Virus record (IMG/VR): IMGVR_UViG_3300022752_000171 | Span: 1-39,112 of that record | Length of the DNA: 39,112 nt | Strand: one strand, 5' to 3' | Source: a virus | Shown: piece after piece, positions 1 through 39,112 of the stretch | Layout of the letters: the number at the start of each line of letters is the position of its first letter | Numbering within the stretch: position 1 is the stretch's first letter | Program-made: the position numbers and the translations under genes | Notes under the pieces: model-generated | Told to the model about the DNA's origin: nothing | Seen by the model: the letters and a program-made list of their open reading frames with translations, nothing else | Databases searched by the model: none

Positions 1-707
1 GCCGTTTGAGTATTTGTCATAGTTTTTTTAGCATTTACGTTAGGTATTTTAGCTGATGGTTTAGAATCTTTCCATTGTTCATATTCGACTCGTGCTGCAA
101 GATAATCTGCATGATGTAAAATCATAGGCAAATTAGTACGGAGTTTTGCATCTGCACTACGTGATATAAAATAAGGCTTATTAGCATCATCATATAAACC
201 ATCATGTATTTTTATGCCTTGCGTCTCATTCCAAGTAGTTTTGATATTAAAATGTTGTAATGTCCATAAACTAAGGTCTGGTACCATAGTAAATGGTATA
301 TTAGTATTATGCTTGTACATTTTACCTTGATTCTTACGATGCCATTCTGAATCATTTACTTGATAAACTTCTTCGCCATCTCCCGGAAATCCTGCCTTAC
401 CTAGATCATGGTGCATAGCAGCGAACATTAATTCTTCGAAAGTGAAATTACGAACATCGGCACCTAAACGTTTCCACGTGTTATACAATTCTTCGGTAAT
501 ATCCATCACACGTAATACATGGTCGACATAACCCCCTTCAAATGCATTATGAAAGTGATCAGTGCCAGATGCTGGCATTAATATCATACGACTTTCAAAA
601 TGGTCATACATGGCTTGTAATTCTTTTGCTCGTGAAGGAAATAACTTGTTAACTCGTTCACGAAATTCGATCCAATTCTGTTGGATTTGTTCTGCTGTTA
701 AACTCAT
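1..707 (-). CDS. HD-domain phosphohydrolase (C-terminus cut by window edge)
   Basis: The reading frame starts with ATG at 707 and is still open at base 1, giving 235 residues. It contains the HD-superfamily metal ligands: His63 in YVDHVLRV, the His100-Asp101 pair in MHHDLGKAG, and a later HHADYLAARVEYE segment that can supply the last Asp. HD proteins hydrolyse phosphate esters, often nucleotides or cyclic nucleotides; the substrate here cannot be read from the sequence. The start lies 3 bases after the stop of the ClpP-like gene, so the two are probably co-transcribed. A role in nucleotide salvage or signal degradation is inference. Confidence 0.85.
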   Translation of the reverse strand, partial: MSLTAEQIQQNWIEFRERVNKLFPSRAKELQAMYDHFESRMILMPASGTDHFHNAFEGGYVDHVLRVMDITEELYNTWKRLGADVRNFTFEELMFAAMHHDLGKAGFPGDGEEVYQVNDSEWHRKNQGKMYKHNTNIPFTMVPDLSLWTLQHFNIKTTWNETQGIKIHDGLYDDANKPYFISRSADAKLRTNLPMILHHADYLAARVEYEQWKDSKPSAKIPNVNAKKTMTNTQT

Positions 708-710
708 AGA

Positions 711-1331
711 TTAAATTATTTGGTCAATTATTCCGTATTCTTTCAATTGTTGTGCTGATAAAAATAAATCAGTCTTTTGTTGTTGTCGCCACCAATCAGC
801 ATTTTTATTAGATTTAGATGCTAATAACTCACATACGTCATTTTCTAATGATTTAAGATTGTTAATATAAGCACTCATATCACTAACTTTAATGCCGTCT
901 GCGAAACTAATAGCTTCATGAAACATTACACATGAACGCTTACTAGCCATACGCGTCCCAGTGCCGCATGCTAAAATTACAGCTGCAGCACTAAATGCTC
1001 TCCCGCGGCAAATCGTATTAACAGGTACTGATAACGATTCGATATAATCTATAATGCCTAGCATTTCATACACATCGCCTCCGTTAGAATTAATAATAAG
1101 ATTGATAGGTTCATTTATATTATCAATAGTACGATTAGTTAATATTGCCCGTATACGTATGATTAAGTCAACTAATGTATTTTCGTCAATGTCATTATTA
1201 AGAAAAACAACAGACGATGATAAATCCATTTGGGTTGATATTTGCTGCGATACGATATCATATGGAGAATCTATACCCTCCATTTGTTGTGCTTGTGCAC
1301 GTGATGTATTTTTTTCTTCGTATATACTCAT
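711..1331 (-). CDS. ClpP-like serine protease (S14 family)
   Basis: The 206-residue protein has the ClpP fold signature: the strand LIINSNGGDVYEM (78-90), nucleophile Ser114 in GRAFSAAAV, His138 in MFHEA, and a final TDLFLSAQQLKEYGIID block whose Asp188 aligns with the ClpP catalytic Asp. The length is normal for ClpP. It could work with host Clp ATPases or act as a head-maturation protease, since S14 enzymes do this in some phages; no capsid gene is near enough to decide. No ClpX/ClpA-like ATPase lies beside it. The family is firm, the role open. Confidence 0.9.
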   Translation of the reverse strand: MSIYEEKNTSRAQAQQMEGIDSPYDIVSQQISTQMDLSSSVVFLNNDIDENTLVDLIIRIRAILTNRTIDNINEPINLIINSNGGDVYEMLGIIDYIESLSVPVNTICRGRAFSAAAVILACGTGTRMASKRSCVMFHEAISFADGIKVSDMSAYINNLKSLENDVCELLASKSNKNADWWRQQQKTDLFLSAQQLKEYGIIDQII

Positions 1332-1369
1332 GATCTAATTATAATAACTTTTATAACAAAACACAAATT

Positions 1370-1888
1370 TTATTTTAACTTTTTAAGTTGTCGTTCTAAT
1401 TTACGTAGTCGTGTCTTGCCTTGATTAATATCTCGCTTAAGTGTTGATTTAACTAGTTCTCCGCGAGTAAGTAGTATTTGCTGTAATAGTTGATCACGTA
1501 GTTCGTGTTTTTCTTGTTTAGTTAATCGTTTTTTGCTGTTAGAGTCAGAACTAATATCAGTTGGCGGTAATGTATTTTTAAGTTTTGGTTGTTCGATTCC
1601 TTTATGAAATACATTGCCTTCAGCATCTACAAACTCTTTCATAAACTGCCATCCACGCGGCTTACCCGACGATTTATATCCCGTAGATATATCTGGATTA
1701 CCACATAACTTTAATGAACATTTGTTACATAAAACAGCTGTAGTATTGACACCGACACGCGTCCATTCTGTACATATAGAACCCTGCCAATATTTTCCAT
1801 CTGGTTTACTATTTCTACAGATCATGTAACGGTGTTTGTTGATAATTTTAGTCGCATATGTATGCGAATCGATTTGTTTTTTTGCCAT
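1370..1888 (-). CDS. Unknown protein with cysteine cluster and basic coiled tail
   Basis: 172 residues, family not recognised. Cys24, Cys39, Cys54, Cys57 and Cys62 (the last three in LCNKCSLKLCG) could bind zinc. The C-terminal third (from about residue 120) is highly charged, Lys/Arg-rich and predicted helical, ending RKLERQLKKLK, as expected for a nucleic-acid or protein interaction tail. It lies between the ClpP-like gene and the coiled-coil membrane protein. Confidence 0.75.
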   Translation of the reverse strand: MAKKQIDSHTYATKIINKHRYMICRNSKPDGKYWQGSICTEWTRVGVNTTAVLCNKCSLKLCGNPDISTGYKSSGKPRGWQFMKEFVDAEGNVFHKGIEQPKLKNTLPPTDISSDSNSKKRLTKQEKHELRDQLLQQILLTRGELVKSTLKRDINQGKTRLRKLERQLKKLK

Positions 1889-1905
1889 AACTTTAAATTA
1901 ATATG

Positions 1906-3048
1906 TTACGTCCAATAAGGTTTAGGACGATTTGGTTTATTGTTTTTTTCTTGATAAATATCAGGATGAGATCCAGATGGCGTATTATTAGTAGTGTCAA
2001 TACTAACTGTACCCATGGTAAATGTTTTAATTACAGATAAAGGATCTTGTACTGTAGCTGGTTCTATATCAGGTACATCTGAACCAGTAATGGCAGAATC
2101 TTGTAGAGTATTTGTAGCTTCTTGCATTACGGGCACTTCTACGATCTTTTCTACTTCTACGATCTTTTCTACCTCTATAGGCACTTCTACAATCTTTTCT
2201 ACTATTATTTCCTTTAGCGTTTCATTAACTTCTTTTTCTATTGGTTTGATTCTAGTTTTATTAAATGCCTGATTTGCTATAACTACTAATGTTATAGCCA
2301 ACGGGTCAAATACAAATATAATCAATAACAAATACCAATTAATGACATGGTCCATTGATACATTTAATAACTTTGAAATATACATTAACGGACCTAATTC
2401 TTTAACAGACGCATCCGAATTGCGTAATTGTAGTATTTGCATATCTACACTAGATATTGAATCAGATAATGCTTGTATTTTTACATCGACAGAGTCTCGT
2501 AATGATGTAGCATTAGCCACTTCGGTTTGAAGTAATCGTCTAGATGTATTTGTTGTACTAGTTATAACTTGTCCAGTACGTTGATCGACTCGCTGAGTCT
2601 GTTCTGTATTAGACATAGCTAATCTAAGTTGCGTTATAGAATTAGTTAACTGTTCTTTTTCAGATACATATTCGGTTTTACGTGATTCAAAATTAACTTT
2701 TTTAGCATCTAGCAAAGTAATCTGCCTATCAACGTTTTGTGTAGATGCGTACGTTTCTTGGTACGCGCCTGTCAGAAATCCGTATATACCAGCACTAGTA
2801 ATACATATTAAAATAAACGTGGCTAGTATAAGATACGCCCGTAGTACTTTATTAATAGTATTCCAGTACTGATATAGTGCAGATGCTATTACTAGCTTAG
2901 CAAACTCCAAACTTCCGGCCATGATCATTACCTGTACACTAGCGCCGGCAAATAATTTACCTAAACCGTATACTGAATAGAATGCAGCTGAACACGAGAC
3001 AGAAAATGCACTTAATGCAATTACGTAAGGAAATATTTTGTTTTTCAT
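1906..3048 (-). CDS. Multi-pass membrane protein with periplasmic coiled coil and VEKIVEVP repeats
   Basis: 380 residues. Hydrophobic segments lie near 5-27, 35-58, 70-94 and 236-260. Residues 105-215 between the third and fourth are a long charged helical region with heptad character (coiled coil). After the last membrane segment, residues 283-310 are a low-complexity run of IVEKIVEVP-type repeats, then a Pro/Thr/Asp-rich tail. The shape suggests an inner-membrane protein with a large soluble coiled loop, perhaps involved in envelope remodelling or superinfection control; this is inference. The downstream DNA repeats the EKIVEV codons, so length variation is likely. Confidence 0.8.
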   Translation of the reverse strand: MKNKIFPYVIALSAFSVSCSAAFYSVYGLGKLFAGASVQVMIMAGSLEFAKLVIASALYQYWNTINKVLRAYLILATFILICITSAGIYGFLTGAYQETYASTQNVDRQITLLDAKKVNFESRKTEYVSEKEQLTNSITQLRLAMSNTEQTQRVDQRTGQVITSTTNTSRRLLQTEVANATSLRDSVDVKIQALSDSISSVDMQILQLRNSDASVKELGPLMYISKLLNVSMDHVINWYLLLIIFVFDPLAITLVVIANQAFNKTRIKPIEKEVNETLKEIIVEKIVEVPIEVEKIVEVEKIVEVPVMQEATNTLQDSAITGSDVPDIEPATVQDPLSVIKTFTMGTVSIDTTNNTPSGSHPDIYQEKNNKPNRPKPYWT

Positions 3049-3050
3049 TT

Positions 3051-3224
3051 TTAACTAATAGAAATTCGCTCCATGGCAAATTTAATTCGGTTACGTATTT
3101 CGGTTAAACGCCTAATGGCTTCATTAGTATCAACAGCCTTACGGCTAGCTAACTCCGATAAAACACCAGCCATATTGTCAGCTTCGTCTAATCTACGTAA
3201 CACATTGTCTTTGTCTTTGATCAT
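3051..3224 (-). CDS. Small helical protein, 57 aa
   Basis: ATG at 3224 overlaps the uvsE stop as ATGA, and the frame ends with TAA at 3051, two bases before the next start at 3048. The 57-residue product begins MIKDKDNVLRRLDEADNM and is mostly charged helix (RRLTEIRNRIKFAMERI). Family unknown. Tight coupling on both sides supports that it is real. Confidence 0.7.
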   Translation of the reverse strand: MIKDKDNVLRRLDEADNMAGVLSELASRKAVDTNEAIRRLTEIRNRIKFAMERISIS

Positions 3225-4276
3225 AAATTTATTTCCTGTTGATTTTGATTATATACATAAATATCTCGGAACCGCAAAAGAGCTAGCTCCTTGGCCTTAG
3301 CTTCGATCATAATATCGAGTGGCAAGCCGTATGTTTCGATAGGTCCTACAATGTAATCGGAATGTGCAGTTTCTTTGATCTTGTTAATTTCTTTTTTGTA
3401 AGCTGCAATAGTGGGCCAATTCGGAATATCTTTTTCGGATATGTTATTAGTAGCACACATATTTTGTACAATAGTCTGATACTCTTGTCGGCGCGATTCG
3501 GACCAATGTGTAGCTTGACGTATATGACTAGGCCAAGTACTACGTGCTAACATCAACGCCTCATGTTCGGATAACCCGTTAGTATGAAACTTATGATGAT
3601 AGTAATCGAATGTAATAGGAATACCGTTAAGACGGTGCACTAAATTGTATAGCATCAATACGCTATACATACTCTTCTTGTCATCATTCTCAATAACAAG
3701 CCTACTTTTGCAATTGTCAGATAATCGATCCCAGCCCTTAAGCCAACGTGTAGCAGTAGCCTCATGGTTGCCATATGCTCCACCGATATGAATATTGATC
3801 TTGTTCTCAAATGATGGCTCAAAGCCCATCATATCAAACATCTCGGAATGTCGCTCTAAGCTAACAATTGTCTTGTTAACGACAGCCTCATGAGGTGAAC
3901 ATAGTATATGAAACTGTCCAGGATGTGTAGATAGCCTATGACCATGTGCCTTGGCAAAGTCGCCACATTCGCGTAGTTTAGCCGCTAATAAATCATAGTT
4001 AGGTAGATCGGTTAATTCATAATGATCGGCCCATGGTATAAGCTCAGAACCAATTCGGAATAATGTGATACCATGATCTTCGTTCCATTTAAGATAATGA
4101 AGCAGGTCTGTAGCATTTTGCAATGCTATATCGCCGAGCTTAGCTAAGTCCCAGGTATGATACCAAGAATCTTTACGAACGCCGCGGCTCGTTGTAACGC
4201 GACCTCCTAACTTTTTTGGGCGGCTAGTCAATGTCATATTGACACATGCATAGCCTAATCTTACATTGTCGTTCAT
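3221..4276 (-). CDS. uvsE: UV DNA damage endonuclease (UvdE/UvsE)
   Basis: 351 residues, with the family start (RLGYACVNMTL), the TIM-barrel metal-site segments LSTHPGQF, VIENDDK and FDYYHHKF, and a SESRR segment near the C-terminus. UvdE nicks DNA 5' of UV photoproducts and starts an alternative excision repair pathway; in a phage it would repair the incoming or replicating genome. It has its own strong promoter-like block just upstream (4284-4330) and shares an ATGA overlap with the small gene after it. Length and motifs are normal for the family. Confidence 0.95.
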   Translation of the reverse strand: MNDNVRLGYACVNMTLTSRPKKLGGRVTTSRGVRKDSWYHTWDLAKLGDIALQNATDLLHYLKWNEDHGITLFRIGSELIPWADHYELTDLPNYDLLAAKLRECGDFAKAHGHRLSTHPGQFHILCSPHEAVVNKTIVSLERHSEMFDMMGFEPSFENKINIHIGGAYGNHEATATRWLKGWDRLSDNCKSRLVIENDDKKSMYSVLMLYNLVHRLNGIPITFDYYHHKFHTNGLSEHEALMLARSTWPSHIRQATHWSESRRQEYQTIVQNMCATNNISEKDIPNWPTIAAYKKEINKIKETAHSDYIVGPIETYGLPLDIMIEAKAKELALLRFRDIYVYNQNQQEINL

Positions 4277-4283
4277 TTATTTT

Positions 4284-4330
4284 TTATTTGATACTTAATA
4301 ATAAGAAAAAACCCGTACGAATCCAAATCT
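4284..4330 (-). promoter_or_regulatory. Conserved early-type promoter block upstream of uvsE
   Basis: On the coding strand this reads GGATTCGTACGGG…TTATTATTAAGTATC and ends 8 bases before the uvsE start codon. The same block occurs before seven other genes in the window. This copy lacks the 27-bp palindromes seen at most others and instead overlaps a terminator-like hairpin. Confidence 0.6.
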
Positions 4331-4367
4331 TTTTTATCAAAAAAGAACTTGAATTAGTAACGGGTTT
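4305..4367 (-). terminator. Terminator-like long hairpin overlapping the uvsE promoter
   Basis: On the minus strand AAACCCGT (4360-4367 side) pairs with ACGGGTTT (4309-4316 side), followed directly by a run of T. Inside, CTTTTTT and AAAAAAG form a second perfect stem around a 3-base loop (4329-4345). It would end transcripts of the 4425-4859 gene, yet it occupies the conserved upstream half of the uvsE promoter block. Confidence 0.5.
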
Positions 4368-4424
4368 AATAGTATTCCAATAAACTACAACTACGTTAAA
4401 CGTTGTAATTTAATGTCATTTAGA

Positions 4425-4859
4425 TTAGTTTTCGCAGATTGGTTGCATTTGGCCTATAATCTGATATGCTATAAAATATTTAGGTAAATCTGTAGGAAGC
4501 ACTACACTAGTATCCTTACGGATATCTTTACGTCGACGCATAATTTGTCCACAGCTCCAAAGATGGTTTACAAATTTACGTATGACAGTTAAATTATCCG
4601 AAGATAATACTAGCAAGCGTTCAACTGACATAACCGTTAATATATGAGGTCCTAATCGTAATTCAGATACGGATACTATTACTGGTGGTAATTCTGTATC
4701 ATATACGTTATCAGCATGTTGTTTAGACATTTGTTTAACGCCTGAATTATGAGCCCCTATATGTAACGCATCCCATAAAAATTCTATTTTATTGGTAGGG
4801 GTCAGTCCTAGGAATACATCGAAGTCATTTTCCTGTATTACGAGATTTTTTAGTATCAT
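4425..4859 (-). CDS. Unknown protein, 144 aa
   Basis: Not recognised. A mixed alpha/beta pattern with a hydrophobic core (PPVIVSVSELRLGPHILTVMSVERLLVLS) and a basic stretch MRRRKDIRK near residue 107. The start has GGGAAA six bases upstream. It is the last gene before a terminator-like hairpin. Confidence 0.7.
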   Translation of the reverse strand: MILKNLVIQENDFDVFLGLTPTNKIEFLWDALHIGAHNSGVKQMSKQHADNVYDTELPPVIVSVSELRLGPHILTVMSVERLLVLSSDNLTVIRKFVNHLWSCGQIMRRRKDIRKDTSVVLPTDLPKYFIAYQIIGQMQPICEN

Positions 4860-4889
4860 AAATTTCCCGAAAATGATTACGTCATTTTA

Positions 4890-4898
4890 TATAAATAT
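4890..4898 (-). promoter_or_regulatory. Late-type motif ATATTTATA
   Basis: It lies about 31 bases before the 4859 start codon, in the short gap after the 90-aa gene. It is one of about a dozen copies placed shortly upstream of starts; strand assignment is by gene direction only. Confidence 0.35.
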
Positions 4899-4902
4899 CA
4901 AA

Positions 4903-5175
4903 TTAACTCAATCGACCCATCATTCCTAGACGATACCTTTTCATTACAGTTTCTCGAGCTTCGCGGCAAGTTTGTTCCATAAGTTCCAACTCCTCCATAT
5001 TAAGGGTGAACCTAGAATTACCAATGATAAAATCGCCAATTGGTACGCGATTAGTTTCATTTTTAAACATTTGTGCAGTTACTTTTTCGTTACATTCGAA
5101 ATCGATGCTGCCATAAAAACGACCACGCTGACGTGCTTTGTCCTGGTCCATTGCATAACGGTTGTTAATACTCAT
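4903..5175 (-). CDS. Unknown protein, 90 aa
   Basis: Not recognised. The N-terminal half is polar and basic (DKARQRGRFYGS). The C-terminal half is a helix rich in Glu, Met and Arg (MEELELMEQTCREARETVMKR reduced here to its pattern: acidic, then basic). Five bases separate its start from the stop of the methyltransferase-like gene, so it is probably in the same transcript. Confidence 0.7.
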   Translation of the reverse strand: MSINNRYAMDQDKARQRGRFYGSIDFECNEKVTAQMFKNETNRVPIGDFIIGNSRFTLNMEELELMEQTCREARETVMKRYRLGMMGRLS

Positions 5176-5180
5176 AAAAT

Positions 5181-6029
5181 TTATTTGTAAATAATTAAAG
5201 TGAATGCTGAATCAATGAATGAATGATCTATAACTACGTTTCCGTAAGTAGATTGTGCCCAATTTAGTACTTCACCTGGATTCCAAGTTAGTAACCCTTC
5301 ATCATCGTAAACTAATGATGAGTTTAGCAATACTACTACACCTACGTTAGCATTATTATACATTGCATTAATACTAGCAGTAAAATAGTCCCAATCTGAT
5401 ATTGTGGCTTGGTCATATCGTAAATTTAATGAATTGGCATTGATACACCAATCTTTACGAAGATCGTCCGTAACGGAAAACCAATCCATTTGACGCAAAT
5501 CCATGGTAGGATAAAGTTCTTTACCTGCGGCAATTAAAACTCCATTTGAATCTATACCGGCATAGTCGATTTCATCTATTGGTCGTTCAAGATATTGTGA
5601 ATAAAATATATTGAAATCACCACGACCACATCCAAAATCTAATACAGATGAATCGCCGATAATATCATAAATTAAACGATAATTAGCGACTTGTTGTTCT
5701 CTGTTAGCATACCCGACTACTTCTGTAGAATGATAAATATAAGCTACACTATCCTCTATTGATTCAGGTTCTTGCTCATCTAGCTCTTGTACAGGCGTTT
5801 CTGTATTTGTATCTTCGGGTGAAGACACTGGTTCATCGACTGTTTCGGGTATATTAGTAGTTTCTTCAACTGGATCTATCCACGATTCAGGTATATTAGA
5901 CTCTACTACTTCCTCGATAGTATCAGGCTCTCTATCTGCTATACTAAAGCCTGCACTATCGAATTTAGATGGCATTTCTTCCGTTGCCTCTGGTTGTGAC
6001 GTTATAAAATTTCTAAGTTTTTTTAGCAT
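5181..6029 (-). CDS. Class I SAM-dependent methyltransferase-like protein
   Basis: 282 residues. Residues 1-95 are acidic, Pro/Thr/Glu-rich and probably disordered. The Rossmann part starts near 115: motif I is VLDFGCGRGDF (129-139) and the acidic residue after strand 2 is Asp160 in YAGIDSNG. Motif IV is not a clear NPPY or DPPY, so a nucleic-acid base amino-methyltransferase is unlikely; a small-molecule, protein or O-methyltransferase is possible. It overlaps the upstream gene by 17 bases. The substrate is unknown. Confidence 0.7.
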   Translation of the reverse strand: MLKKLRNFITSQPEATEEMPSKFDSAGFSIADREPDTIEEVVESNIPESWIDPVEETTNIPETVDEPVSSPEDTNTETPVQELDEQEPESIEDSVAYIYHSTEVVGYANREQQVANYRLIYDIIGDSSVLDFGCGRGDFNIFYSQYLERPIDEIDYAGIDSNGVLIAAGKELYPTMDLRQMDWFSVTDDLRKDWCINANSLNLRYDQATISDWDYFTASINAMYNNANVGVVVLLNSSLVYDDEGLLTWNPGEVLNWAQSTYGNVVIDHSFIDSAFTLIIYK

Positions 6030-6303
6030 GTTTTTTACGTTTTTGTATTCGACTTAATTTAGATTCTAATGTAGTTAAATCCATGCGGTCCGGATGAGTT
6101 CGGTTAAAATTTTGTGTTGTTTTACACGCAATCGCCGCATATTCCCATGCCGAATCTATTGTACTTGCCGGTGGTAAAAAATACTCACTTGCTAAAATTT
6201 CTTCGTTATTTATTACGGCATATGTGCCGTCATCTAACGTAATTAGTTTAGCTGCCGGATACTGTTTAAGTACACGTTTTTGATGTTTATTTACTGTTAC
6301 CAT
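6013..6303 (-). CDS. Unknown basic protein, 96 aa
   Basis: Family not recognised. A short beta region (AKLITLDDGTYAVINNEE) precedes a helical domain and a strongly basic end (RIQKRKKHAKKT). It overlaps the start of the methyltransferase-like gene, which suggests translational coupling. Confidence 0.7.
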   Translation of the reverse strand: MVTVNKHQKRVLKQYPAAKLITLDDGTYAVINNEEILASEYFLPPASTIDSAWEYAAIACKTTQNFNRTHPDRMDLTTLESKLSRIQKRKKHAKKT

Positions 6304-6311
6304 TTTTTGTT

Positions 6312-6677
6312 TTAATAAGATCTTGGACCGATAGTTTTAAATACAAAATCATTGTTGCGTTCGAAATGGTTGATCGGATAATCATCTGTTAGTTGAATAT
6401 ATTCAGCATAGTTAGCAACGGTATGTCCTAGATTTTTATCTACAAACATATTAGTTTTACCGTCATTGTTCTGAAAAATATAAGTTAAACGGGAATTAAT
6501 AGTATATGCAGACTTATTATTGTCTACAGTCGCCATAACTATTCCAGAACCTTTTTCTGATCGCAAATCGTAAGTAGTAACACCCTTTTTAGTTTTTCTA
6601 TTAGTAACTAATCCTACCTGATTACTGCCATCGTGTTCATGCTTAAATACAACAAATTCTCCTACTTCGTAGCGCAT
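6312..6677 (-). CDS. Unknown protein, 121 aa
   Basis: The N-terminus (VGEFVVFKHEHDGSNQVGLV) has the look of a small SH3/Tudor-like barrel, but I cannot assign a family. It follows the DUF4494-like gene by two bases. Confidence 0.7.
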   Translation of the reverse strand: MRYEVGEFVVFKHEHDGSNQVGLVTNRKTKKGVTTYDLRSEKGSGIVMATVDNNKSAYTINSRLTYIFQNNDGKTNMFVDKNLGHTVANYAEYIQLTDDYPINHFERNNDFVFKTIGPRSY

Positions 6678-6679
6678 CT

Positions 6680-6889
6680 TTATTTAGTTTTGTTGTTAAT
6701 AATTTTGCAGATCTTGCTATTAGATACAGACTTAACATCAAATTCAACTCCCGAATCTTTAAAATCCTCGTTGATTAACTGTTCAGCATGTGTAACAGAC
6801 ACTGCGTTAACTAGATAGGTCTCTGTGACCCATTTTACTCCCTTAGGAGTATCGGTGGCAATTTTTACCTTTGATACGTAATAATTCAT
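6680..6889 (-). CDS. DUF4494-like protein, 69 aa
   Basis: The pattern YYVSKVKI…VTETYLVNAVSVTHAEQLINE…VEFDVKSVSNSKI follows DUF4494: a K(V/I)…VTE.YLVDA.SFTEAE core with a beta-alpha-beta layout. The family is common in Bacteroidetes and their mobile elements; its function is unknown. This copy is shorter than usual at the C-terminus. It is one of the better host-range clues in the window. Confidence 0.7.
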   Translation of the reverse strand: MNYYVSKVKIATDTPKGVKWVTETYLVNAVSVTHAEQLINEDFKDSGVEFDVKSVSNSKICKIINNKTK

Positions 6890-6920
6890 AACTATTTTGT
6901 TTTAATATTTACTTAATTAT

Positions 6921-6942
6921 AAAGACTATTTTTTTCTAGTCC
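6921..6942 (-). terminator. Weak terminator-like hairpin
   Basis: On the minus strand GACTA and TAGTC pair around an A-rich loop and are followed by TTTAT. The stem has only five pairs. It lies between the 133-aa gene and the DUF4494-like gene. Confidence 0.35.
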
Positions 6943-6963
6943 AAATAATTATGTAACTTTTTT

Positions 6964-7365
6964 TTAGATTTGTTTTGGAATGGGAGTTGCCCGGCGACCG
7001 CCTTTTGTCCGCATAGCCTCAAGTTCTTCGGCAATTTCAATCTCAGCACGTATCATTTGTTTTAATACACTTTTTTCGTCAATGAGGCTTAGAATATTTC
7101 GATACGTACGATATGGAGTATCATCTCCAGCTGCTGTCTCTGACGATTTCATTAGGGCTTTGAAACGACTAACAATACCAGATCGTAATTGTGATCGTAG
7201 CATTGAACCAAAGCCAACTACTAATACTTCTGGATCGACAGGGTCAAAATTTTTCGGGTCAACGAGCTGTCCGTACTTCCCTGTCGATTCCATGAGTATG
7301 TTTTGCAACTCCTCTTGCACTAGTTGAGTAATTCTACTTTTTAAGTCTTGGTGTTGCATGTTCAA
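6964..7365 (-). CDS. Unknown protein with possible leader peptide, 133 aa
   Basis: The N-terminus (LKSRITQLVQEELQNILMES) resembles the amphipathic leader of the 10-12 kb gene family, ending in ILME followed by S, but it is more divergent. The rest is mostly helical (SMLRSQLRSGIVSRFKALMK; IRAEIEIAEELEAM), with a short Pro/Lys tail. No family recognised. A structural or packaged role is a guess. Confidence 0.7.
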   Translation of the reverse strand: MNMQHQDLKSRITQLVQEELQNILMESTGKYGQLVDPKNFDPVDPEVLVVGFGSMLRSQLRSGIVSRFKALMKSSETAAGDDTPYRTYRNILSLIDEKSVLKQMIRAEIEIAEELEAMRTKGGRRATPIPKQI

Positions 7366-7374
7366 TTAAACGGC

Positions 7375-7560
7375 TTAGCCGCGCTTTGTTTCAGTTACTG
7401 ACTCTTTTCTATAATCAGTTACGAGTTTCTTAAATTGTCCAGCAGCCGTACGTGCACGTGTTGCAGCTGCCTTGTTTCCTTTGCTAACAAATTGGGTATG
7501 ATTAGTTTCAATCGCTTCCCAAAGTTCTTTCATCTGTGTAAATAATTCATTTGATGACAT
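7375..7560 (-). CDS. Histone H1-like (Hc1-type) DNA-binding protein
   Basis: 61 residues with the segment NKAAATRARTAAGQFKKLV, close to the NKAAGTRARKA…L.K..K.FR pattern of bacterial Hc1 proteins of Bacteroidetes and Chlamydiae. Such proteins bind DNA and compact nucleoids. The protein has the usual two-helix layout: acidic/aromatic first helix (FTQMKELWEAIETN), then basic helix. A phage copy could condense its own DNA or disturb the host nucleoid; which of these is not visible. A late-type motif is at 7577-7585. Confidence 0.75.
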   Translation of the reverse strand: MSSNELFTQMKELWEAIETNHTQFVSKGNKAAATRARTAAGQFKKLVTDYRKESVTETKRG

Positions 7561-7576
7561 AACATTTTCCTTTTTT

Positions 7577-7585
7577 TATAAATAT
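7577..7585 (-). promoter_or_regulatory. Late-type motif before the Hc1-like gene
   Basis: ATATTTATA on the coding strand, 17 bases before the start codon, followed by an A-rich stretch and AAGGAAA, a usable ribosome binding site. Confidence 0.4.
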
Positions 7586-7586
7586 A

Positions 7587-7838
7587 TTACTGTTCATAAT
7601 TATCGTAAGAGTCATCATCGTACTCCTCGATATTTTCATTGTTCCATGGTGTAACTTCAAAAACACGATTAAATTCTATTTCTAGATCATCTTCATCAGA
7701 TACATTTTTATCAATGCACTGATAAATTAAATCTCCATCCAAATATACTTCACCTATGCTAGTATCATCATCGATTAGAAACTCTAAATCGTCGCCGCGG
7801 AAGTATTCTCCAGTTAATAAATTGTGTACTGTAATCAT
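7587..7838 (-). CDS. Very acidic unknown protein, 83 aa
   Basis: About one third of the residues are Asp or Glu, with an acidic C-terminus (NNENIEEYDDDSYDNYEQ). Family unknown. Small acidic phage proteins often bind host enzymes or mimic DNA, but nothing here proves that. A late-type motif lies 13 bases upstream (7851-7859). Confidence 0.7.
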   Translation of the reverse strand: MITVHNLLTGEYFRGDDLEFLIDDDTSIGEVYLDGDLIYQCIDKNVSDEDDLEIEFNRVFEVTPWNNENIEEYDDDSYDNYEQ

Positions 7839-7850
7839 AATCGTATTTAA

Positions 7851-7859
7851 TATAAATAT
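7851..7859 (-). promoter_or_regulatory. Late-type motif before the acidic-protein gene
   Basis: GATATTTATATTAAA on the coding strand, 13 bases from the start codon. Confidence 0.4.
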
Positions 7860-7886
7860 CTATAAGCCTTTAAAAAACTATACAAA

Positions 7887-8033
7887 TCAAGGACGTCCTT
7901 GACCTTTATATTGTTTTTTATAGTTTTTAGATTTTTTGATACGGCTAGTTTTACATTTAGAATGTACACCTGGACGTTTACGTTTTGGATTGGGCGACCA
8001 TGCGTTCGTCGTTCCTTTGCTGTTTCGAGCCAT
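7887..8033 (-). CDS. Small basic phage protein, 48 aa
   Basis: ATG at 8033 and TGA at 7887 give a 48-residue, Lys/Arg-rich protein starting MARNSKGTTNAWSPNPKRKR and ending YKKQYKGQGRP. The pattern KRKRPGVHSK…SKNYKK.Y.GQGR is one I associate with small basic proteins of many marine and soil tailed phages; function unknown, perhaps nucleic-acid binding. It overlaps the end of the upstream gene by 56 bases. Confidence 0.75.
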   Translation of the reverse strand: MARNSKGTTNAWSPNPKRKRPGVHSKCKTSRIKKSKNYKKQYKGQGRP

Positions 8034-8280
8034 AATAATTCCTTTTTACTACATTTATTTTATATATGTGTAAAGGTGTAATACTCCAGCCCAAACGACG
8101 TTTTATTTCGGATATATTACGTTTATCTGTAGGCTGAGGATAATCACAATGTAATACATACGGTATTACGGCTGTTCCGTGATTTGTTCCTACTGATAGT
8201 TTATATAGATGGCAATATGGAAATGGATCATTTCTTAACGGCACCTCGTGTGAACTGCTTTTGTTCTTCGAAGAATTCAT
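7978..8280 (-). CDS. Unknown protein, about 100 aa (start uncertain)
   Basis: The coding part HLYKLSVGTNHGTAVIPYVL…DKRNISEIKRRLGWS looks genuine. ATG at 8280 is chosen because an earlier in-frame ATG (8313) overlaps the previous gene by 86 bases; a GTG at 8244 would shorten the overlap to 17 bases. The last 18 codons run through the start of the small basic gene in another frame. Family unknown. Confidence 0.55.
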   Translation of the reverse strand: MNSSKNKSSSHEVPLRNDPFPYCHLYKLSVGTNHGTAVIPYVLHCDYPQPTDKRNISEIKRRLGWSITPLHIYKINVVKRNYYGSKQQRNDERMVAQSKT

Positions 8281-8557
8281 AAAGTTTATTGTTATCGGCA
8301 GCTTGAGGTTCATTAGGTGACTCAGTTGTTGTAGATATATACTCTATAGTTGTATCTATATCTTTACTAACTATATACCATGGCTTCTGCCGTTTTTCAT
8401 TAGGATCGTACCAGCCAATATTAGGTAGAATAGTACCGTCAGTAGTAAGCACATCATACATGCCTGTATCGCGTATATTTTGTATTTTACCAATACGTCT
8501 AGAACCTAGCATACGTGTAGTTACGGTATCGCCTATCTTCAATTTTACTGTAGACAT
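8228..8557 (-). CDS. Unknown protein, 109 aa
   Basis: The N-terminal half is beta-rich (VKLKIGDTVTTRMLGSRRIG…MYDVLTTDGTILPN) and resembles a small KOW/SH3-type barrel; the C-terminal part is polar. Function unknown. It is two bases from the gene upstream. Confidence 0.7.
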   Translation of the reverse strand: MSTVKLKIGDTVTTRMLGSRRIGKIQNIRDTGMYDVLTTDGTILPNIGWYDPNEKRQKPWYIVSKDIDTTIEYISTTTESPNEPQAADNNKLYEFFEEQKQFTRGAVKK

Positions 8558-8559
8558 GA

Positions 8560-8838
8560 TTAACAGTATTTGATAATTTTTTCTGGGTTATTTGTATACG
8601 ATAAAGTATTTACACCTAATTCAACACGAGCTGTATCTAGTAACGACTGCAAAGCACGATGGTATCTATCATCAAACATCTGCGGTACATGTACTAAATG
8701 TGTAATATACTCTTGTATAAATCGTATAATTTCGTGCTCTGATTTATGCGGCATTTTATATGCTATCCAATTACGTAAAAATCGTGCTAGATCATTGACA
8801 TTACGAGTAGTCAGATACTGTATATATTGTTCTTTCAT
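8560..8838 (-). CDS. Unknown helical protein, 92 aa
   Basis: Predicted all-helical with aromatic residues (LARFLRNWIAYKM; IIRFIQEYITHLV). Family unknown. Its ATG overlaps the upstream stop by one base (TAATG). Confidence 0.7.
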   Translation of the reverse strand: MKEQYIQYLTTRNVNDLARFLRNWIAYKMPHKSEHEIIRFIQEYITHLVHVPQMFDDRYHRALQSLLDTARVELGVNTLSYTNNPEKIIKYC

Positions 8839-9026
8839 TAAGACCCAGATTTTTGTTCTTGTTCACGAGCGATACGTAATTCTATTTTATTACAAACTTC
8901 GTTAAAATGTTTGCGTATAGCTCCCAACGGAAATGTCTTGCCCCAGATAGTACCTAAAGTACGTTCATTGATTGTAATTAAATCGTTAGTCGATTCAACT
9001 GTATACCTTCCTATTTCTCTTCTCAT
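8838..9026 (-). CDS. Unknown protein, 62 aa
   Basis: A beta-like N-terminal half (GRYTVESTNDLITINERTLG) and a charged helical C-terminal half. Function unknown; coupled to the next gene by TAATG. Confidence 0.65.
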   Translation of the reverse strand: MRREIGRYTVESTNDLITINERTLGTIWGKTFPLGAIRKHFNEVCNKIELRIAREQEQKSGS

Positions 9027-9041
9027 ATATGAATATAATTA

Positions 9042-9359
9042 TTAAATGTTTTGCATACTCATAGCTTGTTTTACATGCTTACATGTTCGATGATATCCGA
9101 ATCCGACACATGTGCAATTACCGCGGCCGGCAGTATCAAATGACACTGTATACTTGTCACCTTTACTGCCAATAATAGTATGGGTTCGTGGTGGCTGTAT
9201 GACAGAGTTATTACTATTAACGACTACAATGTCTGAATATGTAGTACCGTCAGGTACTTCTTGCCAAGCTGGTATCACATATGTACGTCCTTGGACTTTA
9301 GTAATAGCAAACGCCCTGTTAAATAACAATCGATCAGCTGATACTTGTATTTTACTCAT
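9042..9359 (-). CDS. SWIM-type zinc finger protein, 105 aa
   Basis: A C-x-C-x8-C-x-H motif is formed by Cys82, Cys84, Cys93 and His95 (CTCVGFGYHRTCKH), the SWIM signature. SWIM fingers bind DNA or proteins and are zinc-dependent. The first ~70 residues form an unassigned beta-rich domain. The start at 9359 was preferred to an earlier in-frame ATG because it comes one base after the upstream stop (TAG T ATG). Partner and target are unknown. Confidence 0.8.
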   Translation of the reverse strand: MSKIQVSADRLLFNRAFAITKVQGRTYVIPAWQEVPDGTTYSDIVVVNSNNSVIQPPRTHTIIGSKGDKYTVSFDTAGRGNCTCVGFGYHRTCKHVKQAMSMQNI

Positions 9360-9360
9360 A

Positions 9361-9573
9361 CTATATAGTTTTAAAGTATACTTTATCAAAATATTGTCTG
9401 GGCCGAGTGCCTACATGTTGTACAACAGTACGTTCTTCGTTCATACCATCTAGAAACGCACGTTCAATACATTTACGTTCTTGCTTAAGATAGTAACTAA
9501 CTTTAGGAGAATCCAGATCAAATCCAGTTGTACGATTAAGCCAACTGATAAAATTCATCATCGGTGTTTTCAT
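9361..9573 (-). CDS. Small unknown protein, 70 aa
   Basis: Contains WLNRTTGFDLDS and YYLKQERKCIERAFLDGM, an aromatic start followed by an E/R-rich helix and (A/F)…G, similar in layout to the small proteins at 13570-14192. Function unknown. Confidence 0.65.
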   Translation of the reverse strand: MKTPMMNFISWLNRTTGFDLDSPKVSYYLKQERKCIERAFLDGMNEERTVVQHVGTRPRQYFDKVYFKTI

Positions 9574-9588
9574 TATACATTATGTCTA

Positions 9589-9780
9589 TTAATACTTGTT
9601 CGGCAATTTGAATAGCCCAATACAAATCGCGACGAATAATAGTATCGAAGCAGGCAACCACAATGGCATTGTTACATACCACCAGCTCCAGTCAATATAT
9701 CCTGTCAGCTTTAATGTCATAAATATCAAAAATAGTATCATGTCCAGTTTTAGCGCTGGGTTAGATTTCACGTCACTCAT
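9589..9780 (-). CDS. Two-helix membrane protein, TMEM185/FXF-like
   Basis: 63 residues with two membrane segments (about 14-27 and 40-58) joined by TGYIDWSWWYVTMPLWLP. This Trp-rich link is typical of the Transmembrane Fragile-X-F-associated (Tmemb_185A) family found in phages and bacteria. Function unknown; it may influence lysis or the inner membrane. Its ATG overlaps the stop of the upstream small gene. Confidence 0.7.
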   Translation of the reverse strand: MSDVKSNPALKLDMILFLIFMTLKLTGYIDWSWWYVTMPLWLPASILLFVAICIGLFKLPNKY

Positions 9781-9931
9781 AACTCGTATCTTTATAGTTT
9801 CGTTTATGTCTAGGAGGCTTTTGTCGTTTATCAGGTATTACACGGGCTCGAAATCGCCCATCATAAAAACCGGCTTCAATCGCCCTTTCGCGTTCTTCAG
9901 CCTTTGCCATATTAAATAGTCTGTCATTCAT
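9773..9931 (-). CDS. Small basic protein, 52 aa
   Basis: ATG at 9931 follows a perfect AGGAAGGAT ribosome binding site; TGA at 9773 overlaps the next start. The sequence begins MNDRLFNMAKAEERERAIEA and is rich in Arg and Lys with PPRHKRNYK near the end. It is the first gene behind the promoter/operator unit at 9936-10055, so it and the genes after it are probably early. Family unknown. Confidence 0.7.
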   Translation of the reverse strand: MNDRLFNMAKAEERERAIEAGFYDGRFRARVIPDKRQKPPRHKRNYKDTSYE

Positions 9932-9935
9932 ATCC

Positions 9936-9995
9936 TTCCTAATTCTTATACTTAATAATAAGATCGAAATCTCGTAAATCCTAGAAAAAAGTTAA
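9936..9995 (-). promoter_or_regulatory. Conserved early-type promoter block
   Basis: Coding strand: GGATTTACGAG…TTATTATTAAGTATAAG directly before the ribosome binding site of the 52-aa gene. A-tracts (GTTAAAAAAG) lie just upstream, then the palindromes. Confidence 0.6.
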
Positions 9996-10002
9996 AAAAG
10001 TT

Positions 10003-10055
10003 GTAACTCATTGAAAATCAAGTGGTTACTAACTCATTGAAAATCAAGTGGTTAT
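10003..10055. repeat. Two palindromic operator-like units in direct tandem
   Basis: Units 10003-10029 and 10030-10055 each have arms GTAACTCATTGA and TCAAGTGGTTAC (or TAT at the end) around AAA. Here they abut at 27-bp spacing instead of the 41 bp seen at other promoters. Confidence 0.75.
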
Positions 10056-10065
10056 AAAAAAAAAT

Positions 10066-10139
10066 CTTACGTTTATTGAACTCGAGCCCTTTTATGGTAA
10101 TTTGATATACAAGTGGCAAATAAGTTCAAAATACGTAGG
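10066..10139. repeat. Imperfect inverted repeat after the holin-like gene
   Basis: CTTACGTTTATTGAAC (10066-10081) and GTTCAAAATACGTAGG (10124-10139) are imperfect inverted copies separated by 42 bases. It may be a terminator or RNA structure for the holin-like gene. The remaining bases of this intergenic region show no gene. Confidence 0.4.
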
Positions 10140-10165
10140 ATTTTGATGGTGGTTTACGGTATTAC

Positions 10166-10342
10166 TTAGGCGTTTTTACTCCAAGCACTCCAGATTACTG
10201 CAGCTATACCCATTACAGCACCAGTAACCATAGTCCATGAAGCTTCGTCGGTTTTACCACGATAAACCAGAATAGCACCTACTGCTGTAAGTGCGTGGCG
10301 AATAATACCAAATGTTTGTTCTTGCGTTAGTTTGAGTTTCAT
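10166..10342 (-). CDS. Holin-like small membrane protein (Pam3 gp28 type)
   Basis: 58 residues: MKLKLTQEQTFGIIRHALTA, a hydrophobic stretch (GAILVYRG), then a second (MVTGAVMGIAAVIWSAWS) and a basic end. The order LTQEQ.FGIIRHALT..G followed by G.v…aaiWSA.SK resembles the Pam3-gp28 putative holin family. Holins open the inner membrane at lysis. No endolysin is seen in this window. ATG at 10342, TAA at 10166. Confidence 0.65.
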   Translation of the reverse strand: MKLKLTQEQTFGIIRHALTAVGAILVYRGKTDEASWTMVTGAVMGIAAVIWSAWSKNA

Positions 10343-10357
10343 TTGTTCCTTTATGAA

Positions 10358-10654
10358 TTAATCTGGATATTCAGCTCTTTCCTCTGCCTTTGCAGCATCG
10401 ATGATATCGATGATACAATATGCTAATCTATCCGCATGTTTATAATCTAAGATTGCTCCTGTCGATTGTAGCTCCTTTTCTAAAGCTTGAACCGCAGCTT
10501 TAACTTCTCCTTGCAGGCTAGGCGTAATGGCCTTTAAAATTGCTCCTTCGGAAAGGGGTTTACGAATTTCTTCTTTAACCGTTTTAGGTTTACGGCTACG
10601 TAATACGTTACGTACTTCTTCACGTATCAAATTTCTTAATTCTAATTTGTTCAT
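10358..10654 (-). CDS. Leader-motif protein A, 98 aa
   Basis: Starts MNKLELRNLIREEVRNVL, the amphipathic leader shared by at least seven proteins of the window. A possible maturation site is PLSE followed by G at residue 36-37 (KPLSEGAIL). The remainder is helical (LQGEVKAAVQALEKELQS; ADRLAYCIIDIIDAAKAEERAEY). I infer that the leader targets the protein to the phage head; the function of the body is unknown. Confidence 0.7.
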   Translation of the reverse strand: MNKLELRNLIREEVRNVLRSRKPKTVKEEIRKPLSEGAILKAITPSLQGEVKAAVQALEKELQSTGAILDYKHADRLAYCIIDIIDAAKAEERAEYPD

Positions 10655-10665
10655 TTTTACCTTTA

Positions 10666-11031
10666 TTAATTTCCTACAATATAAACATCGTATCCAGTGA
10701 ATTTGCTAGACAAAGGCTCTAGATCATCTTTAACCCTATATTTAGTGTCTTCTAAAAGATCCTGGCTTAATGGTCCATTTGGGCGAAATTCAAACTCACA
10801 AACACTATCAGTTACTACATAGTTAATTAACTTGCAGTCGTTTTGCTCTATGATTTGTATTACTCTATCCCACAATTGCTGATTGTTTCTTTCAGCTAAA
10901 TTCCAAGAAAAGTATATAGCAACTACTAAGTTGTTGTTTTTGTGCTTAGCTTGAAAAGCAGGAGCTTTTGCTTCTGTTAGCACTTTTCGTACCTCCTCGC
11001 GGATTAGTTGTTTAAGTTCTGATTTGTTCAT
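10666..11031 (-). CDS. Leader-motif protein B, 121 aa
   Basis: Leader MNKSELKQLIREEVRKVLTE followed by AKAPAF: the junction LTE|A fits the LxE|A/G/S type of site used by T4 prohead protease. The body looks like an alpha/beta fold of about 95 residues (NNLVVAIYFSWNLAERN … FTGYDVYIVGN) with no family I recognise. Eleven bases separate its stop from the next start downstream. Confidence 0.7.
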   Translation of the reverse strand: MNKSELKQLIREEVRKVLTEAKAPAFQAKHKNNNLVVAIYFSWNLAERNNQQLWDRVIQIIEQNDCKLINYVVTDSVCEFEFRPNGPLSQDLLEDTKYRVKDDLEPLSSKFTGYDVYIVGN

Positions 11032-11045
11032 ATATTATATATCCT

Positions 11046-11297
11046 TTATAATTCATGATATCCTACACGTGCTTGATTGATAAAATTATAGCTTTGTGTG
11101 ATATGGTCTTGAATCCAACCTGGCAGGTTGATTTCATTGGTACCAATCAGTTGTGATAGTTCTACAGCTGCTTTAGCTATTTCCTGTAGTTGCGCCTGTG
11201 CCATACCTACCTCATGGTCTTGTCCTGGCAATCCAGTTTCAGATAAACGTAATTCTCGAGGTATACGGGCGTTGCGCTGTAAACGTTCTATGTTCAT
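11046..11297 (-). CDS. Unknown helical protein, 83 aa
   Basis: Lacks the leader although it sits among leader genes. The part AQAQLQEIAKAAVELSQLI…LPGWIQDHITQSYNFINQA follows a pattern seen in short C-terminal modules of phage structural proteins (…LPxWVQxKIxxAxDYI). Its start overlaps the upstream stop (ATG at 11297, stop at 11294). Possibly a virion component; unproven. Confidence 0.65.
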   Translation of the reverse strand: MNIERLQRNARIPRELRLSETGLPGQDHEVGMAQAQLQEIAKAAVELSQLIGTNEINLPGWIQDHITQSYNFINQARVGYHEL

Positions 11298-11536
11298 AAT
11301 CTATAATCCTTAAGGCGTGGTACGTTATAACCTAAACGCTTAAGCGTGAATATCAAATGCAGTACGGCATCATCTTCAGTAAAATTATATTTTTTTACTA
11401 TATCTTGTACTATACTCTTAACTTTGGTTTTTGTATAAGAGTCGATATCATGCCCGCCGACGTTAGTTGATTCTAATTCCGTGATAGCCGTTTTAATCTC
11501 TTCACGGATGATTTGTTGTAGTTCTGATTTTTTCAT
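11294..11536 (-). CDS. Leader-motif protein C, 80 aa
   Basis: Leader MKKSELQQIIREEIKTAITE then LESTN (possible site ITE|L, a poorer match). The body SIVQDIVKKYNFTEDDAVLHLIFTLK is helical. Neighbouring genes overlap it by four bases on both sides. The leader is nearly identical to those of the proteins at 36189 and 37491, 25 kb away. Confidence 0.7.
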   Translation of the reverse strand: MKKSELQQIIREEIKTAITELESTNVGGHDIDSYTKTKVKSIVQDIVKKYNFTEDDAVLHLIFTLKRLGYNVPRLKDYRL

Positions 11537-11781
11537 AGGGAAGGTCTTTTAATTAATTTCAAATCTGACTCATGGAAATATCCAGACTGACCATTTGTAA
11601 ATTTAACGAGGAAAAACGCGTCTGAAGGGGATATATCTTTAACTACTCCTTTCTTCTTGTAATTGCTCATAGAAGGAGTGACCACTTGTACAATATCATC
11701 TATTTCAAATTTACGCTCAGCCTCAGCTAACGCTATACGAACCTCTTCACGTATAAGTTGTTTAAGTTCTGTTGCTTTCAT
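11533..11781 (-). CDS. Leader-motif protein D, 82 aa
   Basis: Leader MKATELKQLIREEVRIALAE followed by AERKF (site LAE|A). The body (FEIDDIVQVVTPSMS…KKGVVKDISPSDAFFLVKF) looks like a small SH3-like beta barrel of about 60 residues. Overlaps the next gene by four bases. Confidence 0.7.
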   Translation of the reverse strand: MKATELKQLIREEVRIALAEAERKFEIDDIVQVVTPSMSNYKKKGVVKDISPSDAFFLVKFTNGQSGYFHESDLKLIKRPSL

Positions 11782-11793
11782 TGGTTTATTGGT

Positions 11794-12030
11794 TTATGGA
11801 TGATATTTTTTGATCAATTTAGTCAGTTCAACCATTTTCTTTTTCAAAAGATCAAAGTCAATTTTAGATCCTGCATATTGATTTTTAGGGCCTAAATAAA
11901 AATCTAGATCATCACGAAGTTCTTCCATAGATCTCAATACCCATGGATGGGCATTGCTAGTATTACCTATTTCTTTAAGAGCGTTTTCTACTTCTTCTTT
12001 AATAATTTGTTGTAGTTCTGTTTTTTTCAT
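11794..12030 (-). CDS. Leader-motif protein E, 78 aa
   Basis: Leader MKKTELQQIIKEEVENALKE followed by IGNTS. The body is polar and helical (MEELRDDLDFYLG … FDLLKKKMVELTKLIKKYHP). First gene of the 10-12 kb leader cluster in transcription order; its upstream gap holds a late-type ATATTTATTAATA element (about 12066-12075). Confidence 0.7.
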   Translation of the reverse strand: MKKTELQQIIKEEVENALKEIGNTSNAHPWVLRSMEELRDDLDFYLGPKNQYAGSKIDFDLLKKKMVELTKLIKKYHP

Positions 12031-12074
12031 AAGAAAGTCCGTCCATGTAATTTCAAATCAGCTATTAATAAATA

Positions 12075-12401
12075 TTAGCGTAATACTAATATAAATCCGT
12101 ACAGTTTTCGTGTATCAGAGAATGTATCGGTACGCCATGTGAGCATGTAATTGAACACATTACACGGTGCGTAATACTCATAGCCGCCTACCCAAGCTTG
12201 TGCTGGATCTGTGCTATGAAATATAATTTCGCCTTGGCGAGTAAATATTGTAAATTTATATTCTATTATTGTATCGTTGCAGCTAACTAATAGTACATCG
12301 TTATCACCGTCTCCGTTTGGGCTAAATGCGTTCGGTACATAAATTTGTGACAATAATGTACTTGATATTGTTAAAAATAAACTAAGTATAATATTTCGCA
12401 T
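12075..12401 (-). CDS. Secreted stand-alone gliding-motility C-terminal domain (CHU_C, T9SS type B)
   Basis: 108 residues: a signal peptide (about 1-19, hydrophobic with SSTLLSQ end), then the complete CHU_C/TIGR04131-type domain: YVPNAFSPNGDGDNDVLLV (21-39), FTIFTRQGEIIFHS (50-63), AWVGG (69-73) and the closing strand GFILVLR. In Bacteroidetes this domain is normally the C-terminal sorting signal of very large secreted adhesins. Here it is the whole protein. It might block or compete for the host type IX secretion machinery or attach to the cell surface; both are inference. Confidence 0.9.
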   Translation of the reverse strand: MRNIILSLFLTISSTLLSQIYVPNAFSPNGDGDNDVLLVSCNDTIIEYKFTIFTRQGEIIFHSTDPAQAWVGGYEYYAPCNVFNYMLTWRTDTFSDTRKLYGFILVLR

Positions 12402-12407
12402 AATAAA

Positions 12408-13172
12408 TTATTTGTTAGTTTTAGTCATGATCATATTAAACAATATGGGCACAAAAAATATAGCAACAGTTAATATAGATAAACCAATATCTGCCATATG
12501 GCTAGATAAAAATTTAGCAACTGCAGTATCTGGATAAAAATGTTCTGCTAAGGACATAGTTAATTTCATACCTAAAATAGCAATAACTGTAAATGCGGAT
12601 GTTTGTAAGTATGGATATTGTTGTATTAACTTGACAAACCATTGAGCAATAAATCGCATAGCCAAAATACCGATGAAAACACCTAAACATACCAAAAGTA
12701 TATTCGGAGTAAACGCAACGGCCGCAAAGACGTTATCTATACTAAACGCCATATCCATAAGTTCTACTAAAGCAACAGTTGCCCAAAATGTGCCTAGACT
12801 ACCAACGGTTATACGATATAGCCAGTTGCTATTTTTATCTAAAATTTCTTGTTCGTTATGTGTTAGATATCTACTTCTCCAAAAATCATATGACAAGTAA
12901 AGTAGATACAAACCACCGAGCGGTTTAAGCCACCAAATTTGTATCAAAAACGAGGCAAATAACATTGCTAAGCCTCTAAAAATATATGCGCCCCAGATAC
13001 CATACTTCAGAGCTTTGTTTCTCTGAGTTTCGGGTAAGTCCATAACCATTGTAGCTAATACAGCTGCATTGTCAACAGATAATAGACTTTCTATTAGAAT
13101 GAGATTTCCGATAATTGCTAATGATGTAACCGGATTGTTAATAATTTCGTTAACTAGTTCTTGCCAATACAT
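12408..13172 (-). CDS. TerC-family integral membrane protein
   Basis: 254 residues, about seven membrane segments, with both family motifs: LIESLLSVDNAAVLA (Asp34) and ELMDMAFSIDNVFAA (Asp140, Asp146). TerC/Alx/YkoY proteins export metal ions, mainly manganese, and were first linked to tellurite resistance. The length is slightly below bacterial Alx. A phage copy may alter metal balance or exoenzyme metalation during infection. Its start overlaps the upstream small gene by 19 bases; it lies directly before the CHU_C gene. Confidence 0.9.
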   Translation of the reverse strand: MYWQELVNEIINNPVTSLAIIGNLILIESLLSVDNAAVLATMVMDLPETQRNKALKYGIWGAYIFRGLAMLFASFLIQIWWLKPLGGLYLLYLSYDFWRSRYLTHNEQEILDKNSNWLYRITVGSLGTFWATVALVELMDMAFSIDNVFAAVAFTPNILLVCLGVFIGILAMRFIAQWFVKLIQQYPYLQTSAFTVIAILGMKLTMSLAEHFYPDTAVAKFLSSHMADIGLSILTVAIFFVPILFNMIMTKTNK

Positions 13173-13315
13173 GTTTTACTTTGTTTAGTTGATCGTGCCG
13201 ACTGTTCTTCGGCGATATATTTGTCTAGCAATGTCATAAAGCCGTGCATGGTCATTGCTATATTATTATCGTTAAGCTTTTTTACGTATGCACGTAATTC
13301 TTGTAATTTAGTCAT
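13154..13315 (-). CDS. Small protein, 53 aa
   Basis: ATG at 13315, TAG at 13154. The product starts MTKLQELRAYVKKLNDNN and is helical, with a middle MTMHGFMTLLDKYIAEE. Family unknown. It overlaps the terC start. Confidence 0.6.
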   Translation of the reverse strand: MTKLQELRAYVKKLNDNNIAMTMHGFMTLLDKYIAEEQSARSTKQSKTCIGKN

Positions 13316-13320
13316 AACAA

Positions 13321-13530
13321 CTACTTATCCCAAGCACATCCGCCATTACGATAAAACTCGGATCGGTGTACTGGATGTTTGTAATATGTATCTCCCATTC
13401 TATTAATATTTGTAGATGAAAAACATTGTGGTCGACGCGATCTGCATCCGCATAACATTAATGCCGTAATAATTATCGCAAAAATTACGGCCACGTTACG
13501 TACTACATTAGCTTGTTTAGTATAGTTCAT
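13321..13530 (-). CDS. Small lipoprotein-like membrane protein, 69 aa
   Basis: A single hydrophobic segment (11-26) ends in LCGC; Cys29 would be the lipidated residue (L26 C27 G28 | C29). The remainder is polar with Tyr, His and Cys (RPQCFSS…KHPVHRSEFYRNGGCAWDK). Function unknown. A late-type motif lies 18 bases upstream (13548-13556). Confidence 0.65.
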   Translation of the reverse strand: MNYTKQANVVRNVAVIFAIIITALMLCGCRSRRPQCFSSTNINRMGDTYYKHPVHRSEFYRNGGCAWDK

Positions 13531-13547
13531 TGTATTACCTTTTTAAG

Positions 13548-13556
13548 TATAAATAT
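13548..13556 (-). promoter_or_regulatory. Late-type motif before the lipoprotein gene
   Basis: GATATTTATACTTAAAAAGG on the coding strand, 18 bases from the start. Confidence 0.4.
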
Positions 13557-13569
13557 CTATTAATAAATT

Positions 13570-13776
13570 TTATTGTTCAGACTCGTTTTGTTGCAGTGTA
13601 TCATTGAGACGTTGCGTAATAATCACTTGTCCCATTTCTGCTCCTTTGATATACGCTTCTACTAATAACTCTCTTTCCATTTGCAAAGCTTTTTCTATTT
13701 CATCGCGATACGAATTTTGAATTCGAATTGGTAATTGTTCTGCAAACCATTGCATTGCTGTTTGTTCTTTATTCAT
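13570..13776 (-). CDS. Small helical phage protein, 68 aa
   Basis: Begins MNKEQTAMQWFAEQLPIRI and contains MERELLVEAYIKGAEMG. This is the same layout (TA.(E/Q)W…AMEKEQIVDAY) as the proteins at 13980 and 15471. Proteins of this type are frequent in Flavobacterium-group phages; role unknown. It has a perfect AGGAGGTGA ribosome binding site formed by the end of the preceding gene. Confidence 0.75.
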   Translation of the reverse strand: MNKEQTAMQWFAEQLPIRIQNSYRDEIEKALQMERELLVEAYIKGAEMGQVIITQRLNDTLQQNESEQ

Positions 13777-13779
13777 TTG

Positions 13780-13983
13780 TCACCTCCTTTCATAATTTTC
13801 TATCTCCTGTTTTACTTCCTCCCAAAATGGTTTCATAACCTCATAACAATTGAGTAGTATCTCATCTACTGCAATCAAAGCACATTGTTTTGCTCTGTCT
13901 AAACAATTTTCTTGTCCTAATTTCCATTGAACGCTAGGATAAAATTTGTAAACCAACTCTTTTGCCTTGTCTTTTGCTTTCAT
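13780..13983 (-). CDS. Small helical protein, 67 aa
   Basis: Pattern KAKELVYKFYPSV…CLDRAKQCALIAVDEIL, a type I associate with Flavobacterium-group phages and plasmids; function unknown. Its last codons (AGG AGG TGA) are also the Shine-Dalgarno of the next gene. Its own start overlaps the previous stop (ATGA). Confidence 0.75.
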   Translation of the reverse strand: MKAKDKAKELVYKFYPSVQWKLGQENCLDRAKQCALIAVDEILLNCYEVMKPFWEEVKQEIENYERR

Positions 13984-14192
13984 TTGTCACCTCCGTATGT
14001 TTCGTTGTAGTAATCTTTAAACTCTTTGCGTAAAGCACCTTCTCGATAACCCATACGATAAGCATCCACTATCTGCTCCTTCTCCATTGCTTTGGCTTGT
14101 TCGATAAATTCTAAATAGTAAGAAGAAAATTCTTTTCCGTTTTTACCTTCAATCGCCTGTAATAACCACTCTACCGCTGTCTGTTTTTTCAT
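13980..14192 (-). CDS. Small helical protein, 70 aa (paralogue of 15471-15677)
   Basis: Starts MKKQTAVEWLLQAIEGKNG, contains IEQAKAMEKEQIVDAY and ends DYYNETYGGDK. The last ~35 bases are almost identical to those of the 15471 gene, so one copy arose recently from the other. The final codons GGA GGT GAC AAA TGA serve as ribosome binding site and overlap the next ATG. Confidence 0.75.
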   Translation of the reverse strand: MKKQTAVEWLLQAIEGKNGKEFSSYYLEFIEQAKAMEKEQIVDAYRMGYREGALRKEFKDYYNETYGGDK

Positions 14193-14305
14193 TTGTACAA
14201 AGTTTAGTTAATTTATTAAGTTGTTATATAATTCACAAATCTCCGAATAATTGTGTCGTAAAAGACAAGTTATCGCTTTACTTGTTACCAATTTAGTTAG
14301 GATTT

Positions 14306-14352
14306 TGTCAAGTTATCGGTTGACTTTCGCTTATCGATGAGTTAGCGGAAAT
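14306..14352. repeat. Cassette-end element A
   Basis: Immediately after the stop of the 14355 gene (minus strand): CCGCTAACTCATCGATAAGC, then GAAAG. It shares CGCTAAC / GATAAGCGAA(A/G)G with element C. The rest of the 160-bp gap (14193-14305) holds no gene that I can see. Confidence 0.4.
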
Positions 14353-14354
14353 TA

Positions 14355-14567
14355 TTATTGCCGAACAGCCGACACTAATTTCAACATTGGTTTTTCTTTT
14401 CTCCACCACCTACGAAGTTCTTTAAATGTTTTGCAATTATTCCTTTCTGTTAAATAGCACTCAAGTTTATCATTTGGAAAAGTAAATCTACAATGCCAAT
14501 AATAACTATCCGCTAACACATTATTTGCGTCAGTGGGGGTTTCGTGCTTTTTTGAATCTGTGTGCAT
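14355..14567 (-). CDS. Unknown protein, 70 aa
   Basis: Contains YYWHCRFTFPNDKLECYL and a basic, Trp-rich tail (FKELRRWWRKEKPMLK). Family unknown. It is flanked on both sides by similar hairpin elements with CTAAC, as a mobile cassette would be. Confidence 0.6.
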   Translation of the reverse strand: MHTDSKKHETPTDANNVLADSYYWHCRFTFPNDKLECYLTERNNCKTFKELRRWWRKEKPMLKLVSAVRQ

Positions 14568-14605
14568 ATTTTGAACTTTAGTTTGTTAATTGAACTGTGG
14601 TGGTG

Positions 14606-14650
14606 TAACGCCCCACCGAACGCAAAGCCATCGGACGTTAGTAGCAATTA
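14606..14650. repeat. Cassette-end hairpin B (attC-like)
   Basis: TAACGCCCCACCGA (14606-14619) pairs with TCGGACGTTA (14631-14640) around ACGCAAAGCCA, leaving unpaired extra bases on one arm. It continues into GTAGCAATTA, a near copy of the end of element C. It begins at the stop of the 14648 gene. Confidence 0.5.
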
Positions 14651-14899
14651 TTTTTTGCTACGTTCCGAACAAAATTTACAGTTCCCTTTGTGGCTTAATA
14701 CATCTGCATTGTTTCCATAAATAGTTCCAATATATTCACAGCTATCAATGGTGTAAATTTTTATTTCTCTACCATTTATAGTGGTTGTTGTTTGTTCAAC
14801 TGTTACATTCTTGCTTTCACAACCGCAAAAAATAACAGCTACTAACAGCACATAAGCAAAAGCAAAGGTGCGGTGGTAAATTGATGTTCTTGTTTTCAT
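14648..14899 (-). CDS. Small lipoprotein, 83 aa
   Basis: Signal segment FAFAYVLLVAVIF followed by CGCES: Cys27 is the likely lipidated residue. The mature part has EIKIYTIDSCEYIGTIY and ends LSHKGNCKFC, a short motif (THKGNC..C) I associate with Bacteroidetes and their phages. Function unknown. Confidence 0.75.
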   Translation of the reverse strand: MKTRTSIYHRTFAFAYVLLVAVIFCGCESKNVTVEQTTTTINGREIKIYTIDSCEYIGTIYGNNADVLSHKGNCKFCSERSKK

Positions 14900-14928
14900 A
14901 TTATTGTTTTGTTTTAAGTTGATAAATC

Positions 14929-14980
14929 CGTTTTCAAAAGTCCCTGCCTTCGCTTATCTGCAAAACGTTAGTGGCAATTA
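14929..14980. repeat. Cassette-end hairpin C
   Basis: CGTTTT (14929-14934) pairs with AAAACG (14962-14967); the loop contains CTTCGCTTATC, shared with element A. It runs on as TTAGTGGCAATTA, matching element B at 12 of 13 bases, and ends at the stop of the 14978 gene. Confidence 0.5.
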
Positions 14981-15238
14981 GTTAATTTTTTTGAGGTAAT
15001 TTTTAGCTTCTTTCTCATAATCAAAATCGTGGTTATTAATTAACTCTTTGTCGTTTAAATGAAGCAAAAAATTAACTAACTGTTCGCTTCGCCCACTAAC
15101 ATCAGGTTGGCGCAATTTAGTCTGTGCTATCGAAATAACATTTTCCAATAGTTCGTGCTGCCATTGAGTTAGTGCCTTGTCATCATAGAATAGCGCATCT
15201 ATAATGTTCTGTGCTTTTTGTAATTCTTTCTTATCCAT
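14978..15238 (-). CDS. Unknown protein, 86 aa
   Basis: Helical and charged; contains QWQHELLENVISIAQTKL and SEQLVNFLLHLNDKELI. Family unknown. Lies between cassette-end element C and another GC-richer gap (15239-15285). Confidence 0.65.
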   Translation of the reverse strand: MDKKELQKAQNIIDALFYDDKALTQWQHELLENVISIAQTKLRQPDVSGRSEQLVNFLLHLNDKELINNHDFDYEKEAKNYLKKIN

Positions 15239-15285
15239 ATTTTCGTTATTTAATTAAACTGCTCCAACCTGCGGAACCTTAAACG

Positions 15286-15474
15286 CTATTGTTCTTCAAT
15301 TAACTTTTTCAGATACAACGAAAGGTCAAGAGCTTCTTCATAGGCATGTTGCAGCCACTCTTTCCTAGATAGGTCCTTCCTATCCATAGTTGTACCATAT
15401 GTTGCTAATCCTCTCTCTTCACGGACTTTTAAGTCCATGATTACTGATGCTAATAAATTACTTGGTTCTTTCAT
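15286..15474 (-). CDS. Small phage protein with EWLQHAYEEALD motif, 62 aa
   Basis: The segment REERGLATYGTTMDRKDLS followed by EWLQHAYEEALDLSLYLKKL is a pattern I know from small proteins of many phages. The E..HAYEE.LD helix resembles the metal-binding helix of all-alpha NTP pyrophosphatases (MazG-like), but the protein is too short for a full domain. Function uncertain. Start overlaps the previous stop (ATGA) with a perfect GGAGGTGA. Confidence 0.7.
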   Translation of the reverse strand: MKEPSNLLASVIMDLKVREERGLATYGTTMDRKDLSRKEWLQHAYEEALDLSLYLKKLIEEQ

Positions 15475-15677
15475 TTGTCACCTCCGTATGTTTCGTTGTA
15501 GTATTGTTCTCCATAATCAACTCTACCCATTTTGTTCTTATCGTAAGCATCAACTATCTGCTCCTTCTCCATTGCTTTGGCTTGATTAACTAAATCCTTA
15601 AATGATTGAGAATGTTTTATATGGGGGAAATCTTTTAGGCTCTTTGCTAAAAACTCTACTGCTGTTTGTTTACTCAT
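15471..15677 (-). CDS. Small helical protein, 68 aa (paralogue of 13980-14192)
   Basis: Starts MSKQTAVEFLAKSLKD, contains VNQAKAMEKEQIVDAYDKN and ends QYYNETYGGDK. N- and C-terminal thirds match the 13980 protein, the middle differs. Overlaps the start region of the upstream MSGGHFDYK gene by eight bases. Confidence 0.75.
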   Translation of the reverse strand: MSKQTAVEFLAKSLKDFPHIKHSQSFKDLVNQAKAMEKEQIVDAYDKNKMGRVDYGEQYYNETYGGDK

Positions 15678-16014
15678 TGTTATCTTTTTTTAATTCTGAT
15701 AATTCTTTTTCTAATCGTTCTAAAAATGATTCCTCACCATCATCACCTGATAGCAACCAATCAATACGTTGAGCATAAACAGCTGCTTGTCTTAGAATAA
15801 TAAGGCCTTCTTTAAACTTCTCAACTACCTCATCTGGGTATTCGTAGTACCATAAGTCTTCAGGGTATTTTTTATACCAATCATCACCACGCCATCCTTC
15901 TTCTTTGAGTTCCTCTCGTGTTTTTTCACGACCATTTCTCTCAATAAGTTTTTCAACATCATCAGCAATTTGATTAATATGCCATTGCTTGTAGTCAAAG
16001 TGTCCTCCACTCAT
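15670..16014 (-). CDS. MSGGHFDYK-type conserved phage protein, 114 aa
   Basis: Starts MSGGHFDYKQWHINQIADDV and ends with RQAAVYAQRIDWLLSGDDGE followed by ESFLERL. Both blocks are hallmarks, as I remember the family, of a conserved protein in phages of Bacteroidetes and Firmicutes; function unknown. The start overlaps the previous stop by one base. Confidence 0.85.
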   Translation of the reverse strand: MSGGHFDYKQWHINQIADDVEKLIERNGREKTREELKEEGWRGDDWYKKYPEDLWYYEYPDEVVEKFKEGLIILRQAAVYAQRIDWLLSGDDGEESFLERLEKELSELKKDNNE

Positions 16015-16244
16015 TAGTCTTCAATGTTAAATAATTTATATAATTGTTTCATCCAAAATATACCTATAGGTACTCCTATAATTGCTATACCTAAAAATGC
16101 TCCAAATATCTGCCATCCAACAGTTGTTTGCTTATCACCGAACATATAAAGACCATATACTCCTATTGAAATAATTGTTGTCATTGTACACCAAATAATT
16201 GAAAATCTAAATGTACTTTTAAAAGCTTCGATCATGTTATTCAT
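16014..16244 (-). CDS. Two-helix membrane protein, 76 aa
   Basis: Membrane segments FSIIWCTMTTIISIGVYGLY and IFGAFLGIAIIGVPIGIFWM with a short loop between. ATG at 16244 is preferred; another in-frame ATG at 16277 would overlap the previous gene by 11 bases. Neither has a clear Shine-Dalgarno. Function unknown. Confidence 0.65.
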   Translation of the reverse strand: MNNMIEAFKSTFRFSIIWCTMTTIISIGVYGLYMFGDKQTTVGWQIFGAFLGIAIIGVPIGIFWMKQLYKLFNIED

Positions 16245-16266
16245 ATTTTTTATTTTTAAGTAATTT

Positions 16267-16488
16267 TTATTTTTCATGTAACACTAGTAATCCTTTTATA
16301 GATGTATTTGTAGGTTTAGTTACTTGTTCATGTTGTCCGTAATACCATTCAATATTCTTATTAAGTTCTACATCTATTGTTACTAAATCAGTAGAAATAT
16401 CGTTTAATCCGCCCTCATATCCAGGTACAAATACTCGTAATTTAGGATCCTTTGTTTGTAGGATTTCTATTAATTGTTGTACTGTCAT
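16267..16488 (-). CDS. MTVQQLIEIL-type small protein, 73 aa
   Basis: ATG at 16488 overlaps the upstream stop (ATGA), so it is favoured over an in-frame start at 16551. The start MTVQQLIEILQTKDPKLRVF is a paralogue of the 18674 gene start. The pattern (MTVKELIE.L…DP.l.V.v) is common in small phage proteins of unknown function. Confidence 0.7.
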   Translation of the reverse strand: MTVQQLIEILQTKDPKLRVFVPGYEGGLNDISTDLVTIDVELNKNIEWYYGQHEQVTKPTNTSIKGLLVLHEK

Positions 16489-16910
16489 TTTATTTCTGTT
16501 TTTGGCGAACAACCAAGCATAAATGCATTTTTGAATCCTTGGTGTCTCCATTTCGGTACTTTGTTTTCCTTTAACACATCTTCAACAATTTGCTCCATAA
16601 CTTCATGTTTACATTTATAATCCATGTACGGAATTACTTTTTGGCCGAATTCGTTGATTGTAGCGTTTGCCATTAGTTCATCAAAATCACCTTTCGGCGT
16701 ACTGGCAGCAAATGACCTACGATACATTTCTGTGAGAATATTTTCATTTTTTTGTTCTCTTGTCATAACTTTTTTATTTATGATTGATTGTAATCGTTTA
16801 ATTTCAGCAATAACATCATTGCCTAATTCTATTTTAGACATTAATGTTAAGTCTGTTACTTGATTCATTAACAATTCAATGAGTGCATCTTTTGCTTGTT
16901 CTTTTGTCAT
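16485..16910 (-). CDS. Conserved phage protein, 141 aa
   Basis: The C-terminal 90 residues (EMYRRSFAASTPKGDFDELM … VIPYMDYKC … VPKWRHQGFKNAFMLGCSPK) resemble a protein type I associate with Flavobacterium-group phages. The N-terminal 45 residues form a separate helix-rich part; a second in-frame ATG (MTREQKNEN) may be the ancestral start. Function unknown. Confidence 0.75.
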   Translation of the reverse strand: MTKEQAKDALIELLMNQVTDLTLMSKIELGNDVIAEIKRLQSIINKKVMTREQKNENILTEMYRRSFAASTPKGDFDELMANATINEFGQKVIPYMDYKCKHEVMEQIVEDVLKENKVPKWRHQGFKNAFMLGCSPKTEIK

Positions 16911-16927
16911 ATTTTATGAGTGTTTAT

Positions 16928-17221
16928 TCATGAATAATAATCTATGCAATATACTCGTATAATATCAATATACTCCGTAAGTTCTTTATCTCGGTCCGAA
17001 TGAACCATATAATATTTGTATTGAAACTGACCTTTACATGTATCAGGACATCCATCCGTGCACGGAGTAAAGCCTAAGTTAACGCCGCCATGCCATTCAC
17101 ATCCGTAATAGTAATTTAATCTAGCTTCTAGTTCTTCAAATGATTCAGCAGCCATTAATGGCTTATACATACGATTACGGTCGATAGCTACATATATTTG
17201 TTTAGTATCTGTATTGTTCAT
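16928..17221 (-). CDS. Unknown protein with cysteine pair motif, 97 aa
   Basis: Cys residues in FTPCTDGCPDTCKG form a compact cluster that may bind zinc. The N-terminus (KQIYVAIDRNRMYKPLMAAE) looks like a beta-alpha unit. Family unknown. Confidence 0.65.
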   Translation of the reverse strand: MNNTDTKQIYVAIDRNRMYKPLMAAESFEELEARLNYYYGCEWHGGVNLGFTPCTDGCPDTCKGQFQYKYYMVHSDRDKELTEYIDIIRVYCIDYYS

Positions 17222-17224
17222 ATC

Positions 17225-17527
17225 TTATTCAAACTTACTGTATTTAAAGTCCGGAAACGGTATTTTCAATTGTCGTTTACTCAACACATACTCGGGCGTT
17301 GTCTTTTTGTAATTGCCATACGCAATTTCTTCGCAACGCGCTACAAGTCGATCATACGCCTTGTCCCATTTATCAGCAGTGTCACCCAAATTGCTATTGG
17401 TATGAGCATATGAATAGGCAGCAATAGCATCTAAATATGCTACAAACCTATCACTATTACCAGTCCAACGGCAGGTGTGCATGCTAATTAATAAATCCTT
17501 AAAAAAATCTTCTCTTGTTTGTGCCAT
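17225..17527 (-). CDS. Unknown protein, 100 aa
   Basis: Start taken at ATG 17527, ten bases after the upstream stop; an earlier in-frame start would overlap. Helical and aromatic (FKDLLISMHTCRWTGNSDRF; AAYSYAHTNSN). Family unknown. Confidence 0.65.
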   Translation of the reverse strand: MAQTREDFFKDLLISMHTCRWTGNSDRFVAYLDAIAAYSYAHTNSNLGDTADKWDKAYDRLVARCEEIAYGNYKKTTPEYVLSKRQLKIPFPDFKYSKFE

Positions 17528-17537
17528 ATATCTAATA

Positions 17538-17990
17538 TTACATTTCGTCTCGGTCAATCATTCGTCCATTATGTATACGCTGCTCCATACCTTGGATAGC
17601 ACGTGTTAACTCCACCCACTCAGCATAGTTTGCCGTGCGTTGTTCTTCATCATCCACAGGCGGCGCTGTCTCACCCTTTAAATAATCTGGTATGTTTGGG
17701 TACATGTTTACTCGCCATCCTTCACTTCCATCATACTCCCATCGGCATAACCATACATCATGTGTCAACCATACTGTTCCAAATAACTCTTGACTACCAT
17801 AACCATCATTGTAGTTAAAGTCAAGTGCTTCGAAGAACGCTTCTGCCTCTTCTTTAGTATGTGGGTGTTTGAGGGTTATTTGTTTCTTACTATCCCATCC
17901 TTCTTCATAACTGAGCTCAGCACATAACAAGCTTCTGCCTTGCTGCTCTTGAAAGTTTAAAACTTTCTGTAATTCTTCTTTAGCGTTCAT
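17538..17990 (-). CDS. Unknown protein, 150 aa
   Basis: Alpha/beta protein rich in Trp, Glu and Asp (FGTVWLTHDVWLCRWEYDGS). HTKEEAEAFFEALDFNYN suggests a compact helical part. Ends with an acidic-basic helix. Family unknown. Confidence 0.7.
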   Translation of the reverse strand: MNAKEELQKVLNFQEQQGRSLLCAELSYEEGWDSKKQITLKHPHTKEEAEAFFEALDFNYNDGYGSQELFGTVWLTHDVWLCRWEYDGSEGWRVNMYPNIPDYLKGETAPPVDDEEQRTANYAEWVELTRAIQGMEQRIHNGRMIDRDEM

Positions 17991-18005
17991 AGTATTGATA
18001 TTAAG

Positions 18006-18278
18006 TTATTGTCTAACAATAGTTATTGTAAAAGTTTCATGCCCAACTTGCACCGGAATAACGGCCCGCTGCAGAGCCCGTTCTCCAGCCCAACATCGTA
18101 TCAAATTCCGCGCGGCATCAAGGATATGATCCGGCCCGATTGCCGTCTCATCCGTGTTTGTGGTAGTGCGGTCTATGTGCGGTTCCTTGCGTTGCGGTAT
18201 AGCTTTGACACTCTTCGTGCTCTTAGCTTTAAGCTCATTATTTTTTTGCATAGCATTAATATATGTACAACAACTCAC
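18006..18278 (-). CDS. Unknown protein, 90 aa (GTG start)
   Basis: The first codon is GTG at 18278 with TAGGAA just upstream; an in-frame ATG at 18251 is the alternative (81 aa). Positively charged low-complexity N-terminal half and a C-terminal part HILDAARNLIRCWAGERALQ with a beta hairpin (VIPVQVGHETFTITIV). Family unknown. Confidence 0.6.
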   Translation of the reverse strand: MSCCTYINAMQKNNELKAKSTKSVKAIPQRKEPHIDRTTTNTDETAIGPDHILDAARNLIRCWAGERALQRAVIPVQVGHETFTITIVRQ

Positions 18279-18310
18279 GATTCCTATAAAAATATTAACT
18301 ATTCTACATG

Positions 18311-18658
18311 CTATATAGCATAGATATCACCACCATCACCAAACTCCGGCCAATCGTCGACCGTGCCGGTATCGATAGCGGCTACATGGCGCATATGTTC
18401 AAGTACTTGGTCAGGCGTGCACCAACCAACTACATCATCATGTGGTTGCAATGCAATCCATGCTCCATCGGGCATCCAAGCAGCGACCTCGGCAGTTGTG
18501 GATCCTGCATCCGAGTAATTGCCTCGGCCAAATTGCACACTAATAGTGCATCCATTGGCGAAGGTCATTTGCCATCCACGCTGCAGTGGTTGTGCATGTG
18601 TACCGGAATCCGGATAATTGCTGTAATTGATTTGGTACTTTGGGTTACTAGTTGTCAT
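18311..18658 (-). CDS. Conserved phage protein, 115 aa
   Basis: GWQMTFANGCTISVQFGRGN, then TAEVAAWMPDGAWI and VVGWCTPDQVLEHMRHV form a pattern I know from several phage groups; function unknown. Higher GC than neighbouring genes, which creates a long open frame on the opposite strand. Confidence 0.75.
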   Translation of the reverse strand: MTTSNPKYQINYSNYPDSGTHAQPLQRGWQMTFANGCTISVQFGRGNYSDAGSTTAEVAAWMPDGAWIALQPHDDVVGWCTPDQVLEHMRHVAAIDTGTVDDWPEFGDGGDIYAI

Positions 18659-18673
18659 ATTGTTCTGGATTCG

Positions 18674-18898
18674 TTATTTTATAATAACCACTGTTTTTGT
18701 ATCATCTTCTTGATCTATATCATCTATAACCTTATCCGTTCTATGATATGAAGAATATCTAACCTGACCTTCATCAACATAGTTTATTTTATTTGCCACT
18801 GTGGATTTCCAATAATCACCAAAGTTATAAGCAAATTTCACTTCCATGTTTGGATCAAAATCCTCTAATGATTCGATTAATTCTTTTACTGTCATATT
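18674..18898 (-). CDS. MTVKELIESL-type small protein, 74 aa
   Basis: Start taken at ATG 18898 (MTVKELIESLEDFDPNMEVK), which matches the 16267 gene start and leaves a clean gap to the upstream stop at 18937. Middle part is polar; ends in a beta strand KTVVIIK. Function unknown. Confidence 0.7.
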   Translation of the reverse strand, partial: NMTVKELIESLEDFDPNMEVKFAYNFGDYWKSTVANKINYVDEGQVRYSSYHRTDKVIDDIDQEDDTKTVVIIK

Positions 18899-18936
18899 AT
18901 TGTGTTTTTTGTTCTTTGAATATTCTAGATTAGGGT

Positions 18937-19203
18937 TTAACATACTGCGGAATTGTCTACGAACTGGCCTGAATATTCTAACCAAGCTTGGCCGGTGCGT
19001 TCATTATAGTAAATGTCACAAACCGAGCCATTGTAATGACCTTTTGTGCAGGTCATGATGATGTGGTTCATATCGGTATCGCCATGTACAGTTATCGGCT
19101 CCCAGGTGTTCAGATACTCTTGGAATCCGTTGCTGCGCAGGTTTCTGAGTTTGGTGTTAAGCATTGCTAGCTTAAATGAGGTTCTTAAAGTCGGTGTTTT
19201 CAT
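18937..19203 (-). CDS. Unknown protein, 88 aa, first gene of an operator-controlled unit
   Basis: Contains HIIMTCTKGHYNGSVCDIYY and AWLEYSGQFVDN. Family unknown. The conserved promoter block ends only a few bases before its ATG, so it is likely made early. Confidence 0.7.
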   Translation of the reverse strand: MKTPTLRTSFKLAMLNTKLRNLRSNGFQEYLNTWEPITVHGDTDMNHIIMTCTKGHYNGSVCDIYYNERTGQAWLEYSGQFVDNSAVC

Positions 19204-19206
19204 ATC

Positions 19207-19260
19207 TTATTTCTTTAATCTATACTTAATAATAAGGTCAAAAACTCACGAATCCTAGAG
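19207..19260 (-). promoter_or_regulatory. Conserved early-type promoter block
   Basis: Coding strand GGATTCGTGAG…TTATTATTAAGTATAGATT, then AAAGAAATAAG before the ATG at 19203. It matches the blocks at 27240, 28744 and 32434 nearly base for base. Confidence 0.65.
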
Positions 19261-19286
19261 AAATGTTAACTTTTTTTGGTTTTTTT

Positions 19287-19313
19287 GTAACTCATTGATT
19301 ATCAAGTGGTTAT
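19287..19313. repeat. Single palindromic operator-like unit
   Basis: Arms GTAACTCATTGA and TCAAGTGGTTAT, centre TTA. The only promoter of the set with one unit. Confidence 0.7.
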
Positions 19314-19330
19314 ATCTGTATATATACCAG

Positions 19331-19666
19331 TTATGCTGGGCGATATCCTACGAACTTAACTTCCAAATCCTTCACAAAACCATGCTCAACCATATCTGGC
19401 CATGCACTACTATGTAACCACCAATTCTGGACCATATCAAGCTGCCTACACGCATCTTCGTAGATTGAGTCTAAATCGTGCCCGCTACCAAAGCCATATC
19501 CGCAGATAATCTTCGCAATCTTTGCCAAGTCTTCTTCGTTGTCATCGCGATATGCCCGACTCAATGCTGTAAAAATAGCGTCTTTCATCATGGCACTTAC
19601 TTTGTCATTATGTGCGTACATTTCAGGACTCCATGGACGCGTAATTGTGATTCCTTGATCTTTCAT
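19331..19666 (-). CDS. Unknown protein, 111 aa
   Basis: ATG at 19666 is favoured over an upstream TTG at 19687, because it clears the stop of the 50-aa gene and has an A-rich leader. Helical, with ALSRAYRDDNEEDLAKIAK and CRQLDMVQNWWLHSSAWPDM. Family unknown. Confidence 0.7.
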   Translation of the reverse strand: MKDQGITITRPWSPEMYAHNDKVSAMMKDAIFTALSRAYRDDNEEDLAKIAKIICGYGFGSGHDLDSIYEDACRQLDMVQNWWLHSSAWPDMVEHGFVKDLEVKFVGYRPA

Positions 19667-19677
19667 ATCTTTTATTT

Positions 19678-19830
19678 TTAGTTCCAAACCTCTCGAATAT
19701 ACTTTCTTCCTTTTTCGTACAGCGTTTCACTCAATCCATGAAACAACCTCCATGTTTCAAGCATATCCATGGCCATTTTTTTTGATGGTGCTGTTTCTGC
19801 CATTTCCATTATTTCTGTTATAGTTTTCAT
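19678..19830 (-). CDS. Small helical protein, 50 aa
   Basis: ATG at 19830, TAA at 19678. MKTITEIMEMAETAPSKKMA, then LETWRLFHGLSETLYEKGRK. Met- and Glu-rich helix. Family unknown. Confidence 0.6.
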   Translation of the reverse strand: MKTITEIMEMAETAPSKKMAMDMLETWRLFHGLSETLYEKGRKYIREVWN

Positions 19831-19987
19831 TTTTTTAAGTTACATTGTCTACTATTAATAAATACGTTGTGGCCATATGGCCAGCCTTTCCAAACCGGTG
19901 GTCTATAGCCGAAAAGCTATGTTCACGAAAAAAATTCATATACCGGCCCCCCAAAACCCCGGTTCCCCCTATATGTTAAGGAAAACC

Positions 19988-20083
19988 GGTATATCCCCTG
20001 GTTTTAGGGCGGTTTTGGGCGGTTTTACCTGGTTTTACCGGTTTAGTTCGGTTTACCTTGGGTATGGCCTGGTATGCCTAGGT
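19988..20083. repeat. Helically phased GGT array in a non-coding gap
   Basis: GGT occurs at 19988, 20000, 20011, 20021, 20031, 20040, 20050, 20061, 20071 and 20081, so the period is 9-12 and mostly 10 bases. The units drift from GGTTTT to GGTTTA to GGTATG. The whole gap 19831-20092 has no gene. It also holds a C-rich stretch (about 19945-19970) that is partly complementary to the array (CCCAAAACC with GGTTTTGGG). Confidence 0.75.
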
Positions 20084-20092
20084 ATAGCTGTT

Positions 20093-20518
20093 TTACTCCT
20101 CATCTACATGGATTTGACGCTCTCGCAACCATTTGGCTAGGCTTTCGGTAATGGTAGCTGCTAATTCGGTTTCTTCCAACCCTATGCTATCTACGCTTAC
20201 ATGACGATCATAGTCTATGCTTAGCTCTATATTGCTATGATCTATATAGTTATCTGCATCGCCTGCTATATTGCTAGCTATATCATCTGCTAGGGTCTCT
20301 ATGTCTATATATGCAATGCTAGTATTGCTATTAGCATTGGCTACGGCCGTAGTCGGAAGTAGCGCGTCAATCATACGCTGTACATTGATCACTTGCAATT
20401 GCTGCGATACTTGCTCGCGCACGCCTAGTTCATCAATAATCCATTCCATAGTCTCGCCGTCAATCTGGGCTTGGCGCAGTAACGTTACTGCGGCTTGAGT
20501 TAATGTGTTGTCAATCAT
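20093..20518 (-). CDS. Unknown acidic protein, 141 aa
   Basis: Helical N-terminal part (AAVTLLRQAQIDGETMEWII) and an acidic, Asp/Ile-rich centre (IDIETLADDIASNIAGDADN). Ends HVDEE. Family unknown. Its stop lies right at the edge of the phased GGT array. Confidence 0.65.
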   Translation of the reverse strand: MIDNTLTQAAVTLLRQAQIDGETMEWIIDELGVREQVSQQLQVINVQRMIDALLPTTAVANANSNTSIAYIDIETLADDIASNIAGDADNYIDHSNIELSIDYDRHVSVDSIGLEETELAATITESLAKWLRERQIHVDEE

Positions 20519-20535
20519 ACAATATTAAATTAGGG

Positions 20536-20602
20536 AGCCGGTATAGGGATCGAACCATATACTATATTGTATTGCTACAATACCACTACCGATAGGACCG
20601 GC
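20536..20602 (-). tRNA. Degenerate tRNA or tRNA-like RNA without anticodon loop
   Basis: On the minus strand GCCGGT (5') pairs with ACCGGC (3'), a D-arm-like TATC/GGTA with loop GGTAGT follows, and a T-arm-like GGTTCGATCC is present. The anticodon arm is replaced by a perfect hairpin TATTGTA-GCAA-TACAATA (20565-20582) with a GNRA tetraloop. The total of 67 bases is too short for a normal tRNA, so I assign no amino acid. Confidence 0.5.
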
Positions 20603-20619
20603 CCAAAGATATAGATAGA

Positions 20620-21450
20620 TTAAATGCCCATTACTTGCTCGGCAATCATATCGCGCCAATTGCCGAATCCAGCTTGACGTATACGGATCGCCTTGATCAA
20701 ACTACGCAGGTTCAACTCTACTCCTGCATACTTATTATACACTGCAACCAACGCATCCAGAGCCTCTTGCTTGTGACCCATACTGGCCTTTGGTTCAACG
20801 TCACGCAACAACATGCGCATACGCTGGATCATTTGGGAGTTGTTCAACGCAATATCCGTAACAAAAGCTCGACTACGGATGGCTGGATCGATTCGGCTGA
20901 TATCCATATTGCTGATGAATATCACTTGGCCGGTAAAGGTAAAGCTCCTCGGCAACTCATCACCATCGCCGTCCTTTAACGGCTTGGCCGATATCCAACT
21001 AATGACGCGACGGTCATAGCTGTCCAACGCACCCTTCAATACGTTAACGGCATCTACGTCACGGAACACTGAGTCGCAGTCGTCAAATATGATGAGCTTG
21101 TCACTGTTCTCGTACAAGGTAATAAACATACCTGCAGCTGAAGCGCGACCCTTTACATGCACAAAGTCCCAATCTTCACGCATACCTAAGCGCTTAAGTC
21201 CCTGGATCACCTCATAGGTCTTACCCAGACCGGGCTGACCTGTAATCACCAGACTCGGTGATATCTTCTTGGCTACCATCTCGGCCATTCCCACCATACC
21301 GCGGAACATGTCATCGGCATTGCGCTCGGATTGCCATTGGCTAAATTTAATTTTACCAGAGTCTACCGCGGTACTACCCGATCCGGTTCTCTTGGCTAGT
21401 CTCAACTTTTCTAAAGTCTTCTTGTTTTTACTTCCTTTTGGTCTAGGCAT
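20620..21450 (-). CDS. AAA+ ATPase with basic N-terminal hook
   Basis: 276 residues. The N-terminus MPRPKGSKNKK resembles an AT-hook. Walker A is GQPGLGKT (71-78), Walker B LIIFDDCD (119-126), sensor 1 is VIFISNMD, and an arginine-finger candidate is in IDPAIRSRAF. AAA+ proteins of this size remodel or load proteins on DNA; no partner is evident. The gene is first behind a promoter with two operator units, so it is probably early. It is not related in detail to the MoxR-type ATPase at 25761. Confidence 0.85.
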   Translation of the reverse strand: MPRPKGSKNKKTLEKLRLAKRTGSGSTAVDSGKIKFSQWQSERNADDMFRGMVGMAEMVAKKISPSLVITGQPGLGKTYEVIQGLKRLGMREDWDFVHVKGRASAAGMFITLYENSDKLIIFDDCDSVFRDVDAVNVLKGALDSYDRRVISWISAKPLKDGDGDELPRSFTFTGQVIFISNMDISRIDPAIRSRAFVTDIALNNSQMIQRMRMLLRDVEPKASMGHKQEALDALVAVYNKYAGVELNLRSLIKAIRIRQAGFGNWRDMIAEQVMGI

Positions 21451-21454
21451 AATC

Positions 21455-21507
21455 TATATCTTTAATCTATACTTAATAATAAGGACTAAACCGTACGGAT
21501 CCTAGAG
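21455..21507 (-). promoter_or_regulatory. Conserved early-type promoter block upstream of the AAA+ gene
   Basis: Coding strand GGATCCGTACGGTTTAGTCC, then TTATTATTAAGTATAGATT, about 10 bases from the ATG at 21450. Confidence 0.65.
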
Positions 21508-21545
21508 AAATGTTGAAAAAGTTTCCGGAAAGTTACGGTAAAAAC

Positions 21546-21613
21546 CTAACCACTTGATTATCAAGGAGTTACACGTAAACTATTTTCTAACCACTTGATT
21601 ATCAAGGAGTTAC
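21546..21613. repeat. Two palindromic operator-like units, 41 bp apart
   Basis: Units 21546-21572 and 21587-21613: arms CTAACCACTTGA and TCAAGGAGTTAC around TTA. They are in the opposite orientation to the units at 10003 and 27322, as the palindrome is imperfect. Confidence 0.75.
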
Positions 21614-21921
21614 ACCCCGCGGGTGGGCCTCCCTGATTTCCGGCTCACCTGGACGCTCAATACCTAGGTGCGCGCAACCAAGCAGTTCAAAAGGCCTGGA
21701 CGCAATTGTGCGCACTAGCTATTGCGACTCGGCAGAAATGTCCGAGAGGGAGGTGTATACACAAAATCCGTTTTGTACGAAAAATTTGCGCAACACTCTC
21801 CCAATTCAACTCCTAGGCACTGCACGCCTGGACTCTTTTTCTCTAGTGCCTTGTCTCGGAACTACACGTATTTTTTCAGGTCATCGGTATAAACGATTCC
21901 TGGTACACAACCCTATAGGAT
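21614..21921. other. Structured non-coding region, ~300 bp
   Basis: No credible gene on either strand. It is much richer in GC than the flanks. CCTGGAC occurs three times (about 21650, 21697, 21829). Hairpins include GGCACT…AGTGCC (about 21817-21851), CTCGG…CCGAG (about 21729-21747) and ACAAAA-TCCG-TTTTGT (about 21761-21776). Possible origin, packaging region or structured RNA. Confidence 0.45.
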
Positions 21922-22191
21922 TTACTTACCAGAACCAGATCCAGCACGCATGCGTTTGGCTATGTGCGTATACCTACGTTTCAATCGCCATATGGCACGC
22001 ACATTCAATACTATGATACATGCACTCAATGCTATATGCGGTATATTGTCTATTAGCAGATCATACCATACCCATAACGCATCTCCTAGTATCCATACCA
22101 TTGCTGCTAATTGCAATCTTTGCTGGCTATTTAGCGCGTATCCCGTAAGGACTAGCGCGGTTGCCGTGAAACCTAATAGGTCTATGATCAT
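21922..22191 (-). CDS. Three-helix membrane protein, 89 aa
   Basis: Start taken at ATG 22191, 13 bases after the upstream stop. Hydrophobic segments: DLLGFTATALVLTGYAL, LAAMVWILGDALWVWYDLLI and IALSACIIVLNVRAIW. The layout (LGY.lNS…W..GD.LW..YD) resembles small PnuC/CBU_0592-like membrane proteins, but I cannot confirm transport function. Basic C-terminus. Confidence 0.65.
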   Translation of the reverse strand: MIIDLLGFTATALVLTGYALNSQQRLQLAAMVWILGDALWVWYDLLIDNIPHIALSACIIVLNVRAIWRLKRRYTHIAKRMRAGSGSGK

Positions 22192-22204
22192 AGTTGTTGT
22201 TGTT

Positions 22205-22501
22205 TTATTTGAAACGTGTACGCATTGACCATATGGCAATAAACAATGCTATTGTAATAGCAATTATGGTTATGAATACTACTTGAGTATTACTTATGGT
22301 TTCCGTTGCTTCTGATCCTCCGTTACATGCTGTATGCATACTATCACATGACATGGTATCGCATGGCATAGTATCACATACTAACGTGCCGTCCACAACT
22401 GTTGCGGTGTTAATGGCTCCTGCGGGAGTTATTGGGTGGTCTGCATATAACATGCATGACATAGCGCTAAACATTAGCGCGAGACTAATTGATTTTAACA
22501 T
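22205..22501 (-). CDS. Signal peptide protein with CDTM repeats and one membrane helix, 98 aa
   Basis: Signal peptide (1-20), then a periplasmic part with a small repeat CDTMPCDTMSCDSM (about 42-55), and a membrane helix VVFITIIAITIALFIAIW before a basic end. Four or more Cys in the periplasm may bind metal or form disulfides. Function unknown; it may work with its membrane neighbours. Confidence 0.65.
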   Translation of the reverse strand: MLKSISLALMFSAMSCMLYADHPITPAGAINTATVVDGTLVCDTMPCDTMSCDSMHTACNGGSEATETISNTQVVFITIIAITIALFIAIWSMRTRFK

Positions 22502-22508
22502 GATCTAT

Positions 22509-22775
22509 TTATTTGTTTTTGATTAATTTACTTAGTAAATGCATAGCGCGGTCCGTGATTCGTACAAGGCCCATATACATTAATGTTACGACAGGTGTCA
22601 ATATGAATAGCGGAGCTACTATTGGCCATAACATGCATATCATCAACATGGCTACAATATCCAACTGCAAGGTTTGTACCCGCATGGAGAAATTGTATAT
22701 TGTGCATATTGCAAAAGTTAACATAAAGCCGGCCATGTATACGGCTACGGGTGACCAATCACTTATTGTTTCCAT
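22509..22775 (-). CDS. Two- or three-helix membrane protein, 88 aa
   Basis: Hydrophobic segments VAVYMAGFMLTFAICTIY and IVAMLMICMLWPIVAPLFIL with continuation TPVVTLMYMGLV; basic C-terminus. Overlaps the end of the phosphoesterase gene by 17 bases. Function unknown. Confidence 0.65.
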   Translation of the reverse strand: METISDWSPVAVYMAGFMLTFAICTIYNFSMRVQTLQLDIVAMLMICMLWPIVAPLFILTPVVTLMYMGLVRITDRAMHLLSKLIKNK

Positions 22776-23508
22776 TTGGAAGTTGTTTAATTTGTATTGT
22801 ATATTTGTTGTTGTTTTCTTGTAATTGCAAATACTGCGCTATATGATCAAAGCAATCTATAAAATAGTATCGGCCGCCGGTGGCTTTGCCGGCATCGATC
22901 TGCTTGACGGCGGTATGGCCGACGATCTGGGTGTATTCTTTTTTTAGGCTCTTGGACGCACGCATTAAACTTCTGGGACGTATCCACAACGGAGTCTGCC
23001 ATGTGTCGTCGCCATATGGATCGCTATGGCCGTAGGCGGTATCGGCAAAGTTAAATGCTAAGGGCTTATAAGTCCAAAGGTCATTGACATAGTCTGCTAT
23101 TGGCTCGCCATCCCAACCATGATGTATTAACCATTCACGACTTATACCGGCGTGAGTAAATAGATATTTATCTAGTTGATATGCCATAGATAGATGATGT
23201 CTATTTTCGTTTATCACTCTGCTAATCTCCGGATACAGAGCCCGTTGAAAGCCGCTGCAGCTACACTTGCCTAGCAATTCTGGGAAGTAGTGATAGTCAT
23301 GATTACCAATCAACATGATAACTTCGCATTGCGGTGTTGCTTCTTTCCATGCAAGTATACTCTGGAAATTGTAGATTTGGTCCAACCCAGGTATATCAAA
23401 GCTATCAAAATAGTCTCCTATAAAGATAACTCGATCAGGCTGTTCCAAATCCACAATCTTTCTCCAGATATTGCGTCCATGGATATCACCAATGGCTATT
23501 GTTTTCAT
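22759..23508 (-). CDS. Calcineurin-like metallophosphoesterase
   Basis: 249 residues with the ordered motifs GDIHG (7-11), GDYFD (31-35), GNHD (68-71), THAG (118-121) and a late GHT. These bind two metal ions. It resembles PP1/ApaH-like serine/threonine phosphatases or dinucleotide hydrolases, as are found in many phages (lambda PP for example). The substrate may be phosphoprotein or nucleotide. Two bases separate it from the VWA gene upstream, so the two are co-expressed. Confidence 0.9.
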   Translation of the reverse strand: MKTIAIGDIHGRNIWRKIVDLEQPDRVIFIGDYFDSFDIPGLDQIYNFQSILAWKEATPQCEVIMLIGNHDYHYFPELLGKCSCSGFQRALYPEISRVINENRHHLSMAYQLDKYLFTHAGISREWLIHHGWDGEPIADYVNDLWTYKPLAFNFADTAYGHSDPYGDDTWQTPLWIRPRSLMRASKSLKKEYTQIVGHTAVKQIDAGKATGGRYYFIDCFDHIAQYLQLQENNNKYTIQIKQLPNGNNK

Positions 23509-23509
23509 A

Positions 23510-25618
23510 TTATGCTACTTCAAGAAATTTATTATTCATTGTACGGGCTACGGTAAAAATATCTTCGGTATTAACAAACTGCGCATCTCGGCCGTACATC
23601 TTTCGAAACAATCTTGTACTTCTAGTATCTCTAACATTGCCATCGGAATCTAACAGGTCGCCTATGAAATAGCTAATAACTTTGATATTACTGTTTAGCA
23701 TACGATTCACTTGCTTAGCCGTATGAGCCGCGGCATCTTCACCGGAATACTCAATATAGTTATATGATGATCCTACACGTTCTGAATAGGCAGGTTCACC
23801 ATCACTAAAATTAAGGAAGAATGAATCCTTACCGTTACTATCCTTAATGACAAGATCCATAATGGCATCGAAACATAGTCCTTCGGGAGTTGCTCCTGAT
23901 GTCTGCATATGCGCCAATGACCATCGTAATGATCCAATGTTCTGCTTACGACTATCATATGCAACTACTATGATAGGGCTACCATTACCTCTACTGCTAC
24001 CTACACTGCCTGTACTTCGAAAGCTAATCACACAGTCTAGATTACCAGCTAATTTACATGCCTTAGCTATAGCTGCGGCAGCTTCTAATGCCTTACGGAA
24101 CTTATCACCGTACATAGAACCACTATTGTCGATAGATATATGGATAATACCATCGCGATAACTAAATGTCTCTACTTTACTAAAAATAGATTCATTGTCA
24201 TATCCAGCTGATGCTATCATACGTTTATCTATTCGGCCAGACCTTAGTCGATTAAATACCGTCGACCTGGATTCAGCACGTAACTTAAGCTTCTTACCTA
24301 AGGTTGTACCTTTACGTAACCCGGAATCGATTGCTTCTAGCTGTCTATTGTCATGATAATTATGCCACATTTCACAGCTGACATTTTCGACTAAGTTTCT
24401 TGTTAATTTAGATACAACCGTAGTCTTTACCTTTTGACCATTGTACATAACATCTACACTTTCAACTCCGCCTTCAAGTAACGATTCTAACTGTTCACTT
24501 AGCTTTTTGCTAACTTTTTTCTTTTTAGATTCGCCCTTAGTCATCATCTTCTGATCTTGAATTTTCTTATCCAACGACTGTTTATCCTTGTCTGATAATT
24601 TATTCTTGCCACCTGAAGCTGGATCAGACTGTTTCGGAGATGTATCATCGGCAAGATCATGATTGTCTAGTTCTGGACCATTACCTTGACCGCCTGGATT
24701 AATTTCATTAATATCAGGATCCGGAGCTGCAGGTGTATTTGATTGCGGCTTGGACTCATTAACCGACTTGCGTATTAATGCTATAACTTCTAATGCTAAT
24801 GCCGTGGCATCTTGCGTTGACTTAAGTCGGTTGATATTCTTGAGATCTATTAGATCTGATATTTGTTGTAAGCAATTCAACGCCTTAAGGTCACTATTAG
24901 GATTCATTATATTCAAGATACGAAACACATACGAATCCCAATTTTCTTCACGATATTCATCGGACCGTAGACCTTTATCTATTAGCTTGTTATTGAAATA
25001 TCTATCATACAAAGCTTCATAGTAAGGTCGATATCCGGGCGCCGTCCTTTTTATAAAGTCATCTATACGTCTATCTTCAATGATATTGAACATATCCTTA
25101 AGACGTCCCTTACTCAACCATTCGTTGATGTCATGCCACTCTTTACACATATCTATCCGTTCCTGAGTCCAAAACTCAGTACCTGCAACCTCTGTCATCT
25201 TTAAAAACTTCTCTATTGCACTATCATCATAGTCACCGGAACCAATATATGCCAATCCATTATTGATATACTCAATATTCTGTTTAAGAAAATTGAAATC
25301 GGTAAGTATACAATGCGATCCTTCATGAAGGGCTAACCCAACCTGACTATCTCTTTCTGAGAGCTTTGTTGATGCAGATATAGTAACCTCTTTACCGTTA
25401 GTATATGAATCATTTCCTGTACTGTATCTTACTGGTATATCTTTACCGGCAACGATACGAACAAAGTTAGCTACTGCCCTACGATATGAAGCCATCTCCA
25501 TTAGATCCGGGCCGACGGGGCCATCTGACTCGTCATCGTCTAACCATTCTTTAGAATCATAGTAATCATCTAACCAAAAGTCAGACGCGTATAGTTTGGA
25601 ATTATTCTTTTTACTCAT
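23510..25618 (-). CDS. CobT-like protein: zinc-binding HExxH segment plus VWA domain
   Basis: 702 residues from ATG at 25618 (an in-frame start at 25636 lies inside the promoter block). HEGSH at 98-102 and NIIEDRRID at about 178-186 form a metallopeptidase-like site. Residues 290-375 are a charged linker. A C-terminal VWA domain has the MIDAS motif DNSGS (497-501). This two-part layout is that of CobT-type proteins, partners of a MoxR/CobS ATPase, which is the next gene upstream. Such pairs insert metals or remodel proteins. The phage target is unknown; no cobalamin gene is nearby. Confidence 0.85.
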   Translation of the reverse strand: MSKKNNSKLYASDFWLDDYYDSKEWLDDDESDGPVGPDLMEMASYRRAVANFVRIVAGKDIPVRYSTGNDSYTNGKEVTISASTKLSERDSQVGLALHEGSHCILTDFNFLKQNIEYINNGLAYIGSGDYDDSAIEKFLKMTEVAGTEFWTQERIDMCKEWHDINEWLSKGRLKDMFNIIEDRRIDDFIKRTAPGYRPYYEALYDRYFNNKLIDKGLRSDEYREENWDSYVFRILNIMNPNSDLKALNCLQQISDLIDLKNINRLKSTQDATALALEVIALIRKSVNESKPQSNTPAAPDPDINEINPGGQGNGPELDNHDLADDTSPKQSDPASGGKNKLSDKDKQSLDKKIQDQKMMTKGESKKKKVSKKLSEQLESLLEGGVESVDVMYNGQKVKTTVVSKLTRNLVENVSCEMWHNYHDNRQLEAIDSGLRKGTTLGKKLKLRAESRSTVFNRLRSGRIDKRMIASAGYDNESIFSKVETFSYRDGIIHISIDNSGSMYGDKFRKALEAAAAIAKACKLAGNLDCVISFRSTGSVGSSRGNGSPIIVVAYDSRKQNIGSLRWSLAHMQTSGATPEGLCFDAIMDLVIKDSNGKDSFFLNFSDGEPAYSERVGSSYNYIEYSGEDAAAHTAKQVNRMLNSNIKVISYFIGDLLDSDGNVRDTRSTRLFRKMYGRDAQFVNTEDIFTVARTMNNKFLEVA

Positions 25619-25665
25619 ACTTAATATTAATAACAATTGTTGTCAAATCCTAATGCTTTTTAAGC
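25619..25665 (-). promoter_or_regulatory. Variant early-type promoter block before the VWA gene
   Basis: Coding strand GCATTAGGATTTGACAAC, then TTGTTATTAATATTAAGTATG, where the last ATG is the start codon. No 27-bp palindromes accompany this copy. Confidence 0.5.
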
Positions 25666-25687
25666 TTTTTTTTACTACTAACTAGTC

Positions 25688-25729
25688 AGGATATTCAGGC
25701 CGGCACCGGGTTGCGCCGGCCTATATCCT
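25688..25729 (-). terminator. Strong GC-rich hairpin between the MoxR and VWA genes
   Basis: AGGATAT…ATATCCT and GGCCGGC…GCCGGCC stack into one long stem around a 10-base loop. No T-run follows on the minus strand, so it may be a processing or stabilising structure instead of an intrinsic terminator. Confidence 0.55.
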
Positions 25730-25760
25730 ATATATAACACATCTACAAACTACTCAATTC

Positions 25761-26957
25761 TTAAAATGATATCTCTTGTGATGCAGTCTCTTCTGTGTCT
25801 ACTGGCTGTTCCTGTATCTGATTGATATCATATTTCTGAATCAATTGCTTGATATAGGTACGTTCAGAATCTAAACCACCGGACTTATCATAGAAAGGAT
25901 AAATACATACTTCGGCAGCTTCTGAAAGATTAAATCCGTCAGCAATTAGACCAGCCATCTCAACACATACACGTGTACTAACCGCGGTACTAACCCTAGG
26001 ATTATCAGACATGGATTCCATCCTGGTAGTCGCTGCTATTTCAGCAATAATATCGGCCGACTTGCTTGCCAATGTCGGATGTTTTGCTCGTAACAACGCA
26101 CTCTCCTGCTCTCGACTTAATATATCCATCTCAAGTATCACAAATCTATCTAACAATGCTCGGTCCATGGCCCTAGTAGATGTATATTCGCTACCAATAT
26201 TGGCAGTGGCTACAAATGTAACACCTGCTGCTACCGGAATAGTTAGCGTATCTTTATGCTCATCTAAGCGAAGATATCTTTGGCCTTGATCTAACACTGT
26301 CATAAGAATGTTCCATGCCTCCGGATGTGCCCTTGACAGCTCATCTAATAGAATAACGGCATCAGGTGTCTGAATAGCTTTAACGAATACCGACTCACTA
26401 AATATAGTACCGGTATCTTTTGCGAAATGGGTGTTACCAATCAAAGTACCTCGCGGGTCTTGGGTAGCTCCTAAATTGAAATAGAAAAATGGCCTATCCA
26501 ATGCCTTAACCAAAGACTGAGCAGCTAATGTCTTACCCGTACCAGCTGGCCCAGTCATCATAATGTTCTTACCACGTAAAGCCGATCGTACCAGATATTT
26601 CCATTTCAGGTCACTCATGACCAAATCTTTAGGTCTAATGTCAACGGCTTGTCGATGTATAAAGCCAACTACAGGGTCAGCATCTGCCATTTGTTCAACA
26701 ACTTCTGACGTAGCTGCAAATGACTGATTAACATCAACAGACATAACATGCCGTTCCTTGCGATAGCATCGGCCGCTTTCAGTATCAATCATGATACACT
26801 GGTCATTGGCTATAGCTTTTCGGGCCATAATATCTCGCACCAAATCATAAGGATGCTTCTCGGAATCGATCTGCACACCCTTCGGGTCTTGTAATACCCA
26901 GCCTTCTCCATCCGGTGCTGTAACGGGAAGGACATAGAAATACTTCTGTTTGTTCAT
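25761..26957 (-). CDS. MoxR/CobS-like AAA+ ATPase
   Basis: 398 residues. Walker A GPAGTGKT (136-143), Walker B VILLDE (201-206), sensor 1 ATAN (250-253) and arginine finger in LLDRF (269-273). The QDPRGTLIG insert and SRAHPEAWNILMTVLD are typical of the MoxR/CobS clade. The N-terminal 100 residues are a separate, unassigned domain. It pairs with the VWA gene downstream, forming a MoxR-VWA chaperone or chelatase-like module. CobS-like genes are known in T4-like cyanophages. Confidence 0.9.
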   Translation of the reverse strand: MNKQKYFYVLPVTAPDGEGWVLQDPKGVQIDSEKHPYDLVRDIMARKAIANDQCIMIDTESGRCYRKERHVMSVDVNQSFAATSEVVEQMADADPVVGFIHRQAVDIRPKDLVMSDLKWKYLVRSALRGKNIMMTGPAGTGKTLAAQSLVKALDRPFFYFNLGATQDPRGTLIGNTHFAKDTGTIFSESVFVKAIQTPDAVILLDELSRAHPEAWNILMTVLDQGQRYLRLDEHKDTLTIPVAAGVTFVATANIGSEYTSTRAMDRALLDRFVILEMDILSREQESALLRAKHPTLASKSADIIAEIAATTRMESMSDNPRVSTAVSTRVCVEMAGLIADGFNLSEAAEVCIYPFYDKSGGLDSERTYIKQLIQKYDINQIQEQPVDTEETASQEISF

Positions 26958-26997
26958 AGATGATATTTGATTTATATATTATACGTTCTGATTCAAA

Positions 26998-27237
26998 TTA
27001 GGCTTTCTTAACCAAAGCAACCCACTTACCGTCTACAATCTTATGCGGAATGCCGTTTCGCATAACAATAGATGGATACACTGGTGGAGGACAACTTAAG
27101 GCCTTGAATCGACCTGGCACCTTACGAAGTACACCATCGACTTCAATCTTGCCAGCGACTCCCTTAAGGGCCTTACTAGCGGTAAAATTCATTTTCTTCA
27201 AAGCTCCCTCGGGAGTAACGGTTTGGACTTTTTTCAT
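26998..27237 (-). CDS. Small basic protein, 79 aa
   Basis: Lys- and Val-rich: starts MKKVQTVTPEGALKKMNFTA and ends HKIVDGKWVALVKKA. Family unknown. It sits directly behind the promoter with three operator units, the densest control region of the window, so it may be an early host-takeover protein; this is inference. Confidence 0.7.
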   Translation of the reverse strand: MKKVQTVTPEGALKKMNFTASKALKGVAGKIEVDGVLRKVPGRFKALSCPPPVYPSIVMRNGIPHKIVDGKWVALVKKA

Positions 27238-27239
27238 AT

Positions 27240-27292
27240 CTTATTTCTTTAATCTATACTTAATAATAAGGTCAAAACCGTACGAATCCAAA
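27240..27292 (-). promoter_or_regulatory. Conserved early-type promoter block
   Basis: Coding strand GGATTCGTACGGTTTTGACC, then TTATTATTAAGTATAGATT and AAAGAAATAAGATATG. Two GTTGAAAAAA tracts lie just upstream (27293-27320). Confidence 0.7.
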
Positions 27293-27321
27293 TCTTTTTT
27301 CAACTTTTTTCAACTTTTTTT

Positions 27322-27439
27322 GTAACTCATTGAAAATCAAGGGGTTACAAAGCAACTTTTTTGTAACTCATTGATAATCAAGTGGTTACAAATATCAATA
27401 GAATATAAATCTATAACTCCTTGATTATCAATAGGTTAC
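27322..27439. repeat. Three palindromic operator-like units
   Basis: Units at 27322-27348, 27363-27389 and about 27412-27439. The first two are exactly 41 bp apart, the third about 50 bp further. All have GTAAC/GTTAC (or TAAC) ends and a TTGA…TCAA core. Confidence 0.8.
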
Positions 27440-27440
27440 A

Positions 27441-27466
27441 AAAAAAGCCCCACGTTAGGGGCTTTT
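27441..27466 (-). terminator. Intrinsic terminator after the HEYTH protease gene
   Basis: On the minus strand AGCCCC-TAACGT-GGGGCT followed by TTTTTTT. It ends the transcript of the 27506-27925 gene and insulates the operator region that follows. Confidence 0.85.
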
Positions 27467-27505
27467 CTCGATAGATAAAGATTAGGCATCTGCCTAAGAA
27501 TCGGG

Positions 27506-27925
27506 TTAAGATAACCCCCGATGTTTTTTATATGCATGCCAAACATGCTTGTAATAGACTTCGTTAGCTCTGGCTGCTACTTCATGTGGATTGAACTCAT
27601 AACCGAATAGTCGGTTGTATGATGCATATCGAGTCTTGACGGGCTGTAATGAATGCGTATATTCATGTAAGAACGTCTTAAGAAACTGCTTGATATGATG
27701 ACTACGGCTAGCATTGATCATGATACGATTGTTTTCATGATGATACCAGCCGTAGTACATCCCATCGAAGTCATCGTCGTCCGGCCATACTACGCGTACA
27801 GATAATTTATCTTCATGACGCTTTTCACCGAAACATGCAACACACCACATTTTTGCAAACCGAACTAGGTCATTTCGCTGAGCGACACTCAGCTTAGCTA
27901 AAGGTGTATGCAACGATAATTTCAT
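27506..27925 (-). CDS. SprT-like zinc metalloprotease
   Basis: 139 residues with FLHEYTHSLQ (HExxH) and, 20 residues later, NPHEVAARANE, which supplies the third ligand. The aromatic start MWCVACFGEK includes a Cys pair. Size and layout fit the SprT/minigluzincin group. In phages such proteases may degrade host or DNA-bound proteins. It follows the 122-aa gene by four bases and precedes a terminator. Confidence 0.75.
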   Translation of the reverse strand: MKLSLHTPLAKLSVAQRNDLVRFAKMWCVACFGEKRHEDKLSVRVVWPDDDDFDGMYYGWYHHENNRIMINASRSHHIKQFLKTFLHEYTHSLQPVKTRYASYNRLFGYEFNPHEVAARANEVYYKHVWHAYKKHRGLS

Positions 27926-27929
27926 TCAA

Positions 27930-28298
27930 TTACTTTTTAGGTTTACGAATTTGTTTTGACTCTACTTTCTTAGTGATAAGCCTCATCGACATCATACGGC
28001 GATATGGCAAACTCTGTGATGGAGCTAGTTCACAACGAACTTGTACACCTTGGGCTTCCAATACCGGCGCAATAGTGTCTACATATTGCTTGATCTCAAT
28101 TGCCTTAGTCAAATCCTTTGGACTAATTTCATACCACTTGTAGCGCCAAGTCTTGTTAGGCTTAGATTGCCCACGTACATAACCTGACTCACTATAGGTA
28201 CGAGTGGACTCAAGAGTACCAAATGTATCCTTAATAGTTTGACGGATTGATTTGTTGACGGCATACGCCCCGTCTGGCTTTACATTAAAAGTTACCAT
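27930..28298 (-). CDS. Unknown basic protein, 122 aa
   Basis: KSIRQTIKDTFGTLESTRTY and MMSMRLITKKVESKQIRKPKK; the C-terminus is strongly basic. Family unknown. Downstream of tRNA-Glu. Confidence 0.65.
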   Translation of the reverse strand: MVTFNVKPDGAYAVNKSIRQTIKDTFGTLESTRTYSESGYVRGQSKPNKTWRYKWYEISPKDLTKAIEIKQYVDTIAPVLEAQGVQVRCELAPSQSLPYRRMMSMRLITKKVESKQIRKPKK

Positions 28299-28314
28299 AG
28301 ATATATAAATTTAG

Positions 28315-28386
28315 TAGTCGGTAGGGGATTCGAACCCCTATGACAAGAATGAAAATCTTGTATCCTAACCCTTAGATGAACCGACC
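28315..28386 (-). tRNA. tRNA-Glu (anticodon TTC)
   Basis: A complete 72-base cloverleaf: acceptor GGTCGGT/ACCGACT (G-T at the first pair), D-arm with AAGGGTTA, anticodon arm ACAAGA-TTTTCAT-TCTTGT with anticodon TTC (28351-28353), and T-arm AGGGG-TTCGAAT-CCCCT. CCA is not encoded. Confidence 0.95.
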
Positions 28387-28452
28387 ATTATAGGCTTCTA
28401 AACCCTACCCGCTTTGTGGGATAAGTAAACTCTGCCTAAGTTGTTTTTAGTA

Positions 28453-28557
28453 TCAATCGATTACGGACGAGATAAAACAAATTGTCCATAGCACTCCGTA
28501 CATTACAACAAAGCCTGCTACTACAGCGGCAAGAGCTCGTAGATCTTTTCTATTCAT
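28453..28557 (-). CDS. Tiny membrane protein, 34 aa
   Basis: ATG at 28557, TGA at 28453: MNRKDLRALAAVVAGFVVMY, then a hydrophobic remainder (GVLWTICFISSVID). One membrane helix with a positive N-terminus. Family unknown; kept because it fills the gap exactly between the 57-aa gene and tRNA-Glu. Confidence 0.5.
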   Translation of the reverse strand: MNRKDLRALAAVVAGFVVMYGVLWTICFISSVID

Positions 28558-28567
28558 GCGTTTATGA

Positions 28568-28741
28568 TTAATGAGTTAAACCTTGCAATTTAAGCGACTT
28601 GCTCAGCTTCCTGGTATTCAGGATCTTCTCATATGCCATGGCATTGGCCGCGGCACAATCTAGGCCAAGCACATTATAACAAAATTCAAATTGGGCTCGG
28701 TAGATAACCTGCTCCGTTGAAGTCAATTGGATTTTTTTCAT
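28568..28741 (-). CDS. Small protein, 57 aa
   Basis: ATG at 28741 directly behind the promoter block; TAA at 28568. Begins MKKIQLTSTEQVIYRAQFEF; continues with two Cys and an Ala-rich helix (GLDCAAANAMAYEKIL). Family unknown, probably early. Confidence 0.65.
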   Translation of the reverse strand: MKKIQLTSTEQVIYRAQFEFCYNVLGLDCAAANAMAYEKILNTRKLSKSLKLQGLTH

Positions 28742-28743
28742 AT

Positions 28744-28796
28744 CTTATTTCTTTAATCTATACTTAATAATAAGTACAAAATCGTACGAATCCAAA
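28744..28796 (-). promoter_or_regulatory. Conserved early-type promoter block
   Basis: Coding strand GGATTCGTACGATTTTGTAC, then TTATTATTAAGTATAGATT. Here TACTTA-ATAA-TAAGTA is a perfect dyad. Confidence 0.7.
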
Positions 28797-28825
28797 TCTT
28801 TTTTCAACTTTTTTCAACTTTTTTT

Positions 28826-28893
28826 GTAACCACTTGGTTTTCAATGAGTTAGTGCACAACATTTTTGTAACCCCTTGATTTTCAATGAGTTAT
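28826..28893. repeat. Two palindromic operator-like units, 41 bp apart
   Basis: Units 28826-28852 and 28867-28893, in the orientation GTAACC(A/C)CTTG…TCAATGAGTTA. The DNA from 28894 to 28996 shows no gene. Confidence 0.75.
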
Positions 28894-28996
28894 AGATTTT
28901 GTATAGTTTTGAATAGACAACGATATACTAGACCTGCCATGTTATGGGTCTTTGACCTAGCTATGAATTGTAAAGTTCAATAATACTAAGTATATA

Positions 28997-29218
28997 CTAG
29001 TTCCAAATATAGTTTAAGTCCTTTCGTCGTTCTCTAAAATTCTCGAGTACGGCATGCAGTACTGTTATTCGGTTACCTAGATATTCACGCTCATCTTGGT
29101 CATATGATACGCTAAAAGCTTCTACTGTCATTTCTATACCGTCTTCAATTTCCTGTATGATGCGGTCGACTGCATATAGCTCTGCAAGTCCAGAGATCTG
29201 ATCATTTATAAATTCCAT
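28997..29218 (-). CDS. Unknown helical protein, 73 aa
   Basis: Acidic N-terminal helix (YAVDRIIQEIEDGIEMTVEA) and a C-terminal helix (NRITVLHAVLENFRERRKDL). Likely coiled coil or helical hairpin. Family unknown. Confidence 0.65.
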   Translation of the reverse strand: MEFINDQISGLAELYAVDRIIQEIEDGIEMTVEAFSVSYDQDEREYLGNRITVLHAVLENFRERRKDLNYIWN

Positions 29219-29239
29219 ATGAATATGTTTTAAATTTAC

Positions 29240-29262
29240 AACCTTAAGGCGATTAGGGTTAT
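29240..29262. repeat. Inverted repeat, left copy, flanking hsp20
   Basis: ACCTTAAGGCGAT…GGTTAT; its inverted partner is at 29728-29753. About 18 of 22 bases agree. Confidence 0.5.
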
Positions 29263-29678
29263 TATGCGATTGCTAATTTTTTAGGTTTAGCCTGTTCAGC
29301 GAACGGGATCGATATTAATAGCAAGCCATTACTCATTTCGGCAGCCGCTAAGCTTATATCAAATCTCGATGCTATTTTGTAACCTAAATCGAACGATCGA
29401 CGTACAATGGCGCGTTGTAGCCAAGTACGTGATTCGTTGTTAGACTCACTTGATACTTTGCGATAAGAAATTTTCAAAATATCACCCTCAATGTCTATTT
29501 GTACATCCTCTTTAGACAATCCGGTACAAGCAACTTCTAGATGAAGTCCGGTACTATCCTCGTAAATGTCTACAGGGTGGGGTGATTTGGTTTCGGATAT
29601 TGGAAAGAATTTACCATCCGATTCGAAAAAGTTTTTGACAAGAATGTCAAACGGTGTTTCATAAAATCTAATACTCAT
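29262..29678 (-). CDS. Small heat-shock protein (Hsp20/alpha-crystallin)
   Basis: 138 residues: short N-terminal arm, then the alpha-crystallin domain (about 33-130) with DIYEDSTGLHLEVACTGLS, KEDVQIDIEGDILKISYRK and NGLLLISIPF. These are ATP-independent holdases. Hsp20 genes are frequent in T4-like phages, where they may help folding of abundant head and tail proteins. A strong GGAGGTAAAT lies just before the ATG. Inverted repeats flank the gene. Confidence 0.93.
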   Translation of the reverse strand: MSIRFYETPFDILVKNFFESDGKFFPISETKSPHPVDIYEDSTGLHLEVACTGLSKEDVQIDIEGDILKISYRKVSSESNNESRTWLQRAIVRRSFDLGYKIASRFDISLAAAEMSNGLLLISIPFAEQAKPKKLAIA

Positions 29679-29727
29679 AAATTTACCTCCTAAGATAGTT
29701 TATTTTTATTGAAATAATTTGTTAGCT

Positions 29728-29753
29728 ATAACCTGTTATCGCCCTAAGGTCGT
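29728..29753. repeat. Inverted repeat, right copy, flanking hsp20
   Basis: Reads ATAACCTGTTATCGCCCTAA then GGTCGT. Its reverse complement aligns with 29240-29262. Confidence 0.5.
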
Positions 29754-29773
29754 AATAGTTTACAAATTAATTT

Positions 29774-30049
29774 TTATGCGTCTGCTTCGTCAGAGAATTC
29801 TCTAACATAGATAATGGCAACAGCTTTCGGTACGGCTTCAATCGCCTCAGTAAAATATGTCATAGAACCATCAGCATCTGTTTCTACCTCGACAGTGCCA
29901 TCTGGATATGCATTTTCTGTTGCAATTTCATCAGCACGTTCAATGGCGTTGTCCATCACTAGCCAAGTTGAATCATATGATTCACGTTGCTGGTTTTCAT
30001 CGTCTAGATAACCTTCATATACTTGATAAAATCTTGTTACTGTTGCCAT
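29774..30049 (-). CDS. Unknown acidic protein, 91 aa
   Basis: Alternating beta pattern (TVTRFYQVYEGYLDDEN; PKAVAIIYVREFSDEADA). Acidic. Overlaps the previous stop by 13 bases. A late-type motif is 22 bases upstream (30071-30079), inside the upstream coding region. Confidence 0.65.
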   Translation of the reverse strand: MATVTRFYQVYEGYLDDENQQRESYDSTWLVMDNAIERADEIATENAYPDGTVEVETDADGSMTYFTEAIEAVPKAVAIIYVREFSDEADA

Positions 30050-30402
30050 AAGTTTTTCTTTACTTTTATTAATAAATATGCAAATTGCTTTAAAACATAG
30101 TCAGAATGTCGCCGTACTTCAGCGTACGGATCCTGGCTCTCTCTTAATTTACTACATGCTAATTTGATAGCTTCATGTACAATTGAATGGTCACGTACAA
30201 TGCGTATAAACTTTCGTAGATTGCCTTCAAACTCTGACATCCATCGGCCGTTGGTGAAATATGCTAATACAGCATGTGTATCACTAATCATATCATCAAT
30301 GATAACTTTAACTACCCGGTCCCATGTATCGTACATGATTCGTATACGAAAGCCGTCCGGTAATTGTATAGGTTGTAGATATTGCATACTCATAGTTATC
30401 AT
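30037..30402 (-). CDS. Unknown protein, 121 aa
   Basis: The start ATG overlaps the previous stop as ATGA; two further in-frame ATGs follow within six codons. Beta-rich N-terminal half (FRIRIMYDTWDRVVKVIIDD), helical C-terminal half. Family unknown. Confidence 0.65.
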   Translation of the reverse strand: MITMSMQYLQPIQLPDGFRIRIMYDTWDRVVKVIIDDMISDTHAVLAYFTNGRWMSEFEGNLRKFIRIVRDHSIVHEAIKLACSKLRESQDPYAEVRRHSDYVLKQFAYLLIKVKKNLWQQ

Positions 30403-30716
30403 ACGTTAACCAATGTAAGTGTATTGTTTAGCATATAAACCAATTCATAACGAGCCTGTGATGATACTATATAACTATGTGCGCCGATGTGCCACTCTAT
30501 TTCTACATCCTCATCGTGTGAGTAATACTCTTTCCAGTCATAAATTGTAAATACATCGCCAGCGTCGGTCTCACAAATCCATTCGTACTGAGTCTTATCA
30601 GTTATGTCTCCTAAACAATCTGGCTCGCCTATCGCATCGATCAAGTCACGTCGCGTTGATCTGATTGTTACTCCATGGAATGATGTTCCGCCTAATTCTT
30701 TGTTTGACTTTTTCAT
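30399..30716 (-). CDS. Conserved phage protein of FHG…IGEP type, 105 aa
   Basis: MKKSNKELGGTSFHGVTIRS, later LIDAIGEPDCLGD and YEWICETDAGDVFTIYDWKE: a pattern I recall from large T4-like and marine phages, always of unknown function. Ends with an HIG.H core and a helix. Confidence 0.75.
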   Translation of the reverse strand: MKKSNKELGGTSFHGVTIRSTRRDLIDAIGEPDCLGDITDKTQYEWICETDAGDVFTIYDWKEYYSHDEDVEIEWHIGAHSYIVSSQARYELVYMLNNTLTLVNV

Positions 30717-30726
30717 ATGTTTGGTT

Positions 30727-30978
30727 TTATTTAAAATTTTTCGTAGTAACTAATCCGTTCTCAGTTCGCGCATAGTCCGACCATTTAGCGTATCCAAGCT
30801 CGACAAGCTTTGCTCTGTAGCAGTTAAGCTCATCATCGTTCATCTGCGCAAATAGCTCATATATGCACGATTCGTATCTTGCAGCCTTATGCAAGTCTTC
30901 CTCGTATTTTTCAGGCGTAGATTGCTCATAGCAAAATACCGCTTCTTTCACCAAATTAGTGTATGAACCTGTTTCCAT
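30727..30978 (-). CDS. Unknown protein, 83 aa
   Basis: Helical (YEEDLHKAARYESCIYELFA; DDELNCYRAKLVELGY). Family unknown. Its ATG lies 20 bases after the tRNA-like RNA 1. Confidence 0.65.
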   Translation of the reverse strand: METGSYTNLVKEAVFCYEQSTPEKYEEDLHKAARYESCIYELFAQMNDDELNCYRAKLVELGYAKWSDYARTENGLVTTKNFK

Positions 30979-30997
30979 TGTATATATTCTTTATTTG

Positions 30998-31080
30998 CAG
31001 TCAGGACAGGATTCGAACCTGCTTTAGGGCTTACGACCTATGATATTCTATTTACGACAACACCATGTCGCCACCTGACT
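30998..31080 (-). tRNA. tRNA-like RNA 1 (83 nt, anticodon unclear)
   Basis: Acceptor AGTCAGG/CCTGACT is perfect and the T-arm GCAGG-TTCGAAT-CCTGT is normal. A D-arm GCGAC…GTCGT with GG in its loop is present. The 31 bases between D-arm and T-arm do not form a standard 5-bp/7-base anticodon arm: the best stem is TAGG-TCGTAAGC-CCTA with an 8-base loop lacking U33. A GTA (Tyr) reading is possible but weak. Confidence 0.55.
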
Positions 31081-31147
31081 ATGTTGCTTGTCTTTCCAAG
31101 CTGTCAGCGTTCTATAGAAAATGGAAGTTAGTGCGCCTATACCTTTG

Positions 31148-31256
31148 TAGTCAGGACAGGATTCGAACCTGCATCCCCTAGGCTTATTAAGGAATACTAT
31201 TCCTCCTAGGACGTTACCTCTGCCGTGGTATTCATTCCCACTTACGCCACCTGACC
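31148..31256 (-). ncRNA. tRNA-like RNA 2 (109 nt)
   Basis: Same acceptor and T-arm as RNA 1 (GTCAGG and GCAGG-TTCGAAT-CCTGT), but the middle is different and larger. It folds as GTGG…CCAC, then CCTAGG…CCTAGG enclosing AGGAAT-AGT-ATTCCT. No anticodon loop is seen. Either a tRNA with an insertion or an RNA that keeps tRNA ends for processing. Confidence 0.5.
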
Positions 31257-31386
31257 TGAGCAAGTACCTTTATTTTTGCGTCATTGGGTCATGACTCCCA
31301 ACAGTTAGCTCTCGGTACTAGATGGCATTCGAGCTCTAGCCATCCCAGCATCGGCATACGATCCGATCATATGTTTTACTTGCTCA
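31257..31386 (-). ncRNA. Structured RNA 3 (130 nt, four-way junction)
   Basis: Outer stem TGAGCAAGTA/TACTTGCTCA of 10 perfect pairs. It encloses three hairpins: ATCGG…CCGAT, GATGGC…GCCATC and TTGGG…CCCAA. It abuts RNA 2 with no spare bases, as if both were cut from one transcript. No open frame of note. Confidence 0.5.
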
Positions 31387-31393
31387 CCTACCA

Positions 31394-31470
31394 ATAGGGA
31401 AACAGAAGATGGGTGCGTGGACATCTGTTTTTACAATCGGCATTACTAACCGCAGTCCCGATTAACCTAT
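31394..31470 (-). ncRNA. Structured RNA 4 (about 77 nt)
   Basis: Short outer stem ATAGG/CCTAT enclosing AATCGG…CCGATT and AACAGA…TCTGTT. Weaker than RNA 3; may be the leader of the 31480-31887 transcript end or an independent RNA. Confidence 0.35.
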
Positions 31471-31479
31471 ATATATCAA

Positions 31480-31887
31480 CTAGAATTGCATCTTGTATAT
31501 ATCTGATAAAGTATTGCCTATAGCTATTGCTCCGGAGAAGTTGTTCTGCCGTCCCCAAACTTCTGCTTTACCGCTATGACCAGACTTAGGCGTTACATTC
31601 CAAATCACGTGTCCAGTTTCTAAATCACATATACGAAAATCATCATATGTTGGGCCGTTCATCGGGCAATTATTCTTAAAGAAGACATATACACTATTGA
31701 CATCAATATCTCTAAATTTCACCCACCGTTTGACCTGTTTCATCAAACTAATAGATTTTCTTTTGAGAGACGAATCTTTACAGAACCAGTCATAAAAGTT
31801 ATAGCAATCGTTGACACGACCTTCGCTATCAATGATGTTGCCGTTCTCAAATGCTTCAAGCTGCTGTTTTAACGTTACTTTGTTCAT
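31480..31887 (-). CDS. Unknown protein, 135 aa
   Basis: Basic helical N-terminal half (KRKSISLMKQVKRWVKFRDI) and a beta-rich C-terminal half (YDDFRICDLETGHVIWNVTP). Family unknown. Last protein gene before the RNA cluster in transcription order. Confidence 0.65.
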   Translation of the reverse strand: MNKVTLKQQLEAFENGNIIDSEGRVNDCYNFYDWFCKDSSLKRKSISLMKQVKRWVKFRDIDVNSVYVFFKNNCPMNGPTYDDFRICDLETGHVIWNVTPKSGHSGKAEVWGRQNNFSGAIAIGNTLSDIYKMQF

Positions 31888-31907
31888 ATGTTATTATTTT
31901 AGTTAGA

Positions 31908-32171
31908 TCAATATAAATCACGTCTATCAATCGAATATGCATACCCTTTGGTTTGTAGCACTTTAGTTATACGATCGACAAAATGCCATTCAGGCTCCGT
32001 ATCGTAAACTTCTGGGTGGTCTATGGATACCTGTTTGACTTCGGCTTTTACAATGGCCTTGAGCTCAGCTTCGGATATAAACCGTTCCCCATTGATAATA
32101 GTTTTGATGTTATCGAGCGCTCGGGTACATGCCTGATCGCCCTGATCGGTAAACATTTCGAAATATGCCAT
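31908..32171 (-). CDS. Unknown protein, 87 aa
   Basis: Start taken at ATG 32171, seven bases after the upstream stop; a longer in-frame version would overlap it by 56 bases. Helical, acidic (FEMFTDQGDQACTRALDNIK; ISEAELKAIVKAEVKQV). Family unknown. Confidence 0.65.
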   Translation of the reverse strand: MAYFEMFTDQGDQACTRALDNIKTIINGERFISEAELKAIVKAEVKQVSIDHPEVYDTEPEWHFVDRITKVLQTKGYAYSIDRRDLY

Positions 32172-32178
32172 AACTTTT

Positions 32179-32430
32179 TTATATTTTAGGATGTTTAAGT
32201 TGATAGAAGAAGAGATAACCACAATCATCATCATAGTCTACTACTATCCGATCAATGAGCTCAGATATGACCGATTCTGCTGATGTACGCAGACGTTGCC
32301 AATAACCTATACGTAGATATCTATCATCTCCACGGAACTGAATCTCAGAAGGATCGATCCCGGTTTGTACTAATAAGTCTTCAATCTTTTGCTCAAATGC
32401 CGTAGCTGGCTTTTCTTCTGGTATTCTCAT
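32179..32430 (-). CDS. Unknown protein, 83 aa, first gene behind an operator region
   Basis: MRIPEEKPATAFEQKIEDLL, then WQRLRTSAESVISELIDRIV and a terminal beta segment (CGYLFFYQLKHPKI). Family unknown. The promoter block ends five bases before the ATG. Confidence 0.65.
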   Translation of the reverse strand: MRIPEEKPATAFEQKIEDLLVQTGIDPSEIQFRGDDRYLRIGYWQRLRTSAESVISELIDRIVVDYDDDCGYLFFYQLKHPKI

Positions 32431-32433
32431 ATC

Positions 32434-32486
32434 TTTAATCTATACTTAATAATAAGTACAAAATCGTACGGATCCTAATGCTTTTT
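32434..32486 (-). promoter_or_regulatory. Conserved early-type promoter block
   Basis: Coding strand GGATCCGTACGATTTTGTAC, then TTATTATTAAGTATAGATT. As at 28744, the TACTTA/TAAGTA dyad is perfect. GTTGAAAAAA tracts lie upstream. Confidence 0.7.
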
Positions 32487-32507
32487 CAACTTTTTTCAAC
32501 TTTTTTT

Positions 32508-32595
32508 GTAACTCATTGAAAATCAAGGGGTTACAATGCAACTTTGTTGTAAGTCATTGTGAATTTTTATAACTCGTTGATAATCAAGTAGTTAC
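32508..32595. repeat. Three palindromic operator-like units, one degenerate
   Basis: Units 32508-32534 and 32569-32595 are good; a degenerate copy starts at 32549, again 41 bp after the first. The third follows after only 20 bp. Confidence 0.7.
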
Positions 32596-32678
32596 AGATC
32601 GTTAGGGTCTTTTCGGGTAAAAAGGTCGTATAATATAATAGTCATACATACTGTTATTACTATATAAATCGTATTCAT
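32592..32678 (-). CDS. Possible micropeptide, 28 aa
   Basis: MNTIYIVITVCMTIILYDLF, then TRKDPNDL and TAA, whose last bases lie in an operator unit. One hydrophobic helix. No clear ribosome binding site, so this may be chance. The rest of 32596-32719 shows no other gene. Confidence 0.3.
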   Translation of the reverse strand: MNTIYIVITVCMTIILYDLFTRKDPNDL

Positions 32679-32719
32679 ACGAATAATATATAGAAATAAT
32701 TACAACATACAAAACTTTA

Positions 32720-33385
32720 TTAGATCAGAATAGAAGATATAGATTCGCCGTTCTTGATTAGTTTAGCTTTGAAATTATCCGTAAAACACCGGCCGTTGTC
32801 ATCACATGTATCACTAACAAATTCTGCAGGTACATCTGTAAATACCCAATCAAGTACTAAAATGGCTATAAGATTGCCTTTTCCTGTAGGTGTTCCAAAT
32901 TTAGGACTAGTTCTATCATAGATAGGTACTGCAGCAACGGCTTGGGTACCTGCCCTACGTAATAATGCTCTAGTAGCTATATCATCAACTAGACTAACAT
33001 TTGTACAAAACATTTTATTCTCGATAGTGTCTTTAATCATCATTGTATAATGACTAACAAAGAAATTTGTCATTTTCTCGGATAGTTGCCGTAGACCTGT
33101 AGAACAACGCTCATATGTAATAGAAGCTTTCTGCATAGGTGAGTTAGTATAAAATGTACCGCCGTTATGGAATTGTATGACATATACACGATCCGCTCGA
33201 TACTGTTCTTTGAGTTCTTCCATAGTGATATGAATGATCTCGTCTTTTTTGATTTGCGTCATTAATTTTTTTCTAGATATAAGATGATGTCTAGACTCTA
33301 ACCAACGTTTAAAGTAACCTGCTGTAATTAACGTAACTATGATCGATGTTATTGAAGTAATAACGGCTATGACAATATTTTCCAT
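32720..33385 (-). CDS. Membrane-anchored GAF-like sensor protein
   Basis: 221 residues: one N-terminal membrane helix (4-24), a basic linker (RHHLISRKKLMTQIKKDE) and a GAF-like alpha/beta domain from about 50, with RADRVYVIQFHNGGTFYT and a late strand NLIAILVLDWVF. GAF domains bind small ligands or mediate dimerisation. It has no output domain; the neighbour gene downstream is a membrane phosphatase, which suggests the two form one signalling complex. A late-type motif lies 26 bases upstream. Confidence 0.65.
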   Translation of the reverse strand: MENIVIAVITSITSIIVTLITAGYFKRWLESRHHLISRKKLMTQIKKDEIIHITMEELKEQYRADRVYVIQFHNGGTFYTNSPMQKASITYERCSTGLRQLSEKMTNFFVSHYTMMIKDTIENKMFCTNVSLVDDIATRALLRRAGTQAVAAVPIYDRTSPKFGTPTGKGNLIAILVLDWVFTDVPAEFVSDTCDDNGRCFTDNFKAKLIKNGESISSILI

Positions 33386-33410
33386 CCGCAGTGCCCCATA
33401 GTTAATTTCT

Positions 33411-33419
33411 TATAAATAT
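33411..33419 (-). promoter_or_regulatory. Late-type motif before the GAF-like gene
   Basis: ATATTTATAAGAAATTAA on the coding strand, 26 bases from the ATG at 33385. Confidence 0.4.
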
Positions 33420-33430
33420 ACACACGTTCA

Positions 33431-34333
33431 TTAAAACTTAACTCCAATAACTGTGATATCATCGGTCTGTTCGTATCCATATTTCCAATCATCTATAGTT
33501 TTTACTATAAATTTACGTTGATCGTTCATTGTCATGCTTTGCATGATAGTCAACATTTCGTAAAATCTTTTTGTAGAAAACTTTTTATCATCAGGTCCGC
33601 CGAACTGATCGACATAACCATCGGAGAACATATATATAGTATCTTCTTCATCGACAAGATATTTTGTCTCTGTAAAATTTTTATTATGGCTATATCCTCC
33701 GATACTAAATTTATTGCCTCGTAACTCATGACACATATTCTGTTTGAATAGAACAATACGATGCCGGGCTCCAGCAAAATATAATTCTCGAGTACGTTTA
33801 TTTATTTTGATTATTGATATATCCATACCATCTTGTATACACCCGGGCTGTGTTTGTCTTAATGTCATACGTACCTTTTCGTCTAAGGCGTGTAGTATTT
33901 TAGGTAATTCGTATATCTGGTCTTCTAATATAATTTGATTAAGAAAGCTATTGCCTAGCATTGTCATCAATGCTCCGGGTATTCCGTGTCCGGTACAATC
34001 GGCACATATCAATATAAAAGTATCATTATCAACTTTATGGAACCAAAAAAAGTCCCCGCCAACCAATTCCTTAGGGTTGTAATAGATAAATGATAATGGC
34101 AGATGTCGTAGCACATATTCACTGCCAGGCAATAGCGCATCTTGTATTTCTTTAGCATACTGTATACTAGATATCAGTTCGGTCTGATATGACTGTAGTT
34201 CTAACGTTTGTCGTTCGGCATCTTTTTGTAACTGAAGTGATCTTGAAACGATCGTGTAGGTTTGTCGTTTATGAACATAAACTGCAATCACTGTCAGTAA
34301 TACTAAACTAGCCAACCAATACACATACAGCAT
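33431..34333 (-). CDS. Membrane-anchored SpoIIE/RsbU-type PP2C phosphatase
   Basis: 300 residues: membrane helix (4-20), a signalling-helix linker (35-68) ending SSIQYAKEIQDALLP, then the SpoIIE domain. Metal-binding Asp94 (ELVGGDFFW), Asp112 (CADCTGHGIPG), DGMD (168-171), FSDGYVDQFGG (236-246) and DDIT (291-294) are all present, so it should be active. These Ser/Thr phosphatases control anti-sigma-factor antagonists in bacteria. In a phage it may act on host partner-switching or stress signalling; no substrate gene is seen nearby. Confidence 0.9.
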   Translation of the reverse strand: MLYVYWLASLVLLTVIAVYVHKRQTYTIVSRSLQLQKDAERQTLELQSYQTELISSIQYAKEIQDALLPGSEYVLRHLPLSFIYYNPKELVGGDFFWFHKVDNDTFILICADCTGHGIPGALMTMLGNSFLNQIILEDQIYELPKILHALDEKVRMTLRQTQPGCIQDGMDISIIKINKRTRELYFAGARHRIVLFKQNMCHELRGNKFSIGGYSHNKNFTETKYLVDEEDTIYMFSDGYVDQFGGPDDKKFSTKRFYEMLTIMQSMTMNDQRKFIVKTIDDWKYGYEQTDDITVIGVKF

Positions 34334-34431
34334 GATTTAAGTTATTTACTAATTATTCGAAATTACATTAATCGTAGAATGCGATCAAAACTAACGATTT
34401 ATTTTATACTAATAAATATAAAATTTTCAAG

Positions 34432-34806
34432 TTAGTATTTTCGAAAAAATACATACTCTGTCTCGATTCCGAGGAAGACTAGATTTATATTTGTATACGT
34501 GTATATAACATAAGCAGGAAATTCTCCTTCTAACTTTCCGTCAAAATAAACTTGCACTGGATTAGTTAATACGAATTTAAGTGCTGGACTTGTTAATGTG
34601 TTAATACTGTCACGTGTTTCTAGTACAAATATTTGGTCTGTCGAAACTAATGGAGTAACGTTGCCAGCAATCTTCTGTACTTCAAAACTTCTATCGATAA
34701 ATAATTGATATCTTGTTTGATCAAACAGTATATCAAGATCTCTTGTTTGAGAGTACAGTATTATACTAGCAAGAAGTAATAGAACTAAAGTAAGAAGTTG
34801 CTTCAT
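34432..34806 (-). CDS. Secreted protein, 124 aa
   Basis: ATG at 34806 with AAGGTG nine bases upstream; a GTG at 34818 is the alternative. Signal peptide MKQLLTLVLLLLASIILYSQ, then a beta-rich mature part (DQIFVLETRDS; PVQVYFDGKLEGEFPAYVIY). Family unknown; exported to periplasm or surface. Confidence 0.7.
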   Translation of the reverse strand: MKQLLTLVLLLLASIILYSQTRDLDILFDQTRYQLFIDRSFEVQKIAGNVTPLVSTDQIFVLETRDSINTLTSPALKFVLTNPVQVYFDGKLEGEFPAYVIYTYTNINLVFLGIETEYVFFRKY

Positions 34807-34824
34807 GGCGTTAGTCACCTTGAA

Positions 34825-35064
34825 TTAAGCATCTTTCTTCCGTCTAAGTGCTCTTCTAAGTCTTCCCTTTTTCTGTAGCAATGGCTTAGTTTCGCGCCGA
34901 AATCTTGGACTGACCGTCGGGTTGATGAATTCAGGATCTGGGGCAAACAGACCACGTCTAGTTTTTATATCCCCTTTTCCTTGTCTATCGTAACTTACAT
35001 ATGTATAAGAGTAACAGCCTGTTAATGAAAAAAGGAACAATACTATAAACATTGTTCTCTTCAT
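34825..35064 (-). CDS. Lipoprotein, 79 aa
   Basis: Lipobox LTGC with Cys17 after a short hydrophobic signal (MFIVLFLFS). The mature part is Arg/Lys-rich, ending RRALRRKKDA. Function unknown. It pairs with the secreted protein downstream (18-base gap); together they may act at the outer envelope, for instance in superinfection exclusion or lysis. A late-type motif is at 35079-35087. Confidence 0.75.
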   Translation of the reverse strand: MKRTMFIVLFLFSLTGCYSYTYVSYDRQGKGDIKTRRGLFAPDPEFINPTVSPRFRRETKPLLQKKGRLRRALRRKKDA

Positions 35065-35078
35065 TATTTTAACCTATT

Positions 35079-35087
35079 AATAAATAT
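35079..35087 (-). promoter_or_regulatory. Late-type motif before the lipoprotein gene
   Basis: ATATTTATTAATAGG on the coding strand, 15 bases from the start. Confidence 0.4.
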
Positions 35088-35100
35088 GGTCCAAAGTATG

Positions 35101-35424
35101 TTATTTGGTTTTAACAAAATCAAAATGATTCTTTATTCTAATTACCTCTAAATACTGCCAAAGTGATTCAAGACTGTAACAGATCCGATTCTTATTCTCG
35201 TCCCAGGCCTCTAATGTGCCTTGACCAAAGTTATTCTCATAACAGAACCAAGAGAACCAATCAACACCTTCCTCACCATAAATTTCTTTAATCAGTAAAG
35301 TGATTAAACCGTGATACGGATCTATAAACTCATTTAGGTCAATCTTGTTTTCATACAAGTTGTCTACAATGCGCTCTTGTTTTTGTAACTCAAGTGTTAA
35401 TTTTAAAAATGTTTCGTATGTCAT
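35101..35424 (-). CDS. Conserved phage protein, 107 aa
   Basis: Start taken at ATG 35424 (MTYETFLKLTLELQKQERIV); an earlier in-frame start would lie inside the terminator region. Contains EIYGEEGVDWFSWFCYENNF and LESLWQYLE, a type I associate with Flavobacterium-group phages and plasmids. Function unknown. Confidence 0.75.
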   Translation of the reverse strand: MTYETFLKLTLELQKQERIVDNLYENKIDLNEFIDPYHGLITLLIKEIYGEEGVDWFSWFCYENNFGQGTLEAWDENKNRICYSLESLWQYLEVIRIKNHFDFVKTK

Positions 35425-35455
35425 AACTTTTATTTTTTGATTACACCATAATATA

Positions 35456-35484
35456 ATAAAAAAAGCTTGAAAATCCAAGCCTTT
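35456..35484 (-). terminator. Intrinsic terminator at the end of the thyA-downstream cargo array
   Basis: Minus strand GCTTG-GATTTT-CAAGC followed by TTTTTTT. It directly follows the sixth thyA-tail copy, marking the end of the array. Confidence 0.85.
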
Positions 35485-35491
35485 TAGTATT

Positions 35492-35529
35492 TAATTTGAT
35501 AAAGGTGCTTTAATTCCTGGAATGGGCAT
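35492..35529 (-). repeat. thyA-tail copy 6 (most diverged)
   Basis: Minus strand encodes PIPGIKAPLSN and TAA in the thyA frame, with an ATG just before it. The second half is identical to the other copies; the first half differs in a way that still reads as a ThyA-like end (PGIKAP). Confidence 0.75.
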
Positions 35530-35536
35530 ATAATGT

Positions 35537-35860
35537 TTAGGAATTAGAAATTTCAATAAACGGCAATTCGCCACTTCTATTACCTAAATTTATTTTATAT
35601 TTAATTCGCGAATATTTAGATTCTAATGTTTCTATATCAGATTTCATATAATCTAAAAGTCTAAAAAAATTATCTTGGAAAATACTATCATATGCAATTA
35701 CAATAATTGATTTCCAATTTTCAAGTTTTCCTTCAAAATCATCTTGTTTTAAACTGTTCCATAATTCTTTATTTGAAGATTTTAATTCTTCATTAATTTT
35801 TTTAGCTTGACTTTCTGTGATAATTCCAGCTAATTGTTTCATTCTAATGATATTTTTCAT
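35537..35860 (-). CDS. Cargo protein with MKQLAGIITES leader, 107 aa
   Basis: Starts MKNIIRMKQLAGIITESQAK; ITE|S is a possible processing site of the same kind as in the leader family. The body is helical then beta (KLENWKSIIVIAYDSIFQDN; KYKINLGNRSGELPFIEI). Family unknown. A late-type motif (35875-35883) and a thyA-tail copy lie upstream. Confidence 0.7.
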   Translation of the reverse strand: MKNIIRMKQLAGIITESQAKKINEELKSSNKELWNSLKQDDFEGKLENWKSIIVIAYDSIFQDNFFRLLDYMKSDIETLESKYSRIKYKINLGNRSGELPFIEISNS

Positions 35861-35874
35861 ATGAGTAATTTTAA

Positions 35875-35883
35875 TATAAATAT
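35875..35883 (-). promoter_or_regulatory. Late-type motif in thyA-tail unit 5
   Basis: ATATTTATATTAAAA on the coding strand, 15 bases before the ATG at 35860, immediately after the tail copy. Confidence 0.45.
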
Positions 35884-35884
35884 G

Positions 35885-35921
35885 ATTAATTTGATAAAGG
35901 TGCTTTAATTGTTGGGTGAGA
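35885..35921 (-). repeat. thyA-tail copy 5
   Basis: Encodes SHPTIKAPLSN and TAA in the thyA frame; the 35905 gene ends inside it (ISPNN, TAA) in another frame. Ser is TCT here and TCA in thyA, a synonymous change. Confidence 0.85.
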
Positions 35922-36138
35922 TTGTTACCTTATACTTCATTGTTCTGTCGGTCATATTCATAACACCAAACACAACTGAACTATCATCAGGGTTAATCAT
36001 AGTTGGTGTTATCATATATCCTTCAATGTTACATAATGTGTCTTTAACTGATGAAACTAAATCTTTAGGTATTTTAGTTTCAATTTCTGATTTTTCAAAT
36101 GTTTTTGGGTTGTAATAATCTGATTTGTAATTTTCCAT
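35905..36138 (-). CDS. Cargo protein, 77 aa, no leader
   Basis: MENYKSDYYNPKTFEKSEIE, then a beta-rich part (SSVVFGVMNMTDRTMKYKVT). No leader motif. The end of the coding frame is supplied by a thyA-tail copy. Family unknown. Confidence 0.65.
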   Translation of the reverse strand: MENYKSDYYNPKTFEKSEIETKIPKDLVSSVKDTLCNIEGYMITPTMINPDDSSVVFGVMNMTDRTMKYKVTISPNN

Positions 36139-36151
36139 AATTTTATATTTT

Positions 36152-36189
36152 TTAATTTGATAAAGGTGCTTTAATTGTTGGGTGTGATT
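36152..36189 (-). repeat. thyA-tail copy 4
   Basis: Encodes SHPTIKAPLSN and TAA in the thyA frame. The 36189 gene stops at its right edge. This unit has no good ATATTTAT motif after it (AATATAAAATT instead). Confidence 0.85.
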
Positions 36190-36437
36190 TATCTTAAATC
36201 TTGAGGATCAATCAAGTGCTTAATTCCTTCCATAGCTTTCATCATGACATCAACACTCTTTCGAACTAGTTGAGAATCTTTACTACTTAAACCTGCTTTA
36301 TTTTGTAATTGCTCATTGTCTAAGCTATCAAGCAGTGTGCTAATCTCAAATAGTATACCTGATAGTTCACTTTTTTCCTCATTTAGAGTTTTAGTAATCT
36401 CTTCTCTAATAATTTGTTGTAATTCTGATTTTTTCAT
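36189..36437 (-). CDS. Leader-motif cargo protein F, 82 aa
   Basis: Leader MKKSELQQIIREEITKTLNE followed by EKSELSG. The body is helical (SGILFEISTLLDSLDNEQLQ; VRKSVDVMMKAMEGIKHLI). Function unknown. Leader identical over 14 residues to proteins C and G. Confidence 0.75.
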   Translation of the reverse strand: MKKSELQQIIREEITKTLNEEKSELSGILFEISTLLDSLDNEQLQNKAGLSSKDSQLVRKSVDVMMKAMEGIKHLIDPQDLR

Positions 36438-36452
36438 AGTTTATGGTTTTAA

Positions 36453-36461
36453 TATAAATAT
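36453..36461 (-). promoter_or_regulatory. Late-type motif in thyA-tail unit 3
   Basis: GATATTTATATTAAAACC on the coding strand, 16 bases from the ATG at 36437. Confidence 0.45.
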
Positions 36462-36464
36462 CGA

Positions 36465-36501
36465 TCAATTCGATAAAGGTGCTTTAATTGTTGGGTGTGA
36501 T
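36465..36501 (-). repeat. thyA-tail copy 3
   Basis: Encodes SHPTIKAPLSN and TGA in the thyA frame. The 36484 gene ends in it as ITPNN, TAA. Confidence 0.85.
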
Positions 36502-37080
36502 TGATTTAAGCAATCGCTGCCAAATAGATTGCTTTTCTTTATATGGAATCGGATTACCGTTTTTATCTACCATATTAATCTCAATATTTTTTTGTTTAAC
36601 AACTTTAAAAAATTCCATATAGTCTTTTCCATAATAATCCCAATCCACGCTATAATCATATTTCTCGGGTTCTTTAAGAGTTATTAAAACATCAACTCTA
36701 ATCAGATAATTTTGAATTGGAACTACTATAGGGTTGTTTGATTGAATAGTCTCTTCTGCTTCAAAATCAGCTGTACCTTTTTTAAAGTCATTAGATTGTG
36801 CATATGGTTGTATTTTAAACTTATCGCTCATTTTATCACCGTCAAACACAAATCTACAATGTAGTGGTTTTTGTAGATATCGATCCGATTTATGAAATAC
36901 TTTATCTCTAGTAAATGATATAGAATGGATTGGGTTAGTTAAAGTACCTCTATTAGCTCCTTCAAGATTACTTTTTAATCTTCCTGATTTTAAAATATTT
37001 ACTGCTGCTGTGAACGTAGTATAGTGGTATAAAATACCTACTTGCTTAGCTTCTCTCAATAAATCAATTAATCGTATCAT
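36484..37080 (-). CDS. ADP-ribosyltransferase-like cargo protein, 198 aa
   Basis: Leader MIRLIDLLREA (LRE|A site), then an ART-like fold: GILYHYTTFTAAVNILKSGR (His19 as NAD-binding His), SISFTRD (53-59), and an acidic FEAEETI (106-112) at the place of the catalytic Glu. T4 packages an ADP-ribosyltransferase (Alt) in its head and injects it to modify host RNA polymerase; by analogy this may be an injected host-modifier. Activity is inference from motifs only. One base separates it from the second ART-like gene. Confidence 0.65.
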   Translation of the reverse strand: MIRLIDLLREAKQVGILYHYTTFTAAVNILKSGRLKSNLEGANRGTLTNPIHSISFTRDKVFHKSDRYLQKPLHCRFVFDGDKMSDKFKIQPYAQSNDFKKGTADFEAEETIQSNNPIVVPIQNYLIRVDVLITLKEPEKYDYSVDWDYYGKDYMEFFKVVKQKNIEINMVDKNGNPIPYKEKQSIWQRLLKSITPNN

Positions 37081-37081
37081 A

Positions 37082-37456
37082 TTAATTATACTTTGTTACC
37101 TTAACTACTGCTGACCATGGAATAACACCTGCATACTCTAAAGTATCTCCTTCATTGTCCTGAACATTTTTATCCATGGAAAGCTTGTTAGGATCCAATT
37201 TTGATACGTCAATATGCAATACAACAATGTTATCTATATAACTATCCGGCACCATTTCAGATGCTTCGGCATACGAACCTGCCACATCAATATCCTTAGC
37301 CAAATAAACTAATCCTGGTTTAGAATCTTCCCAAGCTTTTTTGGATTTAGTTGTGTCTAATCCATCTGTTTGAATTTTTTTAAGCAATGGTTTGTAGGTA
37401 GCATGATACAGAATGTTACCTGATGCTTCTTTGAGTAGATCCTTTAATCGTATCAT
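37082..37456 (-). CDS. ART/KptA-like cargo protein, 124 aa
   Basis: Leader MIRLKDLLKEA (LKE|A), then GNILYHATYKPLLKKIQTDG (His18), GLVYLAKDIDVAGSYAEAS (48-66) and NEGDTLEYAG with Glu107. This H-Y-E order fits small ADP-ribosyltransferases and RNA 2'-phosphotransferase (KptA)-type proteins. The start codon lies only five bases from a late-type motif, so the transcript may be nearly leaderless. Substrate unknown. Confidence 0.65.
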   Translation of the reverse strand: MIRLKDLLKEASGNILYHATYKPLLKKIQTDGLDTTKSKKAWEDSKPGLVYLAKDIDVAGSYAEASEMVPDSYIDNIVVLHIDVSKLDPNKLSMDKNVQDNEGDTLEYAGVIPWSAVVKVTKYN

Positions 37457-37460
37457 ATTA

Positions 37461-37468
37461 ATAAATAT
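37461..37468 (-). promoter_or_regulatory. Late-type motif in thyA-tail unit 2
   Basis: GATATTTATTAATATG on the coding strand; the last ATG is the start codon at 37456. Confidence 0.4.
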
Positions 37469-37471
37469 CGA

Positions 37472-37509
37472 TCAATTTGATAAAGGTGCTTTAATTGCTG
37501 GGTGTAATT
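37472..37509 (-). repeat. thyA-tail copy 2
   Basis: Encodes LHPAIKAPLSN and TGA in the thyA frame; the 37491 gene ends in it as ITPSN, TAA. Confidence 0.85.
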
Positions 37510-37847
37510 ACTTTACCATATAACTTGCATTCAAATCCATGATCTTCTAATAACTTATTAGCTTGTCTAATGTATAAACTTTCATTAGACGTTTTATTAA
37601 GTTGAACTCCAATTGAAAATTTTCCACCTTTTATTGGATGACCATCTTTTTCTAATGGTTTAAGTGTATTTTTTCCAAATGAATGGGGTTGTAAGCCTTT
37701 ACTAGTTTTAACACCAGTATTAATAAAAGTAATAGCATCTAACAATTCATCAATATCGGGTCCTATTAACTCAATGTTTGATTTCTGTTCATTAAGTGCT
37801 TTACGAATCTCTTCTCTAATGATTTGCTGTAATTCTGATTTTTTCAT
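37491..37847 (-). CDS. Leader-motif cargo protein G, 118 aa
   Basis: Leader MKKSELQQIIREEIRKALNE then QKSNIELIG. The body is alpha/beta (DIDELLDAITFINTG; GGKFSIGVQLNKTSNESLYI; ECKLYGKVI). Function unknown. First cargo gene after thyA. Confidence 0.75.
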   Translation of the reverse strand: MKKSELQQIIREEIRKALNEQKSNIELIGPDIDELLDAITFINTGVKTSKGLQPHSFGKNTLKPLEKDGHPIKGGKFSIGVQLNKTSNESLYIRQANKLLEDHGFECKLYGKVITPSN

Positions 37848-37862
37848 AGTTTTACTTTTTAT

Positions 37863-37871
37863 TATAAATAT
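37863..37871 (-). promoter_or_regulatory. Late-type motif after thyA
   Basis: ATATTTATAATAAAAAG on the coding strand, between the thyA stop and the ATG at 37847 (16 bases). Confidence 0.45.
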
Positions 37872-37874
37872 GAA

Positions 37875-37911
37875 TTAATTCGATAAAGGTGCTTTGATTG
37901 TTGGGTGTGAT
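37875..37911 (-). repeat. thyA 3' end: parent copy of the tail repeat
   Basis: Encodes SHPTIKAPLSN and TAA as the true C-terminus of ThyA. The five other copies differ from it mainly at synonymous positions. Confidence 0.85.
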
Positions 37912-39112
37912 TGATAATTGCCTAACTGAATATCCTCTTCCAATAAACACTTACAGAAGTTTGCATCTTTAAATGATTCAAACACTGCCATTGCATCTAA
38001 TGGTCCTTCACCACATGAACCACCTTCATAAGGCCAAAACTCTGTATTGATGTTTAGTTTAGGTAGCTCATAAGGTATTCGGCTGATTTGTTCTTTTGCT
38101 TGTTCAATATGATTAGAATATAAATGCACATCACCCAAATTACCAATCAACTCATCAGGTACCATATTAACTGCTTTGGCAATAAGTTCTAGTAACAATC
38201 CATAACTTGCAATGTTGAATGGTAAACCTAAGAATGTATCTACTGAACGTTGATTCCACATTAATGAGATTGCTCGTGTTGGTATTCCACAATCATTCAT
38301 TATTTTAATGTTCAAATCCTTTATGGATGTATTTGTCTCAGTTCTAAAATTTGGAGTATTGGGTTTGAATATATCACATCTTTCTTCATAACTCAACTCT
38401 CTTGTATAAACTTGAAATCCATAATGACAAGGTGGAAGAACCATTTGGTCTAATTCACCTATATTCCAAGCATTAACCATTAAACGTCTTGAATCTGGGT
38501 TTGTTTTGAGTTCAGAGATTAGGTTTGCGATTTGGTCTATTCCGTACTCAACCCTTCTTACACCTGCCTCTTTACTGTTATCAGTAACTACATCCCAACC
38601 TGTATGCCAATTTCTCCACTGCTTCCCATATACAGGACCTAGTTCACCCCACTTCTTAGCAAACTCATCATCTGTTTTGATTTTGTTGATGAATTCTTCT
38701 TGTGTAAAAGGTCTAGACCTTTCACCTGTCATACCATTTTGTAAAGTAACTGGCTCTCTTACATTATCCTTATTTGCAAATGTTCTTTTCTTTAGGTAAT
38801 TAGCATAACAATCACCATCCCAAATATGACAATTGTTATCAACAAGGTATTTGATATTGGTATCACCTCTTAAAAACCATAGTAATTCAGTTACCATAGT
38901 TTTCCAAGCCATCTTCTTGGTTGTGAGTAATGGAAACCCATCCTTCATGTTATGACGAATAGTATAGCCAAAGATTGATTTAGTACCGGTACCAGTTCTA
39001 TCCTTTTTCTCTACTCCAAAATCTAAAATGGTTTGAAGTAGATCTTGGTATTGTAAATCTAACTCATTGCCTATATGCTCATAAGCACCGTTAGGCCCAA
39101 TTTGGAAATCGT
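37875..39112 (-). CDS. thyA: Thymidylate synthase (N-terminus beyond window)
   Basis: The open frame runs from the right edge (first full codon at 39110) to TAA at 37875, 411 residues. Early part: QIGPNGAYEHIGNELDLQYQ, DRTGTGTKSIFGYTIRH; then FPLLTTKK, ELLWFLRGDTN, catalytic Cys in LPPCHYGFQVY, and end SHPTIKAPLSN. ThyA converts dUMP to dTMP with methylene-tetrahydrofolate and supplies dTTP for phage DNA. The protein is longer than E. coli ThyA (264 aa) because of inserted loops (around FTQEEFINKIKTDDEFAK and NTPNFRTETNTSIK). Its 3' end is repeated downstream. Confidence 0.97.
   Translation of the reverse strand, partial: DFQIGPNGAYEHIGNELDLQYQDLLQTILDFGVEKKDRTGTGTKSIFGYTIRHNMKDGFPLLTTKKMAWKTMVTELLWFLRGDTNIKYLVDNNCHIWDGDCYANYLKKRTFANKDNVREPVTLQNGMTGERSRPFTQEEFINKIKTDDEFAKKWGELGPVYGKQWRNWHTGWDVVTDNSKEAGVRRVEYGIDQIANLISELKTNPDSRRLMVNAWNIGELDQMVLPPCHYGFQVYTRELSYEERCDIFKPNTPNFRTETNTSIKDLNIKIMNDCGIPTRAISLMWNQRSVDTFLGLPFNIASYGLLLELIAKAVNMVPDELIGNLGDVHLYSNHIEQAKEQISRIPYELPKLNINTEFWPYEGGSCGEGPLDAMAVFESFKDANFCKCLLEEDIQLGNYQSHPTIKAPLSN

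What the first reader, a model, noticed from the sequence alone, without database searches (positions are those of the whole stretch)
36484..37456. Two adjacent ADP-ribosyltransferase-like proteins carrying leaders
Both have an ILYH(Y/A)T motif, a later SFTR or VYLA strand, and an acidic motif in the order expected for ART folds. Their leaders are almost the same (MIRLIDLLREA, MIRLKDLLKEA) but the bodies differ. T4 injects the ART Alt; these may be small functional counterparts that modify host proteins or RNA at once after injection.
Basis: partly seen in the sequence, partly recalled or inferred. Interest (0 to 1): 0.65.

Follow-up and report, generated by a model that had tools for sequence, protein, structure and literature searches.

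The report
Two head-tagged phage ADP-ribosyltransferase genes
Two neighbouring genes of a T4-like phage (its closest named relatives infect Flavobacterium) encode small enzymes of the ADP-ribosyltransferase fold, each with a short tag like the one that sends T4's internal proteins into the virus head, and they sit in a swappable row of genes marked off by copied ends of the phage's thymidylate synthase gene.

Summary
In detail: two intact adjacent ORFs (124 and 198 aa) share an almost identical 10-11-residue leader and carry ART-like motifs in order. AlphaFold2 models plus structure comparison give an ART fold for both (P0002: Tpt1/KptA NAD lobe, Z 12.7; P0001: DarT/Tpt1, Z about 9). They are two different ART families, phage-only in our searches: P0002 has H18-Y51-E107, P0001 has H19-R58-ExE. 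Neither is an Alt, KptA or DarT by the tests run. The leader MIRL(I/K)DLL(R/K)E|A matches the T4 IPII/IPIII capsid-targeting sequence position by position; family-B ARTs of other phages carry a T4-type [LIV]xE|[AG] site just before the domain far above chance, and large related records encode a gp21-type protease. Beyond the finding: the genes lie in a cassette array in which copies of the thymidylate synthase 3' end separate genes, many with head-type leaders; extra copies lie downstream of 16 of 76 thyA ends and upstream of none. Most likely: head-packaged, protease-trimmed, injected ARTs acting early on host targets. Enzyme activity, packaging and targets are inferred, not shown.

The parts
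37082..37456 (-). P0002, 124 aa, small ART of family A (H18-Y51-E107), leader MIRLKDLLKE|A
36484..37080 (-). P0001, 198 aa, ART of family B (H19, S55, R58, E107, E109), leader MIRLIDLLRE|A
37424..37456 (-). capsid-targeting-like leader of P0002 (codons 1-11, predicted cut after E10)
   Evidence: cleavage is inferred
37048..37080 (-). capsid-targeting-like leader of P0001 (codons 1-11, predicted cut after E10)
   Evidence: cleavage is inferred
37875..39110 (-). thymidylate synthase (5' end runs off the window); its 3' end YQSHPTIKAPLSN* is the source of the repeats
37864..37918 (-). thyA 3' end, copy 1 (the gene's own end)
37461..37515 (-). thyA 3'-end repeat, copy 2, directly before P0002
36454..36508 (-). 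thyA 3'-end repeat, copy 3, encodes the ITPNN end of P0001
36141..36195 (-). thyA 3'-end repeat, copy 4
35875..35929 (-). thyA 3'-end repeat, copy 5
35482..35520 (-). thyA 3'-end repeat, copy 6 (shorter)
37491..37847 (-). cassette gene, 118 aa, leader MKKSELQQIIREEIRKALNE; absent at this place in relative L002
36189..36437 (-). cassette gene, 82 aa, leader MKKSELQQIIREEITKTLNE
35905..36138 (-). cassette gene, 77 aa, no leader; similar genes in the arrays of L192 and L108 (by eye)
35537..35860 (-). cassette gene, 107 aa, leader MKNIIRMKQLAGIITE|S, like immuto26A_188 (by eye)

Best explanation
P0002 and P0001 are two single-domain ADP-ribosyltransferases, from two separate sequence families, of a T4-like phage; they are packaged in the head and injected with the DNA. 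Made late, each is drawn into the prohead core by its N-terminal 10-residue capsid-targeting leader; the gp21-type prohead protease then cuts after E10 (LRE|A, LKE|A), leaving the mature ART in the head. On infection they enter the cell and use host NAD+ to modify a host target early. P0002 most likely works as an H-Y-E mono-ART on a protein, because it keeps only the NAD lobe of the Tpt1 fold; P0001, DarT-like in fold, may act on a protein or on nucleic acid. Shown here: intact genes, conserved motifs, predicted ART fold, CTS-like leader, gp21-type protease in relatives, cassette array. Inferred: late expression, cleavage, packaging, injection, catalysis, target.
For: Fold: P0002 model pLDDT 82, pTM 0.78; Foldseek E 2.9e-5 and Z 12.7 (rmsd 2.5, 96 aligned) to Tpt1, nearly all top rows ARTs. 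P0001 model pLDDT 80, pTM 0.78; Z 9.2 Tpt1, 9.1 DarT, most of the top rows ARTs. Conserved catalytic-type residues. Leader: T4 ipII/ipIII read MKTYQEFIAE|A; T4 work puts targeting at residues 4 and 7, processing at 8 and 10, motif L/I-x-E (PMC9026906). In 16 leaders of this type residue 4 is always L, residue 7 is L or I, and residues 8 and 10 are L and E in 15. In family B, 11 of 15 small members and 11 of 13 embedded ones have [LIVMF]xE[AGS] just before the domain, shuffle means 1.8 and 2.3, 0 of 500 shuffles reach. Peptidase_S77 above cut-off in 5 of 21 and 7 of 18 related records, including all three of 149 kb or more in the first set. Cultured relative Flavobacterium phage immuto_2-6A: head operon gp20, gp21, gp23; a gene between gp20 and gp21 starts MKKSQIVKAVQEVLEE, and MCP, scaffold-like protein and protease carry [LIV]xE-type sites.
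Against: No activity, proteomics or expression data. The window itself holds no protease and no head gene was recognised; the array sits at thyA, not in the head operon. P0001's Foldseek match to PDB is weak (best E 0.011). L141's family-B homologue lacks the serine of the S-x-x-R motif. For family A, site enrichment is modest (5 of 10 small members; embedded domains not significant, 34 of 500 shuffles reach). The closest relative (L002) has LKE|E instead of LKE|A.
Confidence: 0.6

Rival explanations
1. ARTs made in the infected cell and used there (takeover or superinfection exclusion), the shared leader being only a common translation start or protein-stability tag carried along by the cassettes.
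For: Genes lie next to thyA, a nucleotide-metabolism gene usually expressed before late genes; leader and 5' flank travel together as DNA (30/33 nt leader identity between P0001 and unrelated cassettes). Immuto's thyA region is separate from its head operon.
Against: The leader matches the T4 CTS at the residues tested by mutation, and [LIV]xE|[AG] also sits at internal domain borders in large proteins, where a translation tag makes no sense.
Confidence: 0.2
2. They act on NAD+ itself or on small molecules (NADase, counter to NAD-based defence) rather than on macromolecules.
For: Relatives of P0002 are fused to an NMNAT-like nucleotidyltransferase domain in L007, L012, L014, L015 (seen by motif); phage NAD systems countering defence are described (PMC9503650).
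Against: Characterised viral H-Y-E ARTs modify macromolecules (PMC9503650); P0002 lacks any extra domain.
Confidence: 0.2
3. KptA/Tpt1-like RNA 2'-phosphotransferase (RNA repair) for P0002, and DarT-like DNA modification for P0001.
For: Closest folds are Tpt1/KptA and DarT; weak PF01885 matches in P0002 relatives.
Against: P0002 covers only the Tpt1 NAD lobe (chain residues about 84-181), so the RNA lobe is missing, and E107 replaces the KptA pattern; PF01885 and PF14487 cut-offs are not met.
Confidence: 0.12
4. Degenerate ART folds with a structural or binding role.
For: ART folds without transferase activity exist (own knowledge); the P0001 family has an unusual residue set.
Against: Catalytic-type residues are among the best conserved positions in both families.
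Confidence: 0.08

Closest known systems
T4 internal proteins IPI-IPIII with capsid-targeting sequences
   Same: 10-residue N-terminal leader ending in [LI]xE|A, unrelated mature parts behind one leader
   Different: Cargo here is ART-fold; genes lie in a thyA-linked repeat array; no packaging data
T4 Alt (head-packaged ART, R-S-E clade)
   Same: ART fold, predicted injected enzyme
   Different: H on strand 1 instead of R, far smaller, no detectable sequence relation of the P0001 family
ARTs of phage polyvalent proteins (Tox-ART-HYD2 clade, H-Y-D; PMC5512222)
   Same: P0002's domain recurs inside large multi-domain phage proteins with GNAT, PARP-like and other domains
   Different: E in place of D, window copy is a stand-alone leader protein; clade membership not established
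DarT (PF14487)
   Same: Closest solved fold of P0001 together with Tpt1 (Z 8.6-9.1)
   Different: No Pfam match, no antitoxin recognised next to it, leader present
KptA/Tpt1 (PF01885)
   Same: P0002 matches its NAD-binding lobe (Z 12.7)
   Different: RNA-binding lobe absent, below cut-off

Membership tests
ADP-ribosyltransferase superfamily | ART beta-core by structure comparison | tested here: met
   P0002 Z 12.7, Foldseek E 2.9e-5; P0001 Z 9.2, nearly all top rows ARTs; models are predictions
ADP-ribosyltransferase superfamily | three-part conserved active site in order on strands 1, 2 and 5 | tested here: met
   P0002 H18, Y51, E107; P0001 H19, S55/R58, E107/E109
ADP-ribosyltransferase superfamily | NAD+-dependent transfer | not testable with these tools
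   needs biochemistry
T4 Alt/Mod (R-S-E clade) | Arg on strand 1, STS, ExE | tested here: not met
   His replaces Arg in both; P0001 has ExE only
T4 Alt/Mod (R-S-E clade) | sequence relation to Alt | tested here: not met
   hhalign of the P0001 family with T4 Alt: probability 0.3; P0002 was not compared
KptA/Tpt1 (PF01885) | match above Pfam cut-off | tested here: not met
   relatives at most 20.1 bits against 26
KptA/Tpt1 (PF01885) | N-terminal RNA-binding lobe | tested here: not met
   P0002 is 124 aa and aligns to chain residues about 84-181 only
DarT (PF14487) | match above Pfam cut-off | tested here: not met
   no match in the window
DarT (PF14487) | fold | tested here: met
   Z 8.6-9.1 for P0001, tied with Tpt1
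T4-type capsid-targeting sequence | 10-19-residue leader, hydrophobic 4 and 7, [LI]-x-E cut site | tested here: met
T4-type capsid-targeting sequence | gp21-type (S77) protease in the phage | tested here: inconclusive
   none in the 39-kb fragment; present in large relatives
T4-type capsid-targeting sequence | protein found trimmed in the virion | not testable with these tools
   needs virion mass spectrometry
Polyvalent-protein ART (Tox-ART-HYD2) | H-Y-D active site and domain found in multi-domain injected proteins | tested here: inconclusive
   H-Y-E found; relatives are embedded in multi-domain proteins; clade not tested by tree

The most novel reading that the evidence does not exclude
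The end of the phage thymidylate synthase gene is a recurrent cassette-capture site. Each captured gene brings or leaves a copy of the thyA 3' end, building arrays in which constant leaders and constant tails let the middle parts (injected effectors, among them ARTs of at least two families) be swapped between phages: an integron-like stock of head-packaged weapons built by an unknown recombination process.
Probability: 0.4. Interest if true: 0.8.

Novelty: new variant of a known kind. Interest (0 to 1): 0.62.

Why it matters
It joins three things usually seen apart: ARTs as first-strike phage enzymes, the T4 leader that sorts proteins into the head, and a gene array that appears to swap such cargo at thyA. 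If right, the leader becomes a sequence-only handle to list injected effectors in uncultured phages, and a cultured relative (Flavobacterium phage immuto_2-6A) makes it testable by virion mass spectrometry. The array raises a new question: why the thyA end, and what enzyme or repair path copies it.

Tried and rejected
P0001 alone found no relatives in viral contigs or phages; they came only through L017's first ART domain and a profile. The phmmer hits of P0001 to pentatricopeptide-repeat proteins had no single significant stretch and were dismissed. Pfam, PHROGs, NCBIfam and PADLOC gave no family for P0001 and no firm one for P0002. Neither family was found in 84,980 bacterial and archaeal genomes at the pattern sensitivity used. 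Homology of P0001 and P0002 beyond the leader and LYH motif was not supported (probability 14%). Gapped DNA identity of cassette bodies was uninformative because AT-rich sequence aligns by chance; only the leader counts are used. Alt and other ART families not listed by the structure comparison are not excluded by that absence.

Full report
WHAT IS THERE. The window is the whole of a 39,112-base virus record. On its minus strand two intact ATG ORFs lie 1 nt apart: P0002 (37082-37456, 124 aa) and P0001 (36484-37080, 198 aa). They begin MIRLKDLLKEA and MIRLIDLLREA. The leader DNA is alike (26 of 33 nt; 38-nt repeat at 84%) and the rest is not. No Pfam family matches either.

RELATIVES. P0002 belongs to a family of which 17 and then 32 loci (partly the same) were found in viral contigs, weakly also in Prevotella Lak megaphages. 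In some loci it is a small leader protein (L002, L003, L021, L024, L036, L038); in others it is one domain of a large multi-domain protein (L007, L012, L014, L015, L017, L030), with GNAT and PARP-like domains in L030 and NMNAT-like and metallopeptidase motifs visible by eye in L014: this is the polyvalent-protein type of Iyer et al. 2017 (PMC5512222). P0001 has no close relative by single-sequence search, but a profile of the first ART of L017 and its homologues in Dickeya phage JA13, Pseudomonas phage Lu11, Salmonella phage Sen-NF, Alishewanella phage Slickus01 and a 484-kb uncultured phage recognises it with 48 bits; 31 loci followed from a profile scan. These are called family A (P0002) and family B (P0001). 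Neither was found in cellular genomes. Profile comparison does not join A and B beyond the leader and LYH motif.

FOLD AND ACTIVE SITE. With 28- and 31-row alignments AlphaFold2 gave pLDDT 80 and 82, pTM 0.78 for both. P0002 matches Tpt1/KptA over the NAD lobe (Z 12.7, rmsd 2.5, 96 residues; Foldseek E 2.9e-5), followed by other ARTs. P0001 matches Tpt1 (Z 9.2) and DarT (Z 8.6-9.1) and then other ARTs; its Foldseek E against the PDB is only 0.011, but 17 predicted viral proteins match below 0.001. In family A, E107 is invariant and H18 and Y51 at least 90% conserved: an H-Y-E set. In family B, H19, S55 and R58 are invariant and E107 and E109 nearly so in the 28-row alignment; a later homologue, L141, keeps H, R and ExE but not the serine. 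Neither has the R-S-E set of T4 Alt, and hhalign of family B with Alt finds nothing. KptA and DarT Pfam cut-offs are not met, and P0002 lacks the RNA lobe of KptA.

THE LEADER. T4 IPII and IPIII begin MKTYQEFIAE|A. Published mutants place targeting at residues 4 and 7 and processing at 8 and 10, and the gp21 motif is L/I-x-E (PMC9026906). In 16 leaders of the MIRL type collected here residue 4 is always L, residue 7 is L or I, and residues 8 and 10 are L and E in 15 (this list was gathered by eye, so it describes and does not test). A test with the motif known beforehand: among family B members with a short N-terminal extension, 11 of 15 have [LIVMF]xE[AGS] before the domain, and 11 of 13 where the domain is embedded in a longer frame; shuffles average 1.8 and 2.3 and none of 500 reached the counts. 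Members are related, so this is not 28 independent events. Family A is weaker: 5 of 10 (1 of 500 shuffles reach) and not significant for embedded domains. Homologues in JA13 and Sen-NF start right at the domain, without leader. Peptidase_S77 (gp21) is above cut-off in all three family-A records of 149 kb or more and in two smaller ones, and in 7 of 18 further records.

A CULTURED RELATIVE. The nearest named DNA match is Flavobacterium phage vB_FspM_immuto_2-6A (160 kb) and its sisters, through thymidylate synthase. Its head operon has gp20, gp21 and gp23. Between gp20 and gp21 lies a gene starting MKKSQIVKAVQEVLEE; gp21 starts with ...KGLLTE|S, a scaffold-like gene with ...AIAE|A, and the major capsid protein has ...QIVSE|A (read by eye). 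The same genome has leader genes MIKLIDLLTES (immuto26A_40), MRLLELLREA (immuto26A_189) and ...LAGIITES (immuto26A_188). Thus all three leader types of the window (MIRL, MKKSEL, LAGIITES) occur in a T4-type phage.

THE ARRAY. A repeat found six times in 35.5-37.9 kb (none of 100 shuffles gave as many) is the 3' end of the thymidylate synthase gene: CAATCACACCCAACAATCAAAGCACCTTTATCGAATTAA, QSHPTIKAPLSN*. Copies stand between the cassette genes, and several genes, P0001 among them, end in an out-of-frame reading of it (ITPNN). In L002 the P0002 orthologue follows thyA directly with the same junction; in the window the 37491 cassette plus one more copy lies between them. Among 76 distinct thyA ends, 16 have one or more further copies within 3 kb downstream and none upstream, including immuto phages. 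ORFs directly after a copy carry one of the three leader types in 23 of 123 cases, against about 1% of other ORFs (Fisher p about 1e-18); the leader patterns were written after seeing the window, so the p value is optimistic. L141 repeats the window's arrangement: repeat, MIRLIDLLVEA gene, family-B ART ending ITPNN, repeat, MKKSEL-type genes: the ART position is kept while its partner differs. L112 has a cassette MIRLIDLLSESQNIPEVLYHFT...ISFTS... that looks like another ART by eye only.

HOW IT MOST LIKELY WORKS. The leader targets the ART to the prohead core; a gp21-type protease cuts after E10; the trimmed ART is injected and uses host NAD+. Steps from leader to injection are inferred from T4; catalysis from fold and residues; the target is unknown. 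The array is read as cassette gain by recombination at the thyA end; whether an endonuclease, a recombinase or plain repair does it is open (illegitimate repair through microhomology is known for T4, PMC2988022).

LIMITS. Fragment record, predicted models, no biochemistry or proteomics, eye-read motifs where stated. The novelty claim rests on searches of an open-access paper set.

Noticed in passing
window 35498-37918: Six copies of the thymidylate synthase 3' end separate small genes; extra copies also follow thyA in 15 other phage loci and never precede it.
   Followed up: yes
window 10358-12030 and 6964-7365: A second cluster of genes with the MKKSEL..IIREE...L.E leader (10358, 10666, 11294, 11533, 11794) and a similar one at 6964, away from thyA.
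   Followed up: partly
L141 3478-5934: Another phage with thyA-end repeats around a MIRL gene, a family-B ART ending ITPNN, and four further genes of the MKKSEL leader type.
   Followed up: yes
L112 884-1315: Cassette protein MIRLIDLLSESQNIPEVLYHFT...ISFTSD...YEEEY looks like a further ART family by eye; the family-B profile does not report it.
   Followed up: partly
L030, L032, L017, L026, L028 (ART-containing frames): Strings such as QGVAEG, VAED and LNEVGEA flank the ART domain inside large multi-domain proteins, as if prohead-protease sites separate the modules.
   Followed up: partly
MW353175 123355-123576 (immuto26A_199): A gene between portal and prohead protease starts MKKSQIVKAVQEVLEE, the same leader type as the cassette genes.
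   Followed up: partly
L050, L051, L223 (Peptidase_S77 matches in records G014, G013, G026): The Peptidase_S77 match lies in frames of 502-635 aa, longer than usual for gp21 (about 200 aa), so the protease may be fused to something.
   Followed up: no
window 33431-34333 and 32720-33385: SpoIIE-type phosphatase (PF07228, E 4e-20) beside a GAF-domain protein (PF01590): a possible signalling pair in the phage.
   Followed up: no
L002 12027-12668 and window 32720-33385: Both phages carry a protein with a hydrophobic start and the motif RVWISQFHNGG / RVYVIQFHNGG; it seems a conserved phage family.
   Followed up: no
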